Part shown: in pieces, positions 1-64,000 of the stretch | How positions within the stretch are numbered: position 1 is the stretch's first letter | Layout of the letters: every line of letters starts with the position of its first letter | Source: a virus | IMG/VR virus record: IMGVR_UViG_3300023174_000033 | Coordinates: 372,001 to 436,000 of that record | DNA: 64,000 bases | Direction: 5' to 3' (one strand) | The notes under the pieces: model-generated | Database searches by the model: none | Told to the model about the DNA's origin: nothing | The model's input: the letters and a program-made list of their open reading frames with translations, nothing else | Translations under genes and position numbers: made by a program

Positions 1-2
1 CT

Positions 3-3000
3 CAAGGGGATATTGGTTTCCAAGGTGACACTGGACCACAAGGATTGCAAGGTTTATCTGGACCGCAAGGTGTTCAAGGTGTAACAGGACCACAAGGTAG
101 AACAGGGCCTCAAGGTAGAACAGGACCTCAAGGAAGACAAGGTTTAGTAACGACTATTAATCAATCTCCGGTTCAATGGAGATATGAAGGATTGATCGTT
201 GGAACAGGTCCGGCTCAAAGTAAATTTGAGTCTAATACGAATGTTATAAAAAATGTTGCTACATTTAGGTTTAATTACTTTGATGTGAATAATATTGATT
301 ATTCCGGTTGGTTTGCTGATTTGGATACTTATATTGTTAATGGACAAAGTTCTTACATTCAAGTTTATGAAAGTTCTTTAACAACACAAAATGGTTTATA
401 CAAAATTACGGGTGTTAGCACGGCTTCAACGACTCCGGTTTCTTATCAATTAACCGTTACAAATGTTGCTGGTGGTGGTACTTTCAGTGTTGGTAGAACT
501 TATAGTGTTGTTTGGTCATCATTGCCGGTTGGCCCACAAGGAGATAGTGGTCCACAAGGATTAATTGGTGAAACTGGTTATCAAGGTGAGACTGGACCTC
601 AAGGTGAAATTGGTTTACAAGGTGTGCAGGGTGTCCAAGGTGTCCAAGGTGTTTCCGGCCCTCAAGGTATTCAAGGAGCTGTTTTACCACTTTCACAAGC
701 GTTTTCAATTTGGAATTTCAATAGTGCTACATTAAGTACTTTGAGTGAATTCAGTACTAATGATGCTACTCTTCAAAATGTTACAAGTTTTGGAATTTCA
801 TATTATGATATCTACAATATTGACCACACAAATTGGTTTGCACAAATAGAAAACTTCGTTCAAAATAATCAAGTAACATATTTATACGTTATTGAAGAAG
901 GAAATAGCCCGGTTAGAGGTTTATACAGAGTAGACGAAGTTTTTGATAATGGTAGTTTGGGATATGACCTAGGTGTATATCCAATAATATTCGGAGGAAC
1001 CTTCACAAATGGTGTTACTTATTCAATTACTTGGGTTGCTAATGGATCAATGGGTACAACTGGTTCACAAGGTGATATAGGTCCTCAAGGTGATTTCGGA
1101 CCACAAGGTGAGATGGGATTACAAGGGGATATGGGTCCACAAGGTTTCCAAGGTGAAACTGGCCCTCAAGGTTTCCAAGGCGATATGGGACCTCAGGGAG
1201 ACCAAGGTGATATGGGACCTCAAGGTTTCCAAGGAATAATTGGTTTCCAAGGTCAAACTGGACCACAGGGTAGAATGGGTAATACCGGTCTACAGGGTTA
1301 TTCTGGGCCACAAGGTGATACTGGTATTCAAGGTGAAACTGGACCACAAGGTTTCCAAGGTGATTTTGGTTTACAGGGTATGCAAGGTCCTTTAGGAAAC
1401 CCAGCACTTAATATAACTTTCGGACCAACAACTTCAATTTCTGTAACACATAGTAGTTCAGTATATCCTTTGATTCAATTAATTGATACATTTGGAAATA
1501 CTTTCATACCAAACAGCATTATACACACATCTACATCTGAATTTATTTTGAATTTTGCTACTGAATCAAGTGGTACTATAATAATTGGAGGTGGAGCTGG
1601 CCCTCAGGGGGAAATGGGTGTTCAAGGTTATCAAGGGGAAATTGGACCTCAAGGAGACATCGGATTCCAAGGAATTAGCGGACCACAAGGTGAAATGGGT
1701 GTTCAAGGTTATCAAGGAGATATTGGTCCACAAGGTGATATTGGTTTCCAAGGTATTAGTGGTCCACAAGGAGATATGGGACCACAAGGTTATCAAGGTG
1801 ATATGGGTCCACAGGGTAACGAAGGGTTACAAGGTGTTTCTGGACCACAAGGTGACCAAGGTTTGGAAGGTCCACAAGGTGATATGGGTCCACAGGGTGA
1901 CCAAGGTTTTCAAGGTGAAACTGGGCCTCAAGGTTTCCAAGGTTTAGAAGGTCCACAAGGAGATATGGGACCACAGGGTGACCAAGGTTTACAGGGTGTT
2001 TCCGGACCACAAGGCGACCAAGGTTTAGAAGGGCCGCAAGGTGATATGGGGCCTCAAGGCGACCAGGGTCTACAAGGTGTGTCAGGACCACAGGGTGATC
2101 AAGGTTTAGAAGGGCCGCAAGGTGATATGGGACCACAGGGTGATATCGGATTGCAAGGTGTATCTGGGCCTCAGGGTGATCAAGGTTTAGAAGGGCCGCA
2201 AGGTGATATGGGACCACAGGGTGATATCGGATTGCAAGGTGTATCTGGGCCTCAGGGTGATCAAGGTTTAGAAGGGCCGCAAGGCGATATGGGACCTCAA
2301 GGTAATATCGGATTGCAAGGAGTATCTGGACCTCAGGGTGACCAAGGGAATACTGGTCCACAAGGTATACCTGGTGCACAAGGAGATGTAGGTCCTTTGC
2401 CAGATTGGTACTTCCAAGGTAATTGGTTTACATCATCTACAGTTCCCGCATTGGGAGATATTTACACATTCAATGGCAGCACTTGGTATAACGCTGGTGG
2501 TACTGCTACTGGAACACCTTCAATTGCACTTGGTTGGAGTTTACTATCCGAAAGAGGAAATACTGGTTTACAGGGAAGTACTGGACCACAAGGCAGAACA
2601 GGACCTCAAGGAGTTACTGGACCACAAGGTAGAACAGGGCCTCAAGGAAGACAAGGTTTGGTCACAACTATCAATCAAGCTCCGGTTCAATGGAGGTATG
2701 AAGGATTGATCGTTGGTACAGGTCCGGCTCAAAGTAAATTTGAGTCTAATACTAATACAATTAAAAATGTTGCTACATTTAGATTCAATTACTTTGATAT
2801 AAATAACATTGACTATTCTGGTTGGTTTGCTGATTTAGATACTTACATATCCAATGGTCAAAGTTCTTATGTACAGGTTTATGAAACCGCTTTAACGACA
2901 CAGAATGGTTTATATGAAATTACTAGCGTAGGCACAGTTTCTACAACTCCAGTTTCTTATGAACTAACGGTTACAAATATTGCTGGCGGTGGTACATTTA

Positions 3001-4484
3001 GCATAGGTAGAACTTATAGTGTTATGTGGACATCTTTACCAGGTGGTCCTCAAGGGATTAGTGGCCCACAAGGATTAATTGGTGAAACTGGTTTCCAAGG
3101 TGATACTGGACCTCAAGGTGAAATTGGTTTCCAAGGTTTATCTGGCCCACAAGGAGTACAAGGTGTTTCCGGTCCTCAAGGTGTACAAGGAGCAGTTCTT
3201 CCACTTTCACAGGCATTCTCTATCTGGAATTTCAATAGTGCTACATTAAGTACTGTAAATGAATTCAGTACTAATGATGCTACTCTTCAAAATGTTACAA
3301 GTTTTGGAATTTCCTACTATGATATTTACAATGTTGATCACACTGATTGGTTTGCTCAAATACAGAATTTTGTTCAAAATAAACAAATAACCTATCTATA
3401 TGTTATTGAAGAAGGAAATACTCCAACTAGAGGTCTATATAAAGTTGATCAAGTAGAAGATAATGGTGGATTGGGATATGATTTGAGCGTTTCTCCTGTA
3501 ATATTTGGAGGAACCTTTACTAACGGTATAACTTATTCAATTACTTGGGTTGCTAATGGTTCAATGGGTGAAACTGGTTCACAAGGTGTAACTGGTCCAC
3601 AAGGTGATTTTGGCCCACAAGGTCAGATGGGGTTACAAGGTGTAACTGGTCCACAAGGAACTGGTCCACAAGGTGATATGGGTCCACAAGGTGATATGGG
3701 ACCACAAGGTTTCCAAGGAGAAACTGGTCCACAAGGTTTCCAAGGTGACCAAGGACCTCAAGGTGATATGGGTCCACAAGGTGATCAGGGTCTACAAGGT
3801 GTTTCTGGTCCACAGGGTGACCAAGGTTTGGAAGGACCACAAGGTGATATGGGTCCACAAGGTGATCAGGGTCTACAAGGTGTTTCTGGTCCACAGGGTG
3901 ACCAAGGTTTGGAAGGACCACAAGGTGATATGGGCCCACAAGGCGATCAGGGTCTACAAGGTTATTCTGGTCCACAGGGTGACCAAGGTTTGGAAGGACC
4001 ACAAGGTGATATGGGCCCACAAGGCGATCAGGGTCTACAAGGTTATTCTGGGCCACAGGGAGACCAAGGGTTAGAGGGACCACAAGGTGATATGGGCCCA
4101 CAAGGCGACCAAGGTTTACAAGGTGTGTCAGGACCACAAGGCGACCAAGGTTTAGAAGGACCACAAGGTGATATGGGACCTCAAGGTAACGAAGGGCTAC
4201 AGGGTGTGTCAGGACCACAAGGTGACCAAGGTTTAGAAGGACCTCAAGGTGATATGGGACCTCAAGGTGATATCGGACTACAAGGAGTTTCCGGACCACA
4301 AGGCGACCAAGGTTTAGAAGGACCACAAGGTGATATGGGTCCACAAGGCGATCAGGGTCTACAAGGAGTTTCCGGACCACAAGGCGACCAAGGTTTAGAA
4401 GGACCTCAAGGTGATATGGGCCCACAAGGTGATATCGGATTACAAGGAGTTTCCGGACCACAAGGCGACCAAGGTTTAGAATGA
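3..4484 (+). CDS. Collagen-like phage fibre protein, upstream part (5' end outside window)
   Basis: The frame is open from base 3, so the true start lies upstream. Most of the protein is Gly-X-Y repeat with GPQG as the dominant unit, as in phage tail or capsid fibres that form collagen-like triple helices. Globular inserts break the repeat. Module A (about 150-520 and 2660-3040) contains VQWRYEGL and GRTYSV. Module B (about 680-1045 and 3200-3560) contains [13 protein letters not shown] and [10 protein letters not shown]. Module C (about 1400-1600) contains [11 protein letters not shown] linker with [11 protein letters not shown] lies near 2400-2560. The frame ends at a TGA (4482-4484) inside a repeat, and the same frame resumes immediately. 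A role in host binding is inferred from the architecture. Confidence 0.85.
1840..4481 (+). repeat. Tandem 81-bp coding repeats in the fibre gene
   Basis: The Gly-X-Y tracts at about 1840-2340 and 3770-4481 consist of near-identical 27-codon (81-bp) units whose translation cycles through [12 protein letters not shown] and [12 protein letters not shown]. About six copies lie in the first tract and nine in the second, separated by globular modules. Units differ mainly by silent changes and by Q/I/N at one position, which suggests recent expansion by unequal exchange. Such tracts invite length variation and assembly collapse. Confidence 0.8.
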
Positions 4485-4496
4485 CCACAAGGCGAT

Positions 4497-6074
4497 ATGG
4501 GACCACAAGGCGATATTGGTTATCAAGGTGTTTCTGGCCCACAGGGATATCAAGGTGAGACTGGCCCACAGGGTGAAACCGGTCCACAAGGTGATATAGG
4601 TTTCCAAGGTGAAAGTGGTCCTCAAGGATATAGTGGTGTGCAAGGTGAAACTGGTCCACAGGGTAGAACTGGTCCACAAGGAATTGGTGGTCCAAAAGGT
4701 AATACCGGAGCTTCTGGTGTGGTTGCAACAGTAACACAAACACCAGTACAGTGGAGATATGAAGGTTTATTCGGAGGTGGCGGGCCGTTCTCGGGTCAAT
4801 TTGAAACTACACCATCTCCTAATTTCTCTAACATTACAGGATTTAGATTTAATGTAAACGACGTTAATAATATCAATTATACAACTTGGTTTAATCAACT
4901 AGAACTATTTGTTAAGAATCAAAACACATCTTATATACAATTGTATGATACAGCTTCTGTAAGTAATGTTGGATTATACCTCGTTACTGGAGCTGCTACA
5001 AGTTCTGGTTTGACTCAAGCTTTCGGTATAAGTGTATCAAGTGTGGCTATAGTTTCAAACGGATCGTTTACAATTGGTAGAACTTATAGCGTAACTTGGA
5101 TTGCATCTGGTCCACAAGGAACTCAAGGAATTCAAGGTATAACCGGCCCACAAGGTGAGACTGGCCCACAGGGTGAAACTGGTCCACAAGGTGAAATTGG
5201 CTTACAAGGTTTCTCTGGACCACAAGGTGAAATTGGCTTACAAGGTAATCTAGGACCACAGGGTGTGCAGGGTGCAGTAGTTCCTTTATCACAAGCAGCT
5301 ACTAGATGGAATTATGTAAGTGGTGGTGTATTGACTCAACAAAATAAATTTATCGCTGATTATGATGATTTATCCCTATTGAGTTGTTTTGAGATAAATT
5401 ACTACGATTCATACAATGTTGAATTTACTAATTGGTTTGTACAACTAGAGAATTTTGTAAGTAATCTACAAACCACTTATCTGTTTGTATCAAATGATGA
5501 TGATCTTACCGTTAGAGGATTTTATAGAATTACTAGTGTATCAAATTCTGGATATGGTTATACTATGAGTGTTATACCATTAGCATTTGGTGGTTCATTT
5601 GTAGATGGTGGAACTTACTCAATTAGTTGGACAGTTGAAGGAACTAAAGGTGAAACTGGTCCACAAGGTGCGTATGGTGGTCCACAGGGTCCACAGGGTC
5701 CTTATCCACTTCCTAACGTGATACAAACATTCTCTAGTGTTCTAACTTATAGTGTAACCCATAATAGCGGAGTTTATCCTTTTGTACAATTGATTGATAA
5801 TATCGGAGAGGTTTTTGTACCAGAAGCGATACTACACACTTCTACGTATTCATTTGACATAACATTCGCTACTGAATCATCTGGTTCTGTGGTTTTAGGT
5901 GGAGCAGTTGGTCCACAAGGTTCAAACGGTGGAGTTCTTGTAGGAACAGTTAGTCCAGCAAATTCTGGTTCAACTGGAACTAAAGGAGAAATTAGAGTTA
6001 ATAATGGTGGTTATATGTATATCCATACAGGTACACAATGGTTGAGATCTTCCACAACTTTCTCTACTTTCTAA
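4497..6074 (+). CDS. Collagen-like fibre protein, downstream part after in-frame TGA
   Basis: This continues the preceding fibre frame after a single TGA. It has Gly-X-Y repeats to about 4720, a third copy of module A (about 4725-5110), a third copy of module B (about 5275-5640) and a second copy of module C (about 5710-5910). A non-repetitive C-terminus ends in LRSSTTFSTF. The indicated ATG is simply the first Met codon after the stop and lies inside a GDMGPQG repeat, so it is not a convincing natural start. Either this is the 3' part of one roughly 2000-residue protein, or the gene is truly split. The frame agreement and the module order, which repeats that of the first part, favour one ancestral gene. 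Confidence 0.75.
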   Translation: MGPQGDIGYQGVSGPQGYQGETGPQGETGPQGDIGFQGESGPQGYSGVQGETGPQGRTGPQGIGGPKGNTGASGVVATVTQTPVQWRYEGLFGGGGPFSGQFETTPSPNFSNITGFRFNVNDVNNINYTTWFNQLELFVKNQNTSYIQLYDTASVSNVGLYLVTGAATSSGLTQAFGISVSSVAIVSNGSFTIGRTYSVTWIASGPQGTQGIQGITGPQGETGPQGETGPQGEIGLQGFSGPQGEIGLQGNLGPQGVQGAVVPLSQAATRWNYVSGGVLTQQNKFIADYDDLSLLSCFEINYYDSYNVEFTNWFVQLENFVSNLQTTYLFVSNDDDLTVRGFYRITSVSNSGYGYTMSVIPLAFGGSFVDGGTYSISWTVEGTKGETGPQGAYGGPQGPQGPYPLPNVIQTFSSVLTYSVTHNSGVYPFVQLIDNIGEVFVPEAILHTSTYSFDITFATESSGSVVLGGAVGPQGSNGGVLVGTVSPANSGSTGTKGEIRVNNGGYMYIHTGTQWLRSSTTFSTF

Positions 6075-6133
6075 TACTTTTCCGAAACATTGGTGTGTTT
6101 TTTATATAAAAGGAAATAAATGAGAAATAAATA

Positions 6134-7090
6134 ATGGAACATATTTTACAAGAAAATAAGGATAGATTCGTAATGTTTCCCTTAAAATATCACGATATTT
6201 GGGAAATGTATAAGACGGCTGAACATTCATTTTGGACAGCAGAAGAAATTGATTTAGCATCAGATTTAGTCGATTGGGATGAAAAGTTAAATAAGGACGA
6301 AAAACATTTTATAAAAATGGTTTTAGCTTTTTTTGCAGCATCCGATGGAATAGTAAATGAAAATCTTGCAGAAAACTTCCTTAAAGAAGTACAATATCCA
6401 GAAGCTAAATCTTTTTATGGATTTCAAATTGCTATGGAAAATGTACATTCTGAAACATATTCTCTTTTAATTGATACTTATATCAAAGATGAAAAGGAGA
6501 AAGGTATGTTGTTCCATGCTATTGATAACTTCCCTTCTATTAAAGAAAAAGCTGATTGGGCATTAAAATGGATTTCTTCCGAATCATTTGCTGAAAGACT
6601 CATTGCATTTGCAGCAGTTGAGGGTATCTTTTTTTCAGGATCCTTTTGTTCTATATTTTGGTTGAAGAAAAGGGGATTAATGCCTGGACTTTCATTTTCA
6701 AATGAATTAATTTCTCGCGACGAAGGATTACATTGTAAATTTGCTTGTTTAATTTATAACAAATACATAAAGAACAAACTTTCAGAAGAAAGAATCAAAG
6801 AAATCATTTGTTCAGCGGTTGATATAGAAAAAGTTTTTATTACAGAATCACTTCCAGTATCACTAATTGGGATGAATTCGGAATTAATGAAACAATATAT
6901 TGAATTTGTTGCTGATTTTTGGTTAAATGAATTAGGATGTTCAAAAGTTTACAATACACAGAATCCTTTTGATTTTATGGATATGATTTCAATTCAGGGC
7001 AAAACCAATTTCTTTGAGAAAAGGGTAGGTGAATATAAAAAGGCTTCTGATAGAACGATTGACTTTGATAATATTGACGTTGATTTTTAA
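6134..7090 (+). CDS. nrdB: Class I ribonucleotide reductase, beta (R2) subunit
   Basis: This is the radical-generating small subunit that works with NrdA to reduce ribonucleotides to deoxyribonucleotides. At 318 residues it matches the short R2 type. The diiron ligands can be placed at Asp71, Glu102, His105, Glu163, Glu197 and His200, and the radical Tyr at Tyr109 in [15 protein letters not shown] (194-200) is the second signature. The acidic C-terminus FDNIDVDF fits the R2 tail that docks on the large subunit. No large subunit is in the window, so it must lie elsewhere in the phage genome or come from the host. The GT25 gene follows 18 bp downstream on the same strand. Confidence 0.95.
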
Positions 7091-7108
7091 AATAAATAAT
7101 TTTATTTT

Positions 7109-7819
7109 ATGAAAAAAATCTATGTGTTAAATCATCCAGAGGGTAAGGGATTACTCAGGCGGAAATATATGGAGGAATCTCTTTCAAGAGAAAATCTTGA
7201 ATTTGAATTTGTAGATGGATATCATCCTAACGATTTTGATTATGAAAAGTTAATCAAAAACTGGAATATTGTAAATGCTCGTTTTGTAAACAGCCACACT
7301 GGATCCAGATTTGAACCAATATACGTTGAATCAACTAACCATGTCCCATACATAACCTTTCCTACTCATATAGGCAAGGGGTCAATAAGTCTCGTACTCA
7401 AACATAAACATTGTTGGTACGATCAAATATTCAATAAGTACGAATATGTGACTATATTTGAAGATGATTGTGAAATACCAAACAATCTAGAAGACATTTT
7501 AGAGGAGTGTATATCGGAAATGAAAGAAAACCAATATGATATAGTTATGTTGGGTGGTTTACCGGGAATGGTTTCTCCAAATTTTGCAGAAGGGAAAAAA
7601 GTACATTATCATCAACATCAAAAATGTAGATGCACTCATGGATACATTTTAAATTTAGACACTGCTAAAATATTCTTGGAAACCTCTGGAATAATAAACA
7701 ATTCTATTGATATTAAATTGAATGAAATTATACAAATTTTCAATTTAAAAGTTGCTTGGTTAGAGCCAGCATTGATTCCAATATTTGAAGAAAGTTTGAC
7801 AGAAGAAACCGGTAGATAA
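7109..7819 (+). CDS. Glycosyltransferase family 25-like protein
   Basis: This 236-residue protein resembles GT25 enzymes, which include LPS galactosyltransferases and collagen hydroxylysine galactosyltransferases. It opens with KKIYVLNHPEGKGLLRRKYM, like the usual start of the family. It has the acidic metal and nucleotide-sugar motif TIFEDDCEI near residues 112-120, then VMLGGLPG. The substrate cannot be read from sequence. Possible targets are a host surface glycan or the phage's own collagen-like fibre encoded just upstream. A second GT25-like gene lies at 44971-45669. Confidence 0.75.
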   Translation: MKKIYVLNHPEGKGLLRRKYMEESLSRENLEFEFVDGYHPNDFDYEKLIKNWNIVNARFVNSHTGSRFEPIYVESTNHVPYITFPTHIGKGSISLVLKHKHCWYDQIFNKYEYVTIFEDDCEIPNNLEDILEECISEMKENQYDIVMLGGLPGMVSPNFAEGKKVHYHQHQKCRCTHGYILNLDTAKIFLETSGIINNSIDIKLNEIIQIFNLKVAWLEPALIPIFEESLTEETGR

Positions 7820-7869
7820 ATAGTTTGTTTTGATTTATATTATTTAATATATAAATCAAAAATTCAACT

Positions 7870-8628
7870 ATGAGCGCCTATTCTTTAGAAGAATTTATTG
7901 ATTTTGTTCAAACTGATGTAACGGTCGGTGGAGCACTTCCAAAAAATTTACCAGACCATTCAATAAGACAATTTATAGAAACAAGGGCTTTACCTTGGTT
8001 CTACCAGAACTATCAATTCGGTGTCAGTAAAATGTATTATTTTGTTGACAAGGCTGCTTTTTCCACAGAAGAGTATACAAGTTATCGTTATATTGAATTA
8101 CCGTGTGAAATTCAATCAGTTACTTGGATATACCAAATAATGAATACTCAACTTTTACAATTAGGTATCAACGTACCTAATTTATCGGTTAATCTTGGTG
8201 TTACTAACCAACCATATCTTTCTTCATATGTGACTACAATTGGTGAATTGGGCATGTATAAGTCTTTGATTGATAACATGGCGGATATGTTAAATCAAAT
8301 GAATTTATATACTGTCAAGTACCATTATAATCAACTGTCTCACAGATTAAATATTCTCACTAATATTCAACATCACTTGGTATTGGAGGCTTATGTGAAT
8401 ATTCCAGCTGAAACTATGTTTACAGATAACTATTTTGTTAAGTATGTTACTGCTTGGGCTAAAATGCAACAAGGAAGATTATTGGGAGCTTTTGATTTCA
8501 GTTTACCAGGTGGTGTTAAGTATAATTCAGCGGATATGGTTAGTCAGGGTAAAGAAGAAATGAAAGAAGTTGAAGATGAAATCAAAGCTATGTCCAATAG
8601 TTCATTTTTTTACCTTGTGAAGAGGTAG
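7870..8628 (+). CDS. Phage protein of unknown function, possible virion component
   Basis: This 252-residue soluble protein has no signal peptide or membrane segment. It starts MSAYSLEEFIDFVQTDVTVG and contains an aromatic-rich stretch, RALPWFYQNYQFGV, at about residues 44-57. The C-terminal part is helical and charged (KEEMKEVEDEIKAM). The length and aromatic N-terminus resemble small neck or connector-type proteins of large myoviruses, but I see no diagnostic motif, so this is a weak inference. It lies on the same strand as the RNR and GT25 genes and is followed after 22 bp by another phage protein. Confidence 0.6.
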   Translation: MSAYSLEEFIDFVQTDVTVGGALPKNLPDHSIRQFIETRALPWFYQNYQFGVSKMYYFVDKAAFSTEEYTSYRYIELPCEIQSVTWIYQIMNTQLLQLGINVPNLSVNLGVTNQPYLSSYVTTIGELGMYKSLIDNMADMLNQMNLYTVKYHYNQLSHRLNILTNIQHHLVLEAYVNIPAETMFTDNYFVKYVTAWAKMQQGRLLGAFDFSLPGGVKYNSADMVSQGKEEMKEVEDEIKAMSNSSFFYLVKR

Positions 8629-8650
8629 GTTGCGATATTTTATATAAATT

Positions 8651-9205
8651 ATGCCAGCAAATTCGGAGAAACAAAGAAGATTTATTTGGGCCAAGAGGCG
8701 TGAATATGGAAAGAAAAAATCCACCCCCAAAAAATGGAAGTGGATTTGGAAACCTGAGTGGGTTGATTTGAAAGAGTCTTTTACACATATATCAACATTC
8801 CAACAGTTCAACGAAGGTTATGGAACACTAACAAAGGATGATATGGAATTAATTGATGACTTATGTGTTAGTCTAACTGATGACTGGGATTTAAAGACTG
8901 AGATTAATGGACCTGTATATAGTGGTTCAGAACCTTGTGATGGTTTTTTAAATCTACAAATGTTTGATAGGTTTCATATTCAGTTCTCTATACAACTATA
9001 TCAAAGATTTGATTGGAATGAGAATGGTGAATCATTTGAAACAGATTTAAGAAATCTTATCAATAAAATAAAAAGATTTGGATATGAAATTCAAGAATTT
9101 GTTTGGAATTCTGAATTTCATGGTACAAGAACTTGGTCTTTCCAAATCTCACATACTGATAAACGGTCTGAGGAAATATTCAAATCTAAACCCACTGAAC
9201 TGTAA
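8651..9205 (+). CDS. Conserved phage-type protein with basic MPANSEKQRR N-terminus
   Basis: This 184-residue protein has a very basic, tryptophan-rich N-terminus (MPANSEKQRRF, then KKWKWIWKPEW). That opening is common in small phage proteins of unknown function. The rest, from about residue 55, looks like an independent alpha/beta domain with alternating charged and aromatic residues. The basic head suggests nucleic-acid binding, but this is inference. Its last 20 bp overlap the 3' end of the convergent GMP reductase C-terminal gene. Confidence 0.65.
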   Translation: MPANSEKQRRFIWAKRREYGKKKSTPKKWKWIWKPEWVDLKESFTHISTFQQFNEGYGTLTKDDMELIDDLCVSLTDDWDLKTEINGPVYSGSEPCDGFLNLQMFDRFHIQFSIQLYQRFDWNENGESFETDLRNLINKIKRFGYEIQEFVWNSEFHGTRTWSFQISHTDKRSEEIFKSKPTEL

Positions 9206-9731
9206 CAAAAGCATCTAAATCTTTACCACCACCATAAGATATAGAACTTTGTAGACATTCTTCTAGGTATTTCAATCCATCTAAGATAGATTCATTTTTA
9301 AATTCTACCAATGTTTTTCTACCTTCAATTCTATTTGACTTACCAGATTGGAAACTTGAAGCACTACCCCAAAATTCTTTATACTTCTTACCACTAACCT
9401 CTACAATGTGCCCTGGTGAATCATTATAACCAGACATTAAACCACCAGTCATAACCATTGTAGCACCAAGTGCAAGTGATTTAGCGATATCACCTGGGTT
9501 TTTGATACCACCATCAGCAATAATAGGCACATTAGCAACAGTTGCACAATGATAAATAGTTGATGCTTGACAATTTCTTGAACCAAACCCAGTTGATGGG
9601 TATGTTGTACATGCTGAGTTGTGAACAATTATGTGTTCTATATTATATGATTCATCATCTTCAACACTCAAGTCCATAACTTCACCAATATAATTTATTT
9701 TTTCAATATTTTCAATTTCAATAAATTCCAT
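9186..9731 (-). CDS. guaC: GMP reductase C-terminal fragment with N-terminal split-intein half (IntC)
   Basis: Residues 1-38 are an intein C-terminal half. They contain the block F-like stretch GEVMDLSVEDDESYN and end IIVHN, followed by the +1 Ser39 of the C-extein. Residues 39-181 are the C-terminal part of GMP reductase, with catalytic Cys41 in SACTT, then IADGGI, GATMVMTGG, GSASSFQ and LQSSISYGGG. This matches the Bacillus GuaC type rather than CBS-domain IMP dehydrogenases. The IntC sequence closely resembles the naturally split IMPDH-1 intein described from marine metagenomes. Protein trans-splicing with the upstream gene would restore the enzyme, which converts GMP to IMP. Confidence 0.88.
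   Translation of the reverse strand: MEFIEIENIEKINYIGEVMDLSVEDDESYNIEHIIVHNSACTTYPSTGFGSRNCQASTIYHCATVANVPIIADGGIKNPGDIAKSLALGATMVMTGGLMSGYNDSPGHIVEVSGKKYKEFWGSASSFQSGKSNRIEGRKTLVEFKNESILDGLKYLEECLQSSISYGGGKDLDAFVTVQWV
9618..9731 (-). other. Split intein C-terminal half (IntC), 38 residues
   Basis: This is the coding segment for the IntC half. It starts at its own ATG, runs through the conserved DLSV and SYN motifs, and ends with the penultimate His37 and terminal Asn38 needed for Asn cyclization. The extein +1 residue is Ser. A length near 38 residues is normal for IntC of naturally split inteins. Confidence 0.88.
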
Positions 9732-9843
9732 AATTTTTTAATATTTTTTTATAATTATCATTTTTAATATCAGTTTCCCAAATAGACAATAATCTGTATT
9801 TTTTTTCAACCACATATTCCAATTTTAAATTATCGAATACCAT
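9718..9843 (-). pseudogene. 41-codon remnant resembling the C-terminus of a Vsr-like homing endonuclease
   Basis: Between the two GMP reductase half-genes lies a short open frame starting at ATG (9843). It encodes 41 residues, including KKYRLLSIWETDIKNDNYK, and its stop overlaps the start region of the IntC gene in another frame. The YRLLxIWExDI pattern resembles the C-terminal beta-strand and Trp-Glu motif of very-short-patch-repair type endonucleases. A free-standing Vsr-like homing endonuclease is known to occupy exactly this position in fractured split-intein genes. All catalytic parts are absent, so it is best read as a decayed remnant. The assignment rests on a short motif. Confidence 0.5.
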
Positions 9844-9848
9844 TCTTC

Positions 9849-10670
9849 CTATTCACACTTTATCAAAAGATGTTTATTTTTATCTAAATCTTTTGCCTTT
9901 ATCCAAAATGCAAATTCTAATAGATTTTCATTATTTACTAAATCTTTTTTTGACTTTTCAATAACATAAAATTCATGTAATTCTGTACAGGGTGGTAAAT
10001 TATTAATTTTTAATAACTCTTGTTCTCCATAATAAATATGTTTATCTATAACCTTCTTGTACCTATTTTTATGTGTTAGAACCGAATCACCGATTAAAAT
10101 ATTTTGCAAAGACTTCAATCCTTCAAGTGTTTTAACCTCTGATGTCGGTATAAAGCACCCAGGGCCAATACCTACCTTAATAGCATCTGCACCCCATTTT
10201 TCAAGTTCAAATACAGACTCAACAGTTGACACATTACCAGCAATGATAAATGTGTTTGGCATTTTCTCTTTTAGGAACTTAATCATATTGTACATTTTAT
10301 TAGAATGACCATGTGCAATATCAATTGTTATGAAATCTACTTTTAGTTCATATTTTGTGATTTTATCAATTAGATCATAAGAATCTTGATTCACACCCAA
10401 AGAAATTGATGTCACTAGATTATTCTTATTCATAATATTTATGAATGATATAATCATTTGGTCTGTAAAGAACCTATGTAGGATATAGAAATAACCATTT
10501 TCAGCTAATTTTCTCGCTAATTCTATATCTAAAACACATTCCATATTAGCAGGAACGATTGGAAGTTTGAAAGTATGACCACAAAACTTAACAGATGTAT
10601 CACACTCGGCCCTTGACCCAACAACACATTTTTTTGGTATTAGGTTGATATCATCAAAGTCAAATCGCAT
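9849..10670 (-). CDS. guaC: GMP reductase N-terminal fragment fused to split-intein half (IntN)
   Basis: The first 171 residues are the N-terminal part of GMP reductase (FDFDDINLIPKK, SRAECDTSVK, LPIVPANM, NYFYILHRF-like text and IDIAHGHSN). They end at KVGIGPG just before the catalytic loop. Residues 172-273 are an intein N-terminal half beginning Cys172-Phe-Ile-Pro, with GDSVLTH, LHEFYVIEK and the final HLLIKCE. I chose the ATG at 10670 because it follows the upstream gene's TAA by 1 bp and matches the usual GuaC start; a Met 10 codons upstream is possible. The protein is inactive alone and needs trans-splicing with the downstream product. Confidence 0.88.
   Translation of the reverse strand: MRFDFDDINLIPKKCVVGSRAECDTSVKFCGHTFKLPIVPANMECVLDIELARKLAENGYFYILHRFFTDQMIISFINIMNKNNLVTSISLGVNQDSYDLIDKITKYELKVDFITIDIAHGHSNKMYNMIKFLKEKMPNTFIIAGNVSTVESVFELEKWGADAIKVGIGPGCFIPTSEVKTLEGLKSLQNILIGDSVLTHKNRYKKVIDKHIYYGEQELLKINNLPPCTELHEFYVIEKSKKDLVNNENLLEFAFWIKAKDLDKNKHLLIKCE
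9852..10157 (-). other. Split intein N-terminal half (IntN), 102 residues
   Basis: The segment starts at the catalytic Cys (TGC at 10155-10157) right after GIGPG and runs to the TAG stop. It shows the intein block A start (CFIPTSEV), the GDSVL strand, and a block B-like LHEFYV in place of the more usual TxxH. Its tail, FWIKAKDLDKNKHLLIKCE, resembles the end of the published IMPDH-1 IntN. No endonuclease domain is present. Confidence 0.85.
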
Positions 10671-10671
10671 A

Positions 10672-10977
10672 TTAATAGAAGGAATATTTTTCTTGTTCAA
10701 TAATACAATAGTTATTGATTGGGAAAAGATTTATTCTTTCTTCATTTTCATCAACTACACATCTTAAAATTCCATCAATTACATCCTCGTTGAAGATCTT
10801 TGTGGTTGCATTATTTAAACCTTTGAATACGATAAAAAGTGGGTCATCTTTATCAATTGATAAAGGTGTTAGTTTACCCTTTAGTTTACCGTTGTTTCCG
10901 TTATCAAAATAGCTTTGATCGATAATTGACTTGAGTTGATCTTTGTCTTTGAATTCAATTTTTAATTCGTATTTCAT
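10672..10977 (-). CDS. Hypothetical protein, 101 residues
   Basis: I do not recognise this protein. It is charged and soluble, starts MKYELKIEFKDKDQL, and contains CIIEQEKYSFY at the C-terminus. It lies 1 bp upstream of the IntN-bearing GMP reductase gene and about 56 bp downstream of DnaJ on the same strand. It is therefore likely co-transcribed with the chaperone and purine genes. Confidence 0.6.
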   Translation of the reverse strand: MKYELKIEFKDKDQLKSIIDQSYFDNGNNGKLKGKLTPLSIDKDDPLFIVFKGLNNATTKIFNEDVIDGILRCVVDENEERINLFPINNYCIIEQEKYSFY

Positions 10978-11033
10978 TTTTTATTGATGTTAAAATTTAA
11001 TCACTTCACTAATATAATATTAAGTCAAAAAGT

Positions 11034-12068
11034 TTAAGATATTTCCTTCAATTTTATGAAAAGTTCTCGTTGAGAATCATTTATATTTTTTGGTATGGAA
11101 ACTTTTATTTTCACATAAAGATTGCCAGTTCCATTTGTTTGTCCGTTCTGCATTAGTCTTGGTATTCCCTTGTTTGGAACTGTGTATGTTTTCCCACTTT
11201 CACAACCAGCAAATATTTGCAATATAGATTCACCAAGTGGAGTTTTTATTTTTAAATTTGTACCTAATACGGCATCGTATATACTTATAGTTTCTTCGGA
11301 ATGGAGATCATTTCCCTCTCTTTTAAATTTGTCACTTGGTATTTCTTCAATCATTACCTGTAAATCACCAGGAGTACCTTGTCTAATGTGATTACCATAT
11401 CCTTGCATATTGAATGTCATACCACTAGCAACACCTTTTGGTATATTTACTTCAACTAATTCATCTTTAGAAGAAGTTCCATTTCCATTACAGGTTGAAC
11501 ACCTATTATAAATCGTTCTACCCTCTCCATTACACATATTACAAGGTATTTGTTGGGTTATTGTACCAAAAGGTGTATTTTGAATTACTCTTCTAACTCC
11601 CGATCCATTACATCCTTGACAAGTTCTTTCATCAGTTCCACCTTTTCCATTACAAGGATCACATTTTGTTTGTCTTTTGTATTTTATTTTTTTAATTGAT
11701 CCTTGAATTACCTCTTCTAAAGTTACCTGTACTTGAATTCTCAAATCACCACCCCTACGAGTTCTTTGGTTAGTGAAAGCTCCACCGAAAGGATTTCCAA
11801 AAATATCTCCAAACTGACTGAATATATCATTCATATTGAATCCACCACCACCAAATCTACCTCTATTTGGATCACCACCAAACATATCATACTCCTGTCT
11901 TTTTTGATCATTAGATAATGTTTCATAAGCTTCGGCGGCTTTCTTAAATTTTGTTTCGTCCCCACCTCTGTCAGGATGATATTCTAAAGCTTTCTTTCTA
12001 TAAGCCTTTTTAACATCATCTTGTGATGCAGATTTATCAATCCCTAATATATCGTAATAACTTTCCAT
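11034..12068 (-). CDS. dnaJ: DnaJ-type co-chaperone (type I Hsp40)
   Basis: This is a full-length 344-residue Hsp40. The J domain has the HPD motif at residues 31-33, which stimulates the ATPase of DnaK. A Gly/Phe-rich linker follows at about 64-97. The zinc-binding region has four CxxCxGxG repeats starting near residues 136, 150, 176 and 190. Two beta-sandwich substrate-binding domains complete the protein. The sequence is a standard bacterial DnaJ and was probably acquired from a host. GrpE is encoded nearby on the same strand but DnaK is not in the window, so the pair would have to act on host DnaK or on a phage DnaK encoded elsewhere. Confidence 0.95.
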
Positions 12069-12098
12069 ATAAAATATATCTTATTTTTATTTATTTGT

Positions 12099-13785
<1,687 letters not shown>

Positions 13786-13786
13786 A

Positions 13787-14275
13787 TTAATAATTATTGA
13801 AATTTAGTAATTTTTTCACAGCGTTTGTGTTATAAAATTCATAACTTACGTTTTGTACAACTAATTTTGAGATTTCCAGTTCCTTTATATTTTCGGATAA
13901 TTCATCAACGTACTCAATCAAATCTTTCAAAGCATTTGCATAGTTAATTGGTGGTGTCCAATAATCTGGGAACTTCTGAAAAAACTTTTCAATAGCAGTT
14001 TCCAATGATTTTTTCTTAATAAAGAAATTTTCTTTACCTTTTATAGAACGAACTGCCATGAAATGTGTGAGATAATCATTGAATCTGTGAATCAAATTGT
14101 CAGTTTCCATCACTTTTAATAAACCAATAACTATAGCATCTCTTTCAGACAATTCAAATTCAGCATTCTCTTTTAACATTTTTTCAGCTTCCTTCTCTGA
14201 ACCCAAAATATAGTAAGTATAACTATCCCATAGGCAACGTTTCACAATATCCTCAGGCTTTATAATAATTTTCAT
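13787..14275 (-). CDS. Hypothetical protein between infC and grpE
   Basis: I do not recognise this 162-residue protein. It appears all-helical and soluble, starting MKIIIKPEDIVKRCLWDSYTY, with runs of Glu and Lys and a C-terminal FYNTNAVKKLLNFNNY. It lies 1 bp upstream of grpE, so the two are likely co-translated. There is no signal peptide or membrane segment. Confidence 0.65.
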   Translation of the reverse strand: MKIIIKPEDIVKRCLWDSYTYYILGSEKEAEKMLKENAEFELSERDAIVIGLLKVMETDNLIHRFNDYLTHFMAVRSIKGKENFFIKKKSLETAIEKFFQKFPDYWTPPINYANALKDLIEYVDELSENIKELEISKLVVQNVSYEFYNTNAVKKLLNFNNY

Positions 14276-14321
14276 TAAAATTCTTTATTTTTTTAAATTA
14301 TACTATTTAAGTATAGTAAGT

Positions 14322-14852
14322 TTATTTGGTCTTTTTAGGTTTAAGAGTCATTAACCACCTATCACCATCGTATTTTATTGGGTCTTCAAATTGTGAAATA
14401 TCCATTAAAATTTCATAGAATTTTTCCATCACATTTCTACCTCTTTCAGGCATAGATTTTTGTCTACCCTTTAACCTAACCACACATTTCACTTTATCGC
14501 CATCTTCTAGGAACTCCCTAGCCTTCCTTGCTTTTGTTTGTAAATCATTTATGGCAATCTCGCAACTTAATTGAATCTCTCTCAATTCAATTTTTTGTTG
14601 ACTCTTCTGCTTTAGCTTTTGTGCTTTTTCAAAATCATAGATAAATTTGTTATAATCCTCAATTCTTACGATTGGAGGATCTTGATTTTCATTAATTAAA
14701 ATCAAATCTTTACCCTCTGCTTGAGCTATTTTTGATGCTTCAAATGAGGACATTATCCTTGGTTCTCCTTCACCTACAAGTCTGACTTGTGGGAATCTAA
14801 CCTCGGAATTTAATTTGTGTTTTCTCTCTTTTTGTGGCCTTCTTGGATTCAT
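14322..14852 (-). CDS. infC: Translation initiation factor IF-3
   Basis: IF-3 binds the 30S subunit, prevents 50S joining and proofreads start-codon and initiator-tRNA pairing. This 176-residue protein has both domains. The N-domain begins KLNSEVRFPQVRLVGEGEP, where the usual text is NxxIRxxxVRLI. The basic linker is DFEKAQKLKQKSQQ. The C-domain has EIQLSCEIAINDLQTKARKA, KVKCVVRLKGRQ and ERGRNVMEKF. It seems complete. A phage copy could bias initiation toward phage mRNAs, many of which appear to be leaderless or lack a Shine-Dalgarno here, but that is inference. Confidence 0.95.
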   Translation of the reverse strand: MNPRRPQKERKHKLNSEVRFPQVRLVGEGEPRIMSSFEASKIAQAEGKDLILINENQDPPIVRIEDYNKFIYDFEKAQKLKQKSQQKIELREIQLSCEIAINDLQTKARKAREFLEDGDKVKCVVRLKGRQKSMPERGRNVMEKFYEILMDISQFEDPIKYDGDRWLMTLKPKKTK

Positions 14853-14861
14853 TAAAAAATA

Positions 14862-15077
14862 TTATTGACAATTACACATTGAATCAATCAAACTTGAAAA
14901 TTTATATATTTCACCTGTGTTTTTGTTTTGTATGTATAGATTATAATCGCCATATAAAAATAGTTTAGAAATTTGGTAGTTATTATCAACTACCAAATTT
15001 CTAGCTATCTGTTGTTTCTTTTGATTTGTTTGTTCCTGTATAAAGGATTCAATCATTTGAATGGTTTCGTAATTCAC
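14862..15077 (-). CDS. Hypothetical protein, 71 residues
   Basis: This small soluble protein starts MNYETIQMIESFIQEQ and ends SSLIDSMCNCQ, with a Gln/Lys-rich helix at about residues 12-25 and then short beta-type text. It sits 2 bp after the metalloprotease gene and 9 bp before infC, all on the minus strand, so it belongs to that transcription unit. No function can be proposed. Confidence 0.55.
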   Translation of the reverse strand: MNYETIQMIESFIQEQTNQKKQQIARNLVVDNNYQISKLFLYGDYNLYIQNKNTGEIYKFSSLIDSMCNCQ

Positions 15078-15079
15078 TA

Positions 15080-17089
15080 TTAGTTAATTCTTATTTCCCT
15101 CCATCTATTGTATTGAGCATCATTGCCACTGATTTCAATAACTCTACCAGTGCGGTTGATTGGGATATTCATACGAACTTTACCACTCGTTGTGGTGAAT
15201 ACTTGAACACCATCAACAAATACTGATAAGCTTAGAATTGGTGAACCCCAAGTTGATCCGGATAAAAATCCAGACCAAACATTAATACTTGGAATGTTCC
15301 TTGAAGCTGACAGAGTACATTGTATCCTTGATGGTCCTGTTGTTACCCATCTTGAATTATTTGTGGCGGTGTCACCATCTCTGATTAATAATGTATCACC
15401 AGCATATCTTGTACCAGTACACTTCCAAACAATTGTGCCAGTTGGAGCCGTGGAAGTTTTAAAAGTAAGCTGTGTGCCATAAGCAGTTCCGCTTGAATTA
15501 GTTGCATAAGCTCTCACATAGTAAGTTGTATTTGAGGTTAGTCCAGTTATTGAGCTCACATAAGAACCAACACCACTTCCGTTTACTGTTTTAGTCGTGA
15601 GTGACACCGTAGGATTCTGTGCGGTTGACCAAACAACTCCCCTAGCAGTAACAGTTGCGCCACCATCCGCAGTTACATTACCACCAGTGGTAACTGAATT
15701 TGTGGTTATATTACCGACCGTAGTTGTTGTAATAGTTGGTAAAACAATACCAGTGGAACAAGCTTGTACAGTAACTTGTGTCGGATAGGAATTACATCCC
15801 GATGGACTACCAGTCGCTGTTCTTGTTTGATATCCGTTAACACAAGGGCCCCAAGGTCCATAAGTCCAAGAGGTGCAAATACCAGTGCCGGTTCCGGGAA
15901 CTGTTGATACATTCAAAGTCTGTTGCATAACAGCGGCACAAGTTGGGTGAAAACCTAATGATAATTTAAGTGTTCCGTTTAAGTGACAATAACTCATAAT
16001 TGTACCACCCAATTTAGGATTCTTTATGGTAGTTCCACAATTATAAGAATTGTAAGTTTCACCACCATAACAAGAATCTAATCTACCAACTCCACCATTT
16101 GGTAAAGGCCAACCACACCATTGAGTATGTTTTGAACCATAAGAGTGACCCTCTTCGTGACTCACTACATAAATAGACCAAGCATAATCATTAGTTATAG
16201 TCAATGTGTTGTAGATACCCGATACTGCGGTATTATAAAGACCACCTCTGCCAACTTGACCTATGTAAGCAATTCCACCATAATTTTTGTTTGTTAGTAA
16301 GTGTTTCAAGTCAACATCTGTCCTTGAGGTATAATCTGTTGTAAATTGAGACAATGCTGAAAATGATGAAAGTATTTTGTAATAATTGGAAGTGTCTGTT
16401 AATATTTGCACTTCTTTTATCTTATTATTGATTCCAATCCTATTATAATAAACCAATTTTGCAGCTTGTAAGTTAGCAACAAAATTCGTAATATTTTGTG
16501 TATTTCTTGCGAAGTTTACATACATATCAAAATCCACCACATAAAGTATATCAGCAACTTTATTACTAATCGCGACAGCTCCTCCAGTCACTGTCTGTCC
16601 CGTAGATGGTGTTTGACCTTCAGTGGGCGAATAATTTAGATTTGGAGTTTTGTAATCAGGGGGTAATGCGGGTTCTTCTGTTTCAAGGGGAATTTGTGTC
16701 TCACTTGGTTGTACTAATCCCTCATCTGTGATGTTTAATCCATCCATTGTGCCCAGTACTCCACTCTCGGTTATTGTTAAAACACCCTCTCTACCATTCT
16801 TGGTAATTTTGAAGTGTTTTGGTTTTTTCACTTTTACTTGTTTTTTACCTTCAGTAACAATAAAGTCAGGTAGTGTGAATTCCTCCGCATCAACGTCAAG
16901 TGTATCAGATAACTTTATTTTAACCTTCTTAAAAGATTTTATCTTCGTGTGGTTCTTTTTGTTAATTTGCTTTTTTGGGGTTCCTTGACTTTTCCCAGAA
17001 TTTACAACTTTCACTTCATAAAGGTCAATGACTTGACCATAGGAAATAAAAGATAAAAACAGAAAAAATAAAAGTAGTAGTTTTTTCAT
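15080..17089 (-). CDS. Secreted metzincin-type zinc metalloprotease with TSP1-like and FN3-like domains
   Basis: A signal peptide (MKKLLLLFFLFLSFISYG) precedes a basic propeptide-like region. The catalytic domain (about 170-400) carries HEEGHSYGSKH at residues 311-321, the HExxHxxGxxH zinc motif of metzincins, followed by Cys-rich text as in reprolysin-like enzymes. After it come a thrombospondin-type-1-like stretch (WTYGPWGPCVNG, about 413-445), a Bacteroidota-style fibronectin-like domain (about 460-550, ending YYVRAYATN) and a C-terminal domain of about 110 residues that may bind a ligand. It probably cleaves host surface or matrix proteins outside the cytoplasm. There is no type IX sorting domain. 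Alternatively it is a virion-borne protease. Confidence 0.85.
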   Translation of the reverse strand: MKKLLLLFFLFLSFISYGQVIDLYEVKVVNSGKSQGTPKKQINKKNHTKIKSFKKVKIKLSDTLDVDAEEFTLPDFIVTEGKKQVKVKKPKHFKITKNGREGVLTITESGVLGTMDGLNITDEGLVQPSETQIPLETEEPALPPDYKTPNLNYSPTEGQTPSTGQTVTGGAVAISNKVADILYVVDFDMYVNFARNTQNITNFVANLQAAKLVYYNRIGINNKIKEVQILTDTSNYYKILSSFSALSQFTTDYTSRTDVDLKHLLTNKNYGGIAYIGQVGRGGLYNTAVSGIYNTLTITNDYAWSIYVVSHEEGHSYGSKHTQWCGWPLPNGGVGRLDSCYGGETYNSYNCGTTIKNPKLGGTIMSYCHLNGTLKLSLGFHPTCAAVMQQTLNVSTVPGTGTGICTSWTYGPWGPCVNGYQTRTATGSPSGCNSYPTQVTVQACSTGIVLPTITTTTVGNITTNSVTTGGNVTADGGATVTARGVVWSTAQNPTVSLTTKTVNGSGVGSYVSSITGLTSNTTYYVRAYATNSSGTAYGTQLTFKTSTAPTGTIVWKCTGTRYAGDTLLIRDGDTATNNSRWVTTGPSRIQCTLSASRNIPSINVWSGFLSGSTWGSPILSLSVFVDGVQVFTTTSGKVRMNIPINRTGRVIEISGNDAQYNRWREIRIN

Positions 17090-17160
17090 ATTTGCTTTTA
17101 TTTTTATATATCCGACAAAAACTTTTTCATACTTCCCTTTTTTATTGAAAAAATAAGTGT

Positions 17161-17168
17161 TACCTTTG
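17161..17168 (+). promoter_or_regulatory. Bacteroidota-type -7 element (TACCTTTG)
   Basis: TACCTTTG matches the TAnnTTTG -7 consensus and lies 20 bp before the ATG at 17188. I see no -33 TTG at the normal 19-20 bp spacing, so the promoter call is tentative. Confidence 0.45.
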
Positions 17169-17187
17169 TATAAACAATAAAAAACTT

Positions 17188-17448
17188 ATGAATTCTATAA
17201 TCAACCTGGTCAAATTCCTTTTGGGAATCTCTCTACTTATTTTCTTAATTTTTTTTCCGCCACTTCTAATTATTGCCCTATTGGTAGTACCTGCTACTTA
17301 CCTTTACTCAAAGGCTAATGGTCAAAGTTATAATTTTACACTTGACCAGTCAGAAACTCTATACAAACTAAATAACCTTGGAATTTGGGCTTGGATTTTA
17401 GGCGGTGGATTTCTACTTATCTTCCTCCTATTGGCAGCATCGGTTTAA
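17188..17448 (+). CDS. Small membrane protein, 86 residues
   Basis: Two hydrophobic segments are evident, at about residues 8-40 (LLGISLLIFLIFFPPLLII...) and 66-84 (AWILGGGFLLIFLLLAA). A short hydrophilic loop containing KANGQSYNFTLDQSETLY lies between them. The family is unknown. It is preceded by a TAnnTTTG element and converges on the next gene with a 4-bp overlap of stops. Confidence 0.6.
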   Translation: MNSIINLVKFLLGISLLIFLIFFPPLLIIALLVVPATYLYSKANGQSYNFTLDQSETLYKLNNLGIWAWILGGGFLLIFLLLAASV

Positions 17449-17813
17449 AATTCACCAAACTTTTTAATTGAATGGGATTCATCAATCCCATTTTCTATTT
17501 CTTTCCAATAAGATTGGATAAAATCTATTATATCATCGTGAAAATCCTCGGTGAATAAATTGAATTGCGCAATTGCAGACCTTACGTCCATACCTGGACT
17601 TGCAGATCCACTAGACATATCAAAAATATAAATCATTTTACTATTTCCCTCAACCTCTATACTTTCAATTTCTGGTGCTGAAAATGGGCTTGATACCAAA
17701 TCTTCCTCCCAAGAAATTTTATTCCTTTCTATAAAATCTCTGTGTAGATTATCTGTAGATATTCCAGAAGAAAACCCATCTTCATATATCTCAACTATAA
17801 AAAATCTTTTCAT
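17445..17813 (-). CDS. Hypothetical acidic protein, 122 residues
   Basis: I do not recognise this protein. It is acidic and soluble, begins MKRFFIVEIYEDGFSSG and ends HSIKKFGEF. The layout (a beta-strand start, FSAPEIESIEVEG, YIFDMSSGSASPG) suggests one small alpha/beta domain. It faces the + strand gene at 17865 divergently across about 50 bp. Confidence 0.55.
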   Translation of the reverse strand: MKRFFIVEIYEDGFSSGISTDNLHRDFIERNKISWEEDLVSSPFSAPEIESIEVEGNSKMIYIFDMSSGSASPGMDVRSAIAQFNLFTEDFHDDIIDFIQSYWKEIENGIDESHSIKKFGEF

Positions 17814-17864
17814 TCGTAAAACAAGTATTTAATATTATATATATTAAAAATTTAAAAAATTATT

Positions 17865-18470
17865 ATGTATACGAGAGAACAAATTGAAAAAGCTGTTAAA
17901 ACAAAGGGATATGTTTGGTTCAGCGACAATGATAATCAAACTTTTGATGTAAACATCGTAGGAGTCAGAAACAACGCGCCCTCTGTAGCGGATAAAATAA
18001 CAAATGTTTTCGATGATTTCTTGACAATTTCTTTCAAAGATGAAACAAAACAATGGAAATTCTTTTGCTGGAACGCGACAACAGATCCAGGGAAAAAAGG
18101 TGCACTCCAATTTAGTAATAAAAGAGGAGTAGCAAGATTGATACCAAATCAATACAGAACTGTTTGGAGTATAGATAAACACCAAGGAAAATATGACGCA
18201 TTATGTCAAAGGTTAGGAAATGTTAGTGTTTGGAGAGATGCTAATCGGGACATGGTTTTTGAAGAAAAAGTAGTTGACACGGGCATTTTCGGCATTAATA
18301 TACACAAAGCTGGCCAAGATTCAACTTGGGTAGAAAATTGGTCTGAGGGATGTCAAGTATTCAAAAGAGTTAAAGATTTTGACGTATTTATGTCAATTTG
18401 TAAAAAAGCTGCCAAGATTCACGGTAATAAATTTTCTTATACTTTATTAGAATCAACTGATATATCGTAA
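17865..18470 (+). CDS. YkuD-like (L,D-transpeptidase-fold) phage protein, possible peptidoglycan enzyme
   Basis: The C-terminal half (about residues 138-180) reads GINIHKAGQDSTWVENWSEG then CQVF. This resembles the H-x(n)-S-x-GC catalytic pattern of YkuD L,D-transpeptidases, with His140 and Cys158 as candidate catalytic residues. The upstream text ATTDPGKKG, ARLIPNQYRTVW and DKHQGKYDALCQ is typical of a family of phage and bacterial proteins of this kind. At 201 residues with no signal peptide, it could act in lysis or as a virion-associated wall enzyme. The assignment is by motif only. Confidence 0.55.
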   Translation: MYTREQIEKAVKTKGYVWFSDNDNQTFDVNIVGVRNNAPSVADKITNVFDDFLTISFKDETKQWKFFCWNATTDPGKKGALQFSNKRGVARLIPNQYRTVWSIDKHQGKYDALCQRLGNVSVWRDANRDMVFEEKVVDTGIFGINIHKAGQDSTWVENWSEGCQVFKRVKDFDVFMSICKKAAKIHGNKFSYTLLESTDIS

Positions 18471-18492
18471 AAAAAGGGGACTTTTAGTCCCC
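18469..18492 (-). terminator. Rho-independent terminator for 18512-18985
   Basis: The stem GGGGACT/AGTCCCC (18476-18482 and 18486-18492) has a 3-nt loop. Read on the minus strand, it is followed by seven T residues, just after the stop of the secreted-protein gene. Confidence 0.85.
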
Positions 18493-18511
18493 AAATTACA
18501 ATTTTGACATT

Positions 18512-18985
18512 TTACCACCAACCGAATAGTTTTTTCCAAGATGGTCTATTGTAAGGTTTATCCATTTGAAAGCCAAAGAAGAAGTGTAATTCACCCTCGG
18601 TAAAAACAAGTCCGCTTCCAGTAATATTTTCAGTAATTTTCAATTCTGTCTCAACAGTGTAGCAACTCTTGTTGAATTTATTTCTCAGTTTTGATGGAAT
18701 CTTATTATAGGTTTTTACAAGATTCGAAACAATATCCTCAACTGTCATGCTATCGATAACATTTGTAAAATGTTTTTCAACAGCTTCAGTACTTGAATTA
18801 TATGGCATCTCATAAGTGGGGAAGTGATATCTAACCGATATACAATTAGAGTTCTTATCACAACAATCCAATTTGCGTAGTGGATCAATTCTTGTGTAGA
18901 ACTTCTTAGCGACACTATCTTTCCAATTTTGTCCAAACAGAGGGAAAGAAATAATAATTGTGAGAATTGTTAGGAACGTTTTCAT
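18512..18985 (-). CDS. Small secreted protein with signal peptide
   Basis: The 157-residue product opens with a signal peptide (MKTFLTILTIIISFPLFGQ) with a likely cut before Gln/Asn. The mature part contains LDCCDKNSNCISVRYHF, so disulfides are possible, and ends FQMDKPYNRPSWKKLFGWW. The gene has its own promoter directly upstream (18990-19020) and its own terminator, so it is a monocistronic unit. The -7 element ends 5 bp before the ATG, so the transcript may be leaderless. Function unknown. Confidence 0.65.
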   Translation of the reverse strand: MKTFLTILTIIISFPLFGQNWKDSVAKKFYTRIDPLRKLDCCDKNSNCISVRYHFPTYEMPYNSSTEAVEKHFTNVIDSMTVEDIVSNLVKTYNKIPSKLRNKFNKSCYTVETELKITENITGSGLVFTEGELHFFFGFQMDKPYNRPSWKKLFGWW

Positions 18986-18989
18986 AATA

Positions 18990-19020
18990 CAAATATACTA
19001 TAAAGTTGTAAAAGTTCAAA
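18990..19020 (-). promoter_or_regulatory. Bacteroidota-type promoter, leaderless arrangement
   Basis: On the minus strand, TTTG (19017-19020), a 19-bp spacer and TATATTTG (18990-18997) match the -33/-7 consensus. The ATG at 18985 lies about where transcription should start. Confidence 0.75.
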
Positions 19021-19023
19021 ATA

Positions 19024-19539
19024 TTATTTTAAAAAAATTAAAATATCTGTATATCCATAAAATTCCAAGTAACATTTTATGGTTTCCGAGAAAACTTGTG
19101 GTTTATTTTTCTTTTTACCATTTAAAATCTCAATCCAATACTTGAAAAACCTCTTCAAATTCTTTTTATCTACCAAACCAGTTTGTGAAAGTATTATTAA
19201 TTCGGTCAATCCAGTAAAATAATCATCAAATATCTCTCTGATATATGCTTCTTGTTGTGTAAAGTTCATTTTTTGGTTGTGTGTTTTCAAACCCTCAACT
19301 AAAAACGCATCATCTACAACAACTATTTCGTCATTTATCTCGATTTTAGTTTTATTCCAATCCAATAATTTATGAACCTTTAGAGTAGAAGGGGAATTAT
19401 TGAATTTTTCAATTCTTTCTAAAAGAAATTTATTTTTTTCAAACTTTCTACTTTGTGAATATTCCCAAACCCATCTTATAGTTGTCACCAAACCGGCGAT
19501 AACCACAAAATTATCTTGAATCCAATTAAGCAAATTCAT
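19024..19539 (-). CDS. Membrane-anchored hypothetical protein, 171 residues
   Basis: A single N-terminal membrane segment (WIQDNFVVIAGLVTTIRWVW, about residues 6-25) is followed by a basic stretch and a soluble helical domain containing LLERIEKFNNSPS and FTGLTELIILSQ. The N-in or N-out topology is unclear. It follows the tagged acidic gene by 3 bp and is probably last in that operon. Confidence 0.55.
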   Translation of the reverse strand: MNLLNWIQDNFVVIAGLVTTIRWVWEYSQSRKFEKNKFLLERIEKFNNSPSTLKVHKLLDWNKTKIEINDEIVVVDDAFLVEGLKTHNQKMNFTQQEAYIREIFDDYFTGLTELIILSQTGLVDKKNLKRFFKYWIEILNGKKKNKPQVFSETIKCYLEFYGYTDILIFLK

Positions 19540-19542
19540 AAA

Positions 19543-20139
19543 TTACTTCAAAAAATCTTTGAAATTAGTTATCCTCTTACTCTCTTGTTTTTTTAAAAAC
19601 TCTTTTTCTTCATCAGCTAAAGAATCATACCCAGAATCATTTATTTTATCTAGGATATCATCAATGTTCATTTGAGGTTCTTTCGAGTAAGTTTTCTGTC
19701 TTAATTGCTCAATTTCATCATCCTCATCTTCATCCTCTGTTGGAGCAGCTAGTTCACCTTCCTCCTCTTCATATGGCCAATTTGAATCATCTTCAGCCCA
19801 TTCGAAATCATCTTCATCTTCTTCGTAGTCAATACCCATTTTAGCTATGATTATGGCTAAATCATTTTTAACTTTATCCATCATTTTGAAATCAAACCAA
19901 TCAGTATTCTCTTCCAAGTAATCTAAGAATCTAACAAAATCATCAGATATCTCTCCTTTGTCATCAACTGAGAAAATGTCCAATAATTCATCATGGTTTA
20001 GAGCATCGCCTCTATCCTTTTCCATATCTTCTACGAATAATTCGAATTGTTCGTGTAGATCGTCTACTTGGTGGTCTTCTAATTCAAATTTTGCAACTGG
20101 AATGTTCTCAAAATTTTCAAATTTCATTAAGTGTTTCAT
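19543..20139 (-). CDS. Acidic protein with N-terminal MKxLxxFExF tag and C-terminal ILDKI-type motif
   Basis: The N-terminus MKHLMKFENFENI is a variant of the tag shared by many proteins in this window. The middle is extremely acidic (EEDEDDFEWAEDD, then EEEEGELAAPTEDEDEDDE, about residues 108-150). The C-terminus carries DDILDKINDSGYDSLADEE, a motif also found at the end of the protein at 44310-44747. That motif is common at the C-termini of Bacteroidota proteins such as rhomboid proteases. The start overlaps the upstream stop by 4 bp. The acidic character could mimic DNA or serve packing with basic partners, but function is unknown. Confidence 0.65.
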   Translation of the reverse strand: MKHLMKFENFENIPVAKFELEDHQVDDLHEQFELFVEDMEKDRGDALNHDELLDIFSVDDKGEISDDFVRFLDYLEENTDWFDFKMMDKVKNDLAIIIAKMGIDYEEDEDDFEWAEDDSNWPYEEEEGELAAPTEDEDEDDEIEQLRQKTYSKEPQMNIDDILDKINDSGYDSLADEEKEFLKKQESKRITNFKDFLK

Positions 20140-21818
20140 AGTTTATTTATAAAGTTTATGTATTGGTCAAAATTTGATAACATATCAGGTATATCATAAT
20201 TCATAATGCTATTTAAATATCTTAGTGGTTGATCTACATCACTAGCTTCTAAATAATAATTTACATTACTAGCTCTTTGACATTTTTTAAATATTGGACT
20301 ATTCCTATAACTATCCCTCATATTTCTTATTTTATTATAAAGGATAAGAGCATCTTCTATAGTTTCCAATGGAGCATCTTGAATTTTCTTAACTATTGTT
20401 TTATTTACTTCTATTAATTTATTAACAAGTTTGGTATGATCTTCATCTGGAGAATTCGTTATTAGATAATCAAGATTTTTCTTCATATTGTTATTATACT
20501 CTATATTTGCTTCCATTCTTTCTTTGACATATCTAGCTGCTCTATCTACATAACGCTGTTTGTCATAACTATCTGCAGTCATAGAATTCAAAATACTATC
20601 AAATATTTCTTCCATTGCACTAAAGTTAAGACCTTGTAGAATATAATGACCAGCATAACCAAATCCAAAAACCCTTTGGAATATCCTTCTCAAACTAGAA
20701 ATATCATCAGTTATTTTGATATTCTGAGATATTTGTTTAATATATCTTTCAAAGTTAGCAGATTTAATATCATTCGGTAATTTTAGGGCTAATGCTCCTT
20801 CTCTAGATTCTTGTCTCTTAGCTTTCGTAATTCCAGTGTCAGTGATACTACCACTGGCACTACCACTACTCATCAGTTTCTTCATCTTAACATAATCTAA
20901 AACCAAAGCGAAGTGACCTTGCTTTAAATATTCTTCAACATCTGTAGAATTGCCTAAAGTCATTCTCCTTATTTCAAGTGGAGCATTCCATGTGTATGGA
21001 TCTGGTTTAACTTCTTCTTCTTCAACACTTTCCTCTACTTTTAGTTTGAGTTTTTTCAAATTAGTGGATCCCCTAATATCACCTGGTGATGAAACAACCC
21101 AAGAATATTTTGCAATTTTTTTCCAATTAGTACCATTTGGAGCACTTCCTGATGATTTATTTTGGAGCATGTAATTCAATCTACCCTCTCTATATAACAT
21201 AGCAACTCTCCAACCATCATCACTACCATCACTTGGTCTAAAATAGAATATATCACCTGTGTTATAATCATTTAAGTCAGAATATGTTAAATTCTCTTTT
21301 TCTACTTCGTACTTATCTATATTATCATCTAATGTTCCAGTAACACCAATACCCTGAGATCTTATTTTACCATCAGTGGCTGTTGTGTTTACATATTTAC
21401 CATCTTTATCAAACCAAAATTTAACCCATTTTATAGGGAAACTAGTTTTTGGTTTAATACCAGTTCCTTTACAAACATCACATTTAACCCTTCTTCTACC
21501 TTTACCCCAAGTTCTCAAAACAGTTCCTTGGTTTTCATCACCAGTTGGTCCAGAACACATCTCACCAGGTATAGTATCAGATTCATTATCACATGGTTCA
21601 TCTTCCATATTTGCAGCTAATGACAAAGCTTTATTATAAGGTAGATATTGAAATAAATCATCAGACAATTTAGACATAGGGAAGTTCATCTTACCACAAA
21701 ACTCTTCCAAAATTGTCTTGAATTGTCCTCTTTGACTTTTGTTCACATAGTTAAAAACCTTAGTTAAGGTTTTGGATTCAAAAGCTTCAAATAGTTTTAA
21801 ATATTGTAGATTTTTCAT
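20136..21818 (-). CDS. Large tagged phage protein with a CxxCxGxG-like knuckle
   Basis: This 560-residue protein begins MKNLQYLKLFEAFES, a version of the N-terminal tag. Residues about 110-120 read VKCDVCKGTGIKPK, half of a DnaJ-type zinc centre, so one CxxC pair is seen. Later regions include a Ser/Gly-rich linker (SSGSASGSITDTG) and a long helical C-terminal half ending FDQYINFINKL. It is coupled by 4-bp overlaps to genes on both sides. Candidate roles are an internal virion or injected protein. This rests on the tag and operon, not on homology. Confidence 0.6.
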   Translation of the reverse strand: MKNLQYLKLFEAFESKTLTKVFNYVNKSQRGQFKTILEEFCGKMNFPMSKLSDDLFQYLPYNKALSLAANMEDEPCDNESDTIPGEMCSGPTGDENQGTVLRTWGKGRRRVKCDVCKGTGIKPKTSFPIKWVKFWFDKDGKYVNTTATDGKIRSQGIGVTGTLDDNIDKYEVEKENLTYSDLNDYNTGDIFYFRPSDGSDDGWRVAMLYREGRLNYMLQNKSSGSAPNGTNWKKIAKYSWVVSSPGDIRGSTNLKKLKLKVEESVEEEEVKPDPYTWNAPLEIRRMTLGNSTDVEEYLKQGHFALVLDYVKMKKLMSSGSASGSITDTGITKAKRQESREGALALKLPNDIKSANFERYIKQISQNIKITDDISSLRRIFQRVFGFGYAGHYILQGLNFSAMEEIFDSILNSMTADSYDKQRYVDRAARYVKERMEANIEYNNNMKKNLDYLITNSPDEDHTKLVNKLIEVNKTIVKKIQDAPLETIEDALILYNKIRNMRDSYRNSPIFKKCQRASNVNYYLEASDVDQPLRYLNSIMNYDIPDMLSNFDQYINFINKL

Positions 21819-23482
21819 AATACTGGTCCAATTATTTCTATTTTCACACCTTGTTTTTTAAGGTCATTTATATAAGATTTGTTTTCAGATAAAGATAACA
21901 AATCACCTGAAATAACTAATTTTTTCATCTTTAATCCTCTAATAGAAGGAATAAAATCCTCATCATTCAAAGTATAAACTAAGTGCAATTCTCCTATATT
22001 TCCCATCTTGGATAAATCTAATCTCGTTGTATCACAAGAAATAATTTGTAACTTATTAATATCTTCTGGTAGACTACCCAAAACATCGCCACGAAACTCA
22101 CACTTATCAAATGCATATGAATCACTTTTTAGATTTTTGAAAACTGAAAGGTCTTTCAATGTTAAAAACTTAAATTTAATCCAATCTGGCTGCATTGGTA
22201 TATTTAATAATCCATCAGGTAATACTGATGATTGAATAATAATTTCTTTTAACTTAGCCTTTGGTGACACTTTTATATTAGACCAATCGATATTAGGAGT
22301 TAAAGTAATACTTTTTGTGTTAACACCAATATATCTTTTTGTATCAATGCTTAATCTATCCATATAAGGACTATCAATATTACCAGCAGCATCCTCAGGT
22401 AAGTCAGGTGTGAAATAGTATGTATCTCCTCTTCCACTAACTGAAGACATTTGAGTATGTTTCTCAACAATTTTATCCATAGAATCTTTACATCTATCAG
22501 GATAACATCTATCAAAAAATATTTTAGAATCTTTTGGGTCAAATGCTTCTAAGTTTCTAATCATCATTCTACAAAGTGGTAATTGTTCAGAAATAACTTC
22601 ACCCTTCCATTTGATTGGTGTGTTGAATATAACAAAAGCTGGTACTGTATTTGGATCAAAAACATTTCCAATTACTTTACCTCTATACATGCCAGTATAT
22701 AAGTGCTGACAAGAAGAATAATACTTGGAAATAGACATATTTAAAATATCTTTTGGATTATGTTTAATGTATAAATACATATCCTTTGAGAAGGGATTAT
22801 AATCTACTTCATAAGAACCTCCACTCAGGTCCTCAGCGGCAATATTTACAACATCTCTTACATATCCAGAGGAAAATATAGTAGCATCTACTTTTGTAGT
22901 TGGGAAACAATCATTGTAATCAGAAAGAAAAGTATTGATATTAACTAAGTTTTTTGAAAAAATAACTTCACCAGCTTCTTTAGTTCTTTTAATTATTTTA
23001 TTATCTTCATCTTTTAATGGAACTCCATTTTCATCCCTAGAAATTACTTCAGTAGCTTTTGTTTCACCAACAGAAATCTTTCTGAAAATTGGTTTTGCCA
23101 AAATAGTTATTGAATCAATAGAAGGAAATTGAATATTGAAATCTTCAAGAATTGATTCATATCTATCTTTATCAGGGCCAGCAAATAAGTCGATTTTAAT
23201 AGAATCTCCTAATACAGTTTTAAAATGGTCAGGTAAAGCTTGAAATTGTTTATACATTTCTTTTAAGTCTGTATTAAAAAACTCTGATAAGATAGCCATC
23301 TTATCATCATGGTCTAACTTCCAAACACCTTGTTGTATTCTATCAGTTGGTTCTATCTCTTCATATTCGAGATATTCTGAACCCCATTTATCTTCCACCT
23401 CTTTTGCCTGTCTCGGAAGGATAACATCCTTTATCTTGGCTTCTTCGAGAAGGAACTTTTCTCTTTTTGATAAAAATTTCAT
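21815..23482 (-). CDS. Large protein with leucine-rich C-terminal region
   Basis: The 555-residue product starts MKFLSKREKFLLEEAKIKDV, a divergent form of the tag. The N-terminal two thirds (including WKLDHDDKMAILSEFF and SSCQHLYTGMYRGK) is an unknown mixed domain. From about residue 420 the sequence cycles through leucine-rich repeat-like strands (LKEIIIQSSVLPDGL, KFLTLKDLSVFKNL, INKLQIISCDTTRLDL, LKMKKLVISGDLLSL). It is the first gene of a three-gene operon with the two tagged proteins downstream. A binding role for the repeat region is plausible. Confidence 0.6.
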   Translation of the reverse strand: MKFLSKREKFLLEEAKIKDVILPRQAKEVEDKWGSEYLEYEEIEPTDRIQQGVWKLDHDDKMAILSEFFNTDLKEMYKQFQALPDHFKTVLGDSIKIDLFAGPDKDRYESILEDFNIQFPSIDSITILAKPIFRKISVGETKATEVISRDENGVPLKDEDNKIIKRTKEAGEVIFSKNLVNINTFLSDYNDCFPTTKVDATIFSSGYVRDVVNIAAEDLSGGSYEVDYNPFSKDMYLYIKHNPKDILNMSISKYYSSCQHLYTGMYRGKVIGNVFDPNTVPAFVIFNTPIKWKGEVISEQLPLCRMMIRNLEAFDPKDSKIFFDRCYPDRCKDSMDKIVEKHTQMSSVSGRGDTYYFTPDLPEDAAGNIDSPYMDRLSIDTKRYIGVNTKSITLTPNIDWSNIKVSPKAKLKEIIIQSSVLPDGLLNIPMQPDWIKFKFLTLKDLSVFKNLKSDSYAFDKCEFRGDVLGSLPEDINKLQIISCDTTRLDLSKMGNIGELHLVYTLNDEDFIPSIRGLKMKKLVISGDLLSLSENKSYINDLKKQGVKIEIIGPVL

Positions 23483-23526
23483 ATACTATATATATTTTGA
23501 CCCATTATATATTAAGTATATCAAAC

Positions 23527-23553
23527 AAAAAATCCCCTTTCGGGGATTTTTTT
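23527..23553. terminator. Bidirectional terminator
   Basis: A perfect hairpin AAAAAATCCCC/GGGGATTTTTT with loop TTTC lies between the convergent ends of the flanking units. The stop codon of the UVR-motif gene is in the 3' arm. Confidence 0.85.
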
Positions 23554-23866
23554 ATTGTTCAGCAGCTTTGATTTTATCTCTCAATTCAGCAGCTTTTTCG
23601 TAATCCTCACTATCAACTGCTCTTTTTAATTGTCTTTTCAGTAAATCAACATTTACCCTTTTTTTGATTTCGGAGGTGAGTCGTTCCATTCTTATCCCCC
23701 CATCTTTAGAAACCCAAATTTCTTTTTTTACAATGTGGTGTTTAGTCTCTGATGTCTCAATAGTTTTTGACCAATTTGGATCATCGTCTGCTGGGAAATT
23801 TAAGGATGATTCAGAACTTTGGGCGAACATATCCCCACCAAGAAGAAGTGCAAATAAATCTTTCAT
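23552..23866 (-). CDS. Small protein with C-terminal UVR motif
   Basis: The last 30 residues, LLKRQLKRAVDSEDYEKAAELRDKI in part, match the UVR helix-hairpin found in UvrB, UvrC, ClpC and McsA, where it mediates protein-protein contact. The N-terminal region is short and unremarkable (MKDLFALLLGGDMFAQ). I chose the Met at 23866. A start at 23893 would add nine Asn/Lys-rich residues. It could interfere with host nucleotide excision repair or a Clp adaptor, but that is conjecture. A TTG-N20-TATCTTTG promoter lies upstream. Confidence 0.7.
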   Translation of the reverse strand: MKDLFALLLGGDMFAQSSESSLNFPADDDPNWSKTIETSETKHHIVKKEIWVSKDGGIRMERLTSEIKKRVNVDLLKRQLKRAVDSEDYEKAAELRDKIKAAEQ

Positions 23867-23976
23867 ATACTTATTATTATTTTTATTATACATATTTTAC
23901 AATTACTATACCAATTTTAATTTTATGTCAAATTGACATTTTTGTGAATGAATAATCACCTTTATCCTTCATACTA

Positions 23977-24007
23977 CAAAGATAGTAGTATTTATATAAA
24001 AAGTCAA
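23977..24007 (-). promoter_or_regulatory. Bacteroidota-type promoter upstream of the UVR-motif gene
   Basis: On the minus strand, TTG (24005-24007), a 20-bp spacer and TATCTTTG (23977-23984) give a good match. The resulting leader of about 100 nt contains only a 13-codon frame. Confidence 0.65.
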
Positions 24008-24054
24008 GCCCTTCCAGAAAAAATTTAATATATAACTAAAATTCAAAAATCCAT

Positions 24055-24714
24055 ATGAATAAGTTTTCAGAAATAATAAATGAGTCGCAAAGTTTTGAAG
24101 AATTAGAAGACCACTTCATTCCTATATACGACACTTTGGGACAACCAAGTATATCAAATCTAAAATTCGGAGAAAAACAAGGTTATATTTTCAAATGGAA
24201 TCTTAATTTTGAAATAGAAAATTACAACGGAAATAAAGAAATAGGGGAAATTCTAAAAATATTTGAATGTATAAAAACCATATCCCAATCTACAAAAAGG
24301 ATTTTAGAGTTTGATGTTGATTTCAAAATCCAATCAGATTCACTATATGTGAGGTTGACTCCACAAAGTAATGATTCTGATGCTGAATATAAATTCATAG
24401 TTAAGCAAGAATGGAGGCAGATTATCTTGGACTATGGTCAGATATCTAAATTTTTCAAAGACAATGGTTATTCTATCAGAAATACCAAGGTGGACGATAA
24501 TGAATACGAAGAAACTTCTGGAATTTATATCATTACCGATGCACCAGATTATATTACATCAAAATTTGAAGATCTTTTTCTATCAGAATTTAACTATGAA
24601 TACATTGACGAGGAAAGTATAAATAGAAAAATTAGTTGTACTGCTCAAGGAAACATGGTTTATATATTTCCGGAGGAGGAAAAAACATTTGTTATATTAA
24701 ATCAAGAGGTATGA
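24055..24714 (+). CDS. Hypothetical protein, 219 residues
   Basis: I do not recognise this soluble alpha/beta protein. The start MNKFSEIINESQSFEEL is reminiscent of, but not equal to, the tag family. It contains YFIFKWNLNFEIEN-like beta text and ends FPEEEKTFVILNQEV. Its TGA stop overlaps the ATG of the flavodoxin-fold gene (ATGA), which implies translational coupling. Confidence 0.6.
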   Translation: MNKFSEIINESQSFEELEDHFIPIYDTLGQPSISNLKFGEKQGYIFKWNLNFEIENYNGNKEIGEILKIFECIKTISQSTKRILEFDVDFKIQSDSLYVRLTPQSNDSDAEYKFIVKQEWRQIILDYGQISKFFKDNGYSIRNTKVDDNEYEETSGIYIITDAPDYITSKFEDLFLSEFNYEYIDEESINRKISCTAQGNMVYIFPEEEKTFVILNQEV

Positions 24715-25526
24715 TAATTAGAAAACTAGGAGGGTTTAAGCCGAATATTATTATATTCCAAGGATCTCCAAGAAGTGAAAACTCTTGTGCCGGTCAAAAA
24801 AGTAAATCGGAAAAGGTTTGTGAATATTTACTTGATAAATGGTCTCCATTTGTAAACTTTGAATACATAGATTTGAGCGTAGGTAAAGTAAAAATACAAC
24901 CTTGTAAGGGTTGTGTTTCAACAGCAAATGGGATGCACTGTCATTGGAAATGTACTTGTTATTCAAAAGGTTCTGAAAAATCACCAGATCTTATGTATGA
25001 AGCTGATATCTATGATAAATTACAAAATTGTCATGGGTTTATGGTAATTAGTCCGATAAATTGGTATGCAGTTTCTACCCAAGTAAAAGCTATGTTTGAT
25101 AGATTAGTTTGTGCAAATCAAACTATTACAAAAGAACAAGCTATTGAAATATTTGGGGATGGAAATATAAAAATGGCAGATTTTACTGGACAAGCTGAAC
25201 TTGAAGGTGAATACAAACACTTACTAAAAAACCATTTAGAAGGAAAATGGGCTTCGTTTTTAGTACATGGTGATGATGGGGCGAACGATTATGATGGAAA
25301 CCAACCTTTTACAGGTGATTTATCTTGGGATGTGAGGAATTCAGTAATGCCACTTGTATATCAGTGTAGATATTCGGGGTTAAATTGTCCTGATGATTTA
25401 GTAGAATCTTTCTACATAAACAAAGGACTTGATTACTTTGAAGCAAATTTACAACCAAATAAAGAACTATTTGATAGGGCGGACAATCTAATGGATAAAC
25501 TTATCAGTTATCTCGATCATCCGTAA
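24711..25526 (+). CDS. Flavodoxin-fold NAD(P)H-dependent reductase-like protein
   Basis: The start FKPNIIIFQGSPRSENSCAGQKSKS is the FMN phosphate-binding loop of the NADPH-dependent FMN reductase superfamily. It is followed by QPCKGCVSTANGMHCHWKCTCY, a cysteine-rich insert of the iron-sulfur flavoprotein kind, and ISPINWYAVSTQVKAMFDRL, the second flavin-binding loop. I chose ATG 24711 because it overlaps the upstream stop; this gives 271 residues. It likely uses FMN to reduce a small molecule, substrate unknown. A distant relative lies at 43301-44074. Confidence 0.8.
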   Translation: MIIRKLGGFKPNIIIFQGSPRSENSCAGQKSKSEKVCEYLLDKWSPFVNFEYIDLSVGKVKIQPCKGCVSTANGMHCHWKCTCYSKGSEKSPDLMYEADIYDKLQNCHGFMVISPINWYAVSTQVKAMFDRLVCANQTITKEQAIEIFGDGNIKMADFTGQAELEGEYKHLLKNHLEGKWASFLVHGDDGANDYDGNQPFTGDLSWDVRNSVMPLVYQCRYSGLNCPDDLVESFYINKGLDYFEANLQPNKELFDRADNLMDKLISYLDHP

Positions 25527-25701
25527 ATGAAAATCTATCTCTCATCCACTCAACATAAACGGTCATTGGAAAGGATAAAATTATAGAAAGTATCACTTCA
25601 ATTGTCGTCAAATTAGAATTGTGTGTGTAGAAAAGAAACGAACTGAAAATCAGACAAAGTATAAATGTTACGACAGTGCTAATATCTGCTGTAATTTTCA
25701 T
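25504..25701 (-). CDS. Small two-helix membrane protein
   Basis: The 65-residue product has two hydrophobic segments, VVTFILCLIFSSFLFY (about 8-23) and VILSIILSFPMTVYVEW (about 36-52), and a charged C-terminus. Its 3' end overlaps the end of the convergent reductase gene by 23 bp. Membrane proteins this small in phages often act in lysis control, but nothing specific supports that here. Confidence 0.5.
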   Translation of the reverse strand: MKITADISTVVTFILCLIFSSFLFYTHNSNLTTIEVILSIILSFPMTVYVEWMRDRFSFTDDRDN

Positions 25702-25736
25702 GATGATAGAATTATTTTTTCGTAAGGTATATATAC

Positions 25737-25768
25737 AAAAAAAGTCCCCAAGTTTGGGGACTTTTTTT
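25737..25768. terminator. Strong bidirectional terminator
   Basis: A nearly perfect 15-bp stem (A-run, GTCCCCAA / TTGGGGAC, T-run) with a 2-nt loop lies just after the end of the 1680-residue protein gene. Confidence 0.85.
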
Positions 25769-25785
25769 ATTACTCGTAAATAGTG

Positions 25786-28700
25786 TTATTCAACAATGAG
25801 TGTTTTAGTCACACAAGTTTTTGGAGTTTCAACTTTGATAAAGTATTGTCCTTTTTGTGTTGGTTTTGAAACCTTCACAGTATTAGATTTGAAAAATCCA
25901 TTGGATACTACTCTACCCATTACATCGGTGACAACAATTTTAACACTACCAGATTTCTCAGGTACTCTTACTGTGATGTTATCAGATTTTACTGGGTTTG
26001 GATAAACACTTACAAAATCATTTTTGTTAAGGTCATTAACACTTGTCAATGCATTTGTGAAAATGATTTCAAATCTATCATTGAATTCACCAGATTGGGA
26101 ATAAAAACTAATTGTGTTCCCAGTGATTTCGGTGATAATACCATTGTAATTATCTTTTAGATACATTTTATTATATCCATTCACAAGATTAATACCATCA
26201 AATTGGAATCCGTAAGTGCCAGAGTTTCTAACAGTGAATCCAAGTGGAATGTTCATTGTTTCATCTGTACCAGGCATTGCGTTGATTGCCAATTTCTCAT
26301 TACCAACCATCGTATAAACGTTAAGGTCAGGATTCATCAATTTACTAGCGTCGAGTGAAGTTTCATATCCACTCTCGGAACCTTCCACGAATTGGAAAAG
26401 AGATGCATCAATATGACTGTTTTCATCTTTCAATCTGATTTCAAGCGCATTTTGTTGATTATCAGTAGCAGTTCTGAAAAATGAACCACTAGATAGAGCT
26501 TTAGCAGTCTGTGGAATAGTCAATGTAGAAGCTGATGTACACTTTACAAAGAAAGCTTGACCTGAAGCGATTGGAGAAATAGAACTGTTCAGAGTAACAC
26601 CAGTCAATCCACCAACAGTACCTTGATATTCGTATTGATTAGTGATTGGATTCCAAATAACAACTACTTGTTGAACACCCGCTCCCCAAGAAAATCCAGA
26701 TGTATTTACAGCGGAAAGGTGTGGGTTCATTACAAGGTTCCAACCAGGATAGCTTGAAGATCCATTGTAATTAAGAGTAATTGCACTTGGGTTCATACCG
26801 TAAGTGCCAGTATTGTCAAGAGTTCTGCCAGATTTGATATAAACTCTATATCCTTTATATTGGTCGATATTAGAAGTGACTGGCACAATCCAACCTTTTG
26901 TGGTAGTACTACTGTAAGGTACTGCATCATTATTATTTTGGTCATACTCATAAATCATAGAGGTAAAATACCCTGGGTTTGGAGTATGAACACCTGGCAT
27001 AGGTCCTTGTGTTTCAGCACCTGGTAGGTCATCACGCCAGTCGCTAAGTGATTGACCAGACATAACAGTTCCGGTAAAGTGCCAACCATCATTAGCAACA
27101 TATCTTTCGGATGTAATGTTTCCAGATATTGTCCCAGTAGAATTAGCTATTCTCGCAGTCGAACTGCCAGTAGATTTTAAAATAATTACACCATTTGAGT
27201 TGAGTGTGCCAGATGTCACAGTCAAAGAACCAAATACATCAATCTTAGAAGCCGGTGTTAGGGTAACAGACGTACCTTGACCAGCAGTGATATCAGTAAG
27301 TAAGTTTCCTACTTGAATATTACCATTTATTCCAGTTGAGATGCCACAAGAATAACCAGCAGTTGTGTTATTATTTCTTGCATAAATTGTTCCTCCAACA
27401 GTTAAATTACCATTGACTGTTAGTGTACCACCTCTCTGACCAGTAGCAGCTCCATCAAAGCCATCAAGAGCAAAATCAGTAGTTGCATCAGACATATTTA
27501 GTGTTTTACCCTCCATTACAGTGGTATTGAGGACTGAGTTATCTACGTTTGAATATATACCAGCACCTCCAGTAAACCTAACATTAACATTTGAGTTAAT
27601 GAAAAGTGATGTTTGTTGGTTAATAACAGTATTTTTCCTCATACGACCAATATCTGTTGTACCATTACCTTTGATAAAGATGGTGTTTCCTTCAAGGCCA
27701 AAACAAATTGGGTTATAAGTAGCACCAGTTCCAATAACACCATTGTTGCTGATATCACCATTGATATAAAGAAACTTGTTATCAGCAGTTGTAGTTCCGG
27801 TTGCAATCAAAGTACCACCTTGATTTACAATTAGTTCTCTACAAGTAACTGCAGATCCACTCTGTGATAGTTGAACAACATCACCATTTTGAATAACAAG
27901 ACCTCTAGCAGTATTCATACCACCAATTGCAGCTAGTGTAGATGGTGTTCCTGTTGGGGAAAGTGACCAAATAGCATCAGTGTGAGAAAGACCAGAACCC
28001 CTTGAATAGATGTTTACAAGAGTTGGAGTAGCAGTTACCTCAACACCAGGACTATATTGAGATCCGAACTTTACAAAAATCTTGAAATAGTAAAGTTGGT
28101 TAAGTGTAAGACCAGTAATAACTTGTGGTGAAGCAGTACCAGTATAAACTACACGACCACCACCAATAAAAGCGGGAGCGGCTGCGTAGTTAGTATTACC
28201 AAAATATGTACCACTTGGAGTACCGGTGATTGAAGATGTATGTGCTACAATAACAATTTGAGATACACAAGCTGGGTTTGTCCAAGAAAGTTGAACAGTT
28301 GGTTGACCACCAACAGCATTTGGTGAAGCAACATCATCTAAAACACCAGCAGAAGTTGTAACAGTAGAACCAGCACTTGGTGTTCCTACTTTTACAGAAA
28401 GAGGATTACTATAAGTAATACTAGTAAGTGATGTAGATGTGATGTTGATTGAGTTACCAACAGATGCACAACCACTTACAGAAGCAACTACAAAAAGATA
28501 TCTTGTTGTTCCAACTGGGATATTCTGTCCAATACCAGTGAATGCCAAAGTCTGACCAGCACCAGTACTTGTTGAGATTGTAGAAAGAACTGGGTCAGTA
28601 ACATCATAAGTACCATCAGTAGAAAGTACCAATTTGAAACTTGTGAAGTCAGAAGATGCGTAAGAACCAGCAGTTTTTACAGTTATACCAGTTAAAAGAG

Positions 28701-30828
28701 CATTACCATCAGCAACATCTAATTGAACACTATAAATAGGTTGTGATGTTCCTTGAGCAGCACTTGAAACAGGTGTTGTGAAAGTGTGAGTGATTGTAGG
28801 TGTTGGTACATTTACAGGAGCAAATGATACACCTTTAAAAAGAACCTGTGTTGAAGCAGGTGATGTAATGATTGGAGAACCAGAAGCTGTAATGATATCA
28901 GAACCTGAACTTGTAATATTAGCAGTTACTGCTGAATTATCAGTAAACTTATAGATTTCATTAGCAGGTGATGTGGTTGATCCAAGACAGATATAGAGAA
29001 CTCTATTTCCACCTACAACTTGAACACCAATACCGTGCACAGTTCTACCAGTTGGATTTGGAAGATTTCCTCTTTTTGTCCAAACACCACCAGTATTTGA
29101 GAACTTAACAACACCTTGAGTTGCTGTTGCATTAGCATCAGCTACATACATAACATCAGGTGTTCCATTATCATCAACATCAGCGAAAACAAAACCTCTT
29201 GGGTCAAGTAGTTCTGTATTTGATGTAGTTCCACTCAAAATTGTGTGTGTATTTCCTGTGGTTGTTGGAAGACCAGCACCAACTGTTGAAATACCAATGT
29301 TCACAGATTGAGCACTTGAATAAAGTTGTGAGTTGTAAATAGCAGTTCCCCTAGTATTCACAGTAGTTGTTGAAACTTGGGTAGAAGTAGAAGCACCAAG
29401 TGCAACATATCTTGTACCACCACCAGTTCCAGCACCTCCTGTCCAGAATGCACTACCATCAACAGTAGCAGCTGAACGAATTGAGTTACCATCATAACCA
29501 TCACTAATACGAGTTGAAGTATTGATTGTACCATTTTGAGTAACCCTAGCAACAATCCTATTTGTTCCAGTAGCAGTACTTGAACTAATACCAATAACAC
29601 CTGGGATGTTATCATACCCACCAAAAGTAAGATATTGACCATCAGGTGAAAGGTTAAGGAAACCTTCGGTTGTAGAAGTACCACTCATAGTGAACTTCCT
29701 ATTTGAACCACTTGTTACAAATGGCATTGGTACACTTTGTACTAAAGTACCTGTGGTGGTGTATTCATCAATGAACACAGGTGCTGAATTTGTTGATAAA
29801 GTTGTACCACCAACTTCACCAACACGAAGAGTTAGGATATTACCAGCAGTGAAAGCAGAACCACCAGAATAAATCTGACCAGTTACAGCCCTTGAAATAG
29901 TTGGTGCTGGTGAAGATACAAAATCAACATTTCCAGTATATGTACCAACGGATGCTGATGTAGTAAGTTTAGCAAAAACTGTGGTTGCTGATACATTACC
30001 ACCAGATTGGTTTAGTGTTAAACTAGATGAAAAAGGACCAGTTGATGAAGTTGAGAATTCATATCCAGAAAGTGTACCCACGGTGATGTTGTTGGTTAGG
30101 TTATTACCACTTACTGATACCGATTGAACTTCTGAACCAAGACCAGAATTTCCATAAAACTTAGCAAATGTTCCAGTAACAGTGACTGTAGGCACAGGTA
30201 AAAAACCAGTTAGAGTAATATCATCAAGTCTAGTTGATGCAGTACCAGCTTTTAACCACCTAAGTTTTAGTCCATTGATTTGACCAGCAACTGGGATGGA
30301 GATTGCAGGTGATTGATACCAAGCAACAGCCGCAGTAGCTGTTTGAGAAAAGGTAAATGGAATATTTACCCAAGCAGTACCATTCCAATAATCTACTGTT
30401 AGTGTAGGTAATACTGTTGCACTTTCTTTTCTATATCCAAATTGGAGTGATAGAGAAGTGTAGGCAGATGCGTTTATACCCTCAATTGCAAAACCATACT
30501 GACCACTAGTGGAAGTTAAGAATACATTACCACCAGCCGAAGCACCAGTGTAACCGGTTGAAGTACTGGTGTTTCTGATATCACCAGGAGTTGTTGCTCC
30601 ACCACTTGTCATAGTAAGAGCAGTGTTTGTGAAACCGTTAGCTGTTTCATGAGCAGCAATTGTAGTAGTTGCAGAAGGTGTACCCATGGTTTCTTGAGTA
30701 ATAACGGGGGATTGCCCAAACACAGTAGGGGCACAAAAAAGTCCTGAGATCAGGACAGCGCAGAAAAGGGACAATACGTTACTAAATCCTGTTCGGAAAT
30801 TAGTACAAAAATTGTAAAGGTGTGACAT
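25786..30828 (-). CDS. Giant secreted protein with type IX secretion (Por) C-terminal sorting domain
   Basis: The 1680-residue product has a long signal peptide (core LFCAVLISGLFC, likely cut after VFG). It carries several Thr/Ser-rich beta domains, including a jelly-roll-like region near 60-210 (YWNGTAWVNIPFTF), a beta-propeller-like stretch near 330-650, and fibronectin-like text near 800-950 (SPQVITGLTLNQLYYFKIF). The last 75 residues are a type A T9SS sorting domain: VSVYPNPVKSDNITVRV, VTDVMGRVV, KGQYFIKVET, TLIVE. In Bacteroidota such proteins cross the outer membrane by T9SS and are cell-anchored or released. A phage copy is unusual. It has its own terminator and appears monocistronic. 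Confidence 0.85.
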   Translation of the reverse strand: MSHLYNFCTNFRTGFSNVLSLFCAVLISGLFCAPTVFGQSPVITQETMGTPSATTTIAAHETANGFTNTALTMTSGGATTPGDIRNTSTSTGYTGASAGGNVFLTSTSGQYGFAIEGINASAYTSLSLQFGYRKESATVLPTLTVDYWNGTAWVNIPFTFSQTATAAVAWYQSPAISIPVAGQINGLKLRWLKAGTASTRLDDITLTGFLPVPTVTVTGTFAKFYGNSGLGSEVQSVSVSGNNLTNNITVGTLSGYEFSTSSTGPFSSSLTLNQSGGNVSATTVFAKLTTSASVGTYTGNVDFVSSPAPTISRAVTGQIYSGGSAFTAGNILTLRVGEVGGTTLSTNSAPVFIDEYTTTGTLVQSVPMPFVTSGSNRKFTMSGTSTTEGFLNLSPDGQYLTFGGYDNIPGVIGISSSTATGTNRIVARVTQNGTINTSTRISDGYDGNSIRSAATVDGSAFWTGGAGTGGGTRYVALGASTSTQVSTTTVNTRGTAIYNSQLYSSAQSVNIGISTVGAGLPTTTGNTHTILSGTTSNTELLDPRGFVFADVDDNGTPDVMYVADANATATQGVVKFSNTGGVWTKRGNLPNPTGRTVHGIGVQVVGGNRVLYICLGSTTSPANEIYKFTDNSAVTANITSSGSDIITASGSPIITSPASTQVLFKGVSFAPVNVPTPTITHTFTTPVSSAAQGTSQPIYSVQLDVADGNALLTGITVKTAGSYASSDFTSFKLVLSTDGTYDVTDPVLSTISTSTGAGQTLAFTGIGQNIPVGTTRYLFVVASVSGCASVGNSINITSTSLTSITYSNPLSVKVGTPSAGSTVTTSAGVLDDVASPNAVGGQPTVQLSWTNPACVSQIVIVAHTSSITGTPSGTYFGNTNYAAAPAFIGGGRVVYTGTASPQVITGLTLNQLYYFKIFVKFGSQYSPGVEVTATPTLVNIYSRGSGLSHTDAIWSLSPTGTPSTLAAIGGMNTARGLVIQNGDVVQLSQSGSAVTCRELIVNQGGTLIATGTTTADNKFLYINGDISNNGVIGTGATYNPICFGLEGNTIFIKGNGTTDIGRMRKNTVINQQTSLFINSNVNVRFTGGAGIYSNVDNSVLNTTVMEGKTLNMSDATTDFALDGFDGAATGQRGGTLTVNGNLTVGGTIYARNNNTTAGYSCGISTGINGNIQVGNLLTDITAGQGTSVTLTPASKIDVFGSLTVTSGTLNSNGVIILKSTGSSTARIANSTGTISGNITSERYVANDGWHFTGTVMSGQSLSDWRDDLPGAETQGPMPGVHTPNPGYFTSMIYEYDQNNNDAVPYSSTTTKGWIVPVTSNIDQYKGYRVYIKSGRTLDNTGTYGMNPSAITLNYNGSSSYPGWNLVMNPHLSAVNTSGFSWGAGVQQVVVIWNPITNQYEYQGTVGGLTGVTLNSSISPIASGQAFFVKCTSASTLTIPQTAKALSSGSFFRTATDNQQNALEIRLKDENSHIDASLFQFVEGSESGYETSLDASKLMNPDLNVYTMVGNEKLAINAMPGTDETMNIPLGFTVRNSGTYGFQFDGINLVNGYNKMYLKDNYNGIITEITGNTISFYSQSGEFNDRFEIIFTNALTSVNDLNKNDFVSVYPNPVKSDNITVRVPEKSGSVKIVVTDVMGRVVSNGFFKSNTVKVSKPTQKGQYFIKVETPKTCVTKTLIVE

Positions 30829-31040
30829 AAAGTTTTTTTTGTTTTTGTAAAGTTATTTTTTTTTAAGTTTTGTGATTAATTCGGCAGAACCAAAACTACT
30901 AACATTTTGCCGAATGAATCTTTACTTTTAACACAAATTAGCACCACCAAAATTTGCGACATGGCTTAGACTCAAAACCAAAATATATATCGCCCAAAAA
31001 AGGTTTAGTTTAGAAAACCTGGATTTATTATCCATACGAA

Positions 31041-31319
31041 TTAAAGGCCTAATAATTTAGACTTTAGAACAGCTTGAAAAACATTTTTCACTTCGTACTT
31101 TTCTACCGAATCCTTCCGATATTCTTTTTCAGAATTATTGAACTCATTAATCTCACCTATGTAAGCAACTACCATTTCTGAATTGTTATTTTCTACTTGG
31201 TTGTGATAAGTGTTGTAACTCGACCAAGTTTTAATTCTTGAAATAGTATAACCCTCCTTAATAAGGAAATTTATCATTTCATCGTCTGTAAAATATAAAT
31301 TAATCATACTCATAATCAT
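31041..31319 (-). CDS. Hypothetical protein, 92 residues, coupled to a small membrane protein
   Basis: I chose ATG 31319 because it overlaps the TGA of the small membrane gene upstream (ATGA). The product begins MIMSMINLYFTDDEMINFL and ends VFQAVLKSKLLGL. The text EGYTISRIKTWSSYNTYH and VVAYIGEIN suggests a compact alpha/beta domain. A frame start further upstream would run through the neighbouring gene and is not favoured. Function unknown. Confidence 0.55.
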   Translation of the reverse strand: MIMSMINLYFTDDEMINFLIKEGYTISRIKTWSSYNTYHNQVENNNSEMVVAYIGEINEFNNSEKEYRKDSVEKYEVKNVFQAVLKSKLLGL

Positions 31320-31453
31320 AGAAATAAAGATAATATAATGCCCAAAGAAGTTAAAAATACAATAGATATGGCCATTATTCCAATTAGCAATGAACATCCT
31401 GTAACCGAAATCATTAATAAGTCACCAAGTAAATTTTTCCTCCCATCATTCAT
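31316..31453 (-). CDS. Tiny membrane protein, 45 residues
   Basis: A short frame from ATG 31453 encodes MNDGRKNLLGDLL followed by an almost wholly hydrophobic remainder (MISVTGCSLLIGIM, AISIVFLTSLGIIL), enough for one or two membrane helices. A TATATTTG -7 element lies 5 bp upstream of the ATG, and the stop overlaps the next gene's start. Both facts support a real gene despite its size. Confidence 0.55.
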   Translation of the reverse strand: MNDGRKNLLGDLLMISVTGCSLLIGIMAISIVFLTSLGIILSLFL

Positions 31454-31457
31454 AATG

Positions 31458-31465
31458 CAAATATA
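31458..31465 (-). promoter_or_regulatory. -7 element TATATTTG adjacent to the ATG at 31453
   Basis: The element matches TAnnTTTG and would start transcription at or next to the start codon. No clear -33 TTG is seen at 19-20 bp, so support is partial. Confidence 0.5.
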
Positions 31466-31500
31466 GTTAAAGTTTTTACTCTAAAAAATAAAATAAAATA

Positions 31501-31533
31501 AAAAAACCCAACCGAGCTAAAGTTGGGTTTTTA
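31501..31533. terminator. Terminator ending the structured RNA
   Basis: The stem AAAAACCCAAC (31502-31512) pairs with GTTGGGTTTTT (31522-31532). On the minus strand the hairpin is followed by a long T-rich run, which fits termination of the RNA read from 31840. Confidence 0.85.
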
Positions 31534-31840
31534 ATTAAAAGTTGAGAGAGATTTAATTAAGATTGCGGTCTCAACACCATCAATCTCTAACTCCGACTTT
31601 CCCAAATCCGCAAATTTGGTTTGTCTACACCTGGATTTGTGTGTGATGCTTTAGGTGTTTCAGCATCAGACCCTACGGGTGATAGGTTTGGTGACCCACA
31701 ACATCTACTAAATGTTGCTCCTTGTTTCATCCATATTAGTAGTTATGGACTTATCTGGACTTGTGTGATCTATATTTGGTTCCTAACATAAATCAAGTTA
31801 GATCCTTTCGGTTAGTCGGCTCTCGCAGCTCCCGTTGGAC
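31501..31840 (-). ncRNA. Structured non-coding RNA of about 340 nt, family not recognised
   Basis: About 410 bp separate the flanking genes and contain no credible frame. The segment is visibly less AT-rich than its surroundings and is bounded by a consensus promoter and a strong terminator on the minus strand. Hairpins can be read directly: CTAAC/GTTAG (31783-31801), CAACAT/ATGTTG (31699-31717), GATGCT/AGCATC (31644-31667), ACCC/GGGT near 31672, CCAAAT/ATTTGG near 31600-31620, and a long-range GTTGAGA/TCTCAAC pair near the 3' end. It lacks the RNase P signature, the tmRNA ends and the group I core. Possible roles include RNA polymerase or ribosome regulation, or packaging. Confidence 0.65.
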
Positions 31841-31844
31841 AATA

Positions 31845-31875
31845 CAAAGGTAAGGCGATTTTTTAGGATTCCAAA
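31845..31875 (-). promoter_or_regulatory. Promoter of the structured RNA
   Basis: On the minus strand, TTTG (31872-31875), a 19-bp spacer and TACCTTTG (31845-31852) form an ideal -33/-7 pair. Start of transcription is expected near 31838-31841. Confidence 0.8.
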
Positions 31876-32180
31876 ATATTTTTCAATTTTTTTTCTCTTA
31901 AATAATAAATTAATTTTTCCTCAGCCCATAAGAATATCTTAAGTCTTGGAATTAAGTATTCATCACTCCATCTTGTATGTTTTATATAACCTCTCAACTC
32001 CTCAATAGTTCTTTGAACCGAATCTAAATCATGGAAAAAATTTCCAGAAGAACCATAATACAAAAAAACTACCTTAGTATCATTTTCTAGTATCTTATGT
32101 CCATAAACCTCTGGTTCATATTCATCTATTATGAAATAATCATTCTTACAAAGGTCAGTAAATATTTTAAGCTGAGACAT
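31863..32180 (-). CDS. Hypothetical protein, 105 residues
   Basis: The product begins MSQLKIFTDLCKNDYFIIDE and has a strand-rich centre (TKVVFLYYGSSGNFFHDL), then a basic helical tail ending KKLKNILES. That tail loosely recalls the short C-terminal motif of the tandem array at 58-62 kb. The layout (bulky beta core, then an RxxKI-type helix) could be SUKH- or immunity-like, but no motif fixes it. It lies between the RNA promoter and a divergent tagged gene. Confidence 0.5.
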   Translation of the reverse strand: MSQLKIFTDLCKNDYFIIDEYEPEVYGHKILENDTKVVFLYYGSSGNFFHDLDSVQRTIEELRGYIKHTRWSDEYLIPRLKIFLWAEEKLIYYLREKKLKNILES

Positions 32181-32196
32181 AGTAATATATACTTAT

Positions 32197-32721
32197 GTGA
32201 AATTCATTAAAAGTTATAAAATTTTTGAGGCAGATGGTACTTTTATGTATGACCCATCAATTGAAAGTATATTACCAGAATATATTAAGATAATTAAGGG
32301 GAATCCAAAAAACCCACTTAGATTAGCTTATAAAAAAGGTATATCAAGACACCTAGGACCAGAAGTTCAAATACCATATGAAACGATGGATAAGAATGGT
32401 GGTAGGGAAAATCCAGACACTTTAGAATTTGACATATATTGGAACTACGATACAAATACTAGTAGTTTAAATATAAATGTCGAAGTAAATTATGGTGATT
32501 TAACTGCTTGTCAATTCTCCATAGAAGCTCCTAATAAAGTTGATGTGATAGTATATACCTCATTACACTCAAAAGATGACCCATCAAATACCGTGTTTGC
32601 AATAGACGATGAAAGTTTGCAATCATTCTGTAATTACATCAACAAATGGGATCATGGTATCCATATAAATCGCGAAGATTTGAAGTTTATGGACAAGTAC
32701 GATAATTACTTACCTACTTGA
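32197..32721 (+). CDS. Tagged hypothetical protein (GTG start), 174 residues
   Basis: It starts with GTG and reads MKFIKSYKIFEADGTFM, a variant of the N-terminal tag with the IFE core. The body contains EFDIYWNYDTNTSSLNINVE and DLTACQFSIEAP, suggesting a beta-sheet domain. The C-terminus ends MDKYDNYLPT. It converges on the nucleotidyltransferase-like gene with a 16-bp overlap. Function unknown. Confidence 0.6.
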   Translation: MKFIKSYKIFEADGTFMYDPSIESILPEYIKIIKGNPKNPLRLAYKKGISRHLGPEVQIPYETMDKNGGRENPDTLEFDIYWNYDTNTSSLNINVEVNYGDLTACQFSIEAPNKVDVIVYTSLHSKDDPSNTVFAIDDESLQSFCNYINKWDHGIHINREDLKFMDKYDNYLPT

Positions 32722-33956
32722 TTTCTATCCCAAGTTTCAATTCCAAGAATGTGATACACTTTATCACTTGGATCCTCTACTAAATCCTTCCTAATGGCCA
32801 ATTCCATAAGTAACAATTCCATTTCGTCGTTCAAATCATGGGATTCCAAATCATAGTTCTCAAGTATCTTTATACCTATAAGTGGGTCTTTTTGAAACTT
32901 TGATATAATCATATCAAATATTTCAATTTGTTTTGACAGAGACTTACCCCGCAAGTTCCTTGAGGAATTAGGTGCATGGTTTACCAACTTTGACAGTTTC
33001 TCTATATTAACGTTTTTTGGGTTTACGTCAAAATATCCATTGAAAGTTAAAGAAGAATCAATTATAGGGTGTAATTTGTACCAAGCTTTTTCATAGTCTT
33101 TCTTATGAAGAATATTTCTCATATAATAAAGATAATCCTTTGAAAGATGAAGTCCACTTATATCATCTTTCTTGTATTTATCACTATCCACTTTTGATTC
33201 TAAAGACCAGATATGATCACTTGACCCATAATTTGAGAGTAAGTAAACTTCCAAATCTTTTTCTCTAACCAATTTGAACCTTGATTTTAGGTCAGATTGA
33301 TATTTTTTGAACATTTTAGCATATCTGTCTTTGAATCTATACTTATGACTATCGATAAAACACCTACTTCCAATAATAGTAGCAATCAAATCCAATTCTA
33401 TCTCTGGTAAAGTAGCTTCCAAATCATACTTTTTCTTTACTAATCTGATAGCAGAGTGTGGTGGTGAACTTAAATTACAAAGACGCAACTCACCAGTTTT
33501 CAAAAATTCCTCAAAATCTTTTGTCCAAATAAATTGATCAGTTTCAATATCGTATCCAAGTTGACAAGAGTTTATATCAAATGAATCTAGTACTAGAGAT
33601 TTATCATCCGTGGTGGAAAAATATTCAATATTGTTATAAATACCATCTACAGACACTTTCTCAATAGTGTAGTAACCCTTTTGTTGATATCCTATATTAA
33701 GACCGGTGTAATCTTCATAAACCCATTTTTCATTTCTAATAAAATGTTGCTTTGATTTTAACTCTCTATTTGTAAAATCCTTTTTGACACCAATCAGATG
33801 ATAGATATCTAAATCATTCACTGGTGCATTCTTACCAGATATTATATTCCATACCACATTTCCGATTGATCCTCCTGCTAGAAAACCAGATTTTGGAAGT
33901 TCCCATTTTGATTTGATTTGGTCAAGTGCTTGACGAAAGATTTCTTGATATTTCAT
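32706..33956 (-). CDS. Nucleotidyltransferase-fold phage protein
   Basis: The N-terminal region reads SGFLAGGSIGNVVWNIISG then APVNDLDIYHL. This is the GG(S)-x(n)-DxD pattern of the DNA polymerase beta / tRNA nucleotidyltransferase superfamily, with the metal-binding pair at about Asp48 and Asp50. The remaining roughly 350 residues are helical and charged, with a basic stretch SSRNLRGKSLSKQ. The substrate could be RNA ends or a protein hydroxyl. Family-level function is secure only at the fold. It has its own promoter upstream. Confidence 0.65.
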   Translation of the reverse strand: MKYQEIFRQALDQIKSKWELPKSGFLAGGSIGNVVWNIISGKNAPVNDLDIYHLIGVKKDFTNRELKSKQHFIRNEKWVYEDYTGLNIGYQQKGYYTIEKVSVDGIYNNIEYFSTTDDKSLVLDSFDINSCQLGYDIETDQFIWTKDFEEFLKTGELRLCNLSSPPHSAIRLVKKKYDLEATLPEIELDLIATIIGSRCFIDSHKYRFKDRYAKMFKKYQSDLKSRFKLVREKDLEVYLLSNYGSSDHIWSLESKVDSDKYKKDDISGLHLSKDYLYYMRNILHKKDYEKAWYKLHPIIDSSLTFNGYFDVNPKNVNIEKLSKLVNHAPNSSRNLRGKSLSKQIEIFDMIISKFQKDPLIGIKILENYDLESHDLNDEMELLLMELAIRKDLVEDPSDKVYHILGIETWDRNQVGK

Positions 33957-33971
33957 AATAATTTATTAGCA

Positions 33972-34002
33972 CAAAAATATTAAATTTTTTTCAAAAAACA
34001 AA
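33972..34002 (-). promoter_or_regulatory. Promoter of the nucleotidyltransferase-like gene
   Basis: TTTG (33999-34002), a 19-bp spacer and TATTTTTG (33972-33979) on the minus strand match the consensus. The leader would be about 10 nt. Confidence 0.65.
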
Positions 34003-34036
34003 GATTTTATATTTTAAATCTTATATATAATTGTAT

Positions 34037-34189
34037 ATGAAAAAGGAAAAAAAGTGGAGTAAGAATTGGAAATATTTAGGCATAGGTTTGTTATTTTTAG
34101 CTATACCTGGTTCAACTTTTTTACTACCAGCGTTGTTGGCAAAAAAAATTCATGATAATAAGGATACAAACGATATTTTGGGCATATAA
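34037..34189 (+). CDS. Small membrane protein, 50 residues
   Basis: The ATG at 34037 opens a 50-codon frame: a basic N-terminus (MKKEKKWSKNWK), one hydrophobic helix (YLGIGLLFLAIPGSTFLLPALLA split by Pro) and a polar C-terminus ending DILGI. The positive-inside pattern supports an N-in single-pass protein. It sits 22 bp before the BCS1-like ATPase, which is itself membrane-anchored, so the two may work together. Confidence 0.5.
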   Translation: MKKEKKWSKNWKYLGIGLLFLAIPGSTFLLPALLAKKIHDNKDTNDILGI

Positions 34190-34211
34190 TGTTTAACTAA
34201 TTATACATTAC

Positions 34212-35309
34212 ATGGACAAAACATTTCTATTAACATTTATCATAGGTGGTTCTTTGGTTTATTTCAAACAATTTTTTTTGTTTTTATTTGAAAACATAAA
34301 AAATTTATTTATAACGAGCTTAAAAATTGAAGAATCTTCCTATTTTTTCTACTCATTCCAAAATTTTATACTTAATGAGTATAATAATAAGGTAAACAAT
34401 TTCTACTACAGGAACTTCTTTGATGATTGGATCGGTAAAGAATCAAACTTGAACTTATTTTACTCCTCGGGTTTTATCATAGTAAAATTTGAAGGTACAA
34501 AATTCCTAATTCTGAAAGCACAGAATAACATACAGAATTCTTTCAACCCATTCAAAGACACTAAACAATCTTTTCAAATTTATTGTTTCAATAAGAACAA
34601 ATTGAATAAATTAATTGAATATGTAGATAAATCATATGGCAGTAATTATATCAAATCTTATTATAACTTTAATGGTGAAGTAAAATGTTCAGGTAGAGTC
34701 ATAAATAAAACCTTTGAAAATATCTATCTTGATAATGGTATCGTTGAAGATTTGAAAAAAGATTTAGATCTTTTCGCATCATCAAAATCCATATACGATG
34801 AATATGGAATTAGATATAAAAGAACTTATCTTTTCTATGGACCTCCTGGAACTGGTAAGTCATCTTTATCTCTGGGAATCTCCAATTATACAAAAAGGGA
34901 TATACTTTCAATCAATATGTCCAAAGATATCACAGATGCTAATTTGATAAGTTTAATTGCTAATAGACCTACAAAATCCATAGTATTATTTGAAGATATT
35001 GATTGCTTATTGGATGATATTAATAGAAATGAAGAGACAAAAGATAAAGAAGTGAAAATTTCACTTTCATGTATACTGAACATACTTGATGGAATATATA
35101 CTCCTAACGATGTTATTTTCATAATAACAACGAATAATTTGGATAAAATTGACGATGCTATTAAAAGAAAAGGTAGAACCGATGTTTTATTGGAAGTCAA
35201 GAAACCAAATAAATACTTTATGGATGAATTGAAAGATAGGTTCAATATAAAAACCGAAAAGGATATTGATAATATTTCTCAACTTTATGAGGAAATAATA
35301 AATAATTAG
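34212..35309 (+). CDS. BCS1-like AAA+ ATPase with N-terminal membrane anchor
   Basis: The 365-residue protein has a hydrophobic N-terminus (LLTFIIGGSLVYFKQFFLFL, residues 6-25), then an intermediate domain of about 150 residues. The AAA core has Walker A GPPGTGKS at 210-217, Walker B IVLFEDID ending at Asp264, a sensor-1 ITTNN and the KGRTD arginine-finger region. This order of anchor, middle domain and AAA core is that of mitochondrial BCS1, which translocates folded proteins through a membrane. Bacterial and viral homologues are poorly understood. Small genes of one family follow in the same direction. Confidence 0.8.
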   Translation: MDKTFLLTFIIGGSLVYFKQFFLFLFENIKNLFITSLKIEESSYFFYSFQNFILNEYNNKVNNFYYRNFFDDWIGKESNLNLFYSSGFIIVKFEGTKFLILKAQNNIQNSFNPFKDTKQSFQIYCFNKNKLNKLIEYVDKSYGSNYIKSYYNFNGEVKCSGRVINKTFENIYLDNGIVEDLKKDLDLFASSKSIYDEYGIRYKRTYLFYGPPGTGKSSLSLGISNYTKRDILSINMSKDITDANLISLIANRPTKSIVLFEDIDCLLDDINRNEETKDKEVKISLSCILNILDGIYTPNDVIFIITTNNLDKIDDAIKRKGRTDVLLEVKKPNKYFMDELKDRFNIKTEKDIDNISQLYEEIINN

Positions 35310-35313
35310 TGTT

Positions 35314-35820
35314 ATGAAAACTACAAAAGAATGGTTTGAAACCCTAGACAAACAATACAGAGACAAAGCTCTGAAAAACATGACTAGCCCGAATACTAAA
35401 CATTTTAGTTTACTAGGAGCAATTTCCAATGGATTTGATTGGAAAAATTCAATCGAAGGCCTTAACTATTGGAAAAAGGTTTTTAGAGAAATCAAAACTG
35501 GTGTAAAACAAGAAGATGATTTTCTTGAAGATGAAATTCAGTCAATTTTACAACCGGTAGAAACAAAGGTAAATTTGATTCAAGAATATAAATCTCAAGT
35601 TTCTCAACAAATTCAATTAGAAGAGAAAATTCAAAAAGTGGAAAAAGTGGAAAAACCACTTGAAAAAGAAGTTGTAAGTGAGGAAAAAGAAACTCCACCA
35701 ACTACACCGGAAAATTATGTGCCAAGAATTGATAAACATCCCTTGATGGACGCCTACAAAAAACAACAAGAAGTTGGAATTCAAATTGAAAACGCCGAGA
35801 TCTTAACAGAAAAAAATTAA
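35314..35820 (+). CDS. Protein with a conserved EWFE...YWxKVF domain and long acidic tail
   Basis: Residues 1-62 (MKTTKEWFETLDKQYRDKAL, then ISNGFDWKNSIEGLNYWKKVF) are a small domain shared with the next gene. Residues 63-168 form a charged, low-complexity helical tail rich in Glu, Lys and Val (EKIQKVEKVEKPLEKE), probably coiled coil. The gene lies 4 bp after the AAA+ ATPase stop, so it is a candidate partner or adaptor of that enzyme. Confidence 0.65.
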   Translation: MKTTKEWFETLDKQYRDKALKNMTSPNTKHFSLLGAISNGFDWKNSIEGLNYWKKVFREIKTGVKQEDDFLEDEIQSILQPVETKVNLIQEYKSQVSQQIQLEEKIQKVEKVEKPLEKEVVSEEKETPPTTPENYVPRIDKHPLMDAYKKQQEVGIQIENAEILTEKN

Positions 35821-35830
35821 GTTTGTTTAT

Positions 35831-36055
35831 ATGAAGAAAATTAGAGAATGGTTTGAATTACTACCAGAAGAGCATAAAGATAAAGCTCTAAAAAGTATGG
35901 TAAATGGAGAAAGCGAACAAGAATCTATGGTATCCGCACTATCAAATGGACTAATTTGGCAACATACCCCAGAGGGTAAAGAATATTGGTCCAAAGTATT
36001 TGATAAGTATTTACAAAAACTTATCATAAAAGATATAAAGGCAGAAAAAGTTTGA
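35831..36055 (+). CDS. Short paralogue of the preceding EWFE-domain protein
   Basis: The 74-residue product repeats the same domain (MKKIREWFELLPEEHKDKAL, SNGLIWQHTPEGKEYWSKVF) without the coiled-coil tail. The match runs end to end over about 60 residues, showing tandem duplication. The domain is typical of small phage proteins. Its binding partner is unknown. The promoter of the next gene overlaps its 3' end. Confidence 0.65.
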   Translation: MKKIREWFELLPEEHKDKALKSMVNGESEQESMVSALSNGLIWQHTPEGKEYWSKVFDKYLQKLIIKDIKAEKV

Positions 36056-36082
36056 TTTTATCAAACTTTTTTTTTACCTTTG
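36051..36082 (+). promoter_or_regulatory. Promoter abutting the kinase gene start
   Basis: TTTG (36051-36054), a 20-bp spacer and TACCTTTG (36075-36082) precede the ATG at 36087 by 4 bp. The message is predicted to be leaderless or nearly so. Confidence 0.75.
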
Positions 36083-36086
36083 TATT

Positions 36087-36584
36087 ATGTTCACACAAGA
36101 TATCACAACCGAAAAATCCAAAGTTATACTTTTGGTTGGCCCGCCTTTGAGTGGTAAGGATACTTTCTTGAAATCACAAGATATAACTGACTTTACAGTA
36201 ATTAGTAGAGACGATATTCTTATGTCTTTACATGATAATTCCTCTTATTCAGAAGCTTTTGATAAAGTAGATCAAAAAGAAGTAGATAGATTATTGAATA
36301 AAAAAATTCAAGATTCAATATCCAAGAAAGAGAATGTTATAATCAATATGACAAATCTTTCACCGAAATCAAGAAATAAGCATCTTTGCAAATTCGCAAA
36401 CACTGATTATTACAAAATTGCCATAGTCTTTCCAAAATTAGATTTGACCGATTATATAAATAGAAATGAGGGTAGGTCAATAAGTGAAAATAAGTTTATT
36501 CCTCTGCCTGTTATCAAAAATATGCTTGATAATTGGACTGATATTACAGATAGTGAAGGATTTGACACAATAATAAAACTTTAA
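36087..36584 (+). CDS. P-loop kinase resembling the 5'-kinase domain of polynucleotide kinase
   Basis: The 165-residue protein has Walker A GPPLSGKD at residues 18-25 and the downstream VISRDDILMSL, typical of the AAA_33 / T4 polynucleotide kinase type. The helical lid region follows (KKENVIINMTNLSPKSRNKH) with conserved Asn and Arg. There is no phosphatase domain. Likely activity is phosphorylation of a 5'-OH end of RNA or DNA, for instance in repair of tRNA cut by host defences. A zeta-toxin-like or small-molecule kinase is an alternative. Confidence 0.75.
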   Translation: MFTQDITTEKSKVILLVGPPLSGKDTFLKSQDITDFTVISRDDILMSLHDNSSYSEAFDKVDQKEVDRLLNKKIQDSISKKENVIINMTNLSPKSRNKHLCKFANTDYYKIAIVFPKLDLTDYINRNEGRSISENKFIPLPVIKNMLDNWTDITDSEGFDTIIKL

Positions 36585-36589
36585 AATAT

Positions 36590-37075
36590 ATGCCAAACTG
36601 GGTTAAAAACAAATTATTTATTCACGGACCATCTGATAAGGTTAAAAAATGCACACTTGATATCGCAAGTGATAGTGAGCACATTTCCTTTGAGAAAATC
36701 CTACCAAGACCAAAGGATATTGGTGATGGTTGGTACGATTGGAGTGTAGAAAATTGGGGTACTAAATGGGACGCCGCAGATACCTATGAAGATGATGAAG
36801 GATACATCTGTTTTGATACTGCTTGGTCCACTCCACATGAATTAATGGGTACACTTTCAGAGAGATATTCAGATTTACTTTTTGAGGTTAAGTTTGCGGA
36901 CGAAGATTTAGGTAATAATTGTGGAATGTATCAATTTAAAGATGGTGATGAAATTGAATTTATGTCCTATGGAATCGAGGAGGCTTGTGATATTTGGGGA
37001 TATGATATTGAGGAAATTTTCCCCGATATCAAACGAGACAGGCAAATCGACAGAATTATAGGTGATGACGAATGA
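36590..37075 (+). CDS. Api92/YubB-like ferredoxin-fold phage protein
   Basis: The start MPNWVKNKLFIHGP and the motif WSVENWGTKWDAAD at about residues 52-65 are hallmarks of a widespread phage and plasmid family with a ferredoxin-like fold. ICFDTAWSTPHELM follows, also typical. The function of this family is not established. The gene sits 5 bp after the kinase, and its TGA overlaps the ATG of the following secreted-protein gene. Confidence 0.8.
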   Translation: MPNWVKNKLFIHGPSDKVKKCTLDIASDSEHISFEKILPRPKDIGDGWYDWSVENWGTKWDAADTYEDDEGYICFDTAWSTPHELMGTLSERYSDLLFEVKFADEDLGNNCGMYQFKDGDEIEFMSYGIEEACDIWGYDIEEIFPDIKRDRQIDRIIGDDE

Positions 37076-37581
37076 AGATTTTTGTCCTAACCCTTTTGTT
37101 TCTATTATTCAGTACTTTTGGGTTTGGGCAAAGAGTAGGTACAGAAGTGCCAATTTTTGGAGTTGATAAGTTCAACAGTTTATCAAATGATGGAATTTTA
37201 ACTTTTGAGATAGATTGTAGAATGGCGGATTGTATATCTTATGTACAAATAATCGATATTGAAAAAATAAAAAAAAAGAAAAGCATTTGGGATAAAATTT
37301 ACGATTGGTGGTGGTTTAAGATTGTCAAAAGATTTGATTTCCAAACTGCTAAAAAATTCAATAAAGAAATCACCCAAGATGAATATTTTCTAAAAGATTT
37401 AGATGATGGTAAAGAACACATTTATATGAAATGTGAACTTATTACCTTAAAATCTTTATTTGGAAGAAAATCCTTGAAAAAAGGAATAAGAATAAACGTA
37501 ATTTCCATGTCGGGAAAGAAAATATACACAAGGGACTTTACACTGGACAAGTCAAAATTGATAGAATCTTTAGAACAATAG
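37072..37581 (+). CDS. Small secreted protein with signal peptide
   Basis: MKIFVLTLLFLLFSTFGFGQ is a clear signal peptide with cleavage likely before Gln or Arg. The mature part begins RVGTEVPIFGVDKF and contains CRMADCISYVQ and a Lys-rich segment (IEKIKKKKSIWDKIYDWWWF). The protein would be exported to the periplasm or outer membrane. It is translationally coupled to the Api92-like gene. Function unknown. Confidence 0.65.
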   Translation: MKIFVLTLLFLLFSTFGFGQRVGTEVPIFGVDKFNSLSNDGILTFEIDCRMADCISYVQIIDIEKIKKKKSIWDKIYDWWWFKIVKRFDFQTAKKFNKEITQDEYFLKDLDDGKEHIYMKCELITLKSLFGRKSLKKGIRINVISMSGKKIYTRDFTLDKSKLIESLEQ

Positions 37582-37603
37582 TCAAATAAATCATAGAACT
37601 ACC

Positions 37604-37948
37604 GTGTATAACAAATTAATAATTGCGCTGATTCTTCTAACAATTGGTCAAATTCTAGCTTATTTCCAACTACAAGGTCAGTTCATGTCAAATTGGTTTA
37701 AAAACAATCCTTTAATGGTTAGTTTATTGGGATTTCCAATTTCTTACATTTTAATAAAATCAACTCAATATTGTGCTGAAAGTTTCAATGGTCAAGTATG
37801 GCCTGGTAGACTAATTGGGTTTTCAATTGGAGCAATAGTTTTTGCTTTACTTTCTAAATTTCTCATGAATGAGGAATTAAATACAAAAACTGTGGTTTGT
37901 TTAGGACTCGCATCCCTAATTTTAATTATTCAGTTTTTTTGGAAATGA
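37604..37948 (+). CDS. Multi-pass membrane protein, 114 residues (GTG start)
   Basis: Four hydrophobic segments can be placed at about residues 4-23, 37-52, 67-85 and 94-112, so it is a small integral membrane protein. Motifs such as AESFNGQVWPGRLIGF lie in the loops. It resembles the small DMT-like membrane proteins of bacteria, but the match is weak. The start is GTG, 22 bp after the previous stop. Confidence 0.55.
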   Translation: MYNKLIIALILLTIGQILAYFQLQGQFMSNWFKNNPLMVSLLGFPISYILIKSTQYCAESFNGQVWPGRLIGFSIGAIVFALLSKFLMNEELNTKTVVCLGLASLILIIQFFWK

Positions 37949-38176
37949 TTAAATAACTTCCCAAAGTTCCTTTGTGTCCATATTTAATTTGGACATATCA
38001 TTATTCAAAAGTTTTAAAAGGTTTTCCATTTTTGATTCAAATAAAGGATATTCTTTATCCTTTACAATTTTTGAGAATCTACCATCATGTTGGATACCAT
38101 CAAATGGAAAATGAAATTCACCTTTCAAAAAAAATATTTGTGTACAAAGCTTCTCGAATTTTTCTATTTGATTCAT
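37949..38176 (-). CDS. Hypothetical protein, 75 residues
   Basis: I chose ATG 38176 (MNQIEKFEKLCTQIFFL) because a consensus promoter ends 4 bp upstream, giving a leaderless message. The product ends NMDTKELWEVI. It is helical and charged with no membrane segment. Its promoter lies inside the 3' end of the neighbouring tagged gene. Confidence 0.55.
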   Translation of the reverse strand: MNQIEKFEKLCTQIFFLKGEFHFPFDGIQHDGRFSKIVKDKEYPLFESKMENLLKLLNNDMSKLNMDTKELWEVI

Positions 38177-38180
38177 AATA

Positions 38181-38211
38181 CAAAGATACAATTATAAATC
38201 TGAAATTACAA
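38181..38211 (-). promoter_or_regulatory. Leaderless-type promoter for 37949-38176
   Basis: TTG (38209-38211), a 20-bp spacer and TATCTTTG (38181-38188) on the minus strand match the consensus and directly precede the ATG at 38176. Confidence 0.7.
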
Positions 38212-39022
38212 TAGTTTTTACAACTTTTATTCCAACGTCTCCAGGCAGTATTGTAATCACTAAAATTTCATTGTTATTGTTTTTCATAATACCATCTACA
38301 TCAATCACAATAATAATAGAAACATTATACTCTTCAAAATAAAATGAATATCTACCAGATACTAAAATTTCCTTTCCAATCATTGATGGGAATATCTTAT
38401 CTAAAAACCTTTTGAATATCCCATTGAAATGTTTTATTGATTGAAATGAACTTCTTTCAGCAATTCTTTTAGTTAAGTCATGTTCTGATGTATTATACCA
38501 CTTTACTTTGAATAATAACTTTTTACCATTCCACCTTTGTTTACAAGTATGCTGACTTACAAGTTTAACATCTGGTTCAGCTGGTGGTGGATTTAATTCT
38601 TTTGGTAGGTCTTTTATTAGATCAGCTAGTCTTGCTTCATTAACTTCAAGTGTGTCACTTAACATTTGTTTAACACCGTCCAACCCATCACACTTATAAT
38701 AATAACTATCAAATGTATTTTGATTGTAATCTTCAATAAAATACCAATCGTCATCATAGTGGAAAATGAAAATGACTTGATCTTTATTTATTGAAGTGTG
38801 GTAATATTCACTTGTGTTTGTTTGATAAATTTGTACTTTTGGCCAGTCTGGTGTTTTGTTGGATGGATCAAATATTTTTTTGAACAATCTTTCCAATCTT
38901 AATCTTTCTGATTCATTTACCCCATCATATTTAATTTTTGATGTTATATCACTGAATTTTCCCCTAGTAATTTTCTCATATTCACCACTACCAAATACAT
39001 CAAAACTTTCCAAATATTTCAT
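38192..39022 (-). CDS. Two-domain member of the MKYLKxFE-tagged family
   Basis: The N-terminus MKYLESFDVFGSGEY is the tag. Residues about 30-135 hold the family domain and end with YYYKCDGLDGVKQML, the conserved Tyr-Lys/Glu-Cys-Asp motif. Unlike its relatives it continues for another 140 residues, with a Pro-rich linker (PKELNPPPAEPD) and a second domain containing HDLTKRIAERSSFQSIKHF. That second part is reminiscent of a phage protein with a carboxylate-rich beta core. It is preceded by a terminator-separated unit upstream. Function unknown. Confidence 0.65.
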   Translation of the reverse strand: MKYLESFDVFGSGEYEKITRGKFSDITSKIKYDGVNESERLRLERLFKKIFDPSNKTPDWPKVQIYQTNTSEYYHTSINKDQVIFIFHYDDDWYFIEDYNQNTFDSYYYKCDGLDGVKQMLSDTLEVNEARLADLIKDLPKELNPPPAEPDVKLVSQHTCKQRWNGKKLLFKVKWYNTSEHDLTKRIAERSSFQSIKHFNGIFKRFLDKIFPSMIGKEILVSGRYSFYFEEYNVSIIIVIDVDGIMKNNNNEILVITILPGDVGIKVVKTIVISDL

Positions 39023-39035
39023 CAGTTTATATATT

Positions 39036-39066
39036 AAAAAAACCCTCTGATTTCTCAGAGGGTTTT
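39036..39066 (-). terminator. Terminator of 39069-39581
   Basis: The hairpin CCCTCTGA/TCAGAGGG with loop TTTC, followed by an A/T run, lies 3 bp after the stop of the secreted-protein gene. Confidence 0.8.
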
Positions 39067-39068
39067 GA

Positions 39069-39581
39069 TTATTTATATCCTATTCCAAAGGCGACGACTT
39101 TGTCTTTTATAGATATTTGTTCTTGTTTGGAAAAATCCCATTCAATAACATAAGTGCCACTCTTACTAGCCAAAAAATCAAAGGTCTTTTTATTCTTGTC
39201 ACCTTTGTTTGATAAGAATAGTTTTCCATCGGCATCATATAAATTTATAGTCACAGGATGGGTGAACCCTGTTGATAAATCAACAATTCTGTATGGCTCA
39301 TTTGAATAAAGATCAAATGTAGCTTTTACAATAGCTTTATCCTTAAATTTACTATAGTCCTGTGATACAGAAGATTCATACTTATACTCACCTAACTTTT
39401 TTATACAATCATATTTTATAGTTCTACCACCATCAATTTGGTAAAAATCCATAAAAGAAGCAGAAATCTGAAATTCCTGATTCACAACATTCTCAAATTT
39501 GGGATCACTTACCCTAAACTGACTGTAGATGGATGTAACAATTAGAGTCACCAAGGCCATCAAAAACGAATTGTTTTTCAT
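39069..39581 (-). CDS. Small secreted protein, 170 residues
   Basis: The signal peptide MKNNSFLMALVTLIVTSIYS is followed by a beta-rich mature part. The C-terminal section (GKLFLSNKGDKNKKTFDFL, KSGTYVIEWDF) reads like one immunoglobulin-like or jelly-roll sandwich, similar to C-terminal domains of exported Bacteroidota proteins. A terminator follows the gene. A periplasmic or surface location is expected and the role is unknown. Confidence 0.6.
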   Translation of the reverse strand: MKNNSFLMALVTLIVTSIYSQFRVSDPKFENVVNQEFQISASFMDFYQIDGGRTIKYDCIKKLGEYKYESSVSQDYSKFKDKAIVKATFDLYSNEPYRIVDLSTGFTHPVTINLYDADGKLFLSNKGDKNKKTFDFLASKSGTYVIEWDFSKQEQISIKDKVVAFGIGYK

Positions 39582-39714
39582 AACTTTAATTTTCTTTTTA
39601 GTCCAATAAATAATATGGGATATACTATATATTTTAGCTATGCGTCGGTAAAAAATCTACCCTCCACTAATTTTTAAAATTAGCAATATGAGTAAAAAAA
39701 TAAATTAAAATAAA

Positions 39715-40155
39715 CTAAAAATTTTCCTTTAAACACTCCTCAACACCTTCGATAGTATCACAAACCCACATTCTTGAATTTACATTTCTTGAACCAGGTG
39801 TCTCTGGTATAAAACATTCAATCAACCATATATCATCTTCCAGTTTTTGAATAACCAGATCGCATTTAAAAGGTATATCTAAATCAAAAACATATTCCCT
39901 TCTGTAATCAGTTAAACCTTCTCTATGAGTCATTTCATACTTTTGTTTATCTACATGAGCTAATGGAAATCCTTTGGATCTAATATACTCCTCTACAAAT
40001 CTATCTAAATTTTTATCTTCTTTTGGTGTTATATCATCTTGGTGACCCCAATATTCTAATTGTTCATAACTATGGGCAGTTAATCTATTATAGATCTTTC
40101 CTTCTAATTTATCATATGCTGATAGATTTTCATTAAATCTTTTTAAGTATTTCAT
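39715..40155 (-). CDS. MKYLKxFE-tagged family protein, last gene of a five-gene tandem operon
   Basis: I chose ATG 40155, which overlaps the upstream TGA (ATGA), giving MKYLKRFNENLSAYD. The middle contains DYRREYVFDLDIPFKCDLVIQ and DDIWLIECFIPE. The C-terminus has WVCDTIEGVEECLKENF, the family's Cys-Asp motif. It is the most divergent of the five operon members. Confidence 0.65.
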   Translation of the reverse strand: MKYLKRFNENLSAYDKLEGKIYNRLTAHSYEQLEYWGHQDDITPKEDKNLDRFVEEYIRSKGFPLAHVDKQKYEMTHREGLTDYRREYVFDLDIPFKCDLVIQKLEDDIWLIECFIPETPGSRNVNSRMWVCDTIEGVEECLKENF

Positions 40156-40589
40156 AACCACTTATCAAGTAATATTTTAAGTGAATCAAATTCATCACAT
40201 TCATAGTATTCAGAAAATCCATCAATTGTAGTTTCTTCATCAAAAATATCATCACCTTGAAATATACGAACATAATACCAATCATCCTTATTTTTGTAAC
40301 AATCAAAACAAATTAAATTAGCATTTCCACCATTTGAATACATATAAATAACAAAATTATCTGGAAGTTCTTTTTTATCCGAAGTGAATCTGTTGTAGAT
40401 AAAACTAGAACGATTATTATATTCCACATCTTCTATTTTTCTACTCTTATCAAATACAGATTCTAAATATAAAAGTTCTTTTTCAGTAAAATAATCTCTT
40501 GTCTTTTTTTCTGGATAAAAATCTTCATAGGAAATATTTTTAGGTTCAGCAGGTCCAAACATATTTTCAAATAACTTTAGATATTTCAT
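40152..40589 (-). CDS. MKYLKxFE-tagged family protein
   Basis: The tag is MKYLKLFENMFGPAEPKNIS, and the extension FGPAEPK is shared with two neighbours. The core includes FTEKELLYLESVFDKS and NKDDWYYVRIFQGD, where the aromatic D-x-W-x-x-V step is conserved across the family. The C-terminus is EYYECDEFDSLKILL. ATGA overlaps occur on both sides. A soluble cytoplasmic or packaged protein is expected. Confidence 0.65.
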   Translation of the reverse strand: MKYLKLFENMFGPAEPKNISYEDFYPEKKTRDYFTEKELLYLESVFDKSRKIEDVEYNNRSSFIYNRFTSDKKELPDNFVIYMYSNGGNANLICFDCYKNKDDWYYVRIFQGDDIFDEETTIDGFSEYYECDEFDSLKILLDKWL

Positions 40590-41035
40590 TTAAGTTTAGC
40601 TTCTTTTTTTAAAAGATTTAATAAACAATCAAACCCATCACATTCATAATATTCTTCATAACCTTCAAAATATCCTTCATCACTATCCCAATTATCTTGA
40701 TAAAAACTTACTAAAAACCATTCATCTTTACATTTTTGGACATGAACTTCAAATGGATATGGATTGCCTTCATCATAAGTTGGTAGATAAAAAGTTAAAT
40801 AAGTAAGACCAATTCTGTAATAATCAACTTTTTCACTTAATCCAAGATTATCCCATTCTTCTTCTTCCATATGGCAACGGTCACTATCTTCCATTAAATT
40901 AACAAGGGTTTCCATTTCAGATTTACTGAAAAACTCCTTACCCAAAGATTTTAAAAGTCTTGACCATTCACTATTGGTGATTTTTTTTGGTTCAGCAGCT
41001 CCAAATATGCTTTCAAATCTTTTTAAGTATTTCAT
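40586..41035 (-). CDS. MKYLKxFE-tagged family protein, close paralogue of 41473-41898
   Basis: The tag is MKYLKRFESIFGAAEPKKIT. The core has KSEMETLVNLMEDS, VDYYRIGLTYLTFYLP and DEWFLVSFYQDNW, and the C-terminus is YYECDGFDCLLNLLKK. The match to the operon's first gene runs nearly end to end (IGLTYLT, FEVHVQKC, SFYQD), so the two are a recent duplicate pair separated by one other paralogue. Confidence 0.65.
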   Translation of the reverse strand: MKYLKRFESIFGAAEPKKITNSEWSRLLKSLGKEFFSKSEMETLVNLMEDSDRCHMEEEEWDNLGLSEKVDYYRIGLTYLTFYLPTYDEGNPYPFEVHVQKCKDEWFLVSFYQDNWDSDEGYFEGYEEYYECDGFDCLLNLLKKEAKLK

Positions 41036-41469
41036 AGGTTTAAAAGTTCTTCTAATTTTTCTATTAAGTCTTCAAATGTGCTACATTCGAACTTTCTAAC
41101 AACCTCATCACCACCTTTTTCATCAAATTCAGCATAACCCAAATAAAACCAATCAGGATCATCCACCTTATCCCTTTTTGAAATTTCAATTGCTTTTACA
41201 ATATATTTCCCCCTTGGGTAGTTACTGGTTTTCTCTACTTTTCTAAAATCATTAATAGTATAATGGGTCTTATCATAATTTAATTCCAATAACCTATCAT
41301 ATTCTAAACTCAATTCATACCTTCTTATAAAATCAGACATCTGTTCTATTTCAGAAGTGGTGAATTCTGATAAAGTAACTGACCTTGAATTCACCCTTCT
41401 CCACCAATCATCGAAGTCGAGTTCAGTTGAACCAGAATAAAAGTTTTCAAATCTTTTTAAGTATTTCAT
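41032..41469 (-). CDS. MKYLKxFE-tagged family protein
   Basis: The tag is MKYLKRFENFYSGSTELDFD. The core has FTTSEIEQMSDFIRRYE, DDPDWFYLGYAEFD and a C-terminal KFECSTFEDLIEKLEELLN. The Cys of the YECD motif is retained but the Asp is replaced by Ser-Thr. It is coupled by ATGA overlap to the next gene downstream. Confidence 0.65.
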   Translation of the reverse strand: MKYLKRFENFYSGSTELDFDDWWRRVNSRSVTLSEFTTSEIEQMSDFIRRYELSLEYDRLLELNYDKTHYTINDFRKVEKTSNYPRGKYIVKAIEISKRDKVDDPDWFYLGYAEFDEKGGDEVVRKFECSTFEDLIEKLEELLNL

Positions 41470-41472
41470 AGT

Positions 41473-41898
41473 TTATTGTATTTTTAATAAGTTCAAAACA
41501 GAATCAAACCCATCACATTCATAATATTCTTCATACTCATAGTAAACTTCCCCTTCTTCATCTTGATACTCATCTTGATAAAAACTAACCATAAACCATT
41601 CATCTGGACACTTTTGTATATGAACCTCTATTGGTAGAGGATTAACATCACCACCTCCAATATAATAAGTTAGATAAGTAAGACCAATAACAAAATTATC
41701 TAACTTTTCACTCCAACCAAGATTATCCCATACTACTTGTTCTCGACCACTACTTTCCATTAAGTCAATCAAAGTTTTATGCTCTGATTTGGTAAAGAAA
41801 TCTTTTCCAGATTTAATTTTAATTGACCATTGACGTTCACTTATCTGTTTAGCTTCAGCAGGTCCAAACATAGATTCAAATAATTTCAGATATTTCAT
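41473..41898 (-). CDS. MKYLKxFE-tagged family protein, first gene of the operon
   Basis: I chose ATG 41898 because it restores the tag (MKYLKLFESMFGPAEAK). A longer frame would add 11 residues that no relative has. The core has KSEHKTLIDLMESSG, VIGLTYLTYYIGGG, DEWFMVSFYQDEY, and ends YYECDGFDSVLNLLK. The whole operon reads away from the + strand membrane genes at 41963. Confidence 0.65.
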   Translation of the reverse strand: MKYLKLFESMFGPAEAKQISERQWSIKIKSGKDFFTKSEHKTLIDLMESSGREQVVWDNLGWSEKLDNFVIGLTYLTYYIGGGDVNPLPIEVHIQKCPDEWFMVSFYQDEYQDEEGEVYYEYEEYYECDGFDSVLNLLKIQ

Positions 41899-41962
41899 TA
41901 AGTATATATTAAAATTTTTTATATTTTGCAAAACATTAGAAATAACAAGAATATAAGGTGAT

Positions 41963-42265
41963 ATGTTAAATTTTTATATTTTTTTCGTTTGTTTGATTGT
42001 ATCGAGTAGTATCTATTCCCTAAAGGATTGGAGAATATACCATTACGCTTATATCAATTTAAAGTTTTATAAGTTTGAAAATTTATTCAAAATGAAAATT
42101 GCCAATGATGGTGCAAAAAATGAATTTATAGTTTTTTCCGATTTTAACTATAAAATCAATTATGAAACCTATCTTCAATTTGATATTTGGACTTTATTAG
42201 ATTTTCACAAACTCTATTGGATTTTTAAATTCAGATCCAGAGCTAAAGACATGGGATTAGTATGA
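41963..42265 (+). CDS. Small membrane-anchored protein, 100 residues
   Basis: An N-terminal hydrophobic helix (MLNFYIFFVCLIVSSSIYSL) is followed by basic and aromatic text (WRIYHYAYINLKFYKFEN) and the C-terminal LLDFHKLYWIFKFRSRAK. A similar ending (YSLYWLLKFDRYFK) occurs in the membrane protein at 57709-58098, suggesting distant kinship. Its TGA overlaps the ATG of the next gene. Confidence 0.55.
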   Translation: MLNFYIFFVCLIVSSSIYSLKDWRIYHYAYINLKFYKFENLFKMKIANDGAKNEFIVFSDFNYKINYETYLQFDIWTLLDFHKLYWIFKFRSRAKDMGLV

Positions 42266-42588
42266 TTAATGCAGTAAGTATAATTAACTTTCTACTATTC
42301 ATTTGGTTTAATACAGATGCATTCACTGTATATTTTAAACATCTTGCCTTCTTAAAAATCAAAGAATATAAAGATTACATTAAAATAAACCCAAGGATAA
42401 ACTATCCAAATTGGATTTTTCTACAAACCCCAAACTTTTTGACAAAGCTTCTCAGTTGTAAACCGTGTCTTTGTTTCTTTTTTTGTTTATTCAGTCATAT
42501 TTATTTTAATTACGATTTTTTTGGGTTCATTCAAACTTATTTAATCTCATATATAAGTTATAGAACCCTTGATAAATATGTCTATTAG
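42262..42588 (+). CDS. Small aromatic-rich membrane protein, 108 residues
   Basis: The protein has hydrophobic stretches at about residues 5-25 and 68-95, the second very rich in Phe and Cys (CLCFFFCLFSHIYF). It is coupled to the preceding membrane gene by an ATGA overlap. Topology and role are unknown. Confidence 0.5.
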   Translation: MINAVSIINFLLFIWFNTDAFTVYFKHLAFLKIKEYKDYIKINPRINYPNWIFLQTPNFLTKLLSCKPCLCFFFCLFSHIYFNYDFFGFIQTYLISYISYRTLDKYVY

Positions 42589-42880
42589 TGCTAAAATAAC
42601 TAGAACTCTGATAATTGATACCCCAAATAAACTTTATCAGATTCTAGACGAACATAAAGATTTGGTTGAAAAATCAATAGAATTGAAAGTTTTCATGGAC
42701 CAAATGAATCTATCAATTCAAGGTTGTGATTGTGATTCATTTGAATATGTAGGTGGTGCGATAAGTATTTATCTTGATTTGGGTAAAATAAAAGAGGAAG
42801 ATAAAGTTCTTCTAAAATATAAAATCGGTTGTGATAAAATAATTTTCAAAATGAAAGATCAAATTTTATTTGAATATTAA
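42578..42880 (+). CDS. Hypothetical protein, 100 residues
   Basis: I chose ATG 42578 (MSISAKITRTLIIDTP), with an 11-bp overlap into the membrane gene upstream. The text ILDEHKDLVEKSIELKVF and GCDCDSFEYVGGAISIYLDL suggests a compact alpha/beta fold. The promoter of the next gene is embedded in its last codons. Unknown function. Confidence 0.55.
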   Translation: MSISAKITRTLIIDTPNKLYQILDEHKDLVEKSIELKVFMDQMNLSIQGCDCDSFEYVGGAISIYLDLGKIKEEDKVLLKYKIGCDKIIFKMKDQILFEY

Positions 42881-42900
42881 AAAAAAAATTATTACCTTTG
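42869..42900 (+). promoter_or_regulatory. Promoter for 42909-43139
   Basis: TTTG (42869-42872), a 20-bp spacer and TACCTTTG (42893-42900) match the consensus. The ATG at 42909 is 8 bp downstream, so any leader is minimal. Confidence 0.75.
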
Positions 42901-42908
42901 TGAAAGAT

Positions 42909-43139
42909 ATGACAAACACGGAATTAGCAAGACACATTTACTTCTACTCAAAGAGTTGTAAATCTGAACTACCATCTGGCCAGACTTGGAGTGATCATGA
43001 TGATAAACTGGCAATTAATTACATAGCGAATCTTATGGAACTGCATTTTGAACCACAAAATCATCTCGGTTCAAAAGGGTTTGAGTCCATACCTACTAGA
43101 AATAATAATAATGAAAATTCTCCTATCTTCGGTTGTTAA
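42909..43139 (+). CDS. Hypothetical protein, 76 residues
   Basis: I chose ATG 42909 (MTNTELARHIYFYSKSC) since an upstream in-frame start would lie within the promoter. The remainder contains DKLAINYIANLMELHFEPQ and an Asn-rich end (TRNNNNENSPIFGC). It may be a small phage regulatory protein. There is no recognisable domain. Confidence 0.5.
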   Translation: MTNTELARHIYFYSKSCKSELPSGQTWSDHDDKLAINYIANLMELHFEPQNHLGSKGFESIPTRNNNNENSPIFGC

Positions 43140-43153
43140 AAAAAAATACTATT

Positions 43154-43366
43154 ATGTCAGATAAACTAAAGTACTCTCTTAATTCTTACGCAGTTTGGTG
43201 TCTTGTTGGTTACCTCCTTATGGCTTTTTTCAATTGGGATTTTAATGCCGGAAATTGGCCAGTTGGTTTTAGGTTCGTTTATATCTTATTTGGACCAGTA
43301 TTAGGTGTTTTTATCGGAATTATTATATTCCTCTGGGATAAATTTGAAGAAGAATTCTCTAAATAA
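43154..43366 (+). CDS. Small two-pass membrane protein, 70 residues
   Basis: From ATG 43154 the frame has hydrophobic segments AVWCLVGYLLMAFFNW (about 13-28) and FVYILFGPVLGVFIGIIIFLW (about 41-61), then a charged C-terminus (DKFEEEFSK). The double-helix hairpin layout is common in phage membrane proteins. Its 3' 66 bp overlap the convergent reductase gene. Confidence 0.55.
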   Translation: MSDKLKYSLNSYAVWCLVGYLLMAFFNWDFNAGNWPVGFRFVYILFGPVLGVFIGIIIFLWDKFEEEFSK

Positions 43367-44074
43367 TAAAACACTCTCCTTTAGTAACTTAACAAATTTG
43401 GTTTGGAAGTCTTTAGCGTCTTGCTTGTATCCTGACTTTGTTTCATCTTTAACATCATCAGTCCACTGATAAGACCAAAATAATTGAGGTGGGGTTTTGA
43501 ATCCAAAAAAATTCAAGACCTCTTTTTCATGTTTTACAGCTTCTGCGCCATTCCAGTTGTGTCCAACCGAAATAACTCCACATTCAATGTCCTTTAGTAT
43601 ATTTGACTCTCCTAAAGTAGCATGTCTGTTTTCTAACCAAGTCAACCTTTCAATCAATTTGGAGTAAACAGCATTCATTTTGCCCCATCTAATTGACCCG
43701 AAGAATATAACCGCATCGGATTCTAATAAATCATTGACAACTTTATATAATTCGTCGTCTTTGTGGTTATACGAAGCCCAACATCTATGTACACCGGTTT
43801 TATCTTTACCATTTTTCAGTAAAGCTCCTTTCAAACCACAATTATTCCCATCTTTATGACTTACATTACCCTCACACTCATAAATCTTCAATTTTGAAAC
43901 GTCTATTATAGTGACTTTATTTGGTCCTAACTTTTCTTGTAAAAGATAAGCTAATTGTGAAGATTTTGGAATATCATCACTGTGTCCATCCCACCGGTTT
44001 GAGGTCAATAAGAAAAGACATTTTTCTTTATCCTTTAAGTAATTGAGGGTTTTATTGAATTTTTCTTTAGACAT
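43301..44074 (-). CDS. Flavodoxin-fold reductase-like protein (second copy)
   Basis: The N-terminal KCLFLLTSNRWDGHSDDIPKSS is an FMN-loop-like segment. YECEGNVSHKDGNNCGLKG replaces the CxGC box, and DAVIFFGSIRWGKMNAVYSKLIERL is the second flavin-binding region. At 257 residues it is similar in size to the protein at 24711-25526 but clearly diverged. It probably binds FMN; its electron partner and substrate are unknown. A divergent promoter for the + strand gene lies just upstream. Confidence 0.72.
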   Translation of the reverse strand: MSKEKFNKTLNYLKDKEKCLFLLTSNRWDGHSDDIPKSSQLAYLLQEKLGPNKVTIIDVSKLKIYECEGNVSHKDGNNCGLKGALLKNGKDKTGVHRCWASYNHKDDELYKVVNDLLESDAVIFFGSIRWGKMNAVYSKLIERLTWLENRHATLGESNILKDIECGVISVGHNWNGAEAVKHEKEVLNFFGFKTPPQLFWSYQWTDDVKDETKSGYKQDAKDFQTKFVKLLKESVLLFREFFFKFIPEEYNNSDKNT

Positions 44075-44076
44075 AT

Positions 44077-44108
44077 ATTGTATATATAAAGTATATTTTA
44101 TATCTTTG
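44077..44108 (+). promoter_or_regulatory. Promoter for 44117-44308
   Basis: TTG (44078-44080), a 20-bp spacer and TATCTTTG (44101-44108) match the consensus and lie 8 bp before the ATG at 44117. Confidence 0.75.
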
Positions 44109-44116
44109 TATTAATT

Positions 44117-44308
44117 ATGGAATTGAGCATAGATCAGAAAATCGCCATCAACAAGTTGCTTCGTAAATACGATGGCACGAACACATTTATACTATCTTTA
44201 CAAAAACAACTAAAGTCAGCAAAAGCTCTTAAAGTTGAAGTAAATGGTAAAATGGTAAAAATTCTTTCAGACAAACAATACTTAACAGCAGAAACAATAC
44301 TAAAATAA
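44117..44308 (+). CDS. Hypothetical basic protein, 63 residues
   Basis: The small basic product (MELSIDQKIAINKLLRKYDG, then FILSLQKQLKSAKALKVEV) looks like a helical hairpin followed by a short beta element (VNGKMVKILSDKQY). It has a good promoter and is followed after 1 bp by the next gene. A nucleic-acid or protein-binding role would fit its charge but is not shown. Confidence 0.6.
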   Translation: MELSIDQKIAINKLLRKYDGTNTFILSLQKQLKSAKALKVEVNGKMVKILSDKQYLTAETILK

Positions 44309-44309
44309 T

Positions 44310-44747
44310 ATGAATCAATTCAATCAAGATAATCTAATTTGTATTCACCTCAATATCTTTTCAACTTTTGATTTGATCGCAAGGATGTGTAAGGACAATA
44401 ATTTGGAAGTTAATCCCAAGTATCTTTGGGACTTTAAAGTAAGTGGATATCATAAAGTGTGGTTGGATAAAAATTCCTATGAGTTAATTTTTTGGACCGA
44501 ATCCTCAAATAAAAGACTCATTTGCTTGAATCAACAATACATTCAATATTTAAGGGATTTGAAATCACTAGTCCACATTAAAACTGAAAAACCACTTGAT
44601 CAAGAATATGAGACTAAACATCCTATGAAGTCTAAAAATGAAGTTAATCAAACAATAATTGATATTATATTGGATAAGATTTCTTCAAGTGGACTGGACT
44701 CATTGAGTGAACGCGAAAGAGAATTTCTAGATAAATATTCTGGTTAA
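44310..44747 (+). CDS. Hypothetical protein ending in an ILDKIxSSGxDSL motif
   Basis: Residues 1-100 (HLNIFSTFDLIARMCKDN, LWDFKVSGYHKVWLDKN) form an unknown domain. The last 28 residues, IDIILDKISSSGLDSLSEREREFL in essence, match the end of the acidic tagged protein at 19543-20139. The same helical motif ends many Bacteroidota proteins. Presence on two unrelated phage proteins suggests a transplantable peptide. It sits 1 bp after the upstream basic-protein gene. Confidence 0.6.
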   Translation: MNQFNQDNLICIHLNIFSTFDLIARMCKDNNLEVNPKYLWDFKVSGYHKVWLDKNSYELIFWTESSNKRLICLNQQYIQYLRDLKSLVHIKTEKPLDQEYETKHPMKSKNEVNQTIIDIILDKISSSGLDSLSEREREFLDKYSG

Positions 44748-44947
44748 TTTTCCCTTTTATATTTGTTTTTATATTGCAAACTATTATAATATAAATATCT
44801 TTTTTTATTTTCTTGACCATTTGGTTTAACGACCCTTTTAAATTGGTCAAATTCCGTAGGACTAGGTTTGGATAAAACATCCATATAGTCCTTTTTTGTT
44901 TTACAAGAAATTAAAAATAAAAATAAAAATAAAAATACCCACCCCAT
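44744..44947 (-). CDS. Small lipoprotein
   Basis: From the ATG at 44947 the product reads MGWVFLFLFLFLISCKTKK. This is a hydrophobic helix ending in a lipobox-like LISC, so Cys15 is the likely lipidated residue. The mature part is short and basic (QFKRVVKPNGQENKKR). A TTG start at 44974 overlapping the GT25 stop is also possible. Phage lipoproteins of this size often act in superinfection exclusion, but that is only a family-level hint. Confidence 0.55.
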   Translation of the reverse strand: MGWVFLFLFLFLISCKTKKDYMDVLSKPSPTEFDQFKRVVKPNGQENKKRYLYYNSLQYKNKYKREN

Positions 44948-44970
44948 ATAGGGTATATATTTTATAAAGA

Positions 44971-45669
44971 TCAAATATAATCTTCCTCTCTAGCGACCCT
45001 AGAATCAATTGATTTTCTCAATGAAGAATAATCCACCCAACCATTATTATTAGAAACAAGAATATCGTGACAGAATAATTGGGGCCATGTTGCAAAGGAT
45101 TTTCTTTGCTGCTGAATGTTGGTAACAAAATGTCTATCAATTTCCATAGGGAATGATTCATTATATAAATCCACCATTTCCCGCATCAATGTAGGACTGG
45201 GTGAGTAAGAATAAAGTCCCCATAAGTTTTTAGAACTAATCAAGTTAGGAGCAAAGTGTTGTCCATCAATTACACCATAACTCCACATTGAACAATCGTC
45301 AGTCAATGGAATCCAACCCAAATAAAGTAAATCATAGTCCTCAGGTATTTGTTGTGAGAACACTGAGAATAGTTCTTGTATATTTTTGTGTGGTTTTACA
45401 TCATCTTCTAAAATTAGGATTCTTTTGAAACCTCTTGATAACGCATCATTGTAAATCGAAAGGTGTGAAATTGAACAGGCAACGTAATTTTGTGTGGTGA
45501 AGTTAGAGTTGTCTAATTTTTTCCATAAATGGTTTATGACTTGACCATCACAAGCATCAAAAAATTCAAAATCGATTCCAACTTTACCCAATCTTTCTGT
45601 AATTAAGGACCTTCTATCTGAATTCCTTTTCAAAGAAAGAACGTAAATCTTATCAAAATATTCGTTCAT
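44971..45669 (-). CDS. Glycosyltransferase family 25 protein
   Basis: The 232-residue protein has the standard GT25 layout: FDKIYVLSLKRNSDRRSLI at the start, FEFFDACDGQ, CSISHLSIYNDALSRGFKRILILEDDVKP with the EDD metal motif (near residues 84-87), and a distal FVTNIQQQRKSFATWPQLF. It likely transfers a hexose to a glycan or to protein. It is a clearer family member than the one at 7109-7819, and both could modify collagen-like fibres or host surface sugars. A tiny lipoprotein gene follows. Confidence 0.85.
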   Translation of the reverse strand: MNEYFDKIYVLSLKRNSDRRSLITERLGKVGIDFEFFDACDGQVINHLWKKLDNSNFTTQNYVACSISHLSIYNDALSRGFKRILILEDDVKPHKNIQELFSVFSQQIPEDYDLLYLGWIPLTDDCSMWSYGVIDGQHFAPNLISSKNLWGLYSYSPSPTLMREMVDLYNESFPMEIDRHFVTNIQQQRKSFATWPQLFCHDILVSNNNGWVDYSSLRKSIDSRVAREEDYI

Positions 45670-45721
45670 ATTATCATTTATATTATTAAACTATAAAATG
45701 TTAAGTGAGTATAACATTATT

Positions 45722-46762
45722 ATGAATATTGAACTACAATACTTAGAACTCCTTAAAGATATATTAGAAAATGGTTGTTCAAAAGGTGATAGAACTGGAA
45801 CAGGAACTATCTCAGTCTTTGGAAGACAAATCAGGCACAAAATGTCAGAAGGATTTCCACTTCTCACAACTAAAAAAATGTATTTCAAAGGGGTTATTAC
45901 TGAACTTCTGTGGTTTTTGCGCGGAGATACAAATATTAAATATCTTTTGGACAATGATTGTCATATCTGGGATGGTGATGCTTGGGCTAACTATTCCAAA
46001 AAAGTGATTGCAAACAATTTACAACTTATTCCTGCAACGGATTTACCCAAAACAAAAGAACAATTCATTGAAAAAATCAAAACTGATCAGGATTTCGCTA
46101 ATACGTGGGGTGAATTGGGTAAAGTTTATGGACATGGTTGGCGTAATTGGAATGATAGTATTGACCAAATAGCAAACCTAATCAAAGATCTTAAGACAAA
46201 TCCAGACTCTCGTAGACTTATGGTATCCGCCTGGAATCCCTCAGATTTACCAAATCAAGTTTTACCACCTTGTCATTATGGGTTTCAAGTTTATACAAGG
46301 GAATTAAGCCTTCCTGAAAGAATGGAACTTTGGGAAAAACTTCCTAATAAAGATGTTATGGATTTTCCTATTGGCCAATTAACAGATGAACAATATCATA
46401 AAGTTTTAACAGATATTGGCGTACCTGAAAGATCTATATCTTTAATGTGGTCACAAAGATCGATTGATAGTTTGCTCGGCTTGCCGTTTAATATAGCTTC
46501 TTATGCCACACTATTAGAAATTTTAGCAAAAGAAGTTAATATGGTACCAGATGAACTTATTGGAAATCTTGGTGATTGTCACATTTATAGTAACCACATT
46601 GAACAAGTAAAAGAACAGATTTCAAGAACACCATATAAATTACCAACCCTAAAATTTGAAGTTACAAATCTACTTGAAAATTTAATGGATTGGAAACCAT
46701 CAGATTTTTCAATCTTAAATTATGAATCTCACCCAGCTATAAAAGCTCCTCTGAGTAACTAA
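45722..46762 (+). CDS. thyA: Thymidylate synthase (ThyA type)
   Basis: ThyA methylates dUMP to dTMP with methylene-tetrahydrofolate. Visible signatures are RTGTGTISVFGRQ, FPLLTTKKMYFKGVITELLWFLRGDTN, the nucleophile Cys184 in LPPCHYGFQVY, SQRSIDSLLGLPFNIASYATLL, GDCHIYSNH and the C-terminal HPAIKAPLS. At 346 residues it is longer than E. coli ThyA because of insertions around residues 90-130 and 190-230. I chose the ATG at 45722; one 24 bp upstream is possible. With RNR it supplies dTTP for an AT-rich genome. Confidence 0.95.
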   Translation: MNIELQYLELLKDILENGCSKGDRTGTGTISVFGRQIRHKMSEGFPLLTTKKMYFKGVITELLWFLRGDTNIKYLLDNDCHIWDGDAWANYSKKVIANNLQLIPATDLPKTKEQFIEKIKTDQDFANTWGELGKVYGHGWRNWNDSIDQIANLIKDLKTNPDSRRLMVSAWNPSDLPNQVLPPCHYGFQVYTRELSLPERMELWEKLPNKDVMDFPIGQLTDEQYHKVLTDIGVPERSISLMWSQRSIDSLLGLPFNIASYATLLEILAKEVNMVPDELIGNLGDCHIYSNHIEQVKEQISRTPYKLPTLKFEVTNLLENLMDWKPSDFSILNYESHPAIKAPLSN

Positions 46763-46766
46763 AATA

Positions 46767-46793
46767 AAAAACCCACCAAATAGGTGGGTTTTT
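46767..46793. terminator. Bidirectional terminator between thyA and the next minus-strand gene
   Basis: The stem AAAAACCCACC/GGTGGGTTTTT with a 5-nt loop sits 4 bp after the thyA stop. Confidence 0.85.
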
Positions 46794-46796
46794 CCA

Positions 46797-47105
46797 TCAT
46801 CCTTTCATTTCTGATATTTTATCATCAACCATTGAGTGAATTTCGTCCTCTTTCTTGTCTCTACAAGAATATTCTAACATATCAAATAGTCTGTCAGATT
46901 CGGCTTGTGTGATTTGACCATCATCAACCTTACTTACTAAATAATCATTTAGTACATCGGCGGTATTTCCGAAAAACTTTCCAATTTTTCTAAATATCTT
47001 ATCTGCTGTTTTGGAACCGATTCCACCACCTTCTCCTTTGGAACTGTATCCGTGGAAAAGTTCCTCATTTTTTCCGAATTCTTCAAATCTAGCAATCTTA
47101 CTCAT
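46797..47105 (-). CDS. Small protein with RFEEF-type N-terminal tag
   Basis: The start MSKIARFEEFGKNEELF is a looser version of the tag family. It continues with a Gly-rich segment (SSKGEGGGIGSKTADKIF), then helices (KIGKFFGNTADVLNDYL; QITQAESDRLFDMLEYS). The Gly-rich region followed by helices is reminiscent of small packaged or injected proteins, without proof. It is a single gene with a terminator. Confidence 0.55.
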   Translation of the reverse strand: MSKIARFEEFGKNEELFHGYSSKGEGGGIGSKTADKIFRKIGKFFGNTADVLNDYLVSKVDDGQITQAESDRLFDMLEYSCRDKKEDEIHSMVDDKISEMKG

Positions 47106-47158
47106 CTTTAAATACTTTAATTTATGTAATTGTATATATTAAATGTAAAAACTCTTTT

Positions 47159-47605
47159 TTACATTTTCCAATATTCCAATTTGTAAGCAAAAGTTTTTAA
47201 TATTTTAGGTAAATATTTCATTCTAACATCTTGCCAAATGAATATTTCATTCCCACCAGTTAAACCATCCATCCTAATAAAGAATTCAATAAATCCACCT
47301 TCCCATTGTTCCCAAGGATTCATTTTCCAACTCGGGTAGTGGTTTATTTTCATACCACATTTGATTGCAGTTGGTGCTTTGTGTATAACTTCATCAAATT
47401 TCAATTTTGACTCTCTCCTAGCCATACCACTGAGTTCTTCAACTCTCTCATATTCACAAAGTTTATGACCCAATCTCATAAAATCTTCATTGAACTTTTC
47501 ATCAATCACTTCAATTTGCAGAGGATGATGGACATTCATAGCCTGATGAGCTACTGAATAATCAATAAACTTTTTGAAATCGGTGTCCAAAATAACAGTT
47601 TGCAT
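47159..47605 (-). CDS. Hypothetical protein at the end of the second fibre operon
   Basis: This 148-residue soluble protein begins MQTVILDTDFKKFIDYSVAH and contains ESKLKFDEVIHKAPTAIKC and WEQWEGGFIEFFIRMDGLTG. It follows the fibre-associated genes on the same strand by 15 bp and may be a chaperone or a small virion protein. I do not recognise it. Confidence 0.5.
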   Translation of the reverse strand: MQTVILDTDFKKFIDYSVAHQAMNVHHPLQIEVIDEKFNEDFMRLGHKLCEYERVEELSGMARRESKLKFDEVIHKAPTAIKCGMKINHYPSWKMNPWEQWEGGFIEFFIRMDGLTGGNEIFIWQDVRMKYLPKILKTFAYKLEYWKM

Positions 47606-47620
47606 ACTTTATATATTAGT

Positions 47621-48100
47621 TTAAACCATTGGATTTAAAATATTTAAAATGTATTCAGCTCTTGGATAAAAACCATCAACTAAATCACCTTTGTACGATT
47701 TTGTTTTGAATCCATTTTGAGTAAAATCACCCCAATACTGATTGTTTGTTGTTTCTACCCAATAATAAAGTGTATCTGAATAGTAAGTATAGTCAAGTAA
47801 ATATTCCCTCGCATCAGTAATAAACTGTAAAAATTCTGAATCTGTCAACTGACTTCTCATATAAGATGTAACTACATCTACTTTTTGTTGTCTATTTTCT
47901 GGATTTAGTGGTGGAGTATATTCCATTGATGGGAGTGTATTAACCCACTGAAAATCTGAATTAACACATCCTGAAACTTCTTGGCCTGATATGAACCAAT
48001 CACCGTTTATATCTTGTACTGGATTAAAATAAGATGCTGGTGCAAATAATTGACCAACAAGTAAATCCTTTTGTTCTATTGTTAATTTATATAATATCAT
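47621..48100 (-). CDS. Fibre-operon protein, 159 residues
   Basis: The protein starts MILYKLTIEQKDLLVGQLF and contains YFNPVQDINGDWFISGQEVSGC and a helical RQQKVDVVTSYMRSQLTDSEF. It overlaps the fibre-tip gene by 4 bp, so the two are co-translated. Its position suggests an adhesin accessory or tail protein, similar to small proteins next to fibre tips in Bacteroidota phages. No motif fixes the role. Confidence 0.5.
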   Translation of the reverse strand: MILYKLTIEQKDLLVGQLFAPASYFNPVQDINGDWFISGQEVSGCVNSDFQWVNTLPSMEYTPPLNPENRQQKVDVVTSYMRSQLTDSEFLQFITDAREYLLDYTYYSDTLYYWVETTNNQYWGDFTQNGFKTKSYKGDLVDGFYPRAEYILNILNPMV

Positions 48101-48951
48101 ACTTGTCTAGCTAATGTTGTTTGAAAATTTTGTACTATTGTATATAGCGTTGCAACTTCTGTATCTGTTAAATCATACCCAATACTACAAAATGCACATT
48201 CTTTATCAGAAAATTGAGTAGCGGCACCATTTGAATTATTTCTAGCACCTATGTATAGGGGAAAATTTCCAAGAAAAGTTGTTACACTTGTTACATTTTG
48301 ACCTTCCCTTACACCATTTTTATAAGCTCTTCTATCAGCAAATGAAACTTTATTACCAACCCAAAATCCTTGACCACCTGAAGTGCTAGTAAATTGAGCT
48401 GCTTGAGCACCCCCACCAGAATAAAACTGAGAAGCTACCATAAGTTGTATGAATGAGGTAGCATTATTGGATCCAACTTCCGATCTAGTAGCATTTAATG
48501 TATTGGTCCTTGAATAGTATGAAATGTGGTGTCTTTCTTGTGGTATGTTATCCAGTGTATTAACATAAGTATTAGCAAAGGTGTTTGTAGCGTTGGGTAA
48601 AATACCGTTTGAAGAGTGTGTCCAACCCCCAGAAAATGTTAACCTAAAAGCTGTATCAGCATCTCTTGGGTCTTTCAAATTATATTGGTGTGCAGTAGCA
48701 TTTCCACCAACAAAGGGGTAGACAGCTAACATTTTATTCATTAATCCCGTATTAACCAAATCATAAGATAGTTGATTTATAGCAGCTTGTTGATTAGAAA
48801 CAGTTATACCAGTAATTGATATAAAATTTACAGCATAAGTGTTATAGTTACCTAATTGTCCAATTGGCATAGTTGGAAAGCTAGATGGTATGGATACTGT
48901 TCCAATAGAACCCATTCCAAAATTAAGTCTTTGTGTAAATCCTGCAAACAT
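48097..48951 (-). CDS. Probable fibre-tip or receptor-binding protein
   Basis: The 284-residue beta-rich protein has an Ala/Gln-rich helical segment (NQQAAINQLSYDLVNTGLM), then a concanavalin/LamG-like jelly roll (LAVYPFVGGNATAHQYNLKDPRDADTAF in parts; FSGGWTHSSNGIL; PLYIGARNNSNGA). The helix plus YPFVGG plus LKDPRD pattern is typical of carbohydrate-binding ends of phage fibres in Bacteroidota phages. Located downstream of the collagen-like fibre, it is the best receptor-binding candidate in this operon. Confidence 0.65.
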   Translation of the reverse strand: MFAGFTQRLNFGMGSIGTVSIPSSFPTMPIGQLGNYNTYAVNFISITGITVSNQQAAINQLSYDLVNTGLMNKMLAVYPFVGGNATAHQYNLKDPRDADTAFRLTFSGGWTHSSNGILPNATNTFANTYVNTLDNIPQERHHISYYSRTNTLNATRSEVGSNNATSFIQLMVASQFYSGGGAQAAQFTSTSGGQGFWVGNKVSFADRRAYKNGVREGQNVTSVTTFLGNFPLYIGARNNSNGAATQFSDKECAFCSIGYDLTDTEVATLYTIVQNFQTTLARQV

Positions 48952-48957
48952 AACTTT

Positions 48958-49377
48958 TTAAAAATCTCCTCCTGATGCCCAAACTGTTAATGATTGTGTT
49001 GAAGCATTTATACTAGAACTCACCCATATAGATTGACCAGGCATTAATTGTAAATCAGTGTATGTATTTATTACCCTTGCAGAAACTGCAGTAGTTGATG
49101 GTGTTGTTGCGGTAAAAAGTAATTCATCATACAATCTAGCACTTGCACTAGAACCAGTTGTATCTGTTACATAAATATAAACCAAACCAGCTGGATTACT
49201 ATTAGTATATTTACCACCTATTTGTGTTACTTTTGTTCCAGAAAAACCAGAACCACTTGTACCTGTGATTAAAAGGAAAGAATTAGCTGTGGAGGATGTT
49301 CTTGAACCACCAGTTGAATTATTTACTGTGACTAACCTATATTGAGGAGTTGATGCGAATTGTGGATTTGCTGCCAT
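48958..49377 (-). CDS. Small Ser/Thr-rich virion-type protein
   Basis: The 139-residue product is rich in Ser, Thr and Gly (SSTANSFLLITGTSGSGFSG) with a beta-sandwich rhythm and an ending MPGQSIWVSSSINASTQSLTVW. Such text is typical of phage surface or head-decoration proteins. It sits 20 bp after the fibre gene and 6 bp before the tip gene. Confidence 0.55.
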   Translation of the reverse strand: MAANPQFASTPQYRLVTVNNSTGGSRTSSTANSFLLITGTSGSGFSGTKVTQIGGKYTNSNPAGLVYIYVTDTTGSSASARLYDELLFTATTPSTTAVSARVINTYTDLQLMPGQSIWVSSSINASTQSLTVWASGGDF

Positions 49378-49397
49378 AGAATTTATATATTATTTTT

Positions 49398-52262
49398 TTA
49401 ATAGTTGTAGAACAAAAATAAATTTATTGCTGGATTATTTACACCAGTAGCACCTATTGGACCTTGATTTCCTTGTATACCAGTTGGTCCTTGAACTCCT
49501 TGTGGTCCACCAGCAGGACCAGTAGCCCCTTGTGGCCCAATAATACCATCTATTTTAGAAATTGTAATCCTTGAGTTTGGTTCATTTTGTAACCATCCAG
49601 AACCGTTTATTGTAACAGTACCAGCTTGGTCAGAATTTAAATAAGCTCTTATATCAAAGTAATCATTTTGAGCAAGTGTTATGATGAAAGAAAACATCAC
49701 AGGTTGTCCATAACTATCACTCAATAAAATACTATTTGACGAATACCTATTATTTGAGTTTGTACTTTGACCATTTTTTACACCATATACCTGTAATGAT
49801 GTTGCAAAATCATTAGCACCAAAAGTGGAAATAAAACCAGAAACAGCTACTGTGATAGTAGATGTGTTTATGTTTGTAAATGAATAAGAAGCTCCACTAT
49901 AAGTTACACCCAGAGATCCAATAGTATTTGATGTATCTATGTTTGGCCAAGGTATTATCCCCTCTGTATTGGGTGATATTGATGTGGCATTTGTTTGGTC
50001 TCCAAATCTACCTATACTTGCAAAACTTGTTCCTGCAGTTGGACCTTGAACACCTATAGCTCCTTGTGGTCCAGTATTTCCTTGTAGACCAGTTACACCT
50101 TGTGGACCAGTTACACCTTGGACTCCTTGAAAACCTTGAGGACCTTGCAGACCTTGAAATCCTTGTGGACCAGTTGTACCAGTTCCAGCACTAACTATAA
50201 ATAATGCTAAGTTATTATTATTAGAAAAGTTATGGGTTGCACTTAATAAACTAACTTTCACCTCAACATAACCAGTTTGTATAGAAGCATCCGTAGTCAC
50301 TACCCATTTTTGATAATTATTTGAATTTCCTTGGTCCTGTAAGATTAATATATCATTAACTTTTATCAAAGCCAATATAAAATCTATATCTATATTATCA
50401 TTTGTTATATGTGATATATTTAGTTGTGTTGCTGATGTCTGTGTAGCATTATCCCATAGAATATATTGACTACCAGGGTTACCACTTGTTAATGTTGTTT
50501 TGGCCTTATATAAGAAAGTATTGGTTGAACCACCAGCTGGACCTTGGTCACCTTGTGGACCTTGGTCTCCTTGAAATCCTTGTGGTCCATCAAAACCCTG
50601 AGGTCCCATATCTCCTTGTGGACCTTGGTCTCCTTGAAATCCTTGTGGTCCATCAAAACCTTGCGGACCATCAAATCCTTGCGGACCATCAAATCCTTGC
50701 GGACCATCAAATCCTTGCGGACCATCAAATCCTTGCGGACCTGGATCACCCTGTGGACCTGGATCACCCTGTGGACCTGGATCACCCTGTGGACCTGGAT
50801 CGCCCTGTGGACCTGGATCGCCCTGTGGACCTGGATCGCCCTGTGGACCTGGATCGCCCTGTGGACCTGGATCACCCTGTGGACCTGTGTTACCTTGAAC
50901 ACCCTGGAATCCTTGTGGACCAGTATTACCTTGAAAACCCTGAGGTCCAGTAAATCCTTGTGAACCAGTAAGTCCTTGATTCCCCTGTGGACCTTGTAAA
51001 CCTTGGAATCCTTGGAATCCTTGTGGACCTGTAAATCCCTGAGGTCCTTCTATACCAATAGACAATGGTACAAAAATCATATCGTGTCCATTAGTAAATG
51101 AATAACCACCATTAACATAAGTAACTGGTATTGAAACATAACTATTAGGTGTAATACTAGTTGTCCCACTAACTGTCCATTTTTGATAGTTATTTGAGTT
51201 ATTCTCATCTTGGAGTATTAAACTATCACCAGTTTTAATCAATGCTAAAAATACATCTATATCTACACCATCTCTTGTTAAGTGAGAAACATATAATATA
51301 GTTGAGCTTATTTGCGTGGCATTATTCCACACAATCTGTGAGTTATTTGGTGGAGGTGATTGTGTATTTGTTCTAGCATTATATTTGTAATAAGATACTG
51401 ATACACCATCAGCACCAGCAGCACCAGTTCCACCTTGAATACCTTGTACACCTTGAAATCCTTGTGGGCCTGTATAACCTTGAAATCCTTGTACACCTTG
51501 AAATCCTTGTGGGCCTGTATAACCTTGAAATCCTTGTGGACCAGTAGTTCCCTGACTACCAGTTGAACCTTGATTTCCAGTAGTTCCCTGACTACCAGTT
51601 GAACCTTGAGGACCAGTATTACCTTGAGCACCAGTACCACCAAAAGCACCCCCTTGAATACCTTGAAATCCTTGAGGACCAGTATTACCTTGGTTTCCAG
51701 TACCTCCACCAAGTGGTCCCTGAGCACCAGTATTTCCCTGAGGACCAGTATTACCTTGATTACCAGTACCACCACCTAAACCACCTTGAACACCCTGTGG
51801 TCCAGTATAACCTTGAAATCCTTGTGGACCTTGGATTCCTTGTACACCAGTAAAACCTTGGGGTCCCTCTGTGCCGGCACCTGTTATGACAAGACCACTG
51901 GTGGTGGTAGCAAAAATCAGTGTATAATCATCAGTACTATTATGTGTTAAAGTATATGTTGTTATTTCTTGGAAACTACCATCCAATACTTGAACTACCG
52001 GATAATATCCAAAACTATGTGTTATTGTTAATGTATCAGAAGAACTAAAAGTGCTATTTAAAATGGAGGGAACCCCACCAGATCCTTGTGGACCTTGTTG
52101 ACCTTGTGATCCAGTCTCACCATTAGCCCCTATAACACCATTTCCCCCAGAAATTTCCAAAAGATTTCCATCACCATCATAAAATTGACCATCGATATAT
52201 TGGACCATCACTGGCAATTTTTCGAAGGTTAATTGAAATATTTTATTTGGTAAATCTGCCAA
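49398..52262 (-). CDS. Second collagen-like phage fibre protein
   Basis: The 954-residue product starts from TTG and has an N-terminal capsid- or tail-docking part ([20 protein letters not shown]). A module like module C of the first fibre follows ([15 protein letters not shown]). Long Gly-X-Y tracts come next, with two copies of another module ([40 protein letters not shown]). The end has a C1q/TNF-like beta sandwich ([17 protein letters not shown] ... [13 protein letters not shown]), a usual trimerization or receptor-binding head in collagen-like proteins. It leads the five-gene fibre operon. Confidence 0.85.
50638..50890 (-). repeat. Exact 18-bp tandem repeats in the second fibre gene
   Basis: Two adjacent arrays encode Gly-X-Y units. 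One has eight copies of an 18-bp unit (GDPGPQ; on + strand GGATCACCCTGTGGACCT with A/G at one site) at about 50743-50886. The other has five copies of a GFDGPQ unit at about 50645-50735. They are nearly perfect at DNA level and so probably unstable in copy number. Confidence 0.8.
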
Positions 52263-52322
52263 ACTATTTGCTTTATTTTTATATATTAATACCGACAGAA
52301 CTCAAAAAAAATTTTAATTATT

Positions 52323-52541
52323 ATGATTGGATTTGTTAGTTACCCAACACCAAATAAAACCTATAAACATTACAAGGGAGGTTTGTATAAAGTTCTTTTT
52401 TTATCCAAACATACCGAAACGGATGAAATATTAGTAAATTACCAATCAATTCTTTTTGGTTCTTATTATTCAAGACCACTAGAATCTTGGAATTCTACAA
52501 CAGAAAGAGGTGAACCACGTTTTAAAGAAGTTATACAATGA
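52323..52541 (+). CDS. DUF1653-type small protein
   Basis: The 72-residue protein has the family pattern YKHYKGGLYKVLFLSKHTETDE, then LVNYQSI, YSRPLESWN and PRFKEV. The family is widespread in bacteria and phages, with an SH3-like barrel. Its function is not established. Its stop overlaps the next gene's ATG by 4 bp. Confidence 0.8.
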   Translation: MIGFVSYPTPNKTYKHYKGGLYKVLFLSKHTETDEILVNYQSILFGSYYSRPLESWNSTTERGEPRFKEVIQ

Positions 52542-52972
52542 TTAAGGAAAAAGAATTTATCCTGAATAAAATAAAAATTGAAGGTGATGCAAAAGAATGG
52601 AACTATACTTGTAAAAATGGTATAGAATTCAAATGTTATATTCGTAGAGTTCCAAGAAGCGGACACCTTTGTGGTTATGTGCACCTAACACCTGATAACG
52701 ATTACTTTGGTTATGAATATGATCATATACCAGTAGATTGCCATGGTGGATTGACCTATAGTTCTGACCATGATGGTGAGTGGGTTATTGGATTTGATTG
52801 TGCTCACTTTGGTGATAATAAACCATTTTATTCCGATATGGAAATCTATGGGAATGATGGTACTTATAGAGATATGGAATATCTTACTAAAGAATGTGAA
52901 TCTATTTGTGAACAATTATCAACTAAAAGTAAATCACATTATAGAACAAAAAAATTAAATGAAATATTATGA
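52538..52972 (+). CDS. Conserved phage protein with HGGLTYS...GFDCAHxGD motif
   Basis: This 144-residue protein has the conserved text VDCHGGLTYSSDHDGEWVIG then FDCAHFGDN, a family common in phages and mobile elements. His, Asp and Cys residues could bind metal. It ends YRTKKLNEIL, a short R-x-x-K-L-x-E-I-L tail like that of the tandem array proteins at 58-62 kb. Both neighbours are joined by ATGA overlaps. Function unknown. Confidence 0.75.
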   Translation: MIKEKEFILNKIKIEGDAKEWNYTCKNGIEFKCYIRRVPRSGHLCGYVHLTPDNDYFGYEYDHIPVDCHGGLTYSSDHDGEWVIGFDCAHFGDNKPFYSDMEIYGNDGTYRDMEYLTKECESICEQLSTKSKSHYRTKKLNEIL

Positions 52973-53145
52973 AACAATTTTTTTACGTATTAATGATTTT
53001 AAGCCTTTTAACCACAGCTTTTTTTGTATTTATTGGTCTTAAATTAGCTGAATCCGCAGTTCAAGAAGCATCTGCTGCTGGATTCGCTTGTGTATTTGGA
53101 ATTATAAGTAGAATTCTACAAGCAGAAGCACATAAGTCTGAATAA
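52969..53145 (+). CDS. Small membrane protein, 58 residues
   Basis: From ATG 52969 (overlapping the previous TGA), the frame begins MKQFFYVLMILSLLTTAFFV and has a second moderately hydrophobic stretch, SAAGFACVFGIISRIL. One or two membrane helices are likely, with a polar C-terminus (QAEAHKSE). The overlap with the upstream gene supports expression. Confidence 0.55.
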   Translation: MKQFFYVLMILSLLTTAFFVFIGLKLAESAVQEASAAGFACVFGIISRILQAEAHKSE

Positions 53146-53166
53146 TCAAAATAAATATATACTTCG

Positions 53167-53577
53167 ATGGAGTATATAAAATTATTTGAAAGTTTTTTTA
53201 GTGGTGGAATGCCTGAAGAAATCACCAGTGAACAATGGAATGAATTGCAAATAACAGAAAAAGATGAATATGGAGAAATAATCAAAAACTCTCCAATACC
53301 ACCTTATCTTTTTAGAGAAATTGTTGCAATTGGTGGTGCGGAAAGATACTTACCAACTAGAGAAGGTGGATCTATTCAGATGCACGGCAGAAGACCAAAC
53401 ACTAAACATTTATATGTTGTGTATTTTACACCCAAAGATGATGCTCCTTTTTATTTAATAAGATTTTCAACAGATAATAACCCACCAGAAAGAGTACAAA
53501 AGGAAAAGGGTTTTGTCAAGCTTTATGTAGCTGATGATTTTGAACAAGTGAAAAACTTTTGTAAAGAAAATCTATAA
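53167..53577 (+). CDS. MKYLKxFE-tagged family protein (MEYIKLFESFF)
   Basis: The tag reads MEYIKLFESFFSGGMPEEIT. The body has VVYFTPKDDAPFYLIRFSTD and a C-terminal LYVADDFEQVKNFCKENL, the family ending in which Cys is replaced by Ala. It is an isolated copy on the + strand, so the tag is not restricted to one operon. The HAD phosphatase gene follows 7 bp downstream. Confidence 0.65.
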   Translation: MEYIKLFESFFSGGMPEEITSEQWNELQITEKDEYGEIIKNSPIPPYLFREIVAIGGAERYLPTREGGSIQMHGRRPNTKHLYVVYFTPKDDAPFYLIRFSTDNNPPERVQKEKGFVKLYVADDFEQVKNFCKENL

Positions 53578-53584
53578 AAGTTTT

Positions 53585-53929
53585 ATGGAAAAGAAAAATA
53601 CTATCTTTTGTGATATAGATGGAACTATATTTGTTTACAGGAAATTTGAAACCTATACACAAACCAAACCTGAAGTTATACCATCAACAGTTAAATATCT
53701 CAAAGAGCAAGCCGATTTAGGGCATATGATTGTCCTTACTACCGCTAGGCCGGAACATTTAGAAACACACACTATTAGAGAGTTACTTGAGACTAGAATA
53801 CCATATCACAAATTAATTATGGGAATAGAAAGAGGTCCAAGATATTTAATTAACGATATGGATCCACAAAATGAAGGATTGAGAGCTTATGCTATCAATC
53901 TCGAAAGAGATAAAGGATTCACAGAATAA
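53585..53929 (+). CDS. Small HAD-superfamily phosphatase-like protein
   Basis: The 114-residue protein has motif I FCDIDGTIF with nucleophile Asp10 and second Asp12, motif II in VLTTARPE (Thr), and motif IV YLINDMDP. It lacks a cap domain. It resembles minimal phage HAD proteins of the polynucleotide-kinase-3'-phosphatase type and could pair functionally with the separate 5'-kinase at 36087-36584. A nucleotidase or sugar phosphatase is an alternative. Confidence 0.75.
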   Translation: MEKKNTIFCDIDGTIFVYRKFETYTQTKPEVIPSTVKYLKEQADLGHMIVLTTARPEHLETHTIRELLETRIPYHKLIMGIERGPRYLINDMDPQNEGLRAYAINLERDKGFTE

Positions 53930-53942
53930 TATATAAGTTTTT

Positions 53943-54021
53943 ACCGGTGGCTTAAGTGTCACATTTTAGGACCGGTTATAGTTTAGGCTATAAGGAAACC
54001 AAGAACTCGCTACTCTTGGTT
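53943..54021 (+). terminator. Three-hairpin 3' region with terminator after the HAD gene
   Basis: Successive inverted repeats are ACCGGT/ACCGGT (53943-53948, 53971-53976), TATAG/CTATA (53977-53992) and AACCAAGA/TCTTGGTT (53997-54021). The last is followed by a T-rich run. The third hairpin is a plausible terminator. The first two are extra structure, possibly a small RNA or a 3'-end stabiliser. Confidence 0.55.
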
Positions 54022-54044
54022 TTCACTTTTTATATGGAAATAAA

Positions 54045-54066
54045 AAAGGTGTCTTAATTGACACCT
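54045..54066 (-). terminator. Terminator of 54054-54281
   Basis: The stem AGGTGTC/GACACCT (54047-54053, 54060-54066) with loop TTAATT is followed on the minus strand by six T. The gene's stop codon lies at the edge of the hairpin. Confidence 0.75.
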
Positions 54067-54281
54067 AATTCATTTGAGAACTTTTCAATCAGTTCGTCAA
54101 TCACCAACATCACATCTTTTGAATCAGTTAGGATTTCAATTTGTCCCCTGAGTTCTTCCATCACCTGTGGATGTTCTCCAATTCCTGCGGCATTTGTTAG
54201 ATAAACTTTGATAGTTTCCTCTGCTTCTGCTGCCTTTGCTTCATAGTGAAGTCTTGCTGCTTTTAATCTTGATAATTTCAT
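54054..54281 (-). CDS. Small helical protein, 75 residues
   Basis: The protein is wholly helical and charged: MKLSRLKAARLHYEAKAAEA, then MEELRGQIEILTDSKDVMLVI and a LIEKFSNELGVN end. A coiled-coil is likely. It is monocistronic with its own terminator. Nothing in the text identifies a function. Confidence 0.55.
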   Translation of the reverse strand: MKLSRLKAARLHYEAKAAEAEETIKVYLTNAAGIGEHPQVMEELRGQIEILTDSKDVMLVIDELIEKFSNELGVN

Positions 54282-54359
54282 TGTTTTATTATAGTTCTTA
54301 ATATGTTTTTGTTTTCGGTAAAAAATACAACTTTGCTAATTTAAATATATAATATAATT

Positions 54360-54500
54360 ATGGAAGAAAAGAAATGTGTTTGGTGTAAAAAACCATTCAA
54401 AAATGAAACTCCCGAAACTCACTATTGTCTTGTGAAAAAGAAGGTAGATGATTGGGAAGCTAAACAACGTGAGAAAGGTCAACTCAAACGAGTAAAGTGA
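54360..54500 (+). CDS. Tiny zinc-ribbon-like protein, 46 residues
   Basis: The frame from ATG 54360 encodes MEEKKCVWCKKPFKNE, then THYCLVKKKVDDWEAK and a basic tail. CVWC and HYC can provide three or four zinc ligands, as in treble-clef or zinc-ribbon minis. Its last 22 bp overlap the end of the convergent gene at 54479. Small size lowers confidence, but the Cys pattern is non-random. Confidence 0.55.
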   Translation: MEEKKCVWCKKPFKNETPETHYCLVKKKVDDWEAKQREKGQLKRVK

Positions 54501-55078
54501 TCACAAAGTTTTGTAAGGTCTTTGTTAATTAATTCCAACTTTGTCTGTTTAGTCTTTTCCAAACGCTTTTCGTTTTCCTCATTAAAGGAATTGATGAAAA
54601 ATTCAGCCAATTTATCCTTGATAGTTACTTCATAAAGGTAAGACCTTTGATTATTTATATTAAAAATAGTTAAAAGATAATCAACTTCATTCATACGGTT
54701 TAGACAAAGTAGAAAATTAGTATTTTCAAGGTGTATGTCTTTCGTAATTAGACTACTTGTGAATTTAGTCTTTGGATCTTTCAATAAAGATGTCCAAAGT
54801 TTTTTTGATTTCCAATGAATTGGAGTTTCTTCATAGTTAGATTTTGTTTGCTTTCTGATAAAAGTAGTAATATCACTTTTGATTGATACATATCTTCTTA
54901 ACATAAAAAATTTGAGCCGGTTTGTATTTTTTAATTTTGATTTATACACCACAAAACCCACAATACCCATTGATAGGGTATAAAGATACAAAAACAATTT
55001 ACTCTCGTAGATGCCATTCAACAGATTCGGTGCTAAAAATAAAATAGAAGTGAAGAGAAGGTAAGGAATAGTTTTCAT
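54479..55078 (-). CDS. Membrane-anchored hypothetical protein, 199 residues
   Basis: I chose ATG 55078 (MKTIPYLLFTSILFLAP). Two hydrophobic helices lie at about residues 4-20 and 27-46. The cytosolic part is basic (KLKNTNRLKFFMLRRYVS) with a C-terminal helix rich in Glu and Lys. A TATCTTTG element lies about 30 bp upstream, though without a good -33. The family is unknown. Confidence 0.6.
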   Translation of the reverse strand: MKTIPYLLFTSILFLAPNLLNGIYESKLFLYLYTLSMGIVGFVVYKSKLKNTNRLKFFMLRRYVSIKSDITTFIRKQTKSNYEETPIHWKSKKLWTSLLKDPKTKFTSSLITKDIHLENTNFLLCLNRMNEVDYLLTIFNINNQRSYLYEVTIKDKLAEFFINSFNEENEKRLEKTKQTKLELINKDLTKLCDHFTRLS

Positions 55079-55151
55079 AGTGATTTGTTGTTGTGAAGTA
55101 TTATATGACAAAGATACTATAATCGTTTGGTAAAAAAAATAAAAAAAATTG

Positions 55152-55182
55152 TTGGTCTTTTCGATAATTCACCATATATTTG
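55152..55182 (+). promoter_or_regulatory. Promoter of the tRNA pair
   Basis: TTG (55152-55154), a 20-bp spacer and TATATTTG (55175-55182) match the consensus. The predicted start is a few bases before the first tRNA. Confidence 0.7.
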
Positions 55183-55192
55183 TAGTAGAAAC

Positions 55193-55266
55193 AGACAGGT
55201 GGCGCAATCGGTGAGCGCAGGACTCTTATACGGTCAAGGTTGTGGGTTCAAGTCCCATCCTGTCAA
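55193..55266 (+). tRNA. Putative tRNA-Ile with anticodon TAT (reads ATA)
   Basis: A cloverleaf fits with T8, D-stem GCGC/GCGC, A14, G18-G19, A21, anticodon loop CTTATAC (T33, anticodon TAT), T-stem GTGGG/CCCAT and T-loop TTCAAGT. The acceptor has six good pairs (GACAGG/CCTGTC). The 1-72 pair is A-A and the 27-43 pair is G-A, so it is slightly irregular. No CCA is encoded. A UAU-reading isoleucine tRNA would suit the ATA-rich codon use of this genome. An alternative isotype cannot be excluded. Confidence 0.7.
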
Positions 55267-55323
55267 CAAATAAAATCTGTAAACAAAGAGGGCTAATAAT
55301 ATAAAATATTAAGATATATAAAA

Positions 55324-55397
55324 GGGCTCTTAACTCAGTAGGTCAGAGTGTCGGTCTCATAAACCGGAAGTCGTTGGTTCAAACCCAACAGGGCCCA
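55324..55397 (+). tRNA. tRNA with CAT anticodon (Met, or Ile2 if modified)
   Basis: All four stems form: acceptor GGGCTCT/AGGGCCC with one G-T pair, D-stem ACTC/GAGT, anticodon stem TCGGT/ACCGG with loop CTCATAA (anticodon CAT), and T-stem GTTGG/CCAAC with loop TTCAAAC. The discriminator is A and CCA is not encoded. CAT can be elongator Met or a lysidine-modified Ile tRNA. It lies 57 bp after the first tRNA, probably on the same transcript. Confidence 0.85.
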
Positions 55398-55430
55398 CAC
55401 TTTTTTATTAAAAAAAACTAATTAACTAAC

Positions 55431-55673
55431 TTGTTCAAGAGTTCAGACTATTTCAACGTCGTATGTATCGAAAATTGTAAATCTACCAAAGAATTCTGGC
55501 CAATAACAATTGGTAAGCATTATCAAATCAAAAGTGGTTGGAAAACTTCAAATATTGCCTTCTATAACATAATAGCTGATGATGGAAAAGAATGGATAAT
55601 ACCATCTACTTTTTTCAAATATGTAGATGAAGTAAGAGAGATAAAGATAGAGGAAATCCTTACTGTAAATTAA
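55431..55673 (+). CDS. Array-type small protein (SH3-like with C-terminal tail), stand-alone copy
   Basis: The 80-residue product (TTG start) has the array layout: NVVCIEN, then ITIGKHYQIKSGW, IIADDGKEWIIPSTFFKYVDE and the tail VREIKIEEILTVN. Unlike the tandem copies it stands alone on the + strand with no gene overlapping its stop on the same strand. It still keeps the tail, which argues that the tail matters in the protein. Confidence 0.6.
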   Translation: MFKSSDYFNVVCIENCKSTKEFWPITIGKHYQIKSGWKTSNIAFYNIIADDGKEWIIPSTFFKYVDEVREIKIEEILTVN

Positions 55674-56401
55674 CCAGCTTTCCTCCTGCCAAGTGAATCT
55701 ATACTCCCATCATGCTTGAACTCACTAACCATTCCAGAAAGATAAATAGTTCCAAAATGGTAATCATCTTTCGGGTCAAATAAATAGTAATCATAACCCG
55801 TGAATATCTTATTATAGTCACTCATAAGTGTTCTCCACTCATTAGTTCTTCTTCCCACCGCCCATATATTCTTCGAATTTTTATAGTCATTGATGGGTAC
55901 ACTTAACAAATCATAATTATTTCCCTGTTTATATGGACTTGACTGTAACCAATCCTCAAATCCATCCCAACCATCAACTAACCACCAGTCTTTGACAAAA
56001 TAAATATCTTTGGTTCCTTTCAAAGTAAGGTGACTTGCATCTACTGGTAGTTCAGTTTGAATTAAAAAATAATCATCTTGGTATTTAGCTAGACTCATAT
56101 CTTTCCTAAATCCATTTGGAATTTCAACTTTCCAATTTACTTGATTGATTTTTCCTGAAGTACCAGTTGCTGGATAGAGTGATCGACTAACAAGTTGTAG
56201 ACCAGTTAGTTCTGGTTTTAAATATTTAGTAAATAACTTTTCAATTTGTAATAAATCACTTGAATTTAGTTCTTCTGTGCCCGGACTCTTTTCCATATCG
56301 AAGAAAAGGTCATTGAAAAGGTCTTGACCTAAATTTACATAGGTTGAACTTTTCAAATACTTTTCGTGTCTTGACTCATTGAATTTCCTTAAATATCTCA
56401 T
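55670..56401 (-). CDS. Tagged protein of 243 residues (MRYLRKFNESR)
   Basis: The N-terminal tag is MRYLRKFNESRHEKYL. The body includes LLQIEKLFTKYLKPEL, KYQDDYFLIQTELP and WWLVDGWDGFEDWLQSS, which looks like a permuted form of the family's aromatic step and end motif. The last 80 residues (YNKIFTGYDYYLFDPKDDYH) are unique. Its stop overlaps that of the convergent gene by 4 bp. Function unknown. Confidence 0.6.
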   Translation of the reverse strand: MRYLRKFNESRHEKYLKSSTYVNLGQDLFNDLFFDMEKSPGTEELNSSDLLQIEKLFTKYLKPELTGLQLVSRSLYPATGTSGKINQVNWKVEIPNGFRKDMSLAKYQDDYFLIQTELPVDASHLTLKGTKDIYFVKDWWLVDGWDGFEDWLQSSPYKQGNNYDLLSVPINDYKNSKNIWAVGRRTNEWRTLMSDYNKIFTGYDYYLFDPKDDYHFGTIYLSGMVSEFKHDGSIDSLGRRKAG

Positions 56402-56419
56402 AGATAGTGTATATATTAA

Positions 56420-56641
56420 CTATCCGAGCAATATATTCAATTTATCATTTCTATGTTCATTTAAACGCTTGAACATTTTTATAGGATAGTGTCCCATTCT
56501 ATCATAGTCATTTACAACCCAACACAAATCAATATCATTAGTCAAAGTTAGATCGTATACTTTACCTATTACGAATGGACCTTCAATTATGGAATCCTCC
56601 CAATAGGTATTGTCTATACAGACTGCTTTTATTTTTTCCAT
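56420..56641 (-). CDS. Array-type small protein, divergent
   Basis: The product has KAVCIDNTYWEDSII, FVIGKVYDLTLTNDIDLCW, VVNDYDRMGHYPIKMFKRL and the tail EHRNDKLNILLG. It is the same layout as the 58-62 kb array but separated from it by a methyltransferase and other genes. This shows that copies have moved or that other genes inserted into a once longer array. Confidence 0.6.
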   Translation of the reverse strand: MEKIKAVCIDNTYWEDSIIEGPFVIGKVYDLTLTNDIDLCWVVNDYDRMGHYPIKMFKRLNEHRNDKLNILLG

Positions 56642-56642
56642 A

Positions 56643-56966
56643 TTAAAGAGTTTTAATCCATTCTATAAGTAGTAATGATACTTTATATCCACAGAATGCT
56701 CCAAGTGCGGATGGAATTGGAAATACAATTAATTTACCTAAATCAGTAACATATTTAGGTCTATTAACAATTTTCCCCATAAAAAAGTAATAAGCTAAAT
56801 AACCAAGTAAAACAGCAATATCTGTTTTAGTAGCTATAAAAACCACAAGAGTTGCACCAATAAAACCAAAAGTAAAGTTATCTCTTACACCCTCCCATAC
56901 TTCATATGGTGTTGCTTCATTAATTTCTTTAATTATCTTCTTATGTAGTTCTTTAGTCTTTCTCAT
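56643..56966 (-). CDS. Membrane protein, 107 residues
   Basis: I chose ATG 56966 (MRKTKELHKKIIKEIN) because it overlaps the methyltransferase stop (ATGA). Hydrophobic segments lie at about residues 28-45 (FTFGFIGATLVVFIA), 49-64 and 82-105 (FPIPSALGAFCGYKVSLLLI). The N-terminus is a charged helix on the inside. The family is unknown. A possible role is holin-like, which is not supported beyond topology. Confidence 0.55.
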   Translation of the reverse strand: MRKTKELHKKIIKEINEATPYEVWEGVRDNFTFGFIGATLVVFIATKTDIAVLLGYLAYYFFMGKIVNRPKYVTDLGKLIVFPIPSALGAFCGYKVSLLLIEWIKTL

Positions 56967-57712
56967 TTTTGTTTTTTCCATTCTTCAAAGTGATCGATTT
57001 GTGGTTGTGATAATTCAGATCCTATATAACTCATTCCCCTTTCAATACAAGCTTTAGCAGTAGTTCCAATTCCCATAAAACTATCATATACAAGTGAGTT
57101 GGGTTTAGCATAAATATCCATTAACTTAGTAATAAGTTCAGTAGAAAAAGTAGCTTTGTTTAGGGGATTAGAACCATCATTATTTCTAGCTTCAATAAAG
57201 TTATAGATATTCTCATAGTTAGCTTGCCCAGTTCTTTCAATTCTACCAGTTATTTTCTTATTAGCATCAAAGGTTTTGAATTCATTTTTCCTAGAAAAGA
57301 CAAAGATATATTCAACTATTCTTGTAAGTTTATTCTTACTCACATTATTTGGAATAGCATTTGATTTTTTCCAAACGATACAATCTGCTGTAATAAAGTT
57401 AGTTCTTCTAATAATATCAGCGATAACTAACCAAATTAAATGTGTTTTCTCACTTGAATAAGACATATTGTAAAGAACACAACCATTTGGTTTTAATATT
57501 TTATCATAACCATTAAAGACATCACAAGTCCAGTCAATATATTCTTGGTCTGTTTTGAAGTCTTGGAATATGTCATACCTACTGGAATATTTATCTGCTG
57601 CGCCAACTCTGGATGTATTATATGGTGGTGATGTAATGACCATATCAACCTGTCCTTGAAGTTCAGGTCTATTCATTGTATCAAAGCAGGATTCGTTATA
57701 AATTATATTCAT
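56963..57712 (-). CDS. DNA methyltransferase (beta-class, TSPPYN motif)
   Basis: The 249-residue enzyme has the catalytic motif IV TSPPYN at about residues 28-33 and, near the C-terminus, the SAM-binding motif I-like YDSFMGIGTTAKACIERG. This order (catalytic first, SAM site late) is that of beta-class amino-methyltransferases. TSPPY occurs in both N4-cytosine and N6-adenine enzymes, so the base is uncertain. There is no restriction partner nearby, so it is an orphan that may protect phage DNA from host cleavage. Confidence 0.88.
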   Translation of the reverse strand: MNIIYNESCFDTMNRPELQGQVDMVITSPPYNTSRVGAADKYSSRYDIFQDFKTDQEYIDWTCDVFNGYDKILKPNGCVLYNMSYSSEKTHLIWLVIADIIRRTNFITADCIVWKKSNAIPNNVSKNKLTRIVEYIFVFSRKNEFKTFDANKKITGRIERTGQANYENIYNFIEARNNDGSNPLNKATFSTELITKLMDIYAKPNSLVYDSFMGIGTTAKACIERGMSYIGSELSQPQIDHFEEWKKQK

Positions 57713-58098
57713 TTTAGTAGTTGTTCTATTCTTTGGTTTCTTTTTTCTTGTGGTTTTAAAACTGGATTATACTTGAAGTATCTATCAAACTTTAGTAACC
57801 AATATAGTGAATAAGGGTCAAAGTAAGTGATTAAGTTTCTATTCAAATAAACATTTTTTTGTAGCTCATAATGTCCATTTCTCCATCTATAAAACTTTCC
57901 TGTTATGTATAGGTTTTCATCTTCAGTTATTGTATTTCCATCAACACTTTCCCAAAGGTAAAACTTTTTATTAGGAAGGTCGTCATATACCTTTTTATAG
58001 TATTTCCATTTATTAAAGTTAGTCATAATAGAAGCAAACACAAATGGAATGAAACTAGCAATGACTACAACAAAAATATTAAAATGTAATGTAATCAT
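57709..58098 (-). CDS. Membrane-anchored protein ending in the array-type tail
   Basis: A strong N-terminal helix (FNIFVVVIASFIPFVFASI) is followed by a beta-rich domain (KKFYLWESVDGNTITEDEN) and YSLYWLLKFDRYFK. The end is EKRNQRIEQLLK, the same tail as in the tandem array, here on an unrelated membrane protein. Its stop overlaps the methyltransferase start. Confidence 0.6.
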   Translation of the reverse strand: MITLHFNIFVVVIASFIPFVFASIMTNFNKWKYYKKVYDDLPNKKFYLWESVDGNTITEDENLYITGKFYRWRNGHYELQKNVYLNRNLITYFDPYSLYWLLKFDRYFKYNPVLKPQEKRNQRIEQLLK

Positions 58099-58101
58099 TT
58101 T

Positions 58102-58422
58102 TTAGATAAGGTCTTTATCCTTTAGACGTTTTAGATAGGAAGTAGCACCAGTATCGCCAGACATATACCATTCAAGTTCTTTTGCTCTGAATGCGCAGTT
58201 GTTTAGGTCTTTGATTAGTTTATGAACTTCATTTAAGATAAGTTCTCTTTCTTCTGGTGTTGCGTCACCAATTCTATCATACTCTACCATAGGTCTTTTA
58301 CCAAAACCATTGTGGGTATAATCCTCACCTTCATATTTGCCATCATTAACAAACATATTTTCAATTTCATCAGCCAACATTTGGACTTTGAAATAACCAT
58401 AATCAAATGAACCTCCCGACAT
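58102..58422 (-). CDS. Conserved phage protein, MSGGSFDYGYF type
   Basis: This 106-residue protein begins MSGGSFDYGYFKVQMLADEI and continues in helices, with EERELILNEVHKLIKDL and an end containing LEWYMSGDTGATSYLKRL. The opening is recognisable in many phage and bacterial genomes as a family without known function. Its own promoter lies just upstream, within the adjacent array gene's 3' end. Confidence 0.75.
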   Translation of the reverse strand: MSGGSFDYGYFKVQMLADEIENMFVNDGKYEGEDYTHNGFGKRPMVEYDRIGDATPEERELILNEVHKLIKDLNNCAFRAKELEWYMSGDTGATSYLKRLKDKDLI

Positions 58423-58440
58423 AACTTTTATATTTTTTTA

Positions 58441-58472
58441 CAAAGATAAGGGATTAAGTTTAATTCTCCAAA
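58441..58472 (-). promoter_or_regulatory. Internal promoter at the end of the tandem array
   Basis: TTTG (58469-58472), a 20-bp spacer and TATCTTTG (58441-58448) on the minus strand direct transcription of 58102-58422 and the methyltransferase group. This lets that group be expressed separately from the array. Confidence 0.75.
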
Positions 58473-58675
58473 ATCTTTTGTAAAAAGTATTCTCTAATGA
58501 TTGACTTATCCCAAAAATATTTAGCTGGTATATCTACTCGTCTCCCAAGATTATCAATGGTTAAATAAAGAACACCATGTTCCATTTTTACTTCAACCAA
58601 TTCATATTCATCACCTAACTTTATATTAGCGTGATTTGCTGGTGAATAGTGTTCCTTAATACATTTGATTATCAT
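58460..58675 (-). CDS. Tandem array gene 17 (last), SH3-like
   Basis: The layout is IIKCIKEHYSPANHA, IKLGDEYELVEVKMEHG, LTIDNLGRRVDIPAKYF and the tail IIREYFLQKILEN. It is a diverged copy with the G-D-E-Y-E-L strand in place of the usual G-K-I-Y-E-V. No same-strand gene overlaps its stop, yet the tail persists. Confidence 0.6.
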   Translation of the reverse strand: MIIKCIKEHYSPANHANIKLGDEYELVEVKMEHGVLYLTIDNLGRRVDIPAKYFWDKSIIREYFLQKILEN

Positions 58676-58995
58676 AGGTTTAATATCTCATCTATATCAT
58701 CATCCCGTTTTTGTTCTTTGGATGGTAGTGCCACATCTACTAAATATACTTTGAAGTTAAGGATTTCTTCTTGGATACTACCATCTTTCATATCATAAAA
58801 CTCTTTATAAACAAACTTACCTTGGTAATCATTTGGATATTTACTATTATCTGGCACAAAATCAACAAACTCACCCCTTTGTCTTGGTACACCGCAATAA
58901 TCATCAAGATATTCTCTGATGTATTTGAGGGTTGGACCAACACAGATTGGTGTACCATCTTGTAATACCACATGGGAAAATTTTACTACTTTCAT
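58672..58995 (-). CDS. Tandem array gene 16, different domain with array tail
   Basis: This 107-residue protein does not show the SH3-like layout. It has KVVKFSHVVLQDGTPICVGP and LKYIREYLDDYCGVPRQRGE, then beta text. It still ends KRDDDIDEILNL, like its neighbours. A TATCTTTG element (59000-59007) ends 4 bp before its ATG, a possible leaderless start, though no -33 is evident. Confidence 0.55.
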   Translation of the reverse strand: MKVVKFSHVVLQDGTPICVGPTLKYIREYLDDYCGVPRQRGEFVDFVPDNSKYPNDYQGKFVYKEFYDMKDGSIQEEILNFKVYLVDVALPSKEQKRDDDIDEILNL

Positions 58996-58996
58996 T

Positions 58997-59272
58997 TTAC
59001 AAAGATAATATATTTTCTATTTTTTCCTCTCTAATTTCTTCAATTGTTTTGAACTCTGAAATAGGGTAGTAGTATTTGGTTGTTCCCTTATCAGATTTTT
59101 CAATCAAATAATATCTTTTATCATCGTTTATTTTGGATGAAATATGACTACCAAACCAAACATAAGGATTTGTGTAAGGAGCCAAGGTATCTTCTCTTGG
59201 TAAGGCATTATACACTTTACCATCAGTTAATTCATCCCACTCAACATCAGTTTTGATTTTAATAACTTTCAT
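58997..59272 (-). CDS. Tandem array gene 15
   Basis: The 91-residue product reads KVIKIKTDVEWDELTDGKVY NALPREDTLAP in order, then KRYYLIEKSDKGTTKYYYPI and the tail TIEEIREEKIENILSL. Its 5' end overlaps the upstream stop (ATGA). It is followed after 1 bp by the next gene, the only break in the run of 4-bp overlaps. Confidence 0.6.
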   Translation of the reverse strand: MKVIKIKTDVEWDELTDGKVYNALPREDTLAPYTNPYVWFGSHISSKINDDKRYYLIEKSDKGTTKYYYPISEFKTIEEIREEKIENILSL

Positions 59273-59508
59273 TCTAATATTTTTTCTATTTGTTTTTCTC
59301 TGAATTCTATTATATCAATAAAGTATTCGTCAAATGTTATTTTACCAATAGAAAATCTATGTCTGCCAGTATTCACATCATATAGTTCAACTTTTACAGG
59401 TGGTCCAAATCCTTCATTACCATCATAGTTTAGGAAATAAGTAAAAGTATCTCCCTTTTCTACTGGTGTTTCTTTCATTGGTGATTTAATGCAAATACAT
59501 TTATTCAT
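59269..59508 (-). CDS. Tandem array gene 14
   Basis: The product reads KCICIKSPMKETPVEKGDTF, then KVELYDVNTGRHRFSIGKI and the tail DIIEFREKQIEKILE. The KGDTFTYFLNYDG stretch links it closely to gene 11 (KGDKFWYEVDKIG), so the two form a sub-pair. Confidence 0.6.
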   Translation of the reverse strand: MNKCICIKSPMKETPVEKGDTFTYFLNYDGNEGFGPPVKVELYDVNTGRHRFSIGKITFDEYFIDIIEFREKQIEKILE

Positions 59509-59735
59509 TTTAATATTTCATCTAATTGTTGTTGTCTCCATTTAGTTACTTCTACCATCTTAAACCTATCAGTATTAAGCATCCATTCACTAAATTGTTT
59601 TACTTTTAATTTATCATTTTTGGAAAAATAATTACCACTAACAAAAAGAACATTATATATTTTACCAGGTGTGAAATAGTGACACCTTGAATATTCATAT
59701 GGGTCGTTTTTAATACAGATATATTTTAGGTTCAT
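59505..59735 (-). CDS. Tandem array gene 13
   Basis: The product reads LKYICIKNDPYEYSRCHYFT, PGKIYNVLFVSG, then KQFSEWMLNTDRFKMVEV and the tail TKWRQQQLDEILK. The Cys/His-containing loop CHYF is peculiar to this copy. Confidence 0.6.
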   Translation of the reverse strand: MNLKYICIKNDPYEYSRCHYFTPGKIYNVLFVSGNYFSKNDKLKVKQFSEWMLNTDRFKMVEVTKWRQQQLDEILK

Positions 59736-59977
59736 TTTAATAGTTCATCTATTTGTTTTTCTCTGTATTCTTCTATAAAATCAAAATCTTCTATTGGCCA
59801 ATAGGAAAACTGGTCTCTATCATCTTCAACAATATAAGACATAATAACTTTATCTTTACCCGCTAAATAAATGTATTGACCTGAACCATATAAAGGTAGT
59901 GCTTCATATATTTTTCCATAAGTCAATCTTTCCCAGAAAGGTTCATTACCTGGTTTTCTTTTATACCTCAACTTCAT
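59732..59977 (-). CDS. Tandem array gene 12
   Basis: The product reads LRYKRKPGNEPFWERLTYGK, IYEALPLYGSGQYIYLAG, YIVEDDRDQFSYWPIEDF and the tail IEEYREKQIDELLK. At DNA level its 3' junction (TTCATCTATTTG on the + strand) is nearly identical to that of gene 11. Confidence 0.6.
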   Translation of the reverse strand: MKLRYKRKPGNEPFWERLTYGKIYEALPLYGSGQYIYLAGKDKVIMSYIVEDDRDQFSYWPIEDFDFIEEYREKQIDELLK

Positions 59978-60225
59978 TTTAATAGTTCATCTATTTGTTT
60001 TTGTCTAAAATCTTGTATATCCTCAAAATGACTTTTGAAATGTTTTTCTATTAGACCAAAGTCATACATACCATCTTTAACATCATAAAGATGAAAAGTT
60101 ATTTGGCGATTTCCAAGTGTATCACCAATTTTATCTACTTCATACCAGAACTTATCACCCTTTCTAACAGGTGTTCTTTTTCCTAAAAATTTCCTATCTT
60201 TTATACACACACAATAATTTCTCAT
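59974..60225 (-). CDS. Tandem array gene 11
   Basis: The product reads NYCVCIKDRKFLGKRTPVRK, GDKFWYEVDKIGDTLG, FHLYDVKDGMYDFGLIEKHF and the tail DIQDFRQKQIDELLK. It is a sub-pair partner of gene 14. Confidence 0.6.
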   Translation of the reverse strand: MRNYCVCIKDRKFLGKRTPVRKGDKFWYEVDKIGDTLGNRQITFHLYDVKDGMYDFGLIEKHFKSHFEDIQDFRQKQIDELLK

Positions 60226-60578
60226 TCTAAAATCTTTTTTATTTTTATTTCTCTAATTGTTTCTTTACTGGCATACCTTTCTATAATAGATTTTTTTGGG
60301 TTGAAAGTCATAGGAGTAACTTGAAAACAAGATGGTTCAGATAGTAATTGGTCTATGGTTTCTTGTCTATATTCGTCAAGTGGTTTGAAATGTTCCAAAA
60401 AAATATCTGATGGAAGTCCAAGTATATAACGCAACCCACTCACATGGTGGTCTGATTTTTGATAAAGGTTCCATTGTAGTTCTTTTTTCATAGGTGGTAA
60501 AACCAAAAAAACATCACCTATTTTTGGTTTATGTTGAGTATAATACTGCCTATTTTTTATACAAATGTATTGTGTCAT
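60222..60578 (-). CDS. Tandem array gene 10, extended copy with two tail motifs
   Basis: This 118-residue copy has QYICIKNRQYYTQHKPKIGD, then FLEHFKPLDEYRQETIDQLL, which is a complete internal tail. It then continues for about 45 residues (CFQVTPMTFNPKKSIIERYA) and ends with a second tail, TIREIKIKKILE. It looks like a fusion of one array gene with the 3' end of another. Confidence 0.6.
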   Translation of the reverse strand: MTQYICIKNRQYYTQHKPKIGDVFLVLPPMKKELQWNLYQKSDHHVSGLRYILGLPSDIFLEHFKPLDEYRQETIDQLLSEPSCFQVTPMTFNPKKSIIERYASKETIREIKIKKILE

Positions 60579-60805
60579 TCTAAAAACTTTTCTATTTGTT
60601 CTTGTCTAAATTCATCAATCAATTTGAAATAATATTCTGGTACTACAATTGGGTGTCCTGTATCCGCAGTGACACCATATTGACTATCAAAATGAAAACT
60701 CCCATAATGTTTAACTTCATAAACCTTTCCAATAGTTAGTATTGCATTTCTACCATTTTTTTGTGGAGTATCCCAGTTTTTATTTCTTATACAAATTGCT
60801 TTCAT
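60575..60805 (-). CDS. Tandem array gene 9
   Basis: The product reads KAICIRNKNWDTPQKNGRNA, ILTIGKVYEVKHYGSFHF, YGVTADTGHPIVVPEYYF and the tail LIDEFRQEQIEKFLE. All expected strands of the SH3-like layout are present. Confidence 0.6.
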   Translation of the reverse strand: MKAICIRNKNWDTPQKNGRNAILTIGKVYEVKHYGSFHFDSQYGVTADTGHPIVVPEYYFKLIDEFRQEQIEKFLE

Positions 60806-61005
60806 TTAAGTAACTCTTCTAATCTTATATTTCTCAATTCTGTAAGTGGTGTGAACATTTTTTCAATATAATGTTCTTTGGCTCCACCATCATCAACAAT
60901 ATAAATCCATACTACACTATTCCTATGGACTTCATAAATCTTACCTGGTGTGATATTAAATTGGATACCATTGGGTGTGATATTGGTTTTACAAACTACT
61001 TTCAT
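60802..61005 (-). CDS. Tandem array gene 8
   Basis: The product reads KVVCKTNITPNGIQFNITPG, KIYEVHRNSVVWIYIVDDGG, EHYIEKMFTPLTELRNIRLE and ends ELLK. It is the shortest complete copy (67 residues) and gives the minimal core of the fold. Confidence 0.6.
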   Translation of the reverse strand: MKVVCKTNITPNGIQFNITPGKIYEVHRNSVVWIYIVDDGGAKEHYIEKMFTPLTELRNIRLEELLK

Positions 61006-61217
61006 TTTCCTAAAATATCATCAATGTTTTTATCCCTTTTATCAGCCTCATAGTTTTCCATAAAGTATTTTATCTGCTCTACTATATTCTTATCATTTTT
61101 TTCATTATTTTTAATCCTATCTTGTAGAGCAAAAAGTAAGGAATGTATTTGCTCCTTGAAATCTTCTTTTACAAAGAGTTTTTCCAACTTTTCTCTGAAT
61201 TCTGGGTCCAAGTTCAT
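61002..61217 (-). CDS. Tandem array gene 7, all-helical protein with array tail
   Basis: The body is wholly helical and charged (DPEFREKLEKLFVKEDFKEQ, LLFALQDRIKNNEKND), unlike the SH3-like neighbours. It nevertheless ends KRDKNIDDILGK. With genes 1 and 16 it shows the same tail on unrelated bodies. Confidence 0.6.
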   Translation of the reverse strand: MNLDPEFREKLEKLFVKEDFKEQIHSLLFALQDRIKNNEKNDKNIVEQIKYFMENYEADKRDKNIDDILGK

Positions 61218-61444
61218 TTTAGTAGTTCTTCTAGTTTTTCTAATCTAACTTCATCAAGGGGTTTAAACCTACCTCTTCTTAAAGCAACCTCAATCCCATC
61301 ATTACCTATTATATAATATACACCATTATCATTAAATGTTGAATTCAGCCTATCTGTAACTTGGTAGATTTTACCAGAAGTCACAAAATCCATACCCAAT
61401 GCCTCATTAGTAACACCAGTATCATCTATACACACAACTTTCAT
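61214..61444 (-). CDS. Tandem array gene 6, archetype copy
   Basis: The product reads KVVCIDDTGVTNEALGMDFV, TSGKIYQVTDRLNS, YYIIGNDGIEVALRRGRFKP and the tail LDEVRLEKLEELLK. It is close to gene 2 over the last 35 residues (GxEVxLRxxRFKPLDEVRLEKL), indicating recent duplication or gene conversion. Confidence 0.62.
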   Translation of the reverse strand: MKVVCIDDTGVTNEALGMDFVTSGKIYQVTDRLNSTFNDNGVYYIIGNDGIEVALRRGRFKPLDEVRLEKLEELLK

Positions 61445-61650
61445 TTTATTAATTGATTTATCTTATCTTGTCTTATTGATTGGAGTGGTTTAAACATATA
61501 TTCTGTATATTCACTATATTTGATTTTATATCCTTTATCATCTATGATATATTTAGCAAAGAAATAGTCATGAGGTGCTGTTATTACTTCATAGATTTTA
61601 CCTTCAGTAAAATTAAATATTTTGGTATTTATATTACAAACTATTTTCAT
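61441..61650 (-). CDS. Tandem array gene 5
   Basis: The product reads KIVCNINTKIFNFTEGKIYE, VITAPHDYFFAKYIIDDKGY, TEYMFKPLQSIRQDKINQLI and a final K. The layout is kept although the N-terminal loop is very short. Confidence 0.6.
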   Translation of the reverse strand: MKIVCNINTKIFNFTEGKIYEVITAPHDYFFAKYIIDDKGYKIKYSEYTEYMFKPLQSIRQDKINQLIK

Positions 61651-61874
61651 TTTAATAATTCGTCTAACTTTTCTTGTCTATATTGTTCTAACTCAATAAA
61701 TCTCCTTTTTGATAAAATCACTATTTTTCCACTATCATCATACAACTTATATGATTGTTCAGAACCATCATCAATTAACTCATATACTCTACCCAAAGTT
61801 AAAAAGATTTCTATTTTATCTGGGTTTTTACCCATCTTAGGAAAGGGATAATCATCTATACATACTACTTTCAT
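61647..61874 (-). CDS. Tandem array gene 4
   Basis: I chose ATG 61874 (MKVVCIDDYPFPKMG), which overlaps the upstream stop and matches the other copies; a longer frame exists but lacks support. The rest is LTLGRVYELIDDGSEQS, LYDDSGKIVILSKRRF and the tail LEQYRQEKLDELLK. Confidence 0.6.
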   Translation of the reverse strand: MKVVCIDDYPFPKMGKNPDKIEIFLTLGRVYELIDDGSEQSYKLYDDSGKIVILSKRRFIELEQYRQEKLDELLK

Positions 61875-62086
61875 AACAAAGTTTTTTCTAATTGCATTTC
61901 TCTCCATTCATCCAAAGATACAAATGATTTTGGACTTGTATAAATTGTTTCTCCAATATCATTTGTTATTTTCATAGCCAGTTTATCCTTGTTGGATTTC
62001 CAAATAGGGTTCCAAGAGTCAAGTGCTTCATATTGTTTCCCATATGTAAGATTGGGACAATTTTCTTTGATAAAAATAACTTTCAT
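61871..62086 (-). CDS. Tandem array gene 3
   Basis: The product reads KVIFIKENCPNLTYGKQYEA, then ITNDIGETIYTSPKSFVSLD and the tail EWREMQLEKTLL. It is among the more diverged copies, with the tail Leu-Leu shifted by one. Confidence 0.6.
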   Translation of the reverse strand: MKVIFIKENCPNLTYGKQYEALDSWNPIWKSNKDKLAMKITNDIGETIYTSPKSFVSLDEWREMQLEKTLL

Positions 62087-62325
62087 TTTAATAATTCGTC
62101 TAACTTTTCTAATCTAACTTCATCAAGTGGTTTGAACCTGTCCATCCTTAGTGATACTTCTTTACCATTATCACTGATAATATTTACCATATGAATACCT
62201 GATGGTTTATGTATACCACCTTTATTTGGATGGGAAATCATTTCATATACTTTTCCCTCTGTAATATGTTCATGTGGGGAAACCCCACCTTCTCTGATTT
62301 TATTGTTTATACAAACTAGTTTCAT
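62083..62325 (-). CDS. Tandem array gene 2
   Basis: The product reads KLVCINNKIREGGVSPHEHI, TEGKVYEMISHPNKGG, VNIISDNGKEVSLRMDRFKP and the tail LDEVRLEKLDELLK. Its DNA over the 3' 30 bp is nearly identical to the 3' end of gene 4. Confidence 0.62.
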   Translation of the reverse strand: MKLVCINNKIREGGVSPHEHITEGKVYEMISHPNKGGIHKPSGIHMVNIISDNGKEVSLRMDRFKPLDEVRLEKLDELLK

Positions 62326-62648
62326 AGGATTTCTTCTATTTTTTTATTCCTAACTTCTTGGATGTTTTCACTATCAACCCATTTATTAAAATCTTCAACT
62401 GCGTTTTCTGAAGCATGTTGGTGGTAATACTCTTGATGTTTCACAAGTGATGGGTCAAGAGTTCCACCTTTCCCATCTGAATATGGAATAGGAACTGGAC
62501 TTACTTTATCTTGGATAAGACCAGGATAATGTTTTGTATATCCACAAGGTTTGCAAATAAAACGAATGCATCTATCATAAGAATCGTCTTTGATTTTTCC
62601 ACCACATTTTGGGCAAGGTTTTAAGTATTGTTCGCTATAACTTCCCAT
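62322..62648 (-). CDS. Tandem array gene 1, zinc-ribbon protein with array tail
   Basis: This 108-residue protein has PCPKCGGKIK and IRFICKPCGYTKHYPG, two CxxC pairs of a Lar-like restriction-alleviation type zinc ribbon. A linker and helix follow, with ENAVEDFNKWVDSEN. It ends NIQEVRNKKIEEIL, the tail of the array. As the first gene it stands next to a divergent tagged gene. A TATTTTTG element (62653-62660) ends 4 bp before the ATG. Confidence 0.7.
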   Translation of the reverse strand: MGSYSEQYLKPCPKCGGKIKDDSYDRCIRFICKPCGYTKHYPGLIQDKVSPVPIPYSDGKGGTLDPSLVKHQEYYHQHASENAVEDFNKWVDSENIQEVRNKKIEEIL

Positions 62649-62652
62649 ACCA

Positions 62653-62660
62653 CAAAAATA
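62653..62660 (-). promoter_or_regulatory. -7 element for the tandem array
   Basis: TATTTTTG on the minus strand matches TAnnTTTG and abuts the first array gene. A -33 element at the right spacing is not evident, so strength is uncertain. Confidence 0.45.
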
Positions 62661-62671
62661 ATATATAATCT

Positions 62672-63043
62672 ATGAAATACCTAAAAATATTTGAAAGTTT
62701 TAATCAAGGGAAATATTATTGGCCAATAACTGCAACTGAGTTCAATAAGTATGTAGAAACATTTGAATTTACAGAACAAGAAATTGAAGCAATAAAAAGT
62801 ATCTGTGATAAAAGATTTACTGAAATGGATTTTGAATTTTATACAAGCTGGGATATACCACCAACTGGTTCAATAAATTTGGAGACAAATACAGGTGGTC
62901 AAAACTTATATACTATAAGAACAAGAATAGACAAAGAAAATGACGAATATTTCGCAGTCGCATATAATATTGATAGGACACCAGAATATTACAAAGCAGA
63001 CCAATTGGAGGGTCTAATAAAACTTTTGGAAGATATCTTATGA
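62672..63043 (+). CDS. MKYLKxFE-tagged family protein
   Basis: The tag is MKYLKIFESFNQGKYYW. The body has FTEQEIEAIKSICDKRFTEM, the same helix as in the 40-41 kb copies, then DEYFAVAYNIDRTPEYYKAD and GLIKLLEDIL. It is the first of three tagged genes on the + strand that start next to the small-gene array. The stop overlaps the next start (ATGA). Confidence 0.65.
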   Translation: MKYLKIFESFNQGKYYWPITATEFNKYVETFEFTEQEIEAIKSICDKRFTEMDFEFYTSWDIPPTGSINLETNTGGQNLYTIRTRIDKENDEYFAVAYNIDRTPEYYKADQLEGLIKLLEDIL

Positions 63044-63486
63044 AATACCTAAAAATATTTGAAGAGTTTTCTGATTTCTATAAAAAAATACGAAATGACG
63101 ATATCAATCCTAAAAAAATCATTGATATTGATTTAGGTATACAGAATATGATAGAATCAAGATTAAAGCACAAATCTACTTTTTCATATTCCATATACCA
63201 ACCATACATGGGTAGTATGTTGAGAGGAAATCAAAGGAAATTAAAGATTGAAACAGATATAATCGTTACACATGGTTCTCCAGATAAAATGGTAAAACCC
63301 TTAATCAAAAAACACAATACTATGATTGTTGAGATGGAAGATGAGTGGTTTATAGTTTCTAACCAGACAAGATTTGATGGTGGTGGTTCTTGGGCTACTC
63401 CAAAGTCATTGGATATTGAATTATATGAATGTGACCAAGAAGAAGGACTTTTGGAGTTATTAAAGAAATTAGATATAATAAAATGA
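63040..63486 (+). CDS. MKYLKxFE-tagged family protein
   Basis: The tag is MKYLKIFEEFSDFYKKI. The body includes MIVEMEDEWFIVSNQTRFDG and the C-terminal LYECDQEEGLLELLKKLD, keeping the E-C-D motif. ATGA overlaps join it to both neighbours. The opening 24 bases are identical to those of the genes before and after. Confidence 0.65.
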   Translation: MKYLKIFEEFSDFYKKIRNDDINPKKIIDIDLGIQNMIESRLKHKSTFSYSIYQPYMGSMLRGNQRKLKIETDIIVTHGSPDKMVKPLIKKHNTMIVEMEDEWFIVSNQTRFDGGGSWATPKSLDIELYECDQEEGLLELLKKLDIIK

Positions 63487-63917
63487 AATACCTAAAAATA
63501 TTTGAAGGTAGTGAAAGTTTTTTTGGAACCTCCAACTATGGTGATTTTGAAATAAATAAACCCGCCCATAAAGTCATATTCAATATGTTCATATGTGATT
63601 ATGAATCACCAAATTGGAAAGAAAATGTTGAAATCCTAAAAGGTATAAACTTCCCAACAAGTATAGAAAAATCAAAAGGTTATCATAAAGGTTTATCTAT
63701 TCAAGTTTTACTTGATATGGACATCCAATCAGCAAAAGAGTTCTCTGATGAAATCGTCAATATGTTTTTAGATAAACCACTTATCGTTATTGCTGAGGTA
63801 GATGTAATAATGAAAAAACAACCAATAGGTTATTACTTTGATAAAGACCTATGGGAACCTGGTAGATATTTTGATAAACTAATTGAAAGTGGTGAAAAAG
63901 GAGTATTTATACATTAA
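63483..63917 (+). CDS. MKYLKxFE-tagged protein with a different body
   Basis: The tag MKYLKIFEGSESFFG is intact, but the body (PAHKVIFNMFICDYESPNWK; LSIQVLLDMDIQSAKEFSDE) lacks the D-x-W and Y-E-C-D steps of the family domain. It appears unrelated beyond the first ten residues. It is therefore evidence that the tag travels independently of the domain. Confidence 0.62.
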   Translation: MKYLKIFEGSESFFGTSNYGDFEINKPAHKVIFNMFICDYESPNWKENVEILKGINFPTSIEKSKGYHKGLSIQVLLDMDIQSAKEFSDEIVNMFLDKPLIVIAEVDVIMKKQPIGYYFDKDLWEPGRYFDKLIESGEKGVFIH

Positions 63918-64000
63918 TTCTATCAATAATTTTTGGTCTTAGAAATGTTTTGATGCTTTTTTCATTTTGTTCTAATATATTTGGTATTGCTGCCATTGAA
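63907..64000 (-). CDS. C-terminal end of a minus-strand gene, cut by the window edge
   Basis: An open frame enters from the right edge and ends at a TAA (63907-63909). The visible text is MAAIPNILEQNEKSIKTFLR then PKIIDRINV. It overlaps the convergent tagged gene by 11 bp. Too little is visible to name it. Confidence 0.4.
   Translation of the reverse strand, partial: SMAAIPNILEQNEKSIKTFLRPKIIDRINV

What the first reader, a model, noticed from the sequence alone, without database searches (positions are those of the whole stretch)
9186..10670. Fractured GMP reductase gene with a natural split intein in the catalytic loop
Two adjacent minus-strand genes encode N-extein plus IntN and IntC plus C-extein. 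The junction is GIGPG / Cys1...Asn38 / Ser-Ala-Cys, directly before the catalytic Cys. IntN and IntC closely resemble the IMPDH-1 split intein described from marine metagenomes (HLLI-type IntN end, MxF start and SYN...VHN end of IntC). Here the extein is clearly the Bacillus-type GuaC, not a CBS-domain IMPDH. Joining the exteins gives about 314 residues, close to full-length GuaC. This would make purine salvage in the phage depend on protein trans-splicing and gives a naturally split intein in a probable Bacteroidota phage.
Basis: partly seen in the sequence, partly recalled or inferred. Interest (0 to 1): 0.88.

Follow-up and report, generated by a model that had tools for sequence, protein, structure and literature searches.

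The report
Split-intein GMP reductase in a jumbo phage
A giant phage carries the gene for a purine-recycling enzyme in two pieces, each fused to half of a self-splicing protein element that should stitch the enzyme together; it is a well-preserved new example of a known arrangement, and its relatives show how such arrangements come and go.

Summary
Two adjacent minus-strand genes encode GuaC residues 1-171 plus a 102-aa IntN (9849-10670), and a 38-aa IntC plus the 143-aa C-extein (9186-9731). Joined, the exteins are a Bacillus-type GMP reductase (423 bits, cut-off 344). Related phages with the same gene neighbourhood have guaC unbroken, and L002 has exactly the predicted spliced junction GIGPG-SACTT. 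The element belongs to the IMPDH-1 family of "fractured genes": 24 further distinct viral members sit at the same site of IMPDH/GMP-reductase genes, all with Cys1, His-Asn and Ser+1. A close pair of relatives (L014/L015) shows that same deletion. Most likely the halves trans-splice to active GuaC and the element no longer homes by itself; splicing and activity are inferred, not shown. GuaC-type exteins are rare hosts (this and L020). It is a new member of a known kind with an unusually clear evolutionary series. The same phage also has a ClpB split by an atypical split intein, its halves 48 kb apart.

The parts
10158..10670 (-). N-extein: GMP reductase (GuaC) residues 1-171, MRFDFDD...KVGIGPG
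   Evidence: NF003966/TIGR01306/PF00478 hits; aligns to unbroken L002 GuaC
9852..10157 (-). IntN, 102 aa, Cys1 ... TxxH block (CTELH) ... KHLLIKCE
   Evidence: family profile E 4.1e-39; 50% identical to the L006 IntN, 55% to L007; AlphaFold model pLDDT 88.8, best PDB matches almost all inteins, gp41-1 first, though weak
9849..9851 (-). TAG stop of the N-gene
9718..9843 (-). 41-aa ORF MVFDNLKLEYVVEKKYRLLSIWETDIKNDNYKKILKNYGIY: C-terminal stub of a deleted homing endonuclease; its 3' end overlaps the IntC start by 14 nt
   Evidence: only significant hit of 1697 frames in the window, E 5.8e-9 (subset profile) and 8.9e-5 (full profile); similar stubs in the spacers of L015, L018, L021, L030, L034
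9618..9731 (-). IntC, 38 aa, MEF...SYNIEHIIVHN (penultimate His, terminal Asn)
   Evidence: PF14890 C-part, weak; 50% identical to L006 over IntC plus junction
9189..9617 (-). C-extein: GuaC residues 172-314, Ser-Ala-Cys174 (catalytic)-Thr-Thr...
10672..10977 (-). conserved small gene directly upstream of guaC in syntenic phages (marks the orthologous locus)
   Evidence: upstream neighbour of unbroken guaC in L058, L060, L061/062, L098, L110, L115 and of the IMPDH/GMPR-like gene in LR745206
12099..13334 (-). purA, adenylosuccinate synthetase (pathway partner: IMP to adenylosuccinate)
   Evidence: NF002223 533 bits over cut-off; PurZ model only 131 bits against cut-off 300

Best explanation
The locus is a fractured guaC gene: a naturally split intein of the IMPDH-1 family sits in the catalytic loop of a phage GMP reductase. 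Both genes are translated separately, IntN and IntC associate into one Hint domain, and Cys1, the terminal Asn (residue 140 of the joined intein) and Ser+1 carry out trans-splicing to give a 314-aa GuaC with the loop GIGPG-SACTT restored; splicing is what joins the catalytic Cys174 to the rest of the active site. GuaC then turns GMP into IMP, which the phage's own PurA and PurB can take to AMP. The element arrived as a mobile unit with a DUF559/NUMOD3 (EDxHD-like) homing endonuclease encoded between the halves. That nuclease was later deleted except for about its last 34-41 codons, which overlap the start of the IntC gene, so the element is now probably immobile by itself. Shown here: anatomy, homology, empty sites, stub, and mobility in relatives. 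Inferred: trans-splicing, GuaC activity, the order of gain and loss.
For: Joined extein is GMP reductase. Unbroken relatives: L002 with exact GIGPGSACTTYP and six loci with the same local gene order. Window GuaC keeps all 63 columns that are at least 95% conserved in 70 intein-free viral GuaC and has a short branch nested among them (0.24), so both halves are under selection as one enzyme. 24 further distinct viral systems have the same insertion site, Cys1, His-Asn and Ser-x-Cys. Splicing-related positions of the window intein are intact: Cys1, Thr58/His61, Asp122, His139, Asn140. The profile of the joined intein hits the solved gp41-1 split intein at E 3.6e-8. Stub. Mobility in relatives: L014/L015 intein dS 0.02 against extein dS 0.41, L011/L016 0.035 against 0.44; identity 97-100% across the intein falling to 66-90% in much of the exteins, with a clean deletion of the nuclease in L015. 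purB at G000:C1:367551-368855.
Against: No experiment. The window intein is a long branch (1.44) and departs from four columns that are invariant or nearly so in the rest of the family (I17L, E46Q, I54L, N60L); N60 lies beside the block-B His, so reduced activity cannot be excluded. No close relative of this exact element was found, so selection on this intein itself could not be measured. The IntC gene has no clear Shine-Dalgarno sequence.
Confidence: 0.87

Rival explanations
1. The halves work without splicing, as a two-subunit enzyme, as reported for a phage ribonucleotide reductase gene split by a homing endonuclease gene (cited in PMC10448857).
For: Precedent exists in phages. The break is in a loop, and two halves of a barrel enzyme can in principle associate.
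Against: In all 25 systems the intein end residues are kept although the inteins differ by about half their residues. Unspliced, about 100 extra residues hang on one side of the break and 38 on the other, two residues before the catalytic Cys.
Confidence: 0.05
2. The intein is splicing-defective or the gene is dead: a decaying insertion.
For: Long intein branch, four departures from conserved columns, nuclease deleted.
Against: Direct splicing residues intact; extein not accelerated and 63 of 63 conserved columns kept on both sides of the break.
Confidence: 0.06
3. Sequencing or assembly frameshift in an ordinary guaC.
For: None found.
Against: 140 codons of intein plus a spacer with several stops lie in between; 22 other split systems have the same layout.
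Confidence: 0.01
4. An addition to the best explanation rather than an alternative to it: the stub is not mere debris but is kept because it carries the translation start region of the IntC gene (coupling or leader), so every nuclease loss must stop short of it.
For: Six of seven distinct nuclease-less split systems keep a recognisable C-terminal stub. The single stop in L030's stub is TGA in a contig whose frames fit TGA=W. In the window the stub has an ATG after AGGAAG and its end overlaps the IntC start.
Against: The stubs of L015, L018 and L034 show no ATG in frame in the stretch read; L026 has no recognisable stub. A deletion that is merely recent, as in L014/L015, leaves the same picture.
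Confidence: 0.4

Closest known systems
IMPDH-1 split intein and the 'fractured genes' of Dassa et al. 2009 (doi 10.1093/nar/gkp095; not held, known here through citing papers and own knowledge)
   Same: Homologous enzyme, same insertion site, same split position, and in most relatives the same three-part layout (IntN gene, nuclease gene, IntC gene). L011, L014, L015 and L016 look like the IMPDH-1 type itself (from memory of its sequence).
   Different: Extein is a Bacillus-type GMP reductase, the nuclease is deleted to a C-terminal stub, and intein identity to the L011-L016 group is only 42-45%.
L020 (IMGVR_UViG_3300031772_000331), a second split GuaC-type gene found here
   Same: GMP-reductase-type extein, same site, split intein.
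   Different: Full nuclease present (stop-to-stop frame of 322 codons); extein 44% and intein 43% identical to the window's.
gp41-1 split intein (PDB 6QAZ, 6RIZ)
   Same: Closest solved structure by profile (E 3.6e-8) and first in the fold search.
   Different: Different host gene (phage helicase, own knowledge) and distant sequence.
I-Bth0305I and other EDxHD homing endonucleases (PMC3943268)
   Same: The full-length relatives have NUMOD3 repeats and a C-terminal DUF559 domain with E-x-D/N-G-x-x-W/F-H.
   Different: In the window only about the last 34-41 residues remain, without an active site. That the relatives are EDxHD enzymes rests on domain type and layout, not on a direct comparison.
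Bacillus GuaC (PDB 1ypf) and Bacillus phage G gp120
   Same: Same enzyme family over the full length.
   Different: Single unbroken genes without intein.

Membership tests
Class 1 split intein | Cys (or Ser) at intein position 1 | tested here: met
   Cys1 directly after GIGPG
Class 1 split intein | Block B TxxH and block F Asp | tested here: met
   T58-E-L-H61 and D122 kept; N60 changed to L
Class 1 split intein | C-terminal His-Asn followed by Ser, Thr or Cys at +1 | tested here: met
   VHN|S
Class 1 split intein | Hint fold | tested here: inconclusive
   Profile hit to gp41-1 E 3.6e-8; the IntN model alone matches mainly inteins, but at E above 0.02 and TM below 0.5, as expected of half a domain
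Class 1 split intein | Protein trans-splicing activity | not testable with these tools
   needs expression
Fractured gene of the IMPDH-1 type | Insertion before Ser-x-Cys of the IMPDH/GMPR catalytic loop, in two genes | tested here: met
   same site in all 25 systems
Fractured gene of the IMPDH-1 type | Free-standing homing endonuclease gene between the halves | tested here: not met
   only a C-terminal stub. 15 relatives have the gene and 8 split systems including the window do not, so the feature is optional within the family
GMP reductase (GuaC, Bacillus type) | Passes a curated equivalog cut-off | tested here: met
   NF003966 423.4 bits against 344; TIGR01306 390.5 against 465.65 is not passed
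GMP reductase (GuaC, Bacillus type) | Catalytic Cys, Thr two residues on, and the Glu before the conserved Gly of the flap | tested here: met
   C174, T176, E269 invariant in the alignment; their roles are from general knowledge of GMP reductases
GMP reductase (GuaC, Bacillus type) | Enzymatic activity | not testable with these tools
   needs assay
EDxHD homing endonuclease (the stub alone) | Active-site motif | tested here: not met
   the stub begins after the E-x-D-G-x-x-W-H motif

The most novel reading that the evidence does not exclude
The guaC locus and its relatives display the whole life cycle of a fractured gene: the nuclease free-standing beside an unbroken guaC (L049, L050), then inside a split-intein guaC (L020), then deleted to a conserved and possibly functional stub (window and five others), and in one IMPDH case the halves re-fused into a contiguous intein with the old IntC start codon still visible (L010). 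The window phage would then depend on protein trans-splicing for two enzymes, GuaC and ClpB.
Probability: 0.35. Interest if true: 0.68.

Novelty: new member of a known kind. Interest (0 to 1): 0.55.

Why it matters
Split inteins of this family (IMPDH-1) and gp41-1 are among the fastest protein-ligation tools in use (PMC11766414), and a diverged member adds a candidate orthogonal pair. Biologically, the series of loci makes the open question of how genes become fractured, and what happens afterwards, testable: nuclease beside an intact target gene, nuclease inside the split gene, nuclease reduced to a stub, halves re-fused.

Tried and rejected
Stop readthrough or recoding: rejected, several stops in the spacer and TAG is a normal stop. 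Second copy of the intein, or a trans-acting nuclease of the same family, elsewhere in the phage: the IntN profile finds only this locus; the nuclease profile finds one NUMOD-repeat match in a GIY-YIG-like ORF near 203297 and one weak match, so no full relative. An apparent PF14890 match at 235794-236036 with three stops was looked at and no intein was recognised. IntN in 84,980 bacterial and archaeal genomes: three pattern matches, none a relative (the pattern CT[KE]NHEF[YF] is strict and would miss the window itself). Dassa et al. 2009 is not in the paper library. The literature search for GMP reductase, phage and intein together gave one unrelated paper.

Full report
What is there. The window is bases 372001-436000 of a 464,605-base virus record. 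At 9186-10670 on the minus strand two genes encode the two parts of one protein. The first (ATG 10670, TAG 9849-9851) is 171 residues of GMP reductase ending KVGIGPG and then a 102-residue intein N-part beginning CFIPTSEV. The second (ATG 9731, TAG 9186-9188) is a 38-residue intein C-part ending IIVHN and then 143 residues beginning SACTTYPSTGFG. The 117-nt spacer has two more stops in the gene frame, so this is not a frameshift or a single leaky stop. TAG is an ordinary stop in this window.

The extein. Joined, the exteins give 314 residues. NCBIfam NF003966 (GMP reductase) scores 423.4 bits against a cut-off of 344; TIGR01306 (the Bacillus-type model) scores 390.5, below its own cut-off of 465.65 but far above every IMPDH model (best 177 bits). 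The GMP reductase structure 1ypf aligns over the full length, E 8e-105. 315 viral relatives of GuaC were found; the 80 best, which alone were kept, match as one contiguous stretch, i.e. unbroken. Seventy distinct ones define 63 columns at least 95% conserved, and the window keeps all 63. L002 has an unbroken 314-residue protein, 66% identical, with GIGPGSACTTYP at the junction. Loci L058, L060, L061/062, L098, L110 and L115 share the small upstream gene 10672-10977 and the connector gene 7870-8628, and several also DnaJ, GrpE and IF3, each with unbroken guaC: an empty site in the same neighbourhood. In the extein tree the window gene is nested among these with a short end branch (0.24).

The intein. 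A profile of IntN brings in 34 viral loci. After removing two unrelated ones, one truncated locus and duplicates, and adding L045 and L046 from the nuclease search, there are 25 distinct systems including the window. All sit at the homologous position of an IMPDH or GMP-reductase gene, all have Cys1, all end His-Asn, and all continue Ser-x-Cys. Two (L010, L036) are contiguous mini-inteins, 15 have a nuclease gene between the halves, and 8 including the window are split without it. The joined-intein profile finds the solved gp41-1 intein at E 3.6e-8. An AlphaFold model of IntN (mean pLDDT 88.8) matches almost only inteins in the PDB, gp41-1 first, but with weak scores, as half a Hint domain should. 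The window intein departs from four otherwise invariant or nearly invariant columns, none of them a direct splicing residue.

Which kind of extein. The family is not confined to one enzyme. The L006, L014 and L028 exteins score best as IMP dehydrogenase but are only 348-390 residues long, too short for CBS domains; L020 scores as GMP reductase; L007 passes no model at the threshold used. In the tree only the window and L020 fall in the Bacillus-type GuaC clade (18 rows, 100% SH-aLRT) with an intein; the other members there are intein-free.

The missing third part. Fifteen relatives carry, between the halves, a nuclease of about 270-370 codons with NUMOD3 repeats and a C-terminal DUF559 domain. 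This is the layout described for fractured genes, and the domain type fits the EDxHD homing endonucleases (PMC3943268; the original 2009 paper is not held). In the window the spacer encodes a 41-aa ORF whose stretch LKLEYVVEKKYRLLSIWETDIKNDNYKKILKN matches the last part of these nucleases. Of 1697 frames in the window it is the only significant hit: E 5.8e-9 with the profile of the IWE subset (next best 0.07) and 8.9e-5 with the full profile (next best 0.36). The subset profile was chosen after seeing the motif, so the full profile is the fairer test. Similar stubs are present in the spacers of L015, L018/019, L021, L030 and L034/035, but not L026. L030's stub has one stop, TGA in place of the Trp, and frames of that contig double in length under TGA=W, so its stub is probably open.

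Movement and decay, seen in relatives. L014 and L015 have inteins differing by dS 0.023 in exteins differing by dS 0.41; L011 and L016 show 0.035 against 0.44. The DNA identity of L014 and L015 is 97-100% over the intein and 66-90% in much of the exteins, and L015 lacks a clean block (L014 about 5321-6037), the nuclease without its 3' end. This is a homing-type island followed by the very deletion inferred for the window. The window's intein is closest to that of L007 (53%) although the exteins are 28% identical, while its extein is 65% identical to intein-free L002; the grouping with L007 has moderate support (91/72). The element was therefore probably transferred between different host genes, though the donor is unknown.

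A possible intermediate. L049 and L050 carry full nucleases of this family next to unbroken, intein-free guaC. L049's guaC is sister to the split guaC of L020 (99%), and the nucleases of L020, L049 and L050 form one clade (97/95). Free-standing nucleases next to their target gene are known from intronless and collaborative homing (PMC6083498, PMC10448857). L010 is a contiguous intein that keeps MKFKLV, the usual IntC gene start, inside the open frame, and is sister to the split L045 intein (97/91): probably a re-fusion.

Function. The phage also has purA and purB (TIGR00928, 383.5 bits, over its cut-off). With GuaC this gives GMP to IMP to adenylosuccinate to AMP. In a phage of 33% G+C in this window a shift from guanine to adenine nucleotides would be useful; this is inference. 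The connector protein relates the phage to uncultured megaphages of 634-735 kb and, remotely, to phages of Sphingomonas and of Bacteroidota hosts.

Verdict. Splicing, GMP reductase activity and dependence of purine salvage on splicing were not tested.

Noticed in passing
G000:C1:169694-171184 (+) and 120909-122109 (-); loci L154 1195-2685 and L147 910-2109 (outside the window): A second split intein in the same phage: ClpB is encoded in two pieces about 48 kb apart on opposite strands, broken in the Walker A motif of the second AAA domain (GPTGVGK|CVTKDTS...LLQQIS, 31-aa IntN; then an IntC piece of about 124 aa ending LLSHN|TQLAKVLAEHLFD). The profile halves meet at 608-610 of TIGR03346; closest solved inteins by sequence are CatC and gp41-1. 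L161 has a related IntC-ClpB piece; other phages have ClpB without the split.
   Followed up: partly
L049 4740-6666 and L050 3715-5642: Full-length nucleases of the intein-associated family lie beside unbroken, intein-free guaC, upstream in one and downstream in the other, the frames overlapping its ends.
   Followed up: partly
L010 4452-5954: Contiguous 500-aa ORF with a mini-intein that still contains the IntC gene start MKFKLV: probable re-fusion of a split intein.
   Followed up: partly
L030 (IMGVR_UViG_3300035698_015638): Contig appears to use TGA=W: frames of 150 aa or more go from 1012 to 2086 aa in 6266 bases; it carries a split-intein IMPDH with a nuclease stub.
   Followed up: partly
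window 12099-13334 and G000:C1:367551-368855: purA and purB lie near guaC; the syntenic relatives with unbroken guaC show no PurA in the fetched stretches, so purA at this spot looks lineage-specific.
   Followed up: partly
L141 3978-5492 (LR745206): At the same locus a 634-kb uncultured megaphage has a different, unbroken IMPDH/GMPR-like gene, 45% identical to the L007 extein: the enzyme gene at this locus seems to have been exchanged between lineages.
   Followed up: no
window 13339-14852 and 15080-17089: Host-like GrpE and IF3 genes and a reprolysin-like metallopeptidase of 669 aa in the phage.
   Followed up: no
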